From contig JAJGOT010000206.1 of assembly GCA_022457155.1 (NCBI GenBank), forward strand, positions 154,501-218,500: 64,000 nucleotides of DNA, read 5' to 3'. The notes below the pieces were generated by a model. It had not been told where the DNA came from. It worked only from the letters and a program-made list of their open reading frames with translations, and did not search any database. Positions 1-64,000 of the stretch are shown here, piece by piece (position 1 is the stretch's first letter; each line of letters starts with the position of its first letter). Origin of the DNA: Cladopsammia gracilis. Taxonomy: Eukaryota; Cnidaria; Anthozoa; Scleractinia; Dendrophylliidae. The position numbers were made by a program, and so were the translations under genes.

Positions 1-272
1 TACTGAAGTGTCACGACTGCGTCTCCTACAACCTACTTATATTACTAATGTTCTCGTTAGGTATATATAAGACTTCGAAGAATCACTGGCTTCATTGTGG
101 TACAGCCTTCATTTACAAAACATTCAATAGTAAACAACGTGGTTTGCAGGAACGATGACTGAATGAAAGGAGTAACTCTTCTCCATGTCGGACATCTTAT
201 CATGTTAAAAATATATCATAAAACTTTCTTACGCATGCGCATGAGTATAGGCTGCTTGGAGCCTCTTGTTTA
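1..272 (-). repeat. dispersed repeat, copy 1 (cut by window edge)
   Basis: This stretch matches the reverse complement of 44199-44460 over almost its whole length with scattered mismatches. Both copies share the end gaggctccaagcagcctata (here inverted, near 250-272). The other end is cut off by the window edge. No protein is encoded. It is a copy of a dispersed, probably non-autonomous element of unknown class. Confidence 0.8.
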
Positions 273-904
273 TTTATTTCATTTCTTTACCTTTTGGCTG
301 TCTTAATTGTGTAATGCAATTTACAGAAAGTACCATTGAGTACTATAATATGTAAAGTTACTGCTTTGTCGTATTTCTGCTTTTGAAAAACAAATTGTAC
401 AATACATGCCCCCTTCCCACATGCACACATGCTGTCTAAAGCCTACCTCTATATATACTGTCAACAATGAACTTTTGCCAACTTGGGAACATTTATGTTA
501 AAGGTTTAATGATATTTGATAAAATAACTGTTTCACAAAACATCAATAGGCTCTTTGCATAACTTGATCACGCAACCCACTTTTTGCTAAAATTTTGGGC
601 TGCAACTTTAAGATGACCAGAAATTGGAAGAGTGTGACGAAATTAGCAAAATTGCCAATTTTGAGGGCCTTGCGTGATGTTTAAGCATAAATTAGTTTTT
701 ATGTATGGCGATTAAAATGTTAGAGGCAATAGTTGGATAATTGCGAGTTCTGTTGTAAAGCAACTGGTTTAACTATATGGATTGGAAAGTTGAAATACAT
801 TTCTCAAACTCGTTAAATAATTCATCAAGTTTGTACCGAGAAAATCATAAGCATAACTTTAGTTTGGAAACCCGATTCTAATTAGCATAGATTTTGTTTT
901 TTTT
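273..904. other. AT-rich noncoding stretch
   Basis: Only short AT-rich sequence with stops in all frames. I see no exon with splice sites, no RNA gene and no clear repeat here. Confidence 0.5.
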
Positions 905-1032
905 TTCCTTTTATTATTTTATTCGTTAGTAAGAGAAGCTGTTTCAACATGTATCCAAACACCTCGAAGTTGGTAAAAAAAACTGGGCTGCGCCTCGTTT
1001 TTTTTTTCCAACCCACTTCTTGGTGTTTTGAT
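905..1032. repeat. left flank of minisatellite, partial MITE hairpin
   Basis: The stretch reads as a short hairpin: a left arm with tatccaaacacctcgaagtt and an opposite arm with aacccacttcttggtgtttt, joined through a ctgcgcctcg segment. The same words, inverted, occur at the other side of the array (about 3283-3350) and in the single-copy element at 63224-63372. This suggests the array lies inside a split copy of that MITE. Confidence 0.6.
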
Positions 1033-3300
1033 GTAATATATCAAACACGAGGAAGAGTGTTTCATCAGGATATCCTAACACCGAGAAGTGGGTTGAAAAC
1101 CAGGGGGGGGGGGGAGGGGAGTAATATATCAAACACGAGGAAGAGTGTTTCATCAGGATATCCAAACACCGAGAAGTGGGTTGAAAAACAGGGGGGGAGG
1201 GGAGGGGAGTAATATATCAAACACGAGGAAGAGTGTTTCATCAGGATATCTAAACACCGGGAAGTAGGTTATAAAACAAGGGGGGAGGGGGGAGGAATAT
1301 ATCAAACAAGAGGAAGAGTGTTTCATCAGGATATCCTAACACCGAGAAGTGGGTTGAAAAACAGGGGGAGGGGGTAGGGGAGTAATATATCAAACACGAG
1401 GAAGAGTGTTTCATCAGGATATCCAAACACCGAGAAGTGGGTTGAAAAACAGGGGGGAGGGGAGGGGAGTAATATATCAAACACGAGGAAGAGTGTTTCA
1501 TCAGGATATCCAAACACCGGGAAGTGAGTTGAAAAACAAGGGGGAGAGGGGGGGGGAATAATATATCAAACACGAGGAAGAGTGTTTCATCAGGATATCC
1601 AAACGCCGGGAAGTGTGTTGAAAAACAAGGGGGGGAGGGGAGTAATATATCAAACACCAGGAAGAGTGTTTCATCAGGATATCCAAACACCGGGAAGTGT
1701 GTTGAAAAACAAGGCGGGGGGGGGGGGGGGGGAGGGGAGTAATATATCAAACACGAGGAAGAGTGTTTTATCAGGATATCCAGACACCGAGAAGAGGGTT
1801 GAAAAACAAGGGGGGAGGGGAGGGGAGTAATATATCAAACACCAGGAAGAGTGTTTCATAAGGATTTCCAGACACCGAGAAGTGGGTTGAAAAAACAAGG
1901 GGGGAGGGGAGTAATATATCAAACACGAGGAAGAGTGTTTCATCAGGATATCCAGACACCGAGAATTGGGTTGAAAAACAAGGGGGGAGGGGAGGGGAGT
2001 AATATATCAAACACGAGGAAGAGTGTTTCATCAGGATATCCAAACACCGGGAAGTGTGTTATAAAACAAGGAGGAGGGGGGAGTAATATATCAAACACGA
2101 GGAAGAGTGTTTCATCAGGATATCCAAACGCCGGGAAGTGTGTTGAAAAACAAGGGGGGGGAGGGGAGTAATATATCAAACACCAGGAAGAGTGTTTCAT
2201 CAGGATATCCAAACACCGGGAAGTGTGTTGAAAAACAAGGCGGGGGGGGGGGAGGGGAGTAATATATCAAACACGAGGAAGAGTGTTTTATCAGGATATC
2301 CAGACACCGAGAAGAGGGTTGAAAAACAAGGGGGGAGGGGAGGGGAGTAATATATCAAACACCAGGAAGAGTGTTTCATAAGGATTTCCAGACACCGAGA
2401 AGTGGGTTGAAAAAACAAGGGGGGAGGGGAGTAATATATCAAACACGAGGAAGAGTGTTTCATCAGGATATCCAGACACCGAGAATTGGGTTGAAAAAAA
2501 AGGGGGGAGGGGAGGGGAGTAATATATCAAACACGAGGAAGAGTGTTTCATCAGGATATCCAAACACCGGGAAGTGTGTTACAAAACAACGGGGGAGGGG
2601 GAGTAATATATCAAACACGAGGAAGAGTGTTTCATCAGGATATCCAAACACCGGGAAGTGGGTTATAAAACAAGGGGGGAGGGGGGAGTAATATATCAAA
2701 CACGAGGAAGAGTGTTTCATCAGGATATCCAAACACCGGGAAGTAGGTTATAAAACAAGGGGGGAGGGGGGAGTAATATATCAAACACGAGGAAGAGTGT
2801 TTCATCAGGATATCCAAACACTGGGAAGTGGGGTATAAAACAAGGGGGGAGGCGGGAGTAATATATCAAACACGAGGAAGAGTGTTTAATCAGGATATCC
2901 AAACACCGAGAAGTGGGTTGAAAAACAAGGGGGGGAGGGAGGGAGGGGGAGCAATATATCAAACACGAGGAAGAGTGTTTTATCAGGATATCCAAAAAAA
3001 ATCAGGATATCCAATCACCGAGAAGTGTGTTGAAAAACAGGGGGGAGGGAGGGGGAGTAATATATCAAACACAAGGATAGCCTGTTCCAGGCTCCGAGAT
3101 AGTGGGGAACGTGCGAAGTGAAAAAAATAGGAAAAACCACTGGGAAACTAAGGAGATGGGGGCGGCCCAGTTCCCCCGTGATTTTTTCCCTTTCTTTTTC
3201 ACTTCGCGCGTTCCCCACTATCTCGGAGCCTGGAACAGGCTAACACGAGGAATAGTGTTTCATCAGGATATCCAAACACTGAGAAGTGATTTGGAAAACG
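1033..3300 (+). repeat. G-rich minisatellite, about 24 units of 80-97 bp
   Basis: Each unit begins gtaatatatcaaacacgagg, continues with gtgtttcatcaggatatcc and accgagaagtgggttgaaaa, and ends in a purine tract of mixed G runs and single A. Unit starts are near 1033, 1121, 1209, 1295, 1382, 1468, 1557, 1642, 1739, 1827, 1909, 1999, 2084, 2168 and on to 3057. Units 1642-2167 and 2168-about 2690 share the same private variants (a C in the G run, a tttatc variant, a cataaggatttcc variant), so six units were copied as a block. Proline/serine-rich open frames on the minus strand are by-products of the repeat and not genes. Confidence 0.93.
3078..3242. mobile_element. 165-bp MITE with long TIRs and 9-bp TSD
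   Basis: Terminal inverted repeats start tagcctgttccaggctccga and run about 45 bp inward (gagatagtggggaacg, gcgaagtgaaaaa). It lies inside a minisatellite unit and is flanked by acacaagga (3069-3077) and acacgagga (3243-3251), a 9-bp target duplication with one mismatch. The interior encodes nothing. Long TIRs with a 9-bp duplication fit a Mutator-like non-autonomous element; the class is inferred. Confidence 0.85.
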
Positions 3301-3580
3301 AGGCGCAGCCGAGTTTTTTTAACCCACTTTGTTGTTTGGATACCCGATGAAACACTCTTTCGAGTCGGTTTGATATAGCTTCTCAAAGTTATTAATAAAT
3401 GCAAAGTAAATGAGGGAATAAAATCGCTAAAATATTATGCTAATTAAGACCGGGTATCCAAACCTCCTTCACAGAAGAGATTTCCTTTGTGTTCGATCAT
3501 CATGAATTATTAATTAGTTGTAGAACTTCTGATGAAACACTCTTCCTCGTGTTTGATAATTATATTACATTAAGGTTCTT
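3252..3580. repeat. right flank of minisatellite, MITE 3' part
   Basis: It contains one last degenerate unit, then the opposite arm (aacccactttgttgtttgg, gatgaaacactctttcgag) and a tail with tttcctttgtgttcgatcat and atgaattattaattagttg. The tail aligns with 63450-63500 downstream of the single-copy element. Array and single copy therefore share a family beyond the repeat unit. Confidence 0.65.
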
Positions 3581-3811
3581 CTTTAATGTTGCTTCAAAAT
3601 ATTTACTATTTTGCAATTAAAAGCAAGTGAATTTGAAATATATATTTTTTACGGCCAAGAGCTTTAATTTAGCTGTTAAAGTACGCAACAAAAAGTTCAT
3701 AAGTAAGCCTTTCATATTGTCATAAGATAATCTTAAGTATACAGTAATGTAGTATGACTTGCATCTTGTTAAGGTAAGTTATTAGTTATATCCCGTTATT
3801 TTTACATTCAG

Positions 3812-4024
3812 GTAATAGTAACCTAACTGGAGGCCAATCAAACCCAAGCTGTGGAGGGACTCATAGTATGGTTACTGGAGAGACAAAATCGTTTTATTGT
3901 ACGCCTCAACTTCTTGGTCGGTTTGTCTATGTTCTGGTTCGTGCCCCTCCAAACAATAAAAAAGTTCTCACGATTTGTGAGTTGGAAGTATATTCCACAA
4001 AACAAAGTATGAACGATGTCAAAG
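3812..4024 (+). CDS. exon: C-terminal half of F-type lectin-like domain
   Basis: First recognisable exon of the large extracellular gene. It is bounded by acceptor acattcag and donor aaag|gtaact and is phase 1 on both sides (213 bp, 71 codons). The peptide starts NSNLTGGQSNPSCGG and contains GRFVYVLVRAPPNNKKVLTI followed by CELEVYS. This Cys-spaced GR-x-VYV ... VLT-x-CE-x-EVY pattern is typical of the end of fucolectin/tachylectin-4-type domains that bind fucosylated glycans. The N-terminal half and the signal peptide must lie upstream, outside the window or on an exon I could not find. The domain call rests on motif memory. Confidence 0.8.
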
Positions 4025-4719
4025 GTAACTACAGATTAATCTTGGTCTTTTTTTCTCTTTAGAAATTATAGTAAGCAGATTGGATTGGATTCTTTCTTGT
4101 TCTTGCATGCTATATACTTCATGTGCCTTCAGGCCACAGACTTACCATCCTCCATTTGAGTGGTGTTATGTGCTTTTGTAATGACCATATCGCATATCAA
4201 AACAAGCCTTACTAAAGGAAAATTTAAGGAGGAAGGTGAAATGAAAAAAATAACGGTGACACGAAAGACATCTCGTTTTTGAAAAATGTTACTGTTTCTG
4301 TCTTTTTTTGGAAAAGTCAGCATTAGGGTATAAAAAGAATGTTACACTGATTACACAAAGCCCTACTCTGGATACCAGAGGCTTTTCTCACGCTCCCATT
4401 TAATTCTCTCATATAACACGCCTCTCATGTCTCTTATATTTTCGCCGCAACAAAAGCCTCTGGGCAAGAGCGCGATTCCTTTGATAGCGCCGAGCCAATA
4501 ACATTCTCGCTTATACGAAAACATTCAGAATCTGGACATAGCCACCTTAACTACACGTTTAGTTGATGTAAACCGGTGTAGGTGCATAATTTAAAAGACG
4601 ATAACGACATTAAGAACAGGGAATTTCATTGCAAGTGGAAACGCACTATGCTATGGTGCAAAAGTGACCGGATACCGGACATTTCACAAAGAACTTACGC
4701 GTTCTTCTTGTACATTTAG
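4025..4719. other. intron, no feature seen
   Basis: AT-rich intron between the lectin-end exon and the first discoidin exon. A short open frame on the minus strand (4129-4323) has no recognisable domain. Confidence 0.6.
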
Positions 4720-5027
4720 GCTGTGCAAATGATCCAGTTGGGGTATCAAACAGTGTCAACTTTCCTAATCAGAGATTTTCAGCTTCTTCGTCTCTCAGCA
4801 GTAGCAGTCCTTCTAATGGACGTCTGAAAGGAGCCAGTGCATGGATTCCTGGCACTAACAGTGATAACAATGATTACCTGCAGATTGATCTGGGATCTGT
4901 TTACTTTGTTTGCGGAGTAGCGGTGCAGGGAAATCCTGCTGCAAATAAATGGACAACAACTTACAAGATAGAGACGTCCCTGGACAATGTCAACTGGAAA
5001 TTTTACTCTGAGAATGGTGCAGTAAAG
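4720..5027 (+). CDS. exon: first F5/8 type C domain, N-terminal part
   Basis: Acceptor tacatttag, donor gtaaag|gtactt; enters in phase 1 and leaves in phase 0 (308 bp). The peptide opens CANDPVGVSN, continues FSASSSLSSSSPSNGRL and ASAWIPG, and contains NDYLQIDLGSVYFVCGVAVQ and the core WTTTYKIETSLDNVNWKFY. These are hallmark strands of discoidin/coagulation factor 5/8 C domains, which bind carbohydrate or lipid outside the cell. The domain is completed by the exon at 6134-6275. Confidence 0.9.
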
Positions 5028-5281
5028 GTACTTCTACTTGTGCCCTGTGAAAAAATGCATTGAAGAACTGAAAAAAAAAAACAGTAGTAAAACATTGCCG
5101 GAGAAAGGCTTGTGACAGCAAAATGATCACGGAGATGCTTGGTAAAATCGGGTTAAATGTCGGAATAACATTCTACAAAATTGACAAATAAGTCTAGCAT
5201 CATCAGCCCATACAAAATAATATTTTACGGTCATATTGTTTTGTTTATAATAAAGCTAGATTGTTGTTTATTCATTATCAT

Positions 5282-5311
5282 TGGAGGGAGGGTAGGGTAG
5301 GGTAGGGAGTT
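5282..5311 (+). repeat. short GGGTA-rich tract in intron
   Basis: Four or more GGG runs (gggagggtagggtagggtag) spaced by one or two bases. The tract could form a G-quadruplex. It is short and lies in an intron, so it is not a telomere. Confidence 0.6.
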
Positions 5312-5403
5312 AGACGCTAGGAGTGGGGTTCGTTAGAGAGAGGGTCAGGGAGGGTCGGTCAACATTGAGACCGCGATATGCAATTATAGTCACCTGCCTT
5401 ATG

Positions 5404-5936
5404 CCCCGTCCACACAACGCCGGATAATTTGAAAATGTAACTTTAATTCTACCTCGACATCAGTCCAAGTCATTACGGAGTTACGTTGAGAAGCATGCGC
5501 ATGCTTATCAAGTCATTGAAATGTTTGCTTTCGAGCCAGTCGACACGGGTTTTACTGCTCTTAAAGATACAACCCTACGGTTAGGCCTACCGTCCACACT
5601 AGTCCAGATAAACTGTCCACCGAAAATGGAACTTTTTGAAAACGCTCTTCAAAGTGGATAAATTTGAAAACACCGGCTTTGCATTTTAAGGTGGATGGAA
5701 AACTTTTCAAAAACGTTCTCTAGTATCTCAAGTTTGGATAAATATGAAAACTCTGGCTTGGCGTTGTAGTGTGTATGGAGAACATTTTGGAAACGGAACT
5801 TTTCGAAAACTCTCTTAAGAGTGGATGAAGTTGAAAACTAAGGCTAGGCGTTTTTCAGTGTGCACGGAAAACTTTTGTTGCATTTTCAAAGTAAAAACGC
5901 CGTTTTCAAATTTATCCGGCGTAGTGTGGACAGGAC
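5404..5936. mobile_element. MITE with ccgtccacac TIRs and internal subrepeats
   Basis: The left end ccgtccacacaacgccggat and the right end (reverse complement cctgtccacactacgccgga) form inverted termini of about 30 bp. The interior holds repeated words such as ggataaatttgaaaac, gaaaacttttgaaaac and variants in rough 80-110 bp periods. No coding capacity. It is a non-autonomous DNA element in the intron that splits the first discoidin domain. Confidence 0.75.
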
Positions 5937-6133
5937 CTTAACCATGGGGACGGCATTGGAGGGAGGGGAGGGTGGAAAGTTTGACACAGTGGGTGGGGGA
6001 GGAGGGCGGCTCTGTGAAGCAAAACATCTAGGAGAGGGAATGGGTCCGAACGTTTTGTATTCATATTCACAGGAGCCTTTGATTTTAAGTTTTGCTTGCC
6101 TGAAAGTAACCTGATGTTCGTTTCCATTTTTAG

Positions 6134-6275
6134 AGCTTCACTGGGAATAATGACCGGAACAACATAATTAGAAGTGAACTTTACGAGCCACTTGCTGCTA
6201 AGTTTATTCGCTTTTATCCTGTGTCATTCAACACTAGCAAAGCACTAAGAGTGGAGGTTTATGGATCCTTGCAAG
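6134..6275 (+). CDS. exon: first F5/8 type C domain, C-terminal part
   Basis: Acceptor catttttag, donor caag|gtaggc; enters phase 0, leaves phase 1 (142 bp). The peptide begins SFTGNNDRNNIIRSELYEPL and continues AAKFIRFYPVSFN, ending ALRVEVYGSLQ. The pattern F-x-GN-D...V-x-...A-x-FIR-x-P...LR-x-E-x-YG is the usual end of a discoidin domain. Its size and phases match the exon at 10137-10278, so the two discoidin domains probably arose by duplication of a two-exon module. Confidence 0.9.
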
Positions 6276-6868
6276 GTAGGCTTTTGTTTCTCTTTACCAG
6301 AACACAACATTTTTAACTCATGATACGCGAAGCCAACGGGTTGTAGCATTTACGGGAGTCACTCGATCGCTCTATCGCTCACTCACTCGGCTAAAAACTT
6401 TTGTTAGTAATCATTAATGACCAGTGCATTACGTCATCCAGTTGTCTCGTTTCACACAATGCATATTTCTCACTCTAAGATGTTTTAATCGCTTTAAATC
6501 TGTTTTCTCTTCAATTCTTTAACTTAAAACTCAGTATGGAAAATTAAAACCGATATGTGGACTTCAAATTGATTTTTCAAGACTGAGGTAAATGCTATAG
6601 CACGATAAATCGATAAATGTTTTTAAATGTGTAACCTGAGAGAAAGACCTCGGTCTCGGGGACATAACATGAACCAAATTTTGGTTTGAAACGCTGAATT
6701 AAAAAAAATGTCTTATCGTGGCACAAATACGCATTGAGAACTGGTTGACGTAATGTTTTAAATTTATTTAAAATGTGGTTATTGTTCATCATCTTTCGTG
6801 GTGCATAAGATAGATTAATGCTTATTCTTTTGTCTCATGATGGAGTATATACTACACAACTGTATATA

Positions 6869-6998
6869 CACTTGCCGCATTCACCAGGAATCTTATAGAC
6901 GACACCATCTTGTTTATTTGAGTCAAGGACATCTTTAGGTCGGACGTAAACAAACAAGATGGTGTCGTCTATAAGATTCCTTGCGAATGCGGCAAAGT
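6869..6998. mobile_element. foldback MITE, 130 bp
   Basis: Arms cttgccgcattc...ggaatcttatagacgacacc and their inverse ggtgtcgtctataagattcc...gaatgcggcaa are nearly perfect over about 45 bp with a 25-30 bp loop. Outside it a looser inverted pair (about 6815-6850 against 7030-7066) suggests it sits in the centre of an older foldback. No coding content. Confidence 0.8.
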
Positions 6999-7386
6999 GG
7001 CGAACCAGCGTGCTACATAAGCTTCACGTAATCAATCGACCTCATCACCTCCATCGTGAGACAAATGTATAAGCATTCACCTATCTGTTTTAAATCTCTT
7101 TTTTCGTCAATTCTTTGACTGCTCTGTGAAATAACAAATAGCTTTGACTGATTGTAGGGAACCCACACGCTTATTTGTATAAAAAAAAATGAATACACTT
7201 ATTTATAAACTGCAAAGCCAATAGGGATGGTGAGGTCGTCGTTGTAAGATGCATTTTGCTATAGGAAACGATGTTCATTGCGTGGCTTTGACCATTACAA
7301 GATTACACAATGCCCCTTATGTGTTTTTAATGCACCTTTTCATTGTTTTGAACAGGTTATTATTTGTAATAATCTGCATACATGCT

Positions 7387-7511
7387 CACTGAAATGGAAC
7401 AACAGGTCATTATTGTGGTCAGTGAGGTGGAACAGGAGGTTATTATTAAAAATAATAACCTCCTGTTCCACCTCACTGATCACAATAATAACCTACTGTT
7501 CCACCTCAGTG
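7387..7511. mobile_element. foldback hairpin, 125 bp
   Basis: The left arm cactgaaatggaacaacagg ... caggaggttattatt pairs with aataataacctcctg ... cctactgttccacctcagtg, with a 3-base loop near 7450. The arms also contain an internal direct repeat of the tggaaca / gtcattattgtgg words. Confidence 0.8.
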
Positions 7512-7825
7512 ATTTTCTAGAATCTTCTCAATTCAGCACATCAGCATAATTTATTAAAAATTCCAACATGGATAGCATTCACAACACCCCTGACAAATAC
7601 TTTTGATGTACATGTTAACAAAATAAACAAAACATTCCTCTGGACCAACAACATACACCCTGTATCTCCGAGGGACTTATATTTTTAGTTTTTCAACTAC
7701 TTTGGTTAATAGTTTTAAATAAACCTTTACTATAGACACTATAAGGCAAAATCTCAATATTTCCCATTACATTGAACGTGGAATGAAAAATTATCGACCG
7801 TGAATTTCCTATTTTTATCTAAAGC

Positions 7826-8013
7826 TAGACTATGAGCAGTCTCCCTTTCCCAGCTTAGTCCATCAAGCGAGGAACGAAAAAACATTAGCGAATGGATAAT
7901 GGCCGCGCGAAACTGGGGGCGCCCCAGTTTCGCTCGGCCATTACCGTTCGCTAATGTTTCTTCGTTTCTCGCTTGATGGACTAAGTTGAAAAAGAGAGAC
8001 TGCTCGTAGTCTA
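7826..8013. mobile_element. foldback MITE, 188 bp
   Basis: Near-perfect arms: tagactatgagcagtctccc ... cttagtccatcaagcgagga ... cgcgaaactgg pair with ccagtttcgctcggcc ... tcgcttgatggactaag ... gactgctcgtagtcta. The loop is only a few bases. No coding content. Confidence 0.85.
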
Positions 8014-8494
8014 ATCTAAAGACCATATCCCCAAATTTCTGATTATTTCTACTGCTGACTGTCAAGGAACTTTTTACCCTTGTCATGTAAGAATTGAAAC
8101 GTTTCAAAAGTGTACTATTAAAATTTCAATTCGCTAGCTCACATTTTTTCCAAGATTGCATCCTCCTGATTCCTTTTTCCTATTTTGCGGTAACTTGAGA
8201 ACTTTATACGCATCTTGTTGTAAAAAGTATCCTACGTGGCCAGTAAAGAATATCACAAACGGCGCTTCACATCGCATCACAGCGTTTCATCGAGGCCATA
8301 GTTGACCAATTCTTAGTAATGCTAAACTGATTGTAACGGCAAGAAAAAATTCGCCCACGGGAGTCATTACAATGATCAAAATGCTTGCACAATCCCTACG
8401 GGATTTAGACAATCACTACTGTCACTAATGAGCATAATTTCACAGCAAGTCGTTGGTTTGCTTGTTCTAAAACAATGAAAAGGTGCATTAAAAC

Positions 8495-8593
8495 GGATAA
8501 TGCCCTCGCTCCTCGGCCTTCATAAAAATAATGACCTCGCGCTACGCGCTCGGTCATTATTTTTAAGAAGGCCTCGGAGCTCGGGCATTATCC
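8495..8593. mobile_element. foldback hairpin, 99 bp
   Basis: The arm ggataatgccctcgctcctc ... ataatgacctcgcgc pairs with gcgctcggtcattat ... ggcctcggagctcgggcattatcc around a short tacgc loop. It adjoins the end of the older foldback at 7300-8494. Confidence 0.8.
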
Positions 8594-9343
8594 CTTACAT
8601 ACAGTATTGTATTATGTCTCACGACTGCTTATCAAAGCTCGCGCTTTTTTGTAATTAACTGCTGAAATATAATGATTCGCTGTTGAAATGCTAGAATCAG
8701 TCCTTTTCTCAGACCGTGAATTAGTATCTTTATTAAGCCTGTGGTTGTTAGCATGACAGTGTTTCTTCGGTCATGGATAAAGACCCAAGCTTTTTTGAGA
8801 ATGTAATTCTCTATGTTAGAATAATAGTTTCTTCCAATTGTTTTCAGTTCCTTAGGGTTTAAATTGTGTGTTTATTAGTTGAATGTATAACGTGTCTCAG
8901 AGCTAGGTTTAAATTCATTTTTTTTTTTTATTTTAGTTATTTAAATGCCGTGCATTTTTTAAAATAGCTGCTGTTTTGCATGTCTGATACTTATCTGTCA
9001 GTTTTTTGAGGCGTGTGGAGGGTGAAAAAGTCAGAAGAATGGCGCCTGTTTTTTCCTTCCCTCCCCTCATGTCCTTTCCGTTTTGTGACTCCCAGTTCGA
9101 CATCCGAGCGTTCCATATTTACGAGTTGGCTCATAGGAGCCTTTGACTTGGAGAAATGGTTAGTTTTCAATAATTATAGGTAGACGAAGAAGGACCCGGC
9201 GGTACAGGGATTTTCGTTAACTTAAACACTCGCATTTCTGTAAGATATCACATTTTAAAGTGGTTGTTTTCCTTCCAAACATTTGCAGTCAGCATTGTGA
9301 TCTTAGGAGTATCGCGGTCTCTTGCTTAATATTATTTTTACAG
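8594..9343. other. intron, no feature seen
   Basis: T-rich intronic sequence ending in a good polypyrimidine tract and CAG acceptor for the next exon. No repeat or RNA gene recognised. Confidence 0.5.
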
Positions 9344-9639
9344 GTTGCTTATCAACTGTGGGAAACGAAAGAGGTATTCCCCGGGATTTGGGAATTCGTG
9401 CATCATCACAACTTGATGGTACTCACACACCTTCCTACACTCGCCTGTATGGGGTCACGTCATGGTGCAGCAGCTTATCAGGGCCCCTCCCACACTACCT
9501 GGAGTTCGATTTTAGAAGCGTAATTACAGTCACTGGTTTGGCTACTCAGGGAGACGCTGTTAATGACAAATGGGTGACAAAATATACTATAAGCTATGGA
9601 CACGATAGGCAAAGATTGATCAGTTACGCTGCTGGACAG
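9344..9639 (+). CDS. exon: second F5/8 type C domain, N-terminal part
   Basis: Acceptor tttttacag, donor ggacag|gtaaag; phase 1 in, phase 0 out (296 bp), the same layout as 4720-5027. The peptide opens GCLSTVGNERGIPRDLGIRA, then SWCSSLSGPLPHYLEFDFRS, VITVTGLATQGDAVNDKWV and TKYTISYGHDRQ. YLEFDF, TGLATQG and W-V-x-x-Y-x-x-x-Y are classic discoidin-domain signatures. Conservation is mainly in the core strands shared with the first discoidin domain. Confidence 0.9.
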
Positions 9640-10136
9640 GTAAAGTTTGTTGCTACATAGATTTTCTTTACTTCTGCTGATATATTAAGTAAGAAAAAAA
9701 AATGGTGGTACAATAGCTTGTCATTTTGATAACCATACAACAAAGCCCAAATTCTTGCATTGAGTAATGAACGGAGCTGTAGTACACAAATAAAGCGGAT
9801 GCAAAATTACACAGTTGCAGGAATATTTTGTCAATTTTTTTAAGAAACAATCTCCACTCTGACTAGATTTGTGATTTATTCCCAGTCTTGGCCGGCTGAA
9901 TTTATAGTCAGCTGTGTTTTAGTTTAATGCCTTAAAATCTCTGTTGAAACACAGCAATCCATTTTTCCCATTTATTCGTTTCAAAAGTGCGAGCCAGTAC
10001 GGTTTACTTATTATTAACAACAACAACAACGGCGACAAAATTCATAGCACACTCTAGATTTAATAATTGTCGCCTTGGTTGGTCATTGTAAAGTATTAAC
10101 AATTTTTTTTTGTTGTTGTTGTTGTTTTTTGTTCAG
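9640..10136. other. intron, simple repeats only
   Basis: It contains an (AAC)n stretch near 10014-10030 and a (GTT)n stretch near 10110-10128 just before the acceptor. The two can pair as an inverted repeat. No other feature. Confidence 0.5.
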
Positions 10137-10278
10137 CAACTGACTGGAAACAGCGACAGAAGTACGGTTGTTGTCAACTGGCTTTCTAAACCGTTTGCAG
10201 CTCAGTATGTCAAGATATTTCCAACTTCGTATAACAATGGAATATGCATGCGAGTGGACTTGTTTGTCTGTAAAGATT
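10137..10278 (+). CDS. exon: second F5/8 type C domain, C-terminal part
   Basis: Acceptor gttcag, donor gatt|gtaagt; phase 0 in, phase 1 out, 142 bp, the same length as the matching exon of the first domain. The peptide begins QLTGNSDRSTVVVNWLSKPF and continues AAQYVKIFPTSYNNGICM, ending RVDLFVCKD. FTGN-like start, A-x-YV-x-I-x-P and the R-V-x-L-x-x-C end fit the domain. Confidence 0.9.
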
Positions 10279-10526
10279 GTAAGTAACGTACATGAACAAT
10301 TGACAAACGCAGTTACGCGCTTCATTAAATAACAAGTTTATTACAGTGATTTTAATCTTAAAAGCATGACGTTTGCTTTTCCAGCGAACGGCAAAAATCC
10401 TGCCGTTTGCCGTTTCTACGTGAAAGTGAGTATAGTTTTGCGCTTGTCATAAACATGTGAATTTCTTTCGATTTTTCTAGTGGATTTATTTAACGATTTG
10501 AGGTCAAGAAAATATTAGCAACTGCA

Positions 10527-10559
10527 AGCTGGCGTTTGCCTTTAAGGCAAACGCCAGCT
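10527..10559. repeat. perfect hairpin, 15-bp arms
   Basis: agctggcgtttgcct, a 3-base loop, then its exact inverse. A third, looser match (gccgtttgccgtt) lies about 130 bp upstream. Function unknown. Confidence 0.85.
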
Positions 10560-10609
10560 CAATCTCTCTATTAACGCTATTCAGACTGGGCTTTTTTGGT
10601 CTTTTGGGA

Positions 10610-10865
10610 CCGTGGGGGAGGATTTCAAACCACCGCACAAGAGTTTTAAAAATCAAAGAATATGTGCGTGAGTGGTACGACCATCGCACAAGCTAGAGTT
10701 TTGTAACTCAGAGAATTTGTGCGTGCGTGGTACGGCCACCGCACAAGAGCTTTGTAACTCGGCGAATATGTGCGTTAGTGGTACGGCCACCGCACGAAAG
10801 CTTTGTAAAATCTACGAATATGTTACTGGGCGGTTTTGCCACCGCTAAATTTTTCAGTCACTGTC
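10610..10865. repeat. tandem repeat, about 4-5 units of 58-60 bp
   Basis: Units share tggtacggccaccgcacaag, gctttgtaactcg and gaatatgtgcg. Each unit contains a small inverted pair (gtggtacggccac). The last units are degenerate. Open frames over it carry the repeat and are not likely genes. Confidence 0.75.
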
Positions 10866-21949: not shown

Positions 21950-22895
21950 TTTTTCTCAATACAACGCGTGCGTTCATTGGTTGATTCATGGTCACATGAC
22001 ATCTAACAAACAAACTGTTTCCCGCCAAACGTCCATGAGCGGGCAACATTTGCGAAAGCGGGCAACATTTTAGACGTGGGAGGGTAACATTGAATTGTTG
22101 TCCGCTAGCGTACTTGATCAGACCGTGACAAAAGGTGGCATGATTATGATTCGATTGATGTTTTCCTCGAATGGTCGGCACGTTTTTCAACCTGTGTTTT
22201 TTCCACGACGAAGAAAGCTTTATATCAATCACTTAATGACTCATCCCTCAGGAAACAGTGAATTTTGTTTCCCTTGAATCTCGATGTTGCCCTCGACGAA
22301 CATCGAGATTCTCAGAAAACAAAATTCACTGTTTCCCGAGGGACCATTCATTAAAGTGCACATTAAGTGAAATTTCACTACCGTTTTGTTTAAGGGTTTT
22401 ATGCTGTTTATATCACCTTTATTTCATTTTCAGTCGTTTCCTCTTTTGCGCGAAGAGGATCCACTATTTTTAGCGGTTTGAAAACTCCCGCCGGGACCTG
22501 AAATTTGCCACATTTTGAGCGCGAACAAAAAGGTACAAACAATGTATTTATCACGTCATTCGTGTGTTCGATCACAATAAAACCTGGCGGAAAAGGGGAC
22601 GAACCCGGGGCTAAAATATGCTTCGCTTTCAAACATATTTAATTGAAAGAATCCTTCCACAAGTTGCCAAAACTCCACTGTAAAACAACTGACGCGCTCA
22701 GTTATAAACACACTAATGACGTCACTAGAACCCAGGTCCTTGTCTAATATGCCCAACTTACGTCGCTTGTTAAAATATGTTCCCGCCACTTCAAGTGGGT
22801 TATTTATACATTAAAATAAATTTTAGAACACCTATTTTCAGATTGTCACGAAAAATGGTAGTGAAATTTCACTTTATGCGCACTTTGAGTGTTTA
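21950..22895. mobile_element. nested transposon cluster in intron (unit 2 copy)
   Basis: It contains a hairpin at about 22248-22350 (gggaaacagtgaattttgtt, then catcgagattct and the inverse) and a second element at about 22360-22890. The second element's ends are inverted: cattaagtgaaatttcacta and tagtgaaatttcactttatg. The same cluster is present in the introns after domains 4 and 5, and partly after 6, and is absent from the intron after domain 2. Confidence 0.7.
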
Positions 22896-23048
22896 GTGTG
22901 TTGGCTAACAACACGGCCCTAGCTCTACTTTTTTTAAATATGATGAAAATCGAAGTCGTGATAAAATCTGCACATAATTTATTACATATTGCCTCTGGTA
23001 CAAGCAGCGTCAACTAAATCTTTGCGTATTTGATTTTTTTTTTATTAG

Positions 23049-23345
23049 AACCTGATGATGCTCCACAAAATGTGACAGGATATAACACAAGTTCAACCAG
23101 CATCTTAGTCTTGTGGAATGAAGTGCCACTTGAGCATCAGAATGGTATCATCACAACTTACACTATTACCTACCAGTCACAAACAGAGAATCACAATGGA
23201 ACTGTACCAGCTGGTCCGTCTGATCGTCAAAAGGAAATAACAGGACTAAAGGAGTATGTTGAGTACAGCATCACGGTGTTTGCATCCACTGTGAAAGGAA
23301 GAGGGCCATCAAGCACACCTGTTCTTGTTAAAACGGAGCAGGATA
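23049..23345 (+). CDS. exon: fibronectin type III domain 4 (duplicon unit 3)
   Basis: Acceptor tttattag after a T run; donor gata|gtaagt; phase 1-1, 297 bp. PDDAPQNVTG start, NGIITTYTIT, GPSDRQKEIT, EYVEYSITVF. Otherwise as domain 2. Confidence 0.92.
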
Positions 23346-23388
23346 GTAAGTAAATGATCTTGCCGAAGAGTTTTTATCATATTTTGCT

Positions 23389-23462
23389 GATAGAGAAGCG
23401 GAATGATGTGATCATAGGTTGCACCAATATAACCTACAAGTTGCAAACAGAGACGCACATGT
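23389..23462 (+). pseudogene. ghost FN3 exon downstream of domain 4
   Basis: Same decayed sequence as at 21713, with gagaagcggaatgatgtgat. Stop after the THM equivalent. No splice sites. Confidence 0.55.
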
Positions 23463-23620
23463 GAAGTGAGCCAGCTGCTTCCTCAGATCTCAAAACAGCA
23501 ATATTGTAGATCTAAACGTAGCATTGCAGTATTTGCGTTTTCTCTGGTAGGACATATAACGCATGCAGGCCGTGGTGTTAATTAATATGTCAACCAACTA
23601 CATCCATGATTCTTATATAG

Positions 23621-23771
23621 ATGGTTTTCACTCACGTGACCTTCAGTCCTGTGGGACTGAAATGACAAAGGCCATGGCGGCCATGTTGGAGCACACAACA
23701 AAAGAGGTTCATTAAAATTCTTTTGTAGGTGTGCTCCAACATGGCCGCCATGACGTAACATGCAAACCACC
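23621..23771. mobile_element. 151-bp MITE with tatag TSD, private to one duplicon
   Basis: It interrupts the sequence ttatatag|ctggag that is whole in the sister introns and leaves tatag on both sides (23616-23620 and 23772-23776). Its inner arms ggcggccatgttggagcaca and tgtgctccaacatggccgcc are inverted. Because only this intron has it, it inserted after the exon-intron duplication. Confidence 0.85.
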
Positions 23772-24735
23772 TATAGCTGGAGTTTTTCTCAATACAACGC
23801 GCGCGTTCATTGGTTGATTCATGGTCACATGACATCTAACAAACAAACTGTTTCCCGCCAAACGTCCGTGAGCAGGCAACATTTGCGAAAGTGGGCAACA
23901 TTTTAGACATGAGAGAGTATCAGGGCACTGTTGCCCGCTAGCGCACGTTATCAGACCGTGACAAAAGGTGGCATGATTATGATTCAATTGATGTTTTCCT
24001 CGAGTGGTCGGCACGTTTTTCAAACTGTTTTTTTTTTCACGACGAAGAAAGGTATATAACAATAACTTAATGACTGATCCCTCGGGAAACATTGAATTTT
24101 GTTTCCCTCGAATCTCGATGTTTCCCTCCACGAACATCGAGATTTTTGGGAAACAAAATTCACTGTTTCCCAAGGGACCAGTCATTAAAGTGCACATTAA
24201 GTGAAATTTCACTACCGTTTTGTTTTAGGATTTTATGTTGTTTATATCACCTTTATTTCATTTTCAGTCGTTTCCTCTTTTGCGCGAAGAGGATCCACTA
24301 TTTTTAGCGGTTTGAAAACTCCCGCCGGGGCCTGAAATTTGCGTTATTTTGAACGCGGCCAAAAAGGTACAAACAATGTTTTTGTCACGTCATTCGTGTT
24401 TTCGATCACAACAAAATCAGCTGGCGGAGAAGGGGACGAACCCGGGGCTAAAATATGCTTCGCTTTCAAACATATTTAATTGAAACAATCCTTCCACAAG
24501 TTGCCAAAACTCCACTGTTAAACAAGTGACGCGCTCAGTTATAAACACACTAATGACGTCACTAGAACCCAGGTCCTTGTCTAATATGCCCAACTTACGT
24601 CGCTTGTTAAAAAATGTTCCCGCCACTTCAAGTGACTTATTTATACATTAAAACAAATTTTAAAACACCTTTTTCCAGATTGTCACAAAATAATGGTAGT
24701 GAAATTTCACTTTATGCGCATTTTTAAGTGTTTAG
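23772..24735. mobile_element. nested transposon cluster (unit 3 copy)
   Basis: Same cluster as 21950-22895 at high identity, with the cctcgggaaaca / tcgagattttt hairpin at about 24080-24180 and the gtgaaatttcact inverted pair near 24205 and 24700. Confidence 0.7.
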
Positions 24736-24886
24736 TGTGTCGGCTAACAACACGGCCCTAGCTCTACTTTTTTTAAACATTGATGAAAATCGAAGTCGTG
24801 ATAAAATCTGCAAATAATTTATTAAATATTGCCTCTGGTACAAGCAGCGTCAACTAAATCTTTGCGTATTTGCATTTTTTGATTAG

Positions 24887-25183
24887 AACCTGATGGTGCT
24901 CCACAACATGTGACAAGATATAACACAAGTTCAACCAGCATCTTAGTCTTGTGGAATGAAGTGCCACTTGAGCATCAGAATGGTATCATCACGGGTTACA
25001 CTATTACCTACCAGTCACAAACAGAGAATCACAATGGAACTGTACCAGCTGGTCCTAATGATCGTCAAAAAGAAATAACAGGACTGAAGGAGTATGTTGA
25101 CTACAGCATCACGGTGTTTGCATCCACTGTGAAAGGAAGAGGGCCATCAAGCACACCTGTTCTTGCTAAAACGGACCAGGATA
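24887..25183 (+). CDS. exon: fibronectin type III domain 5 (duplicon unit 4)
   Basis: Acceptor tgattag, donor gata|gtaagt; phase 1-1, 297 bp. PDGAPQHVTRYNTSS start (Arg replaces the usual Gly), then as domain 2; the end reads PVLAKTDQD. The domain is intact. Confidence 0.92.
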
Positions 25184-25227
25184 GTAAGTAAATGATCTTG
25201 CCGAGGACTCTTTATCATATTTTGCTG

Positions 25228-25305
25228 ATAGAGAAGCAAAATGATGTTATCATAGGTTGCACCAATATAACGTACAAGTTACAAACAGAGACTCGCATGT
25301 GAAGT
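25228..25305 (+). pseudogene. ghost FN3 exon downstream of domain 5
   Basis: EKQNDVIIGCTNITYKLQTE-like frame, then TRM and a stop. Same position and decay as the other ghost exons. Confidence 0.55.
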
Positions 25306-25454
25306 GAGCCAGCTGCTTCCTCAGATCTTACAGCAGCAATATTGTAGATTTAAACATAGTATTACAGTATTTACTTTTACTCTGGTAGGAGATATAACGC
25401 GTGCAGGCCGTGGTGTAATTAATATGTCAACCAACTACATCCATGATTCTTATA

Positions 25455-26400
25455 TAGCTTGAGTTTTTCTCAATACAACGCGCGCGTTCATTGGTTGATT
25501 CATGTCACATGACATCCAAAAAACAAACAAACTGTTTCCCGCCAAACAGCCATGAGCGGGCAACATTTTTGAGGTGAGAAGGTATCAGTGCATTGTTGTC
25601 CGCTAGCGCACGTGATCAGACCGTGACAAAAGGTGACATGATTATGATTCGATTGATGTTTTCCTCGAGTACTCGACACATTTTTCAACTTGTGGTTTTC
25701 CACGACGCGAGAAAGCTATATAACAATCACTTAATGACTGATCCCTCGGGAAACAGTGAATTTTGTTTCCCTCGAATCTCGATGCCTTCCCTCGACAAAC
25801 ATCGAGATTCTTGGAAAACTAAATTCTCTGTTTACCTCCGGACCAGTCATTAAAGTGCACTTGAAGTGAAATTTCACTACCGTTTTGTTTTAGGGTTTTA
25901 TGTTGTTTATATCACCTTATTTCATTTTCAGTCGTTTCCTCTTTTACGCGAAGACGATCCACTATTTTCAGCGGTTTGAAAACTCCCGCCGGGACATAAA
26001 AATTGGCGACATTTTCAGCGCGGCCAAAAACGTACAAACAATGTATTTGTGGCGTCATTCGTGTGTTCGATCACAACAAAACCTGGCGGAGAAGGGGACG
26101 AACCCGGGGCTAAAATATGCGTCGCTTTCAAACATATTTAATTGAAAGAATCCTTCCACAAGTTGCCAAAACTCCAGTGTAAAACAACTGACGCGCTCAG
26201 TTATAAACATACTAATGACGTTACTAGAACCCAGGTCCTTGTTTAATATGCCCAACTTGCGTCGCTTGTTAAAATATGTTCCCGCTACTTCAAGTGACTT
26301 ATTTGCCCATTAAAATAATTCTTAAAACACCTATTTTCAGATTGTCACAAAACAAAATGGTAGTGAAATTTCACTTCATGCGCACTTTAAGTGTTTAGTG
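25455..26400. mobile_element. nested transposon cluster (unit 4 copy)
   Basis: Same cluster as after domains 3 and 4, with small indels (for example a shortened stretch near 25505-25560). The hairpin lies at about 25745-25850 and the inverted gtgaaatttcact ends near 25868 and 26362. Confidence 0.7.
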
Positions 26401-26549
26401 TGTCGGCCAACAACACGGCCCGCGCTCTACTTTTTGTAAAGATTGATAGAAATCGAAGTCGTGATAAAATCTTCACATGATATATTATATATTGCCGCTG
26501 GTACAAGCAGCGTCGACTAAATCTTTGCGTATTTGCATTTTTTAATTAG

Positions 26550-26846
26550 AACCTGATGGTGCTCCACAGCATGTGACAGGATATAACACAAGTTCAACCA
26601 GCATCTTAGTCTTGTGGAATGAAGTGCTACTTGAACATCAGAATGGTATCATCACGGGTTACACTATTACCTACCAGTCACAAACAGAGAATCACAATGG
26701 AACTGTACCAGCTGGTCCTAATGATCGTCAAAAGGAAATAACAGGACTAAAGAAGTATGTTGACTACAGCATCACGGTGTTTGCATCCACTGTGAAAGGA
26801 AGAGGGCCATCAAGCACACCTGTTCTTGTTAAAACGGACCAGGATA
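26550..26846 (+). CDS. exon: fibronectin type III domain 6 (duplicon unit 5)
   Basis: Acceptor taattag, donor gata|gtaagt; phase 1-1, 297 bp. PDGAPQHVTG start, NEVLLEHQ (as domain 3), GLKKYVDYS. It mixes variants of domains 2 and 3, which suggests gene conversion or unequal exchange between units. Confidence 0.92.
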
Positions 26847-26889
26847 GTAAGTAAATGATCTTGCCGAGGACTCTTTATCATATTTTGCT

Positions 26890-26965
26890 GATAGAGAAGC
26901 GGAATGATGTGATCATAGGTTGCACCAATATAACCTACAAGTTACAAACAGAGACTCACATGTGA
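26890..26965 (+). pseudogene. ghost FN3 exon downstream of domain 6
   Basis: gagaagcggaatgatgtgat frame with the same stop as in the sister units. No splice sites. Confidence 0.55.
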
Positions 26966-27109
26966 AGTGAGCCAGCTGCTTCCTCAGATCTTAAAACAGC
27001 AATGTTGTAGATCTGAACATAGTATTACATTATTTGCTTTTACTCTGGTAGGAGATATAATACCTTGGTGTTAATTAATATGTCAACCAACTACATCCAT
27101 GATTCTTAT

Positions 27110-27545
27110 TTTGCTGGAGTTTTTCTCAATACAACGCGCGCGTTCATTGGTTGATTCATGGTCACATGACATCTAACAAACAAACTGTTTCCCACCAAAC
27201 GTCCATGAGCGGGCAACATTTTCGAAAGCGGGCAACATTTTAGACGTGAGAGTCTATCAGTACATTGTTGTCCGGTAGCGCACGTGATCAGACCGTGACA
27301 AAAGGTGACATGATTATGATTCGATTGATGTTTTCCTCGAGTGCTCGGCACGTTTTTCAAACTGTCTTTTTTTCCACGACGAAGAAAGCTATATAACAAT
27401 CACTTAATGACTGATCCCTCGGGAAACAGTAAATTGTGTTTCCCTCGAATCTCGATCCGGTTTCCTTCGACGAACATCGAGATTCTCGGGAAACAAAATT
27501 CACTGTTTCCCTCGGGACCAGTCATTAAAGTGGACATTGAAGGCG
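27110..27545. mobile_element. partial transposon cluster (unit 5 copy)
   Basis: It keeps the left part and the hairpin (27415-27525) of the cluster seen after domains 3-5. The second half with the gtgaaatttcact ends is absent, and the sequence jumps to the tail before the next exon, so this intron is only about 0.8 kb. Confidence 0.65.
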
Positions 27546-27660
27546 AACCTGCGGTATAAAAGTGCAAAGCCCCACACCGAATCTAATGCAAATCAGCAGA
27601 TATTGCCGCTGGTACAAGCAGCGTCAACTAAATCTGTGCGTATTTGAATTTGTTAATTAG

Positions 27661-27960
27661 AACCTGATGGTTCTCCACAACATGTGACAGGATATAACAC
27701 AAGTTCAACCTCCATCTTAGTCTTGTGGGATGAAGTGCCACTTGAGCGTCAGAATGGTATCATCACAAGTTACACTGTTACCTACCAGTCACAAACAGAG
27801 AATCACAACGGAACTGTACAAGCTAGTCGTGATGATCATCAAAAGAACATCACAGGACTAAAGGAGTATGTTAACTTCAATATCACAGTGTTTGCATCCA
27901 CTGTGAAAGGAGATGGACCACGCAGTACTCCCATTATCGTTGTTAGAACAGACCAGGACA
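27661..27960 (+). CDS. exon: fibronectin type III domain 7
   Basis: Acceptor ttaattag, donor gaca|gtaagt; phase 1-1, 300 bp, one codon longer than its sisters. PDGSPQHVTG start, LWDEVPLERQNGIITSYTVT, NITGLKEYVNFNITVFAST and GDGPRSTPIIVVRTDQD. It is more diverged than domains 2-6. The long intron after it (2.7 kb) lacks the shared transposon cluster. Confidence 0.92.
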
Positions 27961-29515
27961 GTAAGTAAATTATGTTACCAAGGCCCCCGTTATAATGTAC
28001 CAGTGGGTATTATGACCGTTTTATTCAATAGTACTCAATAGTGTTAGCATTTAATGATAATGGTAGTTGATAGTATATACAGCTCAGATTCTATAGACAT
28101 ATAGTATACAGTACTTTATAAAATAACTGAGATACTACGCGCGTTCTGATTGGTCAAAAACCTATTGACTATTGTGCCGGTAAACTCATAGAAAACCGCG
28201 CAAGAAAAAAAAGTTCCATTTTCCGTTACCGCATCACCACACGCGTGAGGAAAAAGAATTTCACAACTCGAGCCGGTTTAGTGTCTTATTGCATATTGTG
28301 GTCTGTTAGAAGATGAGAACAGAAGATATGTTTCTTGAAAACAATAAGTTGCTGCTCAAACCTACATGTAAGTCAAAAATTTCCCACGCACGCAAGCAAA
28401 AAATGGCTTATCACCAAAAGAACACTAAGCTTATTTTAAAACTGATATCAACAACAGGAATATATTTCATTAACATTGGCTTGGAAAGGCTTACATGCAG
28501 CGATAAAGGACAATCAAAACAACCTCGATAATACTTTTTGAAGTTCATTGAGCTGAAGGTTTAGTGAAAAGCTGAAAATGGATTCCAAAGAGCAAACAAT
28601 GGCTCTCAAACTGAGGAAATTTTCGATTGAAATTCAACTAAAGTTTATAAATGTTAAAGCTTACCTACAAATCCTAAGATAACTTCTACATAAGACGGAT
28701 TTGCACAGTAGAAATAAAAAGTATAGCTTTGTTGTTTAGGAGAATTATTTTACGCCGATTCCATTTATACGCTTTATCGTGTTTTGTTTTTTAGAGCACT
28801 TTGCTTTCTATGGAATACTTTTGTACCGGATGCAGTTTAAATTCTGATTACGTGTCCAAGCAAGGATGATCAATTAGCAAGAAGAAAATGAAACTAACAA
28901 AAATTATAGGTTTATGGTTAAACTAATTATTTGCATGAAATGATCAGTCTTTTCCATCAAACCAATCAAACTCTCAGAACTGTAGGCTTAAAAACAATGA
29001 GCTTAGTTTTAGTACGGGCTTCACTGTACACTTCAAAGTAAGTAGGTAAAGTCGAAAACAGTTTCAGAAGCTGAGTTTCTGGAACTAACCTTTATTCCAA
29101 TTGAAAAATTCTTGACAAGAAGGCAATCTTTGAATCTAAAATACGCCATACAAATTGTAGGTTTCCAAACTTTCCTCGCACATTCATGTTTGCGGGCGGC
29201 AGATTCCGGACACAATTCAGTCTGGATTTCCCATTCAAAGAACTTTTGAATCACTGAATATATTTTCTTTTTTCAGCTGATAAATTTCAACTGATGAATT
29301 TCAAAGCGTTAAACCTTTCATCACTTTCGTTGAACCCGTAAATTTGTCAGTGCAGCTTTGTCAGTGGCATCGAGTAAAGTTCATTTATTCTTTCAGCCGC
29401 TTTGATTGGTTTTCCCGCGTCATCCGATGAATGTTCTGAGAATAAGCTACTTGATCACACAAAACTACCACAAAGTTCTCTCTTTCCAAACGCTTGTCAT
29501 AGTTATTTCATAAAG
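27961..29515. other. intron, no exon seen
   Basis: AT-rich intronic sequence. Short degenerate repeats related to the hairpin at 29516 occur (ctgattggtcaaaaacc and gccggtaaactcatagaaaa near 28145-28195). No gene or RNA recognised. Confidence 0.5.
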
Positions 29516-29703
29516 GCAATAGAACACTTTTTCTTTGAGTTTACCGGCGTTATAAACCCACTTGGGATGTTGGGAGAACACTCGAAAAGCTTGTAAATCA
29601 CTCGCCTGCGGCTCGTGATTTACAAGCTTTTCTCGTGTTCTCCCAACACTTTCCCGCGTGGGTTTATCACGCCGGTAAATTCATAGAAAATGTGTTCTAT
29701 TGC
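29516..29703. mobile_element. foldback MITE, 188 bp
   Basis: Left arm gcaatagaacac ... gttataaacccac ... gttgggagaacactcg ... gcttgtaaatcac pairs with its inverse on the right over about 85 bp with small mismatches. The loop is cgcctgcggct. Noncoding. Confidence 0.88.
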
Positions 29704-29953
29704 TTAATTGAAAAATAAATCCAAAGGAATTTTAATGGAAATCTAACATTTGAGGCAACACTTTAGCGTAATTTTACACATAGAACTTCCCACTAGGTAA
29801 AGCTAAATTTCTCCACCGAATCAGACCCATTTATTGCATTCAAGGAAGATCCAAGTGGAACACAAGCTTTCAGTTGAACGAAAAACATATTCATGCATGT
29901 TATTCGTGAATATTTCATAAATATAGTCGTTTTTGCACTTAACACGAGAACGC

Positions 29954-30122
29954 ATTCGCCACTTTAGAAACAAGAAGGAAACTGGGCCGAGCGAACTTTC
30001 GCAATGACTTCTGGGATCGTTACAGGGGACGCTTCTTTTATCTCTGTCCCCAGTAACAGTCCCAGAAGTCGTTGCGAAAGTTCACTCGGCCCAGTTTCCT
30101 TCTCGTATCTAAAGTGGCGAAT
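29954..30122. mobile_element. foldback MITE, 169 bp
   Basis: The ends attcgccacttta and taaagtggcgaat are inverted. The arms continue through gaaggaaactgggccgagcg and gaactttcgcaa, with a loop around 30035-30050. No clear target duplication. Confidence 0.88.
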
Positions 30123-30642
30123 TGACTTACAAGCTCATATATACATATAGCTGAGTGGCTAAAGGCAATCATGGCTTTCGCCGAAATGTTTACGGAAAGT
30201 TATCGCGATTTCCTTCATTTTCGCATGAAAATGAGAAACAAAATTTATCAAAGGTAGCTTTCATTTCTTTACCACAGTTATCTATGTTCAATTTTCCACA
30301 GCTTTTTTTGGATGCAAGTCCATTCTGCTTTCAACCTCGCCAACCACTCCATGAATATACAGTTATGTTCAGGATTGCAGATAATTAGATGCATGACAAA
30401 TTTAATTGAATATAGACACGTCGTCCGGCAACAACACGATCCTCGCCCTACTAATTTCAAACAGTGATGAAACATCCCCTAATAGATTATGTCCTAATAT
30501 TCCAAGAGAAGCATAAAATTATTTGATTTAACTTTAGTTGCAATTCGTAAAGAATAAGCTGGCTAATGAGAAATAACAAGCATACAGTTGCAGCCTGAAA
30601 AATTGTCTGAGTTCTAGCATTTACTTTAAATTTATTGATCAG

Positions 30643-30939
30643 AACCTGAGGGTGCACCACGAAATGTTAGAGGACAAAACACAAGTTCAACCAGCATCTT
30701 AGCCTTGTGGGATGAAGTGCAAGTTGAGCATCAGAATGGTATTATCATGGGTTACACCATTATCTACCAGTCACAAACAAAGAGTCACAGTGGAACTGTA
30801 CAAGCTGGTCCGTCTGATCGTCAAAGGGAAATAACAGGACTGAAGGAGTATACTGACTACAGCATCACGGTGTTTGCATTTACTGTGAAAGGAAGAGGGC
30901 CATCAAGCTCACCTGTTCTTGTTAAAACAGACCAGGATA
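30643..30939 (+). CDS. exon: fibronectin type III domain 8
   Basis: Acceptor ttgatcag, donor gata|gtaagt; phase 1-1, 297 bp. PEGAPRNVRGQNTSSTSILA, LWDEVQVEHQNGIIMGYTII, RQREITGLKEYTDYSITVFA, FTVKGRGPSSSPVLVKT. Same family as domains 2-7, moderately diverged. Confidence 0.92.
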
Positions 30940-30984
30940 GTAAGTAAATGATCTTGCCGAGGAGTTGTTATTATATTTTACTGA

Positions 30985-31060
30985 TAGTCTGGGGAATGAG
31001 GTCCCAGTCGAGAAGCAGAATGATATCATCGTGTGTTTTACCAATTTACACTGTATCACC
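30985..31060 (+). pseudogene. ghost FN3 exon downstream of domain 8, least decayed
   Basis: The frame reads SLGNEVPVEKQNDIIVCFTN then LHC, matching LWNEVPLEHQNGIITGYTIT of the live exons, including the GNEVPV part that the ghosts of units 1-5 have lost. No usable acceptor is visible. Confidence 0.6.
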
Positions 31061-31233
31061 TTCTGGTTAAAAATTAACAGACTGACAATAGAAGTAAACC
31101 AGCTGCGAGATACCTTAAGCGTACAGCAATCTGTATCTGATTGTATCGAGGTTCGCTGTGCATAAACCTAAACCACATACAAACTACACGTTGCAGGTAA
31201 ATTGCAAGGAGCTTTCGTTTGTTTAATTTACAG

Positions 31234-31530
31234 CACCAAACGCTCCCCCAGGTAATGTCAAGGGGTACATCTCAAATGTTACTAGTATTTTGGTTCAATG
31301 TAGCAATGTTCCAGCAGCTGATCAAAATGGTATTATACTGAGCTACACAGTTACCTACAAGGCGTTACCTGATGGAATTCCACAAACCAAGGTTGTGGAG
31401 GCTCCAACAACTCAAACAATACTGGCAGGTCTGAATGAATATACCAACTACAGCATCACAGTGTTTGCCTCAACTGTAAAGGGAGATGGAAATATTAGTT
31501 CGCCTATCATCGTTGTCGCAGATCTTAAAA
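31234..31530 (+). CDS. exon: fibronectin type III domain 9
   Basis: Acceptor aatttacag, donor aaaa|gtaagt; phase 1-1, 297 bp. PNAPPGNVKGYISNVTSILV, PAADQNGIILSYTVTYKALP, TILAGLNEYTNYSITVFAST, VKGDGNISSPIIVVADLK. The usual core Trp after SILV is replaced (SILVQCSNV), which is unusual for the fold. Downstream exons that would encode a membrane anchor were not found. Confidence 0.9.
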
Positions 31531-31604
31531 GTAAGTTTGCTGAAACACAACATTTAGTTTAGTTGCAATGTTTTGCCCGAGATAATTTTCTATACCGTCA
31601 ATCG

Positions 31605-32060
31605 TGAGACTAGGCTTTTGCTGCAAAACTTTACTACGCTTTTGCAGTGATTGCCTACTTGCTTAAGGTTGGACTTTCACTGAAAACCTTTGCAATTAAG
31701 TTTGTGAACCTTTTGCAGTGATTGTCTGTCAGCATAAGATTGGACTTTTACTGCAAATTGTTGCAAACAACTTGAAGTTTGTGAACCTTTTGCAGTGATT
31801 GTTCATTAGCATAAGGACTTTTGCTGCAAAACGAGCCTTTTGCAGCGACTGTCTATAACCATGAGATTGGAGAATTACTGCAAAACGAATCTTTTGCAGT
31901 GACTGTCTATTAGCATAATATTAGAGTTTTACTGTAAAAGTTTGCAATCAGGTTTGTGAACATTTTGCATTGATTGTTTATTAGCATAAGGACTTTTATT
32001 GCAATACTTTGCAATTAATTTTGCAAACCTTTGCAGTGATTGTTTATGTGCATAATACAT
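31605..32060 (+). repeat. degenerate tandem repeat, about 7 units
   Basis: Units contain ttttgcagtgattgt, tattagcataag, ttggacttttactgcaaa and tgaac. Spacing varies between about 45 and 80 bp. Noncoding, in the intron or 3' region after domain 9. Confidence 0.7.
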
Positions 32061-34521
32061 TGGACTTAGGAATGAAAGCTTTGAAATGCTGTTGGAGCTT
32101 TAAACCGTTGTGGTGATGGTCAGTCGCAGTTATATTGAGTTTGTGAGATTTATTATTGATGATCATTCTACTGAATATAGGGAACTTTGTATAATTTAGA
32201 CTAACATTTCTTACAATTAAGAATTATAAGCTTTCGGAAGTGTATGGATATTGTACTTCCTCAAGTGTGCTCTTTCACCAATAAGTCGACCTTTTCAAGA
32301 CAAGGTATGTAAACTGATGTACAGGTAGGTATGCATGACAATTAAAAAAAATAAAAGTACATGGAGCTTTTATTAATTATCTTGATGTTTATTTAATCTA
32401 TTTATCCAGTGCTGGAAATAATTTTTGTTGCTGAGAAGGACATGTGTCCTTTCAAATCTCCCTTTTGGTCGGACATCCTCCATTTTGGCTTTTTCCTGAG
32501 ACACAATCCGTAAGCATAAACGACGTGCTATAAGAAAGTTTGCAATGCACTGAAGGGCGATTTCAAATGACACGGCCTTTTCTTTATTTTCTCGAATCGA
32601 GAGATCCTTTTACGGTAAAATAAATGTTACAATCAACGTAAATTCTTATTGTAACGTTTTAGGAATCAAATGCGATGAGTTAACAAGACTTTCAAGGCAA
32701 AAGCTAAATAATTTCTATGCTCGGACACCATGTCCGAGCATAATTTTAAATTGGTCGGACAATGACCGATGACCGACTGTTATTTCTAGCACTGCATGGT
32801 AAAAAAACGTCCTGAGGGCCGCTGTGACCTAACATCTTGATGTGACAGATCTGACGTTTCCATAGCAACCATATTTTGACAATGATGAATTTTTACTTCA
32901 GTTTTGCGCTTTTCGAACATGATAAAAAAAATTCAAGATGGCGGACACTCGTCCCCGGTCCTAGAAAACCAAAAAAAATCAGTTTGAATAACGCGGCCTT
33001 AAAGATGTGTATAGAAAGGGTGAATTTTAACTCCTAATCATACCAAAAATTGCCCCCTGAAAGGAGACATTTGCTCCGGGCGAGCGCGTTACTAAAATGA
33101 ACTATTGCCCATGCGCAGTTGAGCTCGAACGGCCTGGGTGCTCGTCAGCGCAAGTCACCAAAAGAAGCCAAATGGGCTCAGTCGAAGCATATTGCACTGA
33201 AAAAATTGCAAAATGACGGGGGTTTTTTCCGCTCCAACTTAATCATATTTCCCACCAAAATGTTCACTAGATCCCAGTCTCTTCAAAACCGAGTGTGGAT
33301 GTTGACATTACGCCTATTAAAATTAGTTATACCGCTAAAAGCGATGACCGCGCGGTTGAACTCCATACAAGCCTTTACGTGACATTGGTTACTTCAAAGT
33401 CAAAATGACGGGACCTCTTTTAAGTTATTGAAATATTTTAACGTTTCCAGGTAGAATAATAACCAAATAACTGGAATCCGGGTGTGGATTTCCGAAAAGT
33501 AATTCATAAATGGCCGAAATGTTGATTTTTCCTCAAAAAATGGCGTTTTCGCTGTGATTGTTGGTCTGGGGACGAGTTAAAAAAAATTACAGGTAAATGT
33601 CATCCAATTTTTTGCCATGCATAAAAGTACTTTCTTGTTTTATTTTTGCATTGAGAACTTGAGAAAGTTCTTCTCGCAAGACAGAGAGCATGCTGGTGCC
33701 GGCCTCATTGATAGATAAACTCATAATCGATCACATTGGCGTGTAAGTAAGTAAGCTATTATGTGATTTAAAGAAGTGAAATGGCTCGCGTACTGAGTAT
33801 AGATAGATAAATGATTTTCAATCAGAATAATAAATATACAAATAAATAAATAAATAAATAAATGTGCGAAAATGGGAATTAGCATTGACATATCTTATCC
33901 ACTGTCATCATCATACTTAAATTTTAAAGTGTCTAAATTAAAATTTGTCTAAAGTTGAGGTTGGTCGCATGAATCAAAATTTTCTTGTAGACGTTTTTTT
34001 CGTATGCTTGAGATGTATTGTCCAACTAATTTAGGGGTCCGTTTTTTGTATTAATATGTAGGTTTCTTTTGTTGTTTTTACTGTCATTTTTTGTCGTAGA
34101 TCTGTTCCAGTCGGTCACAGATTTATTTTGATCACATGCAGCCGATGGCCATCCCATTCAAAGAAACCGTTCTCACGTCCAACGCAGATGGTACTATTCA
34201 GAGTTATGAAAGGAAAATCACCCAGAAGAACATCTTGCTAACTTAAATTATGGACACAAGGAAGAAAGGTTAACGCAAGGTAAACGTAATATCTCGGTTC
34301 TATTGCAGACCGGATTATCAAACGCATAGAATTAATGTTGTGCTAACTTTATTTTTACTTTTAACTGTACTTTTTAACGATGGAACATTAGGCTTCGTTC
34401 AATCACATTTGTCACCAACCTGCAAACGCCTTAAGAGTTGCGGTTTATTCGGAGTGCGAAGCAAATTCTCCCTCTCCAGTTCTAAATGCCTTTTACAGTA
34501 TTGATTGGGATAAATAATTAC
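32061..34521. other. noncoding, no gene supported
   Basis: It contains an (AAAT)n microsatellite at about 33836-33861 and scattered AT-rich sequence. A 42-codon open stretch near 34131-34246 (HMQPMAIPFKETVLTSNADG) follows a weak acceptor-like site but has no donor or known domain, so I do not call it an exon. Confidence 0.5.
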
Positions 34522-34941
34522 AGTTGAACCTCTATTAAGGGGACATCACTGCGACCAGGAGAAGTGTCCCCTTCATAGAGGTGTCCCTTTAATAGAGGTG
34601 ATAATTACAAAGATTATATGAGCGTTTTGCCGGCCGGGACCAGGAGAAGTGTTCTCTTAATAGAGGTGTCCCTTTAATAGAGGTGATAATTACTAAGATT
34701 ATATGAGCGTTTTGCCTGCCGGGACCAGGAGAAGTGTCCCCTCAGTGAAGGTGTCCCTTTAATGGAGGTGATAATCACAAGGATTATATGAGAATTTTGC
34801 CGGTCGGGACCAGGTAAAGTGTACCCTTAATGGAGGTGTCCCCTTAATAGAGGTGATAATAACAAAGATTATGTGCGCGTTTTGCTGGGACCAGGATAAG
34901 TGTCCCCTTAATGGAGGTGTCCCAAAGTAGAGGTTCCACTG
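34522..34941. mobile_element. mariner-type MITE with 4 internal subrepeats
   Basis: The ends cagttgaacctcta and tagaggttccactg are inverted and flanked by TA on both sides. The interior is four tandem units of about 90-100 bp with gggaccaggagaagtgtccc, taatagaggtgtccctttaa and gataattacaaagattatat. TA duplication and the terminal motif fit non-autonomous Tc1/mariner relatives; the class is inferred. Confidence 0.8.
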
Positions 34942-35185
34942 TAACTAGTTTGCTTAAAGTATGCAATCATCCCACAGGTTTCCTTTGTGAAAGCGCGTCT
35001 CAGAGAATTATGGGTAAAACCAAATTTAATTGCTAAGTCCTAACACTCCTGAGATGTTGAAGCCCAAGTTTACAGATAGCAGTAGCCTTGTGCCTCATTG
35101 GTTTTGCTTTTCTTTTTTCTTTCTTTTTTCTTTCTCATTGGTTTTTCTTTTCGTTTTGTTTTCTTCCTCTGTTTATATTTTTTAG

Positions 35186-35370
35186 ACTTGTCCAAGAAAT
35201 ATCAAATTTGTCATGGAGCGTGGATTGCGATTGTACGATCAGACCAGAAAACTTGTGCAGTGACGGCTTTGGAGCGGTGCATAGCTGCTTCAGAGAGATT
35301 AACCCAATGTGAACTTGCCGTTGTTCCGAGCTCTTTCGACTCCACGACTTTCAACGAAAGTTCGCCGTGA
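35186..35370 (+). CDS. possible terminal exon of the extracellular gene
   Basis: A long C/T-rich tract (35095-35180) ends in ttttttag, a strong acceptor. The following frame, entered in phase 1 as this gene would need, runs 61 codons to a stop: LSKKYQICHGAWIAIVRSDQ, KTCAVTALERCIAASERLTQ, CELAVVPSSFDS and on. It has four Cys and no known domain or membrane helix. A polyadenylation signal follows at 35731. If real, the gene product would be secreted. It could equally be a chance frame beside a transposon. Confidence 0.33.
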
Positions 35371-35730
35371 AGGCATAAGTTACACCAAAGTCAGGGACAT
35401 TGGGAAGGACCTGTTTAAATCTTTTACTGATGTTTTTGACATTAGCAGTCTTACAGACGGAAGAGCGACTCACATCTGTTACCGATGTTTTTAAAAGGAC
35501 AATGTATACTTCTTCTTTCAGTTTTCAAATCAATTGGCCCGTCCAGCAGGTCGGAGAGTACTGTCCATGGGGCTGGGATTTTTCCCCTGTTTTTATTTTC
35601 CGCTACGAGCGCGGTGGGGTTTTTTCATCCTGTGGATGCTCGTTAGTACTTCTCCAGTTTTTCTTTTTCTGGCAAATTGATTTTTCATATGCCCGAGTCC
35701 TTGCATTCTGTACGTCTGTATGCTGCAGAC

Positions 35731-35736
35731 AATAAA
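35731..35736 (+). promoter_or_regulatory. possible polyadenylation signal
   Basis: AATAAA followed 40-60 bases on by a GT-rich stretch (gttgtgtgttgttttt). It fits a 3' end for the putative terminal exon, but AATAAA is common in AT-rich DNA. Confidence 0.35.
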
Positions 35737-35885
35737 TTGCGCGTCCTTCAGTTAGTGCGCACTTCAGGTCTGGAATAGTTGTGTGTTGTTTTTCCTCTTG
35801 CCGCAGCCTATGGACGAGACGAGAGCGAGAGCAAGTATTCTCAGCATGGCGGATCACGGAAACCTACCCCCCCCCCCCCCCCCCA

Positions 35886-36365
35886 TATAAACATGATTCT
35901 AGATTTTTACTTCCGCGTGCAGAAATATTTGGCTTCAACAAATACACCCTAACGGAACCTTTCCCAGTGGGATAATTATGGAATGAGATACCATGCTTTC
36001 TGAGAGAATTACCAAAGAGTTCATTTAAAAACAAAATTAAGAATATACTTTTGACTATACTTTAAGAGGCAGATTCCTATATTAATATTGACGAGATTAT
36101 CTCTAAAGTTAAATCAAAAAGTAATTAAGTAATATTTTTACAATTTTCTTTCTTTTATTTCAATCACTTGTTTCTTCTTTTTTTTTTCCTTTTTGTTTTC
36201 TCTTTTTTTTTTCTTTTTTTTTCTATTGTTTGATCCTTTCTTTTTATTTCAACAAATTGGTGTGTGTAATTAATTTTACTGGCCTGCCAAGATTAGCTTT
36301 TGCTACCTGCAGGCCAGTATTATAAATTCTATAATAACTAACTAATAAAGATTTTTGTTGTTGTT
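35886..36365 (+). mobile_element. 5'-truncated LINE 3' end (L2/CR1-like)
   Basis: The decayed frame reads YKHDSRFLLPRAEIFGFNKY, then LWNEIPCFLRELPKSSFKNK and IKNILLTIL, matching the usual C-terminus of non-LTR reverse transcriptases (LPR...WN-x-LP...SFK-x-K). A 3' UTR follows with a stem-loop (actggcctgc ... gcaggccagt, about 36279-36322), then taataaag and a (GTT)n tail. In-frame stops between 35970 and 35982 show it is dead. Confidence 0.75.
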
Positions 36366-37661
36366 GTTGGTTTATTATTTTAAAAACTGCGTTGTGTGCC
36401 ACGATCCGCCAGCTTGGATTTCTGGATTTCTCCGAAGCCTTAAAAAAAACATCTACATTGACTCAAAAGCAATCAAAACGAATAAAGAAATGCTGAAATG
36501 GCGTAAAAATGTAAAACTTTGGTGGCGTTTACTTTAATATAAAATAGGCTCAATAGGGTTAAATACTTCAAGAATCTAAGAGGGTCTCAATGGGGTTCCC
36601 CGTCAGCCGTAAAACAGCACAAAATTAAGTCGTTAGACGTAAAAATTGAAAAATTTTAACTGTTAGGCGTAAAAAGAATGTGAAACGTAAAAAATTCTAG
36701 TCACGATTTGTCATTTGTCATCTCTTGTGAAGACTGTTCAGTGTTGTTTAATACATGAGTTTGTGTCTTGTCCCACAATGGTCCTAAGAACTTGAATGTG
36801 TTTTTACAACAATGATAAATAATTTTTAACTTTTCAAAATAATAGAAATTCGTTTTTAACTTTTTATAACAATGGAAATTAATTTAACCGTAACGGGAAG
36901 AAGTTAACCGTTAACCGAAAAAGCGCCAAAATTTTAACTGGTATCCGTAAAAGCCACCGCCCCATCGAGAACCTCATCGAAATCGGTCATTTCCACGATC
37001 TGGTCGATGACTAACATATTTCATGTACATTGTAACCAAAAGAGGTGCATCCGAACTTCAATTTAACCCTCGGAAGTACGCGCAAACTTATACCCCTACC
37101 GTGGTACAAGGGAAGAGTGGAGGGGGGTTGCAATGTTTCGGAAATAGCCATTTACCTGTAACTGAATTGATCATAGAATTAATGAATTCTTCCATTTACT
37201 TTCTAAACACGCAATTAATTAAATTTATTTCATCTTGTTTTGATTCTCGAGATAAAATTGTCACCAATGTAGTTTAATTATTTTTGTTTCCTTTTCTTTT
37301 GTTAGTTAGTTGTAAGCTTTTGCAATATTGTAAAATCTACAGTCATGCAAATAACGCTAAATGTTGTTGTTGTTTACGTCTAATAGATAGCCTGTGATTT
37401 GCTCTACAAGATAACGTAAATATTATAAGCCTGCGAGCAGGCTCACCCATTTGGGAGTATGCGCGGCGGTATCTTCGCCAGGGCGAGAAGAATGCGGTGA
37501 GGAAATTTGAGCCTTCGCGCGAGCCATTGATTTTTTAATTGAACGCAGCGATCCGATTGGTTAAAAATGACAGGCTACATAATTATGACAAACACCAAGG
37601 CAATTTCACATCACACTTCCAAAATGGCATCTATGGACTATATTCAAGAAGCGTTTCTCAA
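36366..37661. other. noncoding between repeats
   Basis: AT-rich, with a loosely repetitive stretch (aaaatttaaccgt / gtaaaa words, 36600-36960). A GC-richer patch at 37430-37520 starts with agcctgcgagcaggct. No gene supported. Confidence 0.5.
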
Positions 37662-37770
37662 GCTATTCGCTCCAGTCCCTTACAGAGCGAGTATAAATAA
37701 GAGCTGTGCATCTAATTTCGGCCCAGTTCAAGTAAGAGTCCTTTGGTGCTGTTACCTTCGTGTTCTCACC
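37662..37770 (+). repeat. A1 repeat of the split-direct-repeat element
   Basis: gctattcgctccagtccctt, acagagcgagtataaataag, then gctgtgcatctaatt and ggcccagttcaagtaag. The match to A2 is near perfect to about 37740 and then fades. Confidence 0.85.
37692..37699 (+). promoter_or_regulatory. TATA box in A1
   Basis: TATAAATA, also present in A2 at 40849-40856. Its position, with an open frame about 70 bp on, fits an RNA polymerase II promoter inside the terminal repeat. Confidence 0.6.
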
Positions 37771-37863
37771 ATGTCCGGCGAACAAGCTCCCGTGGCTGAG
37801 GTAGTTCCAGATAGTTCAAGCGCTTCTTCAGTCAGCTCGAGCGCCTCAACCAAGCCCAGCTAA
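37771..37863 (+). CDS. short Ser-rich frame inside the non-autonomous element
   Basis: ATG at 37771 in good context (accATGt). It encodes 30 residues: MSGEQAPVAEVVPDSSSASS then VSSSASTKPS and a stop. It is the first ATG after the TATA box by about 70 bp. It could be the relic N-terminus of a gag-like protein. A longer frame starting at 37567 begins outside the element and is unlikely to be used. Confidence 0.35.
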   Translation: MSGEQAPVAEVVPDSSSASSVSSSASTKPS

Positions 37864-38083
37864 CCAGAACCCTTACTGGTAAAATTTTCTTTAGTATTTG
37901 TCCAGCTTTTTAGCCGTTTCATCGCTTGTTCCCCCGCGGCTCCACGTGCTCGCCGGTTTTTATCTCCTCACCCTGCTCCTTGTCCCTTATCCGCTAGCCT
38001 CGTTTCTTTCTATAGTTTTTCGCTTCCCTACAGCTTTTATGGACTTTACACGCTTTCATATTTGGTTGTTGAGCTATTTATAG

Positions 38084-39310
38084 CTTTGCGTGCTTCGCTT
38101 CACAAACACCGGGTTTGTGCAGTGCTCTTCCCTCGGTCCCCCTTTTAAGTTTGTACGCTTTAATATTATGTTTGTACGTTTATTTTTTTGCGTATTTTGC
38201 CTCATAAATATCGGGTTTGTGCAGTGCTTTTCCCTCATTTCCCATTTTAGTTTGTACGCCTGTATTTGTCCAGTTTTGCTATGCGTACTTTGCCTCACAA
38301 ACATAAGGTTGGTGCAGTGCTTTTCCCTCGGGTCCCTTTTAGATTGTACGCTTGTTTGTGACGTTTTGTTATATGCGTACTTTGCCTCACAAACATCTGG
38401 TTTGTGCAGTGCTTTTGAAGTTTGTACGCCTATATTTGTGACGTTTTGTTAATATGCGTACTTTGCCTCACGAACATCGGGTTTGTGCAGTGCTTTTGAA
38501 GTTTGTATGCTTTTATTTGTGACGTTCTGTTATGCGTACTTTGCCTCGCAAACATCGGGTTTGTGTAGTGCTTTTGAAGTTTGTATGCCTTTATTATGCG
38601 TACTTTGCCTCACAAACATCGGGTTTGTGCAGTGCTTTTAAGTTTGTACGCCTTTATTTGTGACGTTCTGTTATGCGTACTTTGCCTTGAAGTTTGTACG
38701 CCTTTATTTGTCACGTTCTGTTATGCGTACTTTGCCTCGCAAACATCGGGTTTGTGCAGTGCCTTTTAAGTTTGTACGCCTTTATTTGTCACGTTGTGTT
38801 ATGCGTACTTTGCCTCACAAACATCGGGTTTGTGCTGTGCCTTTGAAGTTTGTACGCCTTTATTTGTCACGTTTTGTTATGCGTACTTTGCCTCGCAAAC
38901 ATCGGGTTTGTGCAGTGCTTTTGGAGTTTGTACGCCTTTATTTGTGACGTTTTGTTATGCGTACTTTGCCTCACAAACATCGGGTTTGTGCAGAGCTTTG
39001 AAGTTTGTACGCCTTTATTATTCGTGCTTTGCCTCACGAACTTCGGTTTGTGCACTGCTTTGAAGTTTTGTACGCCTTTATTATGCGTACGTTGCCTCAC
39101 AAACATCGGGTTTGTGCAGTGCCTTCTTTGTACGCCTTTGTTTGTCACATTTTGTTTATATGAGTACTTTGCCTCACAAATATCGGATTTGTGTAGTGCT
39201 TTCGAAGTTTATACGCATTTATCTGTCAAGTTTTTGTTATTAGTACTTTGCCTTACAGGCATCGAGTCTGTGCCATGCTTCGCTCAGTTCCGTTGAAGTT
39301 TGTACGTTGG
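38084..39310 (+). repeat. minisatellite, about 15 units of 62-100 bp (mode 78)
   Basis: Units carry gtttgtacgcctttatttgt, gacgttctgttatgcgtact, ttgcctcacaaacatcgggt and ttgtgcagtgcttttgaa. Each unit can form a hairpin (cacaaac / gtttgtg). Long Cys/Leu-rich frames on both strands come from the repeat and are not genes. Confidence 0.92.
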
Positions 39311-39599
39311 TTTTTATTACCCTGGATCTGCTTGGTTCCTGTATTTATTTTTATGTTTTAAATTTTGCAGATTCGCGATTTTTCATGTCATTGGCATCCT
39401 ATTGTTTCCTTTTCTATAAGTATTGTTGCCAGTTCTACCCGGTTTAGCACTCTTTTATTGTGCGTTCCGCCTTTATTAGTGGATTCTATGGTTCGCGTGT
39501 TTATCTTTGTGTTTAAGTCGAAGTTTGCATGCATCGGGTAGTTATCCGTATTCCTTTCCGTTTACTCATTATTTCCCTGTCATTTTCGGAGTTTGTTTT

Positions 39600-39966
39600 G
39601 TTCCGCGCCCTCTCCCGCGCCATTTATCTCGTTTCCTTTTTTTTCCCCATGGTAGCCTGAAAGGGTGTCTAATGCCCTAGGCGGATTACTGACGCTCAGG
39701 TTGCCATCCCTTGGGTGGGTTCTCTCGCAAGTTTCCCGCGCACAATCATTTACGTTTTCCTCGACATTATATCCTGTTCATCACTCAAGGGCTGGCAACC
39801 TTTATATCATATATATTTGTCATGTACAGAGTATAACCGTCCTTTTCAATTGCAGAGCTCTGCTTTGTCCTCTGCTTATGCTACTTAAAGGCACCCTTAA
39901 AAGGGAGTTTTCTAGTTTTCGGATTTCTTGGCCGGTAGACAAGTTGTTTTTTTCTGCCACGCCTAG
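39600..39966 (+). repeat. duplicated block, copy 1
   Basis: Starts gttccgcgccctctcccgcg and includes atggtagcctgaaagggtgt, ggattactgacgctcaggtt and actcaagggctggcaacctt. Copy 2 lies 461 bp downstream. Confidence 0.85.
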
Positions 39967-40060
39967 GCTCCCGGAAAAAGACGCAGGTCCACATCACTTC
40001 TATGTCCTCCTCTAAGAAGGCCTAAAATTCATATCCGTGGTTGCCCTGTTCGCCTATTCT

Positions 40061-40392
40061 GTTCCGCGCCTTCTGCCGCGCTATTTGTTTCGCTCCCCTT
40101 TTCCCATGGTAGCCTGAAAGGGTGTCTAATGCCCTAGTCGGATTACTGACGCTCAGGTTGCCATCCCTTGGGTGGGTCTCTCGCGAGTTTCCCGCGCACA
40201 ATCGTTTGCGTTTTCCCCAACATTATGCCCTGTTCACCACTCAAGGGCTGGCAGCCTTTATATCATATATATATTTGCCATGTAAGAAGAGCATCCCTTT
40301 GTCATCCGCTTATGCTAATCAAAAGACTCCCTAAAGAAGATTTTTAGTTTTTGAGTTCTTTGCCGGGATGCAAGATGTTTTCTGCCACGCTT
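40061..40392 (+). repeat. duplicated block, copy 2
   Basis: Same order of words as 39600-39966 with about 10% change and small deletions, ending in the shared ttttctgccacgc. Confidence 0.85.
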
Positions 40393-40756
40393 ATTGAGCA
40401 GATTGCGAACTCTACTTTACAGGATTACAGTCCCGCCTCAGTTACTATCTGCAAGACGCTCAAATTTACGAGGGTAAACTCTGCACAGCTTTAGAGCCGG
40501 GGTGGCCATTACTTTAGCCTTCACTCTAGACGCCATGGCTCATTTTGGTTGGTGGCATGCATGCTCCTACCGCATCCTATAACATGAATGCTGCACAAGG
40601 CCTTTGATTTACAGGACCATCGGAGTTGCTGTCTCGCCATGTCTCCTTTAGATTTGGGTGGTTGGATGGGATTTTCTGGTTTGGGGTTTGAGGTTTGAGT
40701 ATAGGCAAGTGTCTCGGGTTATTTGGTGTTAGGCCATTGTAACGTTTAACATCTGG

Positions 40757-40823
40757 GCACGGTCGCATATCTCCATCTCTTATTAAGCAAGCGTGAAAGG
40801 GACTGTCGCGAAAAGTATGCTAT
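40757..40823 (+). repeat. B1 repeat of the split-direct-repeat element
   Basis: gcacggtcgcatatctccat, ctcttattaag, aagcgtgaaaggg and gactgtcgcg, ending agtatgctat. Matches B2 with three small differences. Confidence 0.88.
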
Positions 40824-41018
40824 TCGCTCCAGTCCCTTACAGAGCGAGTATAAATAAGCTAGCTGTGCATCTAATTGCGGCCCAGTTCAAGTAAGAATCC
40901 TCTAGTTGTTGGCAGCCGTACTTGTTATCTCTCTCTTTCGCGCTTGCCTCCTATGCCTCCGTGCTTTTCTTTCCCCTCCCTCCCTTTCCCTATCCGATTT
41001 CACTTCCTACTCTCTCAA
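40819..41018 (+). repeat. A2 repeat of the split-direct-repeat element
   Basis: Starts with the same gctat that ends B1, then repeats A1 with its TATA box (40849-40856) before diverging into a C/T-rich stretch. Confidence 0.85.
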
Positions 41019-41084
41019 GCACGGTCGCATATCTCCATCTCTTATTAAGAAAGCGTGAAAGGACTGTCGCGAATAGTATGCTAT
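41019..41084 (+). repeat. B2 repeat, right end of the element
   Basis: Same as B1 less one G. Ends agtatgctat, after which the sequence leaves the repeat (cggtcaattc). Confidence 0.85.
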
Positions 41085-41465
41085 CGGTCAATTCTGACTT
41101 TAGTTTTGATCTAAAATCACAGCTGCCGTAGCGATTTGAGGCTTTGTATAAATTTTTTGACGTACAACCAGATTTTCCAGTTCCATACTTAACATAACAA
41201 AAAACATTTGCACATTTTACAACAATTGTTCGCTCGATTCACGTTTTCTTTTTTCACGGCTTTCTTTGGGGTTTCTGTGCCATCCATAATAAAATATTGC
41301 AATCTGCCGCAAAAATCTCCACGTGCAACCTTCTGTCATGTTTGTTTACATTTTGCTTTGCTCCAAGAGAACATAATAGCTTTATGTTCTCTTGTTTGCT
41401 CCTATTGGAAAGTTATCTGATACATGTCAAATGCCGACTTAACACCTCGCAAGGGGCGGAATACG

Positions 41466-42473
41466 CCTTATTCACGATAGCCGCCATGTTTGTGGCAACA
41501 TTATGATGCAAATTAGCCATGTGTTCTGCCAGGGGGCAAACAATGGATAAAAGAACAATTTTCGGAAGATCGGTTCTTTCAAACAGTGAAGTATCCTTGT
41601 AGAAATCATATTTGAGAGCTAGATAGTTATTATATTTATTAGAAGTTTGGAATGGTTGATCTATCACTGACTTGCATCAGTTTTGTTAACTACGAAGACT
41701 GTTTACTAGTTACTAAAAGCGACGAAAATAACTTAAATTTAAGTATATTAACTACTGTAGCACTGTAAAAATGTATTAGCTCCGATAAGATGTCAGCGTT
41801 ATAAACAACTGGTTTGTAATCTCCCGAGTTTGAGTTGTTTGCCCCCTCGGAAATCACGTGGTAAATTTGCATAATAATATAATCAAAGGCTCCCAAGAGC
41901 CAACCCGTGAATAAGAAATGCTAACGCGTAACGCAATATTGCGGTAAGCTTATGTTTTCACACTGACACGGTTCAATACATATTTTTTAAATTAAACGTA
42001 AGCATTTTTGACAAACGCAAAAAGAGAAAAAGGAGGGCAGTAGCGAGATTCGAACCTGGGAACCTTCAGCTAACATTCCGCGCTTTACACCAATCGGCCA
42101 CCGTGATCACTGGCTTGGAACTGGATAAATTTAATTACTTTTTTAGGTACATACGCATCAAAACGCGTGTCTCGGTTGAAAAATCCTTTTAGATCGATTT
42201 TATCGTTGCATTAAAGACTCCAAATGCGAAACATCTTTAAGCTTATTGTTATTTATATTCGTTTACAACAATTTAGTTATTGTTATCGCTGGATTCACGT
42301 TATTCTTGTTACAAAAGGCATTCGTAACAAACATTACCTCACAAAGTTTACAGGTGATGGAAGGAGCAAGTGAGTGCTCATTTGCATATGTGTCTTCGTT
42401 ACTGATAACCCGTTCATGACGCATACGCGTATTCACGGGTTAAAAACCAACATGGCGGCTATCGTGAATAAGG
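41466..42473. mobile_element. 1-kb foldback with nested foldback and tRNA-like part
   Basis: The ends ccttattcacgatagccgcc and its inverse (42449-42473) match over 25 bp including atgtt/aacat. Within, 41490-41880 is a second foldback (gatgcaaattagcc ... gggggcaaaca pairing with tgtttgccccc ... aaatttgcat). A tRNA-like stretch at 42030-42115 lies in the other half. No protein. Confidence 0.65.
42030..42115 (-). ncRNA. tRNA-like / SINE-type Pol III sequence
   Basis: On the minus strand it shows an A-box-like tggccgattggtgtaaagcg and, about 30 bases on, a B-box-like ggttcgaatc. The T-arm stem pairs badly and no complete acceptor stem is visible, so it is more likely a decayed tRNA-derived element than a working tRNA. 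Confidence 0.4.
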
Positions 42474-42482
42474 TCAATTCCA

Positions 42483-42558
42483 TTCTCGTCCCCAGAGCTC
42501 CACGGTTTTTTTTTAAATTGCGTCTCGAACGAAACGAAGGCTCTGTGGACGAGAATGG
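42483..42558. mobile_element. short foldback hairpin
   Basis: attctcgtccccagagc pairs with gctctgtggacgagaat (one or two mismatches) around a T-rich loop. Confidence 0.65.
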
Positions 42559-42586
42559 GTCTATTCAAAAATCAATCGCGCGATAC

Positions 42587-42905
42587 TGCTGGGGTCCGTG
42601 ACGTCATCCAATATGGCCACCAAGATGGCGAATATTTTTTCCTAGAGTTGCAAAATAACATACAATTAAACATTTTGATGCTTTTGGTAGCATTTTGTCT
42701 TTTCACCGAAAAAAGATTTTATTCCAAAATGGCTCGATCTTATGCTATTTATGACGTCATATCTCGTTACCATTAGCAACCTGTTATCGCCAATCTTTAC
42801 CAAAATGTGTCTCAAGGATAAACGAACAGCTACTGAAGACGGCATGTGCGAATCATAAATGGTCCTGAAAAAATCGGAGAAAAACCGTAAGGTTGGGGTG
42901 TGGCA
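42587..42905 (+). repeat. dispersed repeat shared with 18640-18975
   Basis: See 18640-18975. This copy has a deletion after the atggc words near 42630 and an insertion near 42810-42870. Confidence 0.75.
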
Positions 42906-44198
42906 TTTACCCAAAAGAACCTCGGAAATGGGCTATTCCCCACTCCAGAAACTATGAAAAATACGATAATACTCTTAAAAGTGCAGGTTTGGGTGGTGCC
43001 TGATGTAAGCCTGATTTTTCCAATTTCTTTTGTTTTCAGCACGAACACACGTGCTATGCTTCAACTTCTTGGCAATTTGCATACGGTGCACATTTGTAGC
43101 GGAGCTCTCGCGGGCCGAAAGCCCGCAGCGGAGCCCCATACTCATAGAACCTATGCCCGTCATTTTTCATGGTCGTGGAGAGCGGAATGATACGCGGGCA
43201 CGTCGGTCCGTGTACTCGCCGCCACCCGCCGTTGGGCAGGGATAGCTCGCGGGTGCGTATGACGTCGCAAAACATGCGCGTATGACGCCACACAACATCC
43301 GGGATCTTAACAATTTTGAAACCAAAGCGAGGCTTTGTTTTTCACGCGGTTACACGGCCGAATGTCACGTCAGCGCGGTAAACACTTTGATGGTTTGCTG
43401 TGTTTACTAAGCGGAGAAAACCGTTTAAATTAAAGTCGTTATTTTCCTGTATTTTTTCGCTGTTTGCTACTCAAGACAGGGATACTAATTAAAGGATACT
43501 CAGAAGCCGCTATAGTGGAAAAAGAAATGCTTTCAAGGATAAAATCTTGCTTCGAGGAACTTCATATGTTTTAATCAATGCAGGAGCAATGCGGGGACAT
43601 GTTTGTCACTTCGGATTTCAGAACTGAAGAAGCGGAGATGAAAAGAATTTCTTAAAGGTAAAACAAATTACATTTTTCGATAGGAATTTATGTTGATATC
43701 AATCTATGATTGACCTTTTCTTTGTGTTCTTGTTAGTTTTGGAGAAATGTTTATAAACGTGCTCGAATTCAGTCGATTCATGATTTCTTTCATCGAAGAC
43801 AGCTCGGCCATGATGCGCTATAAATGGTTCGCGTTTTGCTTTTAAACATAAACTTAAGCAGATTTGAATAAAATTTTTCGAAAGAAGATTGTGTTGTCCA
43901 TTTTTATGTGCTTGTTCGTTCATTACATAGGTTGAAAAACGATTTTATGTAAACAAAACAAGACTTGAAAATAGTTTTAACTTCACTCGCGTGAACATTT
44001 AATATGCAAACATATTTGTGTATTTTTGGCCATTTTGATTTCCAAATCAGTTTCTCGGGCAGTTTTTGATACGCAGCAGGCTTTTGATACGCAACAAGAA
44101 TACAAGAAAGTAGTAGAGGACACCCTCATCAAAACTCTCGATTACTATAAAGATCTGACAAGTAAAGAGCTTTAATGAAACATAACTATCAGTTAAAG
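42906..44198. other. noncoding, no gene supported
   Basis: It contains a GC-rich patch at 43095-43270 (cgggccgaaagcccg hairpin, repeated gcggag words). The remainder is AT-rich without a credible exon. Confidence 0.5.
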
Positions 44199-44460
44199 AG
44201 GCTCCAAGCAGCCTATACTTATGCGCATGCGTGAGAAAGTTTTATGATATATTTTAAACATGAAAAGATGTCCGACATGAAGAAAAGTTACTCCTTTCAT
44301 TCAGTCATCGTTCCTGCAAACCACGTTGTTTACTATTGAATGTTTTGTAAATGGCTGTACCACGATGAAGCCAGTGATTCTTCTGAGTGAAATATATACT
44401 TAACGTGAACACTAGTAATGTATGCAGGGCTGTAGGAGACGCTGTCGTGACACCTCGGTA
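44199..44460 (+). repeat. dispersed repeat, copy 2
   Basis: Reverse complement of 1-272. Starts gaggctccaagcagcctata and ends near tgtcgtgacacctc. Confidence 0.82.
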
Positions 44461-44707
44461 ACGCTGTTTTTACCGGAAGTGAGCGTTTCTAATCATTCAG
44501 ACTTTGATAAATCTTACCTACGAAATATAAATTAAACGTCAAAGCAAGGGCCTCAAAGAAGTTTCGCACTCAGGGCTAAGCCGCGTCCTTTTAAACGCGC
44601 TGAGAATGCTGGATACTATTGTGACGTTTCAACATGGCGCAGGAATGGTACCGACAAACGTTTTTCTCGATTCGTTCCAGTTGGTACAAATAGCGAACTT
44701 GAGATCG

Positions 44708-44905
44708 GACTACGATTACGAGATTGAGAACGAGTACGACTTTCAAACCTAGTTCGCGTGCTCTAGATAAACATTTATCAGCACAATTTTATACCTGGAG
44801 TCTCCTTATCTTCTGGTCAGTAACAGGAAGAAGCGACAGCTTTGGGGACGTGACTGGCTTGAAATTCAAAAGTCGCCTCGTTCTCAATCTCGTACTCATA
44901 CTCCA
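44708..44905. mobile_element. foldback element, about 200 bp
   Basis: tacgagattgagaacgag and acgacttt pair with aaagtcg and ctcgttctcaatctcgta near 44868-44895. The loop is about 120 bp. Noncoding. Confidence 0.6.
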
Positions 44906-45243
44906 ATCTAAAGTTCACTAATATCACATGACACCCAACACCGGATTGGGAAGCGTCTCCTTCGTCGACGCAAAAATCAACAAACATTCCAGATACCACG
45001 CAGGGTATCACGCAGTTCTATTGTTTTCTGGGCTAGGGAGCATTGTTGGGTTGTTTGTTTTATTGTTTTCTCAGCAAATCAGAGAAGACCTTGTAAGATG
45101 GTACTGCCCCAAACATTTCGCTTCTTCAATTTGTTGAATTTTTCCTTTGAAGTTCTACTGAACTTTCTCTTGCTTATAAAGTTTTGCATTCATTAATTGC
45201 CTAAAATATCGGGATTGTTCAGTAAAAATGGTACGGTACCTTA
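44906..45243. other. noncoding
   Basis: No exon, RNA gene or clear repeat recognised. Confidence 0.45.
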
Positions 45244-45255
45244 TTATCACTTATT

Positions 45256-45368
45256 TTCGCGCGACTTTAATTTCGCGAATTTGGAATAGAAATATTTCGC
45301 GGGACTTTAATTTCGCGAAATTTTTTAAATCTCAAAAATCACCAAAAGTCTCGCGAAAATAAGGGATG
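45256..45368. mobile_element. tttcgcg-rich insertion in left arm
   Basis: Bounded by cttattttcgcg and cgcgaaaataagg, with gcgactttaatttcgcgaa twice inside. The matching point in the right arm is uninterrupted. Confidence 0.65.
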
Positions 45369-45381
45369 TTACTAAAACGGG

Positions 45382-45425
45382 GAATGGGGAATGGGGAATG
45401 GGGAATGGAGAATGGAGAATGGGAA
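45382..45425 (+). repeat. (GGGGAAT)n simple repeat
   Basis: Six copies of ggggaat/ggagaat. The inverse (ccccattccccatt) is in the right arm at 46738-46765. Confidence 0.8.
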
Positions 45426-45902
45426 TTAGGAAATGGGAAATTGAAATGGGAAATTCAAAATGGGAAATTGAATTTTTTTTAGATTAATTGTTTATAATGC
45501 GGAATATTTTTTTTCAGCGGTGATTATCGATATCCACGCTTTATTTGAAATGTTCTGCGTCAAAATAAAAGGAAAGGATAAATTGATGATAACAGGAGAA
45601 GTGACCTTGCCTTGTTTCGTTATTTCGCTGCCTGAAGCTAAGCCAGTAACGAAAAGAATTTCATAGATATTGTACATCTGGAGTTTCAGAGGTGGCGATA
45701 ATTTTGATTAACACCAAAAATCGGGGCCTCGGTCGGGCGTTCGGTCACAGATTGAAATATTGTGAGTATCAGCAGAGGTAGAGAACCCATGGAAAAGGCG
45801 CGTCCGCTATACGACTTTTCAGCTTCGCTGGAGCCACTAGTTTGACAAGCTGGGCAAATACATTGTGTCTGATCACAGTTTCCCACTTTATTTATCACAT
45901 TT

Positions 45903-45946
45903 CTGTCGGTAATTGGGGACTCTCCGGAGTCCTAAATTACCGACAG
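45903..45946. repeat. hairpin at centre of foldback
   Basis: ctgtcggtaatt and aattaccgacag are exact inverses, with ggactc/gagtcc pairing inside. Confidence 0.8.
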
Positions 45947-46152
45947 TGTTTATTAGAGTTGTCATCTCGTGATACTAACAATATTTCAATCTCGTCCTCA
46001 GAGTGTGACCGAACGCCCGACTGAGGCCCCGAGTTTTGGTGTTAACCAAAATTATCGCCACCTCTGAAAACTAGATGTACAATATCTATGAAATTCTTTT
46101 CGTTACTGGCTTAGTTTCAGGCAATGAAATAACGAAACAAGGCAAGGTCACT

Positions 46153-46578
46153 TACCGTATTTATTCGATTAAGCGCCCACCTCGAATAAGCGCCCACCCT
46201 GTAGGCAGGAAAAGTTAATAAGCGCCCAGCCTCGAATAAGCGCGCCCACCCCACCCCTCTAGGAGGCAGCACCAGAGAGTTCGCTAATTGACCTTAGTGA
46301 CAATGAGATTGAAATTGACTTAATACTACTGAGAGACTTCCTCGAAGACCGAGTTTTCCGAAGTATTTTAAAGAAACTTTCAACGAACAGTTAAAATTCT
46401 GCTTTGGTTTTGTTATTATTTTATTGTTTTGTTGCAAAAAAAACTTACTACTTGCTGAAAATGGTGAAAATTTAATAAGCGCCCAGCCTCGATTAAGCGC
46501 CCACCTCGAATAAGCGCCCACTCTCAAGGTCCAAAAATTTAATAAGCGCCCAGGGCGCTTAATCGAAGAAATACGGTA
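46153..46578. mobile_element. MITE with ccgtatttattcgattaagc ends
   Basis: Inverted ends taccgtattt and tcgattaagcgccc, flanked by TA, inserted in the right arm of the foldback. The interior repeats aataagcgcccacctcg-type words in both halves. TA duplication suggests a Tc1/mariner-type non-autonomous element. Confidence 0.82.
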
Positions 46579-46911
46579 TATCATCAATTTATTCCTTTCC
46601 TTTTATTTTGACGCAGAACGTTTCAAATAAAGCGTGAATATCGATAATCGCCGCTGAAAAAAATTTATTCTGCATTATAAACAATTAATCTAAAAAAAAA
46701 TTCAATTTCCCATTTTGAATTTCCCATTTCAATTGCCCATTCCCCATTCCCCATTCTTCGTTCTCCATATTTTAGCAACATCCGAAAATAAGTGATAACA
46801 TAAAACGTGATTTGTGAAGTGTGATGCGTTATGTGCGAGTCTCGGAGTTAGATATCTCGGAATGGGATAACGTGCCGGATAACGTCATCGGGAAGCACTT
46901 CGTTTATAGTA

Positions 46912-46990
46912 ATGGCGGAAGACACGTCGCTTACAGCAGCTCTTTGTTTCCGGGTGTTTCTGTGCTTTTTTCTCGCTCGTTTATGTGCAG
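46912..46990 (+). CDS. likely first exon with signal peptide of another gene
   Basis: ATG in strong context (gtaATGG) opens the frame MAEDTSLTAALCFRVFLCFF then LARLCA, followed by a perfect donor gcag|gtaagt. A short polar start, a hydrophobic core (ALCFRVFLCFFLA) and a small residue before Cys-Ala fit a signal peptide. The exon ends in phase 1, the phase used at all domain boundaries of the extracellular gene upstream, so it may start a related modular secreted or membrane protein. No following exon was identified before the window end. Confidence 0.55.
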
Positions 46991-47980
46991 GTAAGTTCGA
47001 AACGACTGATTTCTATACTTAAGTGTTTGAGGTGGCATAGTTTTGACACGTAGCATCTTAATCCGTGGAAAATTTCGTTTTTTGATCACTTTTTCCGGGT
47101 CATTAAATTGTACTTGTGTTTAATCGTTCGATCGTGAAATTCATTGTCTGCATTGTCGCGTCTTGGAATTCAACTTTGTTGTTTATTATTCTACATTCAA
47201 AAGAATGCATTTACGTGGCATGAACGGCAAGGGGTGAATCTTTCGTGCTATTTCGAACTAATAGGGTTGGAACGTCCCCCCCATATTACGCCCCCCATAT
47301 CAGGCCCCGACCAACCATATCAGGCCCCGACCTACCATATCAGGCCCCGACTTACCATATTAGGCCCCGTGTATACTAAGCTCGTTTACCGGCGATTCAC
47401 TTAGATTTCGGTCCTGTTTAATACCCTTGCCAAGCAGTAACTCGTATGCATCAAATTCACAGTATGTAACCTTAAATTACGAAATATCATACCGGAAATA
47501 TTGAAACGATAACAAGTCGCCAGTCCCGTTCCACTCGGTGAAGAGTATGTCATCCGTTCTGCCATTAAATCGCTTAACAGTCTCAACGTTGTATTCGCCA
47601 ATTTAATATCAATATTCACATTGAGTTTTACTAGGTTACCTCTGATAATTCCGAAAGTAACAAGGGCCGCTTCTTTCGGGACTCTGCGGTACGTGAAAAA
47701 CAGAAAGGTAAATAGCGGAATAATAAATGAATTTTTGTCACGCCAGCAGCAGTAACACTATATACTTTAGACAGCTTCATACTCAAGTTAAACGGAGAAA
47801 GCTTTTCGGATGGAGCTATGTTTATTTCTTTTATTCTAATCGTTAAATATACTTTTCACAATTCTTATTAAGAAAACCCCAATAATTTCTGTAAAACTGC
47901 AAGGACCACTCGAACAAACAGTAGCAAAATGTAGCTTGGTCTTTGAGCAGATCAGGATCAGCAATGAACTAAATAAAAAA
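46991..47980. other. noncoding, one short minisatellite
   Basis: Apart from the 20-bp repeat at 47281-47370, no exon or RNA gene could be supported. Confidence 0.5.
47281..47370 (-). repeat. 20-bp minisatellite, 4 units
   Basis: Units ccatatcaggccccgaccta. On the minus strand this reads ggggcctgatatgg, the same core as in the satellite at 52040-54230 and close to the 14-bp repeat at 54535-54725. Confidence 0.85.
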
Positions 47981-48382
47981 AACTTTAACTTGCAAGGCTG
48001 ATCAGACAGCAAATTCGTTCGATTTCTTTTAATAATTAATATATGCCCGATATTTCGGTTAGACAAAACTAACCTTCATTAGGGGCTAGGAATAAATATG
48101 TGGACAGATTAAATTTCGTCGCGTAACGCGATGAAATTAAACCTTCCACATATTTATCATTACTAGCCGTTTCTAGTTTTCAACAATTACTTGTTTATTA
48201 GGCTATCGTGTGTCAGCATTTTATCCTAGTCCTTTTTAAATATTGTAACCGTTTCTTTCCATCTTTACTTAGCTTTCCTAGCCCCTGATGAAGGTTAGTT
48301 TTGTCGAACCGAAATATCGGGCATATATTATTAAAAGAAATCGAACGAATTTGCTGTCTGATCAGCCTTGCATGTTAAAGTT
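47981..48382. mobile_element. foldback element with about 105-bp arms
   Basis: aactttaacttgcaaggctg, atcagacagcaaattcgttc, gatttcttttaata, atatgcccgatatttcggtt and aaaactaaccttcat pair with their inverses at 48277-48382. The centre includes a smaller inverted pair (taaatttcgtcgcg / cgcgatgaaattaa). Noncoding. Confidence 0.85.
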
Positions 48383-50554
48383 CTTTTATAAAAAAAACCC
48401 ACCCACTTAAATTAAAATCAAAATAAACCCCTTGCATGATTATATAAGACCATGGTGCTAGTAAAACAGGGATGCTTACCCTTTACATTGCTTTAAATAA
48501 AAGGCAATGAAATGAGCCACAATATTAGTAGACCGTTGCCATTTTCAATTCAGATTTCTAAAGAAAAAACACAGTGGACATCTAGCTACTTCTGGACAAC
48601 GCAATAACGCTCGCTCGTCACCTGTCAACGGCACAGTGATAGCCGCCACAAAAATATGCCATAATTGATTGTTTACTTTATCTTAATTGAATAAGGTGCG
48701 TATCCCCCCCCCCCCCCCTCCCCGCCCCTTTAACTTAAAGGGGGACTAAACCCCAACTTGAATTAAATTTTAATAGGTTTTACAAAATGTAAGAAGGGAA
48801 AGAATAAGGAAAATGATTTTCGGAACCTGACCAACAGACAGTTAACTCACGCAAAAGCACCTCAGGTTGCTACCAGTGGACTATGTTGGTGTCCGTCTAT
48901 TAATTATTAACTACAATTTACAATTTTAAAGCTTCACAAGTCTTCAATATTTCTTATTTCTCTAAATTTTACATATTCTTTGAGAAAAGCTATTTCTGTC
49001 AAAAAATCACCAAACAATTTACAAAACACCTCATAATGAACTTTATGGGATGAGTATAGAGTTTCTGGATTGCTTGAAATGTGAACGAGATATTTGCATT
49101 AAACCCATGTTAGACCTATATCGTAAGTTATGCAAACTGCAGACTTGCGCTCACAAGAAGAAGCTATAGAAGCTCACAACACCGGATGCCGCCATTTATG
49201 TTGCTGACCTTTTCTTCGCCCCTGACTGCGGGTTCTTGGGACGAGATTGGTCCCCAGGTTTCCCAGGATACTGTTGCGCATGGGTAGAAAAAAGAGACTA
49301 CTGCATCTTTGAGCAGTGAATGAGCACAGGCTCAAAGTTCAGGCATGGCATATTTAGTGATTTTATTGGCGATTTACACAGAGGAGATAAGTTTTTACAA
49401 TGCTAAAAGACTATGTTTTTTTTTTACGAAATACCCTTCAAACACTAAACAGTATTTTCTCCGGAGACAGTAAACATTAAAATATTGGCCAATATAACAG
49501 TAAACACTAAAAAATATGGGTGAATAACACTAAACACTAAACCCCATTCAGACCCTCACGTTAAGTAGCAGGAAAATGGCATTCAGGTGTAGTCCCAACT
49601 TAATTGAATAAGGTGTGTTTCCCCACCCCCTCAATTATACAAGGCGTGTATTTGATGTATATATTTTTTCAAACTAACGTTTAAGTAATCACGGCCCGAC
49701 TGGCATTTTTACCTCTGCCTACGGCCTGTTTCGTTAAGACTAGTTCGCTCAAAGGTTCTTAAAAAAACCTACTGTTACATTTCGTCGACCATAACTGATT
49801 TGTTACCTCTTAGTTCATTATCCGTTGTCCTTTTTCCCTATTAAGTTCTTCACTTTCCTGGCAAGAAAACTGTCAAAATTATTGTACTAGCTTTGATCCA
49901 CACTTTGATCCATCACATTTTATATTACTACCATACCGCCGTAAACGTAAACACTCTTTATGGGTGTTTTGCTAAGTGACGAAGTGACTTGAGGAGCCTC
50001 AACAAGCCAGCTTGCGCGTTGGTTTTCTTCGGAATTGGAAAAGAACAAAGGATGGAAATAGGAAGCCAAACTAGCGCCACCCGACATATAGCCGATTTTT
50101 AATCCTTACACGTACGGCGAAAAACGATTATAAATTATAAAAAATCGATCATGGAATTTGGAAAACTTTTTTCGAGCGAAGATCGACATTAATAATTAAA
50201 AAAAATTCACGAATTCAAAGCTTTTAGAACTGTTATGGCACCAGTTTTAGCTTAACTCTTTTCCGACGGTGACTTTTTACGTTTTTGAGTGATTTTCTGC
50301 ATATGAACGAGCCATAGGATTTCGTGACTCCATATTTGGGGTTACCATGGAAAGTGCTGCTGTTCTAAAACACTGAAGGCTCGAGTTTACAAGAAACGTC
50401 ATTCTGACGTAGTGTTTTTGCTTCGTTAAGCGATACGAACAGATCAAATATGGTTTGTATGCGATTTTTGGTAAGTTTACAGCCATTTTTCATCTTTAGT
50501 AGCTGCCCGATGAGCATCATTAAGCGTGAAGGTAGCTAAGAGTCCACTTTCTCA
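48383..50554. other. noncoding, no gene supported
   Basis: It contains C-runs at 48700-48727. A direct repeat pair (ttaattgaataaggtgcgta near 48684 and ttaattgaataaggtgtgtt near 49603) frames about 0.9 kb and could mark an insertion. No exon recognised. Confidence 0.5.
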
Positions 50555-50935
50555 ATGAAGCGAGTTAGGTGTTGTACTTCGTTTACAAATTTGGCTCATT
50601 CATCGTTGAACTGGAAAAATGGCCGCCACAAAACGAAGCAGCTTTGGGACTCGACTCTGGATGAATTTCTCGACCTACCACGGCATATTTTGGAAGTTGC
50701 GACCACTGAAGAACACAACAAGCGTGAAATTTCGGTGGTAGGTCGGAGTGGCTGTGGACTTAGTATAAATATGAAATATGTGGGGGACGGAACGAACCCT
50801 GTCAAAAATTCTCGATATTTCCCAGCATGCAGTGCGGTCGTGATGCTGAAAATCCAGGTAAGGCCAGGATGCACCAGAACGAGAGGCTGCAGCTCGGCCC
50901 GGCAACGAATAAGAGCAAAAAAAAATCACTTCTAA
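50555..50935 (+). CDS. uncharacterised open frame, 126 codons
   Basis: The frame contains KTKQLWDSTLDEFLDLPRHI, REISVVGRSGCGLSINMKYV and SRYFPACSAVVMLKIQ. An aatccag|gtaagg donor-like site lies at 50857/50858. I do not recognise a domain. The composition is less biased than in repeat-derived frames, so it might include a real exon, but overlapping minus-strand frames are just as long. Confidence 0.2.
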   Translation: MKRVRCCTSFTNLAHSSLNWKNGRHKTKQLWDSTLDEFLDLPRHILEVATTEEHNKREISVVGRSGCGLSINMKYVGDGTNPVKNSRYFPACSAVVMLKIQVRPGCTRTRGCSSARQRIRAKKNHF

Positions 50936-51540
50936 GGTAGGACTAGGACTGAATTTTGCTGTGAATGTTGACTTTTGGGTTTGCAACGATGATTTCAATA
51001 AAAAAAACTGAAGACAAAAACGTGATTTTTGTTGTTTTTCTATGACGTTAAAAACGGTCATTTTTGTTCTTCTCCAAATTCAAACGCTGATATTCTGCGA
51101 AAATCGCTGACTTTTTTGTGTTTATTGGGTGTCTCAATTTGAAGGACATTCTAGTCAATGTACACAACTGCAATGTTCGCGCGATTGAGAAAGTTGCAAT
51201 TTTTTAAAGCCGTGGAGTCTTATCGGTACATTATCGTACCATTTTGGCCAGGACGCCGAAAAAGAGTTAAACGCGTGGCAATAAGTTTCGTTAACGAAAT
51301 GCTGCGGATATAAGACCCCCCTCTACCCTCCAACCCCTCCCCCCAAGCCCCCCCCCCCCCCCCCGTCACCTTGGAAACTTTTCTGTGTTTCCTTAACAGA
51401 TACGTGTTACAGTTTTGAATTTGAAAGGAGAAAGAAGTTTTTTTTTTTGTTATTGGTATTTTCTCATCTGCATTTTCTTATCCGCATCTTCCTATCCGCC
51501 ATCCACCATGCATCCGGTCCTCATTTTACAGACACCTTGG
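50936..51540. other. noncoding with a C-rich tract
   Basis: 51317-51365 is almost pure C with a few other bases. gacgccgaaaaagagttaa near 51251 is inverted to ttaactcttttccgacg near 50252, so both may be the ends of a 1-kb element. Confidence 0.45.
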
Positions 51541-51920
51541 CAACGGTTCAATGAAGGTCAAACTCCGGAAATGACAAAGTGACATCAGACATAAACTGTA
51601 CCGGTAACCTGACTCCTGACATCAAACTTAATTATTCCAACTATGATGTATTAACTGATCACAACAAAATTATATTTCTATTTAATAATGTAGATCCTTT
51701 CATTTGCAGAAAACTAGGATATTATATATTTCAAGCATTCGAATTAAGAGTCACTTGTACCACTGGACAAGGGCCCACTACGATCAGTTAAAAATATTAA
51801 TTAATTTAACCGACCTGTTACTTATTATATTACTATTACTTCTTACTTATATTACTTTATTTTTGTTTAGGCTATACCATATGTAAATTGGGAATGCTAA
51901 TAAACTTGTTGTTGTTGTTG
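51541..51920 (+). mobile_element. possible LINE 3' end with (GTT)n tail
   Basis: It ends in tgctaataaacttgttgttg and more GTT units, the same kind of tail as at 36340-36370. A short frame upstream (RVTCTTGQGPTTIS) is not diagnostic. Class uncertain. Confidence 0.4.
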
Positions 51921-52039
51921 TTGTTAATATTGTTAGTGTCGCGCAACCGAGCGTTAGGTCTGATGTATTCAATAAGGTTTTAAAGTGTCGCTAAAAGTAT
52001 GGATGGTTTTTTTTAAAATAAAGATGGTGTTTTTAAATG

Positions 52040-54230
52040 AAGATAGTGGGTTCATGTAATCTTGGAATTGTATGGTGTTCTATCAAGTACAGTTCTCGCG
52101 TGATTAGAGTGGGGCCTGGTGTTGTAGACAAGGGCTTCGTATTGTCGGTTCATGTAGTCGCGCGCGATAAAGCGTGGGGCCTGATATTGTATATTTACAG
52201 CAGGCTCGCCCTAGGAAGAGCACAGACAAATTTTTATTGCAATAAAAAATGTGTCACTTGTTTAAGCACTTGTCAATAGTATCAGTATCGCTCAAAGTCA
52301 TGGGCCTGATATGGAATGTACTACAAGGGCTTCGTATTGTCGGTTCGTGTACCCCGCGCGCGATAAAGCGTGGGGCTTGATATTGTATATGTACAGCAGA
52401 CTCGCCCTAGGAAGAGCACAGACAAATTTTTATTGCAATAAAAAATGTGTCACTTGTTTAAGCACTTGTCAATAGTATCAGTATCGCTCAAAGTCATGGG
52501 CCTGATATGGAATGTACTACAAGGGCTTCGTATTGTCGGTTCGTGTACCCCGCGCGCGATAAAGCGTGGGGCTTGATATTGTATATGTACAGCAGACTCG
52601 CCCTAGGAAGAGCACAGACAAATATTTATTGCAATAAAAAATGTGTCACTTGTTTAAGCACTTGTCTATAGTATCAGTATCGCTCAAAGTCATGGGCCTG
52701 ATATGGTATTTAGACAAGGGCTTCGTATTGTCGGTTCGTGTAGTCGCGCGCGATGAAGCGTGGGGCTTGATATGGTATATGTACAGCAGGCTCGCCGTAG
52801 GAAGACCACAGGAAAATTTTTATTGCAATTAAAAGGGTGTCACTTGTTTAAGCGCTTGTCAATAGTATCAATATCGCTCAAAGTATCCGAGTATTGTGGT
52901 TTTTATGGTGGATGGCAAAGTACAGCTCTCGCGTGATGGGGCCTGATATGGAAGGTAGACAAGGGCTTCGTATTGTCGGTTCATGTAGTCACGCGCGATG
53001 AAGCGTGGGGCTTGATATGGTATATGTACAGCAGGCTCGCCGTAGGAAGAGCACAGACAAATTTTTATTGCAATAAAAAATGTGTCACTTGTTTAAGCAT
53101 TTCTCTATAGTATGAGTATCGCTCAAAGTCATGGGCCTGATATGGTATTTATACAAGGGCTTCGTATTGTCGGTTCGTGTAGTCGCGCACGATGAAGCGT
53201 GGGGCTTGATATGGTATATGTACAGCAGGCTCGCCGTAGGAAGAGCACAGACAAATTTTTATTGCAATGAAAAATGTGTCACTTGTTTAAGCGTTTCTCT
53301 ATAGTATGAGTATCGCTCAAAGTCATGGGCCTGATATGTTATTTATACAAGGGCTTCGTATTGTCGGTTCGTGTAGTCGCGCACGATGAAGCGTGGGGCT
53401 TGATATGGTATATGTACAGCAGGCTCGCCGTAGGAAGAGCACAGACAAATTTTTATTGCAATTAAAAGGGTGTCACTTTTTTAAGCGCTTGTCAATAGTA
53501 TCAGTATCGCTCAAAGTATCCGAGTATTGTGGTTTTTATGGTGGATGGTGAAGTACAGCTCTCACGCGATGGGCCTGATATGGTATGTAGACAGGGGCTT
53601 CCTATTGTCGGTTCGTGTAGTCGCGCGCGATGAAGCGTGGGGCCTGATATTGTATATTTACAGCAGGCTCGCCGTAGGAAGAGCACAGACAAATTTTTAT
53701 TGCAATTAAAAGGGTGTCACTTGTTTAAGCGCTTGTCAATAGTATCAGTATTGCTGAAAGTAACAGAGTATTGTGGTTTTTATTGTGGATGGTGAAGTAC
53801 TGAGCTCTCGCGTAATAGGCCTGATATGGTATGTAGACAAGGTCATGTAGTCGCGCGCGATGAAGCGTGGGGCTTGATATTGTATATGTACAGCAGGGTT
53901 GCCCTAGGAAAAGCACAGACAATTTTTTATTGCAATAAAAATGGCGTCACTTGTTTAAACACTTGTCTATAGTATCAGTATCGCTCAAAGTATCCGAGTA
54001 TTGTGGTTTTTATGGTGGATGGCGAAGTACAGCTCTCGCGTGATGGGCCTGATATGGTATGTAGACAGGGGCTTCGTATTGTCGGTCCGTGTAGTCGCGC
54101 GCGATGAGGCGTGGGGCTTGATATCGTATATGTACAGCAGGCACGGAGTAGGAAGAGCACAGGAACATTTTCATTGCGATATAAAAGGTTTCACTTGTTA
54201 TAGCACTTGCAGGGGCACTCTTCAGCTTGT
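52040..54230 (+). repeat. satellite, about 10 units in two sizes (195 and 245 bp)
   Basis: Units share gggcttcgtattgtcggttc, gtgtagtcgcgcgcgatgaa, gcgtggggcttgatat, tatgtacagcaggctcgcc, gtaggaagagcacagacaaa and tgtcacttgtttaagc. Anchors fall near 52132, 52327, 52523, 52718, 52963, 53157, 53351, 53595, 53840 and 54069. Long units carry an extra block (tccgagtattgtggttttta, agtacagctctcgcgtga) that short units lack. Open frames in it are repeat-derived. Confidence 0.93.
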
Positions 54231-54534
54231 ACGGTCCTTCGTACAACGGATAGTAATAGTTTCGTGCGCGAGCGTGGGGCCCGGCGTGGGCTTCTTTTCT
54301 AGAATATTTCGCGTCATTGATTACACCCACACCGTCTTACAACTGCATGTATTCAGTTTACAGCTAGTACGTTATTGATTGATCTTTTAATCTCTTAATC
54401 TTTTAATCTATTTGCGGAGGCAATGAGCGCAGCGGAGCCCACGAAGTTTACCACGGTCACAAGACTTCAAACGAACTCTGAAGGAAACATGTACAACATG
54501 GTATGGGGAAGGCTTGGTGTGGTTGGGTATCGGG
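54231..54534. other. noncoding spacer between two arrays
   Basis: Unique-looking sequence with cttttaatctcttaatcttt and a gcgcagcggagccc word. No gene. Confidence 0.45.
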
Positions 54535-54725
54535 GCCTGGTATGGGGGGGTCCAATATGGGGGGACTGGAATGGGGGGCTTGGTATGGGGGGCTTGATAT
54601 GGGGGGTCAAATATGGGGGGCCTGGAATGGGGGGTCAAATATGGGGGGCCTGGAATGGGGGGCCTGGAATGGGGGGCCTGGTATGGGGGGCCTGGTATGG
54701 GGGGCCTGGTATGGGGGGCCTGGGG
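54535..54725 (+). repeat. 14-bp G-rich minisatellite, about 14 units
   Basis: Unit cctggtatgggggg with variants cctggaa, tcaaat and cttgat before atgggggg. Runs of six G every 14 bases make G-quadruplex formation likely. Gly-Trp-rich plus-strand and Pro-rich minus-strand frames are by-products. Confidence 0.93.
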
Positions 54726-55472
54726 TTGTAGAAAACGTTCCAAACCCTGCTCATTTCGAACGTTGTTCTGTATTATCAAGTTTCAAGGGAATATAAGCTT
54801 AATTGAAAACCGAAACCGCGTCTGAGAGAATCACAATGATTCAATTGTTTGCAAACTTAGGTGCCTAATGTAGAAATCAGGAGAGTTAGCGATGTAGTTG
54901 TTAATAAATTATTAAACGTTTCTCTCCTAAACACAACAACATTATATAACAACATTATAACTCTGAATTATCTAACAGTTTAATCCGCCATTTTATAGCT
55001 TACTCATGCATGTAATACGTACATGCAAAGAATACAAAGGTATTTCAAGACTTGTTCTGTTCTAGGATAGGAGTGGGAAATTAAAGCTAAAATGCCCCGG
55101 GGCATTTATACACTGTGAATTATGTGAATGCATGCCATGTTACTGTGATGGAGTGCTATTGAGAATGGATAGAAACTAGTATAAGAGTCAAGTTGTTTAC
55201 TTGTAAATGAGTTTATATTGTGAAAACTGTAATTTAAACCTTGTAAACACATCAGCAGCTAACTAATGAGAGTGAGGGTATGGTAAAAGTGACAATTTTT
55301 AGACGCAATAATTATTGAGTGTCATTATAACTTGTTTCTTGATAATGTGTTTTAGATTAACCATCATTTCAAGGCCTAATTTAATGCATGATTCTGATTT
55401 AGATGAGGCATTGTATATGTTCATATTTTAGGCCTAATTAAGGGTCTTAAGGTGATGTTACAAGGGACGATT
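54726..55472. other. AT-rich noncoding
   Basis: No exon, RNA or repeat array seen. ggtgatgttac near 55451 is inverted to gtaacatcacc near 63518. Confidence 0.5.
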
Positions 55473-55616
55473 AAGTTGACGCCGTGTAACATGGGTGTGT
55501 GGACGATTTTCTTCTAATTTTTTTGCGTTGCTAGTTTTTCAAGCTGATTAAAAAACTTGCAATGCAAAAGTTGCGAAGAAAATCGTCCGCACACCCATGT
55601 TACATGGCGTCAACTT
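55473..55616. mobile_element. foldback MITE, 144 bp
   Basis: aagttgacgccgtgtaacat, gggtgtgtggacgattttct pair with their inverses ending at caactt. The loop is about 60 bp. Confidence 0.85.
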
Positions 55617-55623
55617 TTAGCAC

Positions 55624-55740
55624 AACATTGTACAGGGCTTATGGTACGATGCGGGAAAAAAAATCAAAATTATGTGGGAGAAAAATCGTGAATTATGCGG
55701 AAAATTATGCGGGATGACATCGTACATTTTTTAGTGCATA
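55624..55740. repeat. dispersed repeat with aattatgcgg words
   Basis: Starts cagggcttatgg and contains gtgaattatgcggaaaatta and tgcggga. The relative at 63085-63205 is inverted (ccataagccctg at its end). Confidence 0.55.
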
Positions 55741-56451
55741 TAAAATTGTTTTATCGTGTTTTACTTAAAAAAAGCCACTAGTTGAGTAAAAGAGATGGTT
55801 GATTGTCTGAATTCCATTTTAACTAGCATCCCTTTGCATTCAAATCTATGTACTAAAAAGTCTAGTACGTTAAAATAATATCAATAATGATCCTTAGTAT
55901 TCATTTCAACTCTTGACGCAACATGATTTGTGGAAAGAGTTGCTGCGTCAAGAGTTGTACGGAATACCTAGGATTAAAAGACGTAATTATCATTAATTTT
56001 CTAATCAGTAAGAAAATCAGGAAACAAAAATCAAGCAGTTTTTTGAAATGCTGAACATTGTAGTTGTCGCCTTATCGCAGATGTGGAAATCGGCACATTA
56101 CTTTGACAGACCTGCTGGGGAACAGATTTGACTTGTCTCAACTTCTACTGTGTTTATTGCCTCGGCCATGTTCTTCGGCAGTTAGCAACCAACTACAGCA
56201 ATAAGTTTATAACTGACGCTAAAATGTCCTGTTGTCCACTACTGTTGGATTTCTGCACTCTTCTCTTGTGCAATGTCGCCTCTAGGTGTTTATCAAGAAG
56301 AGATTTTCTCACATGGTCAACTACAAGATTGTATGTGGAACAAAATATGTACCTCTTGGATATTGATTTACTTGATCTCGAGCTGAAACATTTATTGCCT
56401 TGTGACGCCTCCGTTTAATGTCCTCTGTTGATTCTCTTACAACAAATTTAT
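55741..56451. other. noncoding left of the YR retrotransposon
   Basis: It includes a hairpin at 55892-55972. A 96-codon frame at 56128-56418 has no known domain and I do not call it a gene. Confidence 0.5.
55892..55972. mobile_element. short foldback hairpin
   Basis: ccttagtattcatttcaact, cttgacgcaac pair with gttgctgcgtcaagagttg and ggaatacctagg. Confidence 0.7.
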
Positions 56452-56883
56452 GTTCAAGTTTATTATTCGATAAACTGATGTTAATGAGACCTGAGACAAT
56501 CGTAAGAGTCACTTACTGTCGGCGTGTAACATTTCTTTCCCTAGTCCACTTGTTAAGTGTATGGCCTATTGTTATGCTAATTTTAGAGGGTACTACAATT
56601 TCTGTACTTCTCTGTACCCTTGCAAGGCCAAAGTCCAAGCCTTGCTTTCTGTATTTTCTTAAGGTCTAGGTCAAGCCTGACATTGATATAGTCGCCTTAT
56701 TTACAATGTCTTTAAGTTTTAAAGCAAAGTCCAAAGTATGCCAATCTCAGTAAGATGTTATCAAACAAAGGTCCCAGTCAGTTCTGTCTTATGTTGCCCT
56801 CGTGCTCTTACCTATAATGTAATAGCGCGTGTCCCACCCTGTTCATTCTTCCATCGCTTCGCACCGAGCATCACAACAATTTT
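56452..56883 (+). repeat. A1 repeat
   Basis: Starts gttcaagtttattattcgat and ends catcacaacaatttt. Identical to A2 but for single changes (for example catcac/catcat near the end). Confidence 0.92.
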
Positions 56884-56959
56884 TTCGCTGCGAGTATACA
56901 AGTTTTTTAAAGCGTTTCCTCGAATTCCTATCAGCTACATACCTTTGTACCACGTAACT

Positions 56960-58342
56960 ATGCCTAAACAACGAAAAGCTCCGGCCCGTAGGACAACCGC
57001 GACACGCAATCGTCCAGCAGCAAACGACGGGGTCAGCGAGGAAACGAACTTCACTACAATGACCACAGAAACCCTTCGCCTCCTGCTGGGCCAGCACAGT
57101 CTCTTACAGACGGGTAACCGTCCCCAGCTGATCACTCGCCTCGAGGCCCACCAAGCCGCCACTCGGCAAAACGTTCCTGCTAGGAATGCCGGCTCTACAA
57201 ACAACCAGGCCAGTCAATTGGAACTGGCCCAGCTCATCGCCTCGATGATCGATGAACAACTCCCCGGCCAGCAAAATGGCGCTCTCTCGCAAGCAAACAA
57301 CACCATCCCCAGGCCTCTCGCGGACGACCACATTATGACAATCGAAGATGGCCGACCACCCGGTCCCAATCCTCCTCCTCCACCACCGACAATCCAAGAT
57401 GGCCGACCACATGGACCCAATCTTCCCCTGCCACCTACCATCCAAGATGGCCGACCACTCGGCCCCAACCTTCCTCCTCCACCTACGATCCAAGATGGCC
57501 GACCACCTTACGGTTTCAATCATAACTCCAATTCAGCCTCACTCCTCGCCGGTTTTCCACGACCTGGTGTCCTCTTCAACCCGGCCAACCCCGCTGACGT
57601 CGCTACACTTCATCTAGACTTCCGGCAACCGTCGATCGCAAGTCACCTGACAAAGACCACGACCACAGCCATCACGAACGGTGAGTACGTGGACTTTGCT
57701 TCTCTTCTCCCCCTCGCTTCCCTCCTAACCGATACCCTTCATTCCCAACTGAAGCTTAAGATCGGGGACCAAGGACTGACAATTCCCCTCCCTTCCCCAT
57801 CTAAACGTCCCCGGATTTCCACCATCGATAACTGGCTTGATGCCTTCGCTATTTTTTCCTCAGTACTGGTTTCTGCCTACCCCTCACGCGCCGCCGAGTT
57901 AATCGCTTATCAGCAACTCATAAGGGATGCGGCGCAGAAATTTCCTGGGATGTCCTGGTATGTGTATGACGTTGAGTTTCGGCGCCGTGCCTCTCACAAC
58001 CTTTCCCTTGGGTGGGGGGAACGCGATGTCCAACTGTATCTGGACACCTTTACGGGCCTCCCCAAATCAGGGTGTCGTGTTTGCGGCAGCTCAGACCACT
58101 TCAGTGACTCGTGCCCTCTTTCTACCCTCAGGTCCCGGGACACCCCCAAATCGGACATATGCTACAACTACAACCAAGGCCGTCCCTGCGCCCGCAACCC
58201 ATGCCCCTACCAGCACTGCTGCAATCAGCCAGGATGCTCGGGAACCCACCCAGCCCAAGACCACTCCAAACCATCCCGCAACCGAGACGACCGCCCTAGA
58301 TCAGCTTCAAGCTCAAGCAGTTCCTCCCGGAGCCATCCCTAA
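56960..58342 (+). CDS. gag-like protein with SAP and zinc-finger motifs
   Basis: The frame is open from 56738, but the likely start is the ATG at 56960 (acgtaactATGC), which opens the basic N-terminus MPKQRKAPARRTTATRNRP and lies outside A1. This gives 460 residues. Residues about 35-68 (TTETLRLLLGQHSLLQTGNR then PQLITRLEAHQ) look like a SAP-type nucleic-acid-binding helix pair. About 125-185 is a Pro-rich stretch with four copies of IQDGRP-x-GPN-x-PPPP. The C-terminal part has a Cys knuckle (CRVCGSSDHFSDSC) and a second Cys/His cluster (CYNYNQGRPCARNPCPYQHC then CNQPGC). It ends in a basic Ser-rich tail. Expected to package element RNA. It overlaps pol in another frame. Confidence 0.85.
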   Translation: MPKQRKAPARRTTATRNRPAANDGVSEETNFTTMTTETLRLLLGQHSLLQTGNRPQLITRLEAHQAATRQNVPARNAGSTNNQASQLELAQLIASMIDEQLPGQQNGALSQANNTIPRPLADDHIMTIEDGRPPGPNPPPPPPTIQDGRPHGPNLPLPPTIQDGRPLGPNLPPPPTIQDGRPPYGFNHNSNSASLLAGFPRPGVLFNPANPADVATLHLDFRQPSIASHLTKTTTTAITNGEYVDFASLLPLASLLTDTLHSQLKLKIGDQGLTIPLPSPSKRPRISTIDNWLDAFAIFSSVLVSAYPSRAAELIAYQQLIRDAAQKFPGMSWYVYDVEFRRRASHNLSLGWGERDVQLYLDTFTGLPKSGCRVCGSSDHFSDSCPLSTLRSRDTPKSDICYNYNQGRPCARNPCPYQHCCNQPGCSGTHPAQDHSKPSRNRDDRPRSASSSSSSSRSHP

Positions 58343-58613
58343 ATACCTTTCCCATCTCTCCCCTCCCACCCCAATCAACATCCCCGAGCTCCTATCCTAT
58401 CTCCAAGACCATCCAGACCAGTCCACTGTCCATCACCTTATCACTGGCTTCTCAGAGGGCTTCAAAATCGGCTATGGGGGCCCCAGGGTTCCACAAGAAC
58501 ACCCCAATTTGCCCTCCGCAAAGGACCACCCTGCTATAATCGACCAGAACATGTTGAAAGAAGTCACACTAGGCCACACTGCAGGCCCCTTCCTGGTTCC
58601 CCCCCTTCCCTAA
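57927..58613 (+). CDS. pol N-terminal part, before the frameshift
   Basis: Only the part after about 58300 is likely pol; before that the frame overlaps gag. It encodes PPGAIPKYLSHLSPPTPINI, PELLSYLQDHPDQSTVHHLI, TGFSEGFKIGYGGPRVPQEH and MLKEVTLGHTAGPFLVPP, the usual lead-in to the reverse transcriptase of YR retrotransposons. A run of seven C (58599-58605) then puts translation into a stop at 58611-58613. The true frame continues one base later, so one extra C seems to have been gained, either in the genome or in sequencing. Confidence 0.8.
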   Translation: MRRRNFLGCPGMCMTLSFGAVPLTTFPLGGGNAMSNCIWTPLRASPNQGVVFAAAQTTSVTRALFLPSGPGTPPNRTYATTTTKAVPAPATHAPTSTAAISQDAREPTQPKTTPNHPATETTALDQLQAQAVPPGAIPKYLSHLSPPTPINIPELLSYLQDHPDQSTVHHLITGFSEGFKIGYGGPRVPQEHPNLPSAKDHPAIIDQNMLKEVTLGHTAGPFLVPPLP

Positions 58614-59955
58614 TTTTCAAGTTTACCCTATTGGAGCTATCCCCAAAAAGCATTCCCCTGAATGGCGGACAATTTTCCACCTTTCATATCCCAAACACCA
58701 CCCCACTAGCGTGAACGCCCACATATCCCCTGAAGACTACTCCCTCCAATATATCAGACTTGATAATGCCATCACCATTCTACGGGAATGTGGCCCCGGC
58801 TGTTATATGTCTAAATTGGACATCAAAGCTGCCTTCCGCAATATCCCTGTACACCCCTCAGATTGGGAACTCCTTGGTATGAAATGGCAAGGGCTATATT
58901 TCTTCGACATGGTTCTCCCATTCGGCCTTCGTAGTGCCCCCTACCTTTTCGATCAGTTCTCCTCTGCCCTAGAATGGATCATAAAGAACAAACTGCGCAT
59001 CCCCAAGGTTATTCACATTCTGGATGATTTTTTCATAGCTGCTCCCCCACCTCGCTCTATATGCTCCACAGCCCTTTGCAAGATCCTACACCTGTTTACG
59101 GAGCTGAACATCCCAATAGCCCCTGGCAAGACCTACCCTCCTTCCACCTCACTCGAATTCATGGGCATCCTCTTAGACTCAAACACCATGGAAGCACGCC
59201 TCCCTCCCGACAAACTCACCCGGACTCGACAAGCCCTCCATCAGTGGTCCCTGAAAAAATCAGCTACCCTCCGGGAACTCCAATCCCTTATAGGCACCCT
59301 CCAGTTCGCTTGTAGGGTTATCGCTCCCGGCCGCCCCTTCCTCCAGCGTATCATCCACCTAACTAAGGGTATCCGGCACCCCCACTGGCACATTAAACTT
59401 AATAATGGGTTTCGTAAGGACATTCAGATGTGGAGCGTGTTCCTTGAACACTGGAATGGGGTATCCATATTTCTCGATTCCCACATTTCGTCCCCACCAG
59501 AACTCGAACTCTTCACCGACGCATCTGGGTCCTTAGGCTTTGGGGGCTTCCTAGATGGCCGGTGGTTCCAGGGCCACTGGCTACCTGAACATACCCTCAG
59601 TGCCAAGCGGGGTATCAGCATCGAATGGCAGGAGCTGTTCCCCATTTACCTAGCCTGTACTCTGTGGGGTTCTGAATGGTCTGGGAAACGCATCCGCATG
59701 TGGTGCGACAATCAGTCCGTCGTAGCCATCATCAACTATAAACATTCCAAGTCCCCAAAGGTGATGGACCTTGTCCGGGCCATCACCCTCCAAACCCTGA
59801 CCTACAATTTCACCTTTCAGGCAACCCACATTCCCGGGCTGGATAACTCCATTGCTGATTCCCTTTCCCGTTTCCAGATGGCCCGCTTCAGAGCCCTGGC
59901 TCCCATGGCCTCTCCCATTCCTTGCACCATCCCTCCATCTGCAATGAACATCTGA
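58612..59955 (+). CDS. reverse transcriptase-RNase H (pol main part)
   Basis: This frame carries the enzyme core after the frameshift: NFQVYPIGAIPKKHSPEWRT and FHLSYPKHHPT, then YMSKLDIKAAFRNIPVHPSD (first catalytic Asp), LPFGLRSAPYLFDQFSSALE and the catalytic pair in VIHILDDFFIA. After the thumb, RNase H follows: ELELFTDASGSLGFGGFLDG (Asp), ISIEWQELFPIYLAC (Glu), MWCDNQSVVAIINY (Asp) and HIPGLDNSIADSLSR (Asp). All expected acidic residues are present. A GTG at 58711 is in frame but is not a natural start; the protein would be read from the upstream frame. It overlaps the recombinase frame by about 34 bp. Confidence 0.92.
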   Translation, partial: NFQVYPIGAIPKKHSPEWRTIFHLSYPKHHPTSVNAHISPEDYSLQYIRLDNAITILRECGPGCYMSKLDIKAAFRNIPVHPSDWELLGMKWQGLYFFDMVLPFGLRSAPYLFDQFSSALEWIIKNKLRIPKVIHILDDFFIAAPPPRSICSTALCKILHLFTELNIPIAPGKTYPPSTSLEFMGILLDSNTMEARLPPDKLTRTRQALHQWSLKKSATLRELQSLIGTLQFACRVIAPGRPFLQRIIHLTKGIRHPHWHIKLNNGFRKDIQMWSVFLEHWNGVSIFLDSHISSPPELELFTDASGSLGFGGFLDGRWFQGHWLPEHTLSAKRGISIEWQELFPIYLACTLWGSEWSGKRIRMWCDNQSVVAIINYKHSKSPKVMDLVRAITLQTLTYNFTFQATHIPGLDNSIADSLSRFQMARFRALAPMASPIPCTIPPSAMNI

Positions 59956-60923
59956 CTGCCAAAGTTCAACAGTACCTGAAAGCCTCCCTTGCACCCTCCA
60001 CAAGACGGACTTATCTGGCCGGCCAAAAACAATTCCTCTCCTTTAACCTTTTGCATGGTACAGTCTCCCCGTCCAACCCGCTTTTCCCAGCTTCTGAATT
60101 GACCCTAATGTATTTCGCATCCCATCTAGCCCACACAGTGTCATACTCAACGGTAAAACTATACCTTGTGGCAGTTCAGGACCACCACGAGCTCAATTTT
60201 CCCCTCCAGATTCACCAAATGCATAGGTTGCAAAAAGTCCTAAAGGGCATTAAGCGCCTAGCCCCTACTAGACGGATGGACCATTTCCCCATCACCATGC
60301 AAGTTCTCTACACCATGCATGCCAACCTCCAGCCCGAATTTAGTAACAATCTAGACCATATCATGCTTTGGGCAGCCTTTACCCTAGCCTTTTTTGGGTT
60401 TTTACGTTCCAGCGAGTTTACTTGTAATGGCCCCTTCGATCCCGAGGTCCACATGACCACCCAAGACATCACCCTCGTCCCAGACTCCCTCTCTCCCACT
60501 CACATGCTTGTTCGCATTAAACAATCCAAAACTGACCCCTTTCGCCACGGCCACACCCTCACCATTGCAAAGTCCACTTCTCATATCTGTTCCGTGATGG
60601 CTATGAAAGACTACCTCCTTCAAGTCCAGCCACCTCCAAGTCAACCACTGTTTTCCTTTTCTCAACCCGGCAAATGGCTTACCCGCAACAACCTGACCCA
60701 AGAGCTGCGAGCCATCCTACAGCAGTGTGGCCTCCCTTCAACCAACTTCTATTCTCACAGCTTCCGCATAGGAGCTGCCACCACTGCCGCTCAAGCAGGC
60801 GTTCCCCCATGGTTGATAAAAGTTCTTAGACGATGGAACTCAGACTGTTACGAACGCTATATCAGGACTCCCCAGTCCTCTATTCTAGCCATTCCAAAAC
60901 TTTTGGCAGACACTTGCTTATAA
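59922..60923 (+). CDS. tyrosine recombinase of the YR retrotransposon
   Basis: About 333 residues with no stop. The N-terminal part has LKASLAPSTRRTYLAGQKQF, like the core-binding domain of phage-type integrases. The catalytic part shows Arg in FLRSSEFTC, Lys in RIKQSKTDPFR, the H-x-x-R box in YSHSFRIGAATTAAQ, Trp in LRRWNSDCYERYI and the nucleophile Tyr in that same motif. All five key residues are recognisable, so it may be active. There is no ATG at the frame start; it overlaps the end of pol in the -1 frame, so expression by frameshift or re-initiation is likely. It would insert the circular DNA copy by site-specific-type strand exchange. Confidence 0.93.
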   Translation: MHHPSICNEHLTAKVQQYLKASLAPSTRRTYLAGQKQFLSFNLLHGTVSPSNPLFPASELTLMYFASHLAHTVSYSTVKLYLVAVQDHHELNFPLQIHQMHRLQKVLKGIKRLAPTRRMDHFPITMQVLYTMHANLQPEFSNNLDHIMLWAAFTLAFFGFLRSSEFTCNGPFDPEVHMTTQDITLVPDSLSPTHMLVRIKQSKTDPFRHGHTLTIAKSTSHICSVMAMKDYLLQVQPPPSQPLFSFSQPGKWLTRNNLTQELRAILQQCGLPSTNFYSHSFRIGAATTAAQAGVPPWLIKVLRRWNSDCYERYIRTPQSSILAIPKLLADTCL

Positions 60924-60970
60924 AGCAATAGTACAATAGTTACAAATTATTGCTATAATAGTTTTCTCTG

Positions 60971-61133
60971 CAGGGTTGTTAAGAAGATTTTTAGTAGACG
61001 GAGAATCTAACAAAGTAGACGGCACTGGAGACGCTTTTCTCTACTTTTTAGCTTTTGGCCTCGAATTGTAGCCAGCTAAACTATCTAAGTAGCCGGCTAT
61101 ATCGCCGGCCGCCGGCACTTTTTGACAACCCTG
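60971..61133. mobile_element. 163-bp MITE inside the retrotransposon 3' region
   Basis: The ends cagggttgttaa and tttgacaaccctg are inverted and flanked by ctctg on both sides (60966-60970, 61134-61138). Internal gccggc-rich palindrome near 61093-61115. The cagggttg terminus recalls hAT elements, but those make 8-bp duplications, so the class is open. Confidence 0.75.
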
Positions 61134-61218
61134 CTCTGCTATTTTGCATTGCCTACTGCTCAGTATTATTTTACTGTGGGGGAATTGTGTCCTTAACTAT
61201 CGTAGTCCCACAATTCGT

Positions 61219-61610
61219 GGCAGGGAAGTGCAACCCTTGGCTGCACTTTACCCCACAGTAAGGCTTAGCCCTTGGAGACAGGTCCGGAGAAATATCCATT
61301 CCAGGGTGGGTACCCACGGTCCCACCTGATCTGTACTCCCCCCAGGAGGGCACCCCTCTCCTGGTTCCCTAGTTCCCCGTGACTAGGGATATGGGCCTCA
61401 CCCCACTGGAGACAGATCCGGACCACGTCCAGGGTGGCTACCCCCGGTACCACCTGATCTGCTCTCCCCCCAGGAGGGCACTCCTCTCCTGGTCCCCGGG
61501 GGGTTCCCTAGTGTCACTTCCCTGCCACCCTGATTTTACCCATCACCTATGCGTTGTTGTCCTAAATTATCGTACACATCAACCAGCCAGCCTCGAAAGA
61601 GGATCATTAA
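61219..61610 (+). repeat. B1 repeat
   Basis: Starts ggcagggaagtgcaaccctt and ends gaggatcattaa. It contains an internal direct duplication of about 100 bp (ggagacaggtccgga ... ctctcctgg twice). B1 and B2 have the same length of 392 bp. Confidence 0.92.
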
Positions 61611-62042
61611 GTTCAAGTTTATTATTCGATAAACTGATGTTAATGAGACCTGAGACAATCGTAAGAGTCACTTACTGTCGGCGTGTAACATTTCTTTCCC
61701 TAGTCCACTTGTTAAGTGTATGGCCTATTGTTATGCTAATTTTAGAGGGTACTACAATTTCTGTACTTCTCTGTACCCTTGCAAGGCCAAAGTCCAAGCC
61801 TTGCTTTCTGTATTTTCTTAAGGTCTAGGTCAAGCCTGACATTGATATAGTCGCCTTATTTACAATGTCTTTAAGTTTTAAAGCAAAGTCCAAAGTATGC
61901 CAATCTCAGTAAGATGTTATCAAACAAAGGTCCCAGTCAGTTCTGTCTTATGTTGCCCTCGTGCTCTTACCTATAATGTAATAGCGCGTGTCCCACCCTG
62001 TTCATTCTTCCATCGCTTCGCACCGAGCATCATAACAATTTT
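61611..62042 (+). repeat. A2 repeat
   Basis: Follows B1 directly, as expected for split direct repeats. After it a 92-bp unique spacer (62043-62134) leads to B2. Confidence 0.92.
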
Positions 62043-62134
62043 CCCCCCCCACCCTCCCATGACTGAAACCTTTGTGATTTAAAGTTTATCAACTGGAATG
62101 TTTTTTCGTAGTATTGTTTATTAATAAATATGGC

Positions 62135-62526
62135 GGCAGGGAAGTGCAACCCTTGGCTGCACTTTACCCCACAGTAAGGCTTAGCCCTTGGAGACAGGTC
62201 CGGAGAAATATCCATTCCAGGGTGGGTACCCACGGTCCCACCTGATCTGTACTCCGCCCAGGAGGGCACCCCTCTCCTGGTTCCCTAGTTCCCCGTGACT
62301 AGGGATATGGGCCTCACCCCACTGGAGACAGATCCGGACCACGTCCAGGGTGGCTACCCCCGGTACCACCTGATCTGCTCTCCCCCCAGGAGGGCACTCC
62401 TCTCCTGGTCCCCGGGGGGTTCCCTAGTGTCACTTCCCTGCCACCCTGATTTTACCCATCACCTATGCGTTGTTGTCCTAAATTATCGTACACATCAACC
62501 AGCCTGCCTTGAAAGAGGATCATTAA
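62135..62526 (+). repeat. B2 repeat, right end of the retrotransposon
   Basis: Near-identical to B1 with a few changes (ccgcccagg, agcctgccttgaaa). After cattaa the sequence leaves the element. Confidence 0.92.
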
Positions 62527-63223
62527 CCATGTTTTTAACCATAATCGAACTCGCAAAACGTTACGGAAAATCTCAATCTGAAAAGAATTGAACATAAAAA
62601 CAGAGTTTTTTCTATTCCAAATTGTGATTCGCCACTTAGGAAACCTTGTCTCTACATTTTCCACGTATAACGAGGCACGTTCTATTGAAATTTAGACAAC
62701 AGGGGGCGGTTTCTTGAAAGACCCGGTAATTACCAGGCCCGTAAAGCTGTTTTATTTTCATTGAAGATCGAGGTTTCAAAGATTTTGCAGATAACATGAT
62801 AAAACTATCAGTTAGCAAAACAAAATGGACTGGTTTGTTCTCTAGGGCCATCGCTTTTACTCTTTAGATTTTGATTTCAATAGTTGGCTTTGGGCCCGAA
62901 AAGTTATCAGGACTTTCGAGAAACGGGCCCCAGGCCCGGGCTATGGTTTTCAACATAGAACCCCTTGTCATTCCTGTTGTCAGTCGTTGATTGCTCAATA
63001 TTCGACGATTTGGGAAGGAAATTTAATGTCAACTTCGGATAAATTGGTTAAGAATCTTTGAGAAATAGCGAAAAATAGATAATTGTTTTACGATTTTCTA
63101 CAAATTTCTCCAAATTATGCGTGACTTGTCGGATTATGTGGAGGAAGCCAAATTATGCGGGTCTGCATCCACGCATAATTCCATAAGCCCTGATTATTGC
63201 ACTAAAAATCGTCGTTGTGAATG
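62527..63223. other. noncoding right of the retrotransposon
   Basis: No exon or RNA gene seen. 63085-63205 is an inverted relative of the repeat at 55624-55740 (ccaaattatgcgg, ccataagccctg). Confidence 0.5.
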
Positions 63224-63530
63224 TAATATATCAAACATGAGACACACTGTGTTTCATCAGATTTCCAAACACCGCGAAGTGGGTTGAAAAACGAGGTGCA
63301 GCCAATTTTTTTTTATCCCACTTGAAGGTGCTTGGAAATCTGCAGAAATACTGTGTCGAATGTATATCAATTCTCAAACAAAGTGATTTTAGAAGGAGAA
63401 ATTAAAGATGCAAAAATGGGGAGTGTTTCAACTGATTTCCAAACACTCATTAAACATTAATTTCCTTTGTATTTTCTTCATGAATTATTAATTAGTTTGA
63501 GAATGTCCCGCGTAACGTAACATCACCTTT
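63224..63530 (+). mobile_element. single-copy MITE related to the 5' minisatellite
   Basis: Left arm atatatcaaacatgagacac, tgtttcatcag, atttccaaacaccgcgaagt and gggttgaaaaacgaggtgca, then an opposite arm (cccacttgaaggtgcttgga, aatctgcagaaa, actgtgtcgaatgtatatca). The tail matches 3480-3520. Its left arm is the unit amplified at 1033-3300, but here it occurs once and without the G run. Confidence 0.75.
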
Positions 63531-64000
63531 AATTTGATTGGCACACTGTACATTTATTAAGTAACATTTATGTATTACACATCACTTCTAAAAGAACAAT
63601 AGCGATAAAGCTAATTATGGCATTCCTACATTAGAGGTCTGTATCAATGTTACAGTATAGCTACATGTACATACTGTATCAGGATTTATAAAACTGAATG
63701 AAATTTTCAGTTCTTTTGTATTTTCTTGTGAATTTATTATTTATGAATGTTAGAAGTTTCCCTTCCTTCATGACTGTGTTAGTAAATGCACAATACCCTT
63801 AGAACAATTGACTGTAACCTGGAAGAAAAGGACTGTTATTGTACATAGCAGCAATGTATTTCATTTTCATTTCTTATATTTTGGGTGGCTTTTCTCTCGG
63901 TTTTTCATTTCATTCTCATTTAATATGCCGTTGTACCTGCAAAAATATATAGATCTAGAGTTTGTGATATGAGTGGACATTTTCCACAATTATGTGGTAT
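63531..64000. other. AT-rich noncoding to the window end
   Basis: No exon, RNA gene or repeat array recognised. Confidence 0.5.

Follow-up and report, generated by a model that had tools for sequence, protein, structure and literature searches.

A probable non-autonomous, split-direct-repeat tyrosine-recombinase retrotransposon family in the coral Cladopsammia gracilis

Positions 37662 to 41084 of the window (the whole 64,000-nucleotide stretch of contig JAJGOT010000206.1 that was analysed) contain one copy of a dispersed family. The element is very probably a non-autonomous split-direct-repeat (PAT-like) tyrosine-recombinase (YR) retrotransposon, descended by internal loss from an element of the ALOG-YR/DIRS1 class, whose coding part has been replaced by a hairpin minisatellite and a duplicated block. 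This reading is drawn from sequence comparisons, as is the further suggestion that the family is probably moved in trans by the YR of rarer relatives with the same joint. An earlier note on this DNA had proposed that the element could be a non-autonomous, circle-forming YR retrotransposon; that view is supported with two corrections, namely that a relic of the YR is kept and that the partner is likely to belong to the ALOG-YR/DIRS1, PAT-like class.

Anatomy of the window copy

The element has the order A1 ... B1-A2-B2, which the earlier note had described and which both the repeat alignments and the genome-wide joint matches given below bear out; apart from the joint, all features are read on the plus strand. 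A1 (37662 to 37741) forms the 5' end and contains a TATA box, TATAAATA, at 37692 to 37699, from which we infer that A1 serves as a promoter. A2 (40819 to 40900) carries the same box at 40849 to 40856, and it aligns with A1 over 40 nt at 100% and a further 46 nt at 91% identity. Repeat comparison also defines B1 (40757 to 40823), which has GCTAT at its end, and B2 (41019 to 41084), which together with the ends of other copies marks the 3' end; the two align over 44 nt at 98% and 27 nt at 93%. The B1/A2 joint (40794 to 40841) was located by repeat comparison and folding, and consists of inverted arms around a 6-bp spacer, GTATGC (40815 to 40820). As the note had observed, GCTAT lies at the 5' end, the joint and the 3' end of the window copy; its first two bases at the 5' end are not fixed across copies (see below).

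The interior contains what the note had listed, a 30-residue frame, about 15 hairpin-bearing units and a duplicated block, besides a TATA box in each A repeat. The 30-codon frame (37771 to 37863), identified by ORF comparison across copies, may represent the beginning of a first ORF now lost. A frame of 30 or 31 codons is found near the 5' end in 29 of 32 unique copies, the exceptions being two with an early stop (L014 and L032) and one in which no start was found (L010). The T-rich minisatellite (38079 to 39280; repeat family D4, 15 copies) has units spaced 63 to 127 nt apart, each with a CACAAAC/GTTTGTG-type hairpin. Repeat comparison gives 15 units and a looser pattern 16; across 26 copies the loose pattern, which also catches false units, counts 11 to 34. 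Two array units, when folded, did no better than shuffled sequences (z -0.84 and -0.44). Variants within the array stems often keep plus-strand G-U pairs, which is suggestive only, since the pattern caught false units and transition bias explains part of the effect.

The duplicated block comprises copy 1 (39596 to 39911; repeat families D13, D8, D7 and D10) and copy 2 (40057 to 40345; repeat comparison). A strong hairpin, AGGTTGCCATCCCTTGGGTG / CACTCAAGGGCTGGCAACCT, lies at 39690 to 39810 (z -4.1). An Rfam scan of the element returned one chance match, GlmZ_SraJ, whose 18.3 bits fall well below the gathering score of 60, and ARAGORN detected no tRNA in the element.

Dispersed copies, the joint and an empty site

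The 878-Mb assembly was searched with the 5' end of the window copy (37662 to 37990), and the best 40 of 321 candidate matches, window copy included, were scored. The other 39 are 95 to 98% identical to the window copy, and in all 40 the match starts at query base 1, 2 or 3. The 5' end common to these 40 copies is exactly NNTATTCGCTCC in 33 and differs by one base in 7. The 3' end is present in 32 of the 40, exactly as GTATGCTAT in 25 of these 32, and was absent from the stretch fetched for each of the other eight. Nine loci (L027 to L030, L033, L034, L036, L038 and L039), several of them on contigs C1338 and C63, have one common 5' flank; this is a local, recent segmental duplication carrying the element. 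With eight of the nine left out, the counts rest on 32 unique 5' ends. Full copies that are unique number 26 (window copy included) and are 3.0 to 5.3 kb long, and 23 of the 26 have A1 at the 5' end and B1-A2-B2 at the 3' end. The earlier note had looked for many copies with the same ends, and these were found; neither of the outcomes it had set against its reading, a single locus or copies with no fixed ends, occurred.

The arms of the joint, GGACTGtCGCGAATA / TATTCGCtCCAGTCC, are 82% complementary and fold far better than shuffled sequences (z -4.9). A 28-nt joint pattern, from which the window copy departs by one substitution, has 130 matches in the genome at three or fewer mismatches (63 plus 67), while the reversed control has 0; two loci with a YR are counted among the 130, as are some duplicated copies, and positions were listed for about 100 of them. 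Twenty further joints were compared over the 1.3 to 2 kb upstream. Fourteen have the same body, three are short derivatives and three have no match, the last being two 5'-truncated copies and one divergent relative (C268). In the short derivatives (L049, L051 and L052), which have one flank in common, A1 precedes the joint by about 1.4 kb. A candidate concatemer on contig C953 was rejected, as it consists of three copies with one common 3' flank. On the basis of its anatomy, in which inverted arms flank a 6-bp spacer as in a YR site, the joint is proposed to be the YR crossover site.

An empty site has been found for one insertion, L013, which sits within a dispersed repeat. At eight other loci the same repeat, at about 75% identity, lacks the element. 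Seven of these represent one duplicated locus and the other is L024, giving two independent empty copies. The empty copies read ...AGCAAGT-G(T/C)TAT-TCACC..., with the core present once, while the filled locus reads ...AGCAAGT/GTTATTCGCC ... GTATGCTAT/TCACC, with the 5-bp core at both ends. Thus, the target supplies the core once. In addition, the flanks of all 26 unique full copies contain no target duplication of 3 to 6 bp, in line with the earlier note's expectation of empty sites without one.

The two ends differ in what they retain. At the left, the first two bases of GCTAT vary across the 32 unique 5' ends (G in 14, C in 26) and seem to have been contributed by the target. At the right end of the 26 unique full copies, GC is constant (26/26) and the following TAT varies (T 25/26, A 22/26, T 24/26); the next two positions are T in 12 and C in 15 of the 26. 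GTAT does not precede the variable left pair in any of 40 left flanks, indicating that only one of the two products expected from a full 6-bp exchange is seen at the left end. Apart from this left/right asymmetry, the ends look as expected after a conservative YR crossover with partial homology.

The number of A2-B2 modules per copy is 0, 1 or 2. In three of the 26 unique full copies (L015, L023 and L024), B1 is not followed by an A2-B2 module and the element ends at a single B, and one copy on contig C585 (L074) has two modules in register. Such changes fit recombination at the joint, and unequal exchange would give the same result. They also supply the argument for another origin, in which the A and B repeats arose by local tandem duplication within an ordinary dispersed repeat that has no recombinase-based mobility. 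This origin is so improbable as to be nearly negligible, given the same ends at many unrelated places, the precise empty site, the palindromic joint, and the YR frames beside that joint. A bolder reading of the modules, which we consider speculative and rather unlikely, is that the joint is live in chromosomes: the partner recombinase would add and remove 264-bp A2-B2 modules in resident copies, always leaving the strand-asymmetric core described above, with the target's bases at the left and the element's at the right. The hairpin array would then be a selected plus-strand RNA feature, for example a signal for packaging or copying through which an enzyme-less family outnumbers its partner.

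The recombinase relic and the probable partner

The earlier note had stated that the element has no reverse transcriptase (RT), RNase H or recombinase. Its own genes are indeed lost, but a decayed, frame-shifted relic of a YR C-terminus remains at 40419 to 40643, just 5' of B1 with a gap of about 110 nt. The relic was identified by tblastn with P0121, the translation of a 168-codon open stretch that lies just 5' of B1 in the C268 copy (L068:646-1149). P0121 matches Pfam Phage_integrase (E 2.2e-6), and keeps an HxxR and a Y that vary little or not at all among 10 aligned homologs and which we take to be the catalytic residues. Stops are found further upstream of the YR stretch, and the C268 copy seems to be 5'-truncated. 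Residues 62 to 139 of P0121 are 47% identical to the window relic (E 6e-12; tblastn, 60 sequences). The relic is present in 34 of the 40 scored copies, the other six being among the eight copies without a 3' end. In many copies its pieces lie in two frames, suggesting that the YR was probably lost before the family spread.

When the genome was searched with P0121, the best 150 of 1115 candidate matches were scored. The C268 locus itself is followed by C756, C1038 and C1112 at 93 to 97% identity, and the next match is at 59%. At both C268 and C756 the joint starts 151 nt past the YR match, so the earlier note's suggestion of an autonomous relative with RT and recombinase between the same repeats finds a counterpart, for the recombinase, in YR frames beside the same joint. 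No joint among the roughly 100 of 130 listed lies beside the YR frames of C1038, which has a 446-aa open frame at the match, or C1112, and by eye none of the other 148 YR matches has a listed joint less than 1 kb away. With 130 joint matches, against at least 4 loci with a matching YR among the best 150 of 1115, the family seems far commoner than its partner. About 33 other YR matches with equal scores (155 bits), 49% identical to P0121 and mostly in a 460-aa open frame, look like another, young-looking related YR family.

P0121 has 151 relatives in the protein database, among them one named from Porites evermanni (P0138). Of seven homologs scanned, three (P0222, P0226 and P0233) contain an ALOG domain (PF04852; E 1.9e-9 to 7.8e-17); the other four gave a Phage_integrase match and no ALOG, and several look N-terminally short. 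The ALOG domain is given as a mark of a DIRS1-class group that has been reported in Nematostella and in Acropora (PMC3537659), and since some homologs carry it, the partner is probably of this ALOG/DIRS1 (PAT-like) class. The metazoan ALOG copies were inferred to be inactive in that 2012 account (PMC3537659). The frame of P0125, a homolog of different origin, seems to run on past the YR into a B-like repeat, as judged from one short tail, and blastp of the B frames gave P0125 only E 4.2.

The window itself holds a second split-repeat element, at 56448 to 62523, with a SAP-domain ORF1, RT and YR frames. Because it has the same A1 ... B1-A2-B2 layout and brings RT and YR frames into the same window, this Ngaro-type element could be thought to mobilise the family. 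That role is highly improbable. Blastn of the family element against 56001 to 62600 gives matches of only 13 to 15 nt (best E 0.047), which agrees with the earlier note's view that the two have no sequence kinship; P0121, the partner-type YR, finds the relic and not the YR of this second element at E 1e-3, and at other loci a matching YR adjoins the same joint.

Repeat pairing, the proposed cycle and known elements

In the copying model outlined for PAT and Ngaro elements, A1 equals A2 and B1 equals B2 at insertion (PMC6681497). Among 23 copies, which were chosen by likeness to the 5' end of the window copy (a choice that lowers between-copy A1 differences), the A1-A2 distance is 1.87 within copies and 2.18 between them (permutation P 5e-5). 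Pairing of B1 and B2 within copies is weak and not significant (P 0.09). Private variants occur in both A repeats in 4 cells (L011, L013, L022 and L037; 0.4 expected), L011 and L013 having the same one variant in both, and in both B repeats in 1 (L045; 0.3 expected). Variants in one repeat only outnumber paired ones, 43 to 4 in A and 25 to 1 in B. All of the paired A variants lie upstream of the expected start site.

A Crypton-like DNA transposon derivative, moving as a YR cut-and-paste circle without an RNA step, would likewise have a joint of the YR type and integrate at a short homologous core, and Cryptons are noted to have non-autonomous families (PMC3212892). The same source describes Cryptons without terminal inverted repeats or long direct repeats (PMC3212892), whereas the present family has long split direct repeats. 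Its A1 ... B1-A2-B2 order with paired A1/A2 variants fits template-based end repair, and the ALOG domain known from DIRS1-class retroposons is present in three homologs of the relic's YR. Thus, a Crypton origin is improbable.

For the favored split-repeat retrotransposon, we infer an RNA intermediate, a circle, action in trans and current activity. Transcription would start in A1 below the TATA box and end in B2, and an RT supplied in trans would copy the element RNA. The internal B1-A2 joint would then act as the template that restores the missing outer ends, yielding a DNA circle with one B/A joint. The partner YR would bind both inverted arms and recombine the joint with a chromosomal site resembling GC-TAT-TC, after which the left core would keep the first two bases of the target and the right core the GC of the element.

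Large, gene-poor elements with intact ends that are moved in trans are also found among the LARD-type non-autonomous LTR elements, which differ from the present family in how their ends are built and in the enzyme that integrates them. PAT-like and Ngaro-like split-direct-repeat elements, as described in PMC6681497, PMC9210276 and PMC4157794, have the same A1 ... B1-A2-B2 order; these carry gag, RT/RNase H and YR genes, whereas the present family has a YR relic and a minisatellite only. The ALOG-domain DIRS1-class retroposons (Iyer and Aravind 2012, PMC3537659) have a homologous YR, as three P0121 relatives with PF04852 attest, and their Ectocarpus element is given direct terminal repeats. They are presented there as coding elements or remnants; in contrast, the present family is without genes, and in it the split repeats, crossover core and empty site are defined. 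SIRE, the non-autonomous form of VIPER in trypanosomes, is likewise a non-autonomous derivative of a split-repeat YR retrotransposon (PMC6681497). However, SIRE is said there to correspond to the A2-B2 region, whereas 23 of the 26 unique full copies here keep A1, body, B1, A2 and B2.

SIRE was the only non-autonomous split-repeat case found in the literature search, which did not cover Repbase or most subscription papers. The parts of the element are of known kinds, and a gene-less family of this class was not met in the same literature. YR retrotransposons are usually recognised by their enzymes. In a fungal survey, elements were retained if they had one or more of four protein domains (PMC3783388), and gene-less relatives thus escape notice. 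Split repeats combined with a palindromic joint offer a way to find them, and the family supplies both a crossover site and an empty target for a class that is probably ALOG-YR.

Other repeats are present in the window. In the element at 56448 to 62523, the two A copies match each other at 100% over at least 300 nt, as do the two B copies, which makes a recent insertion probable; among 120 relatives listed for its YR, the named ones come from the corals Orbicella, Oculina, Montipora and Porites and the soft coral Dendronephthya. A 948-aa frame with endonuclease and reverse transcriptase domains, on the minus strand at 13986 to 16832, represents a non-LTR retrotransposon. Finally, large tandem arrays occupy 1033 to 2996 and 52128 to 54199, with units of 88 bp and about 194 to 244 bp, respectively.
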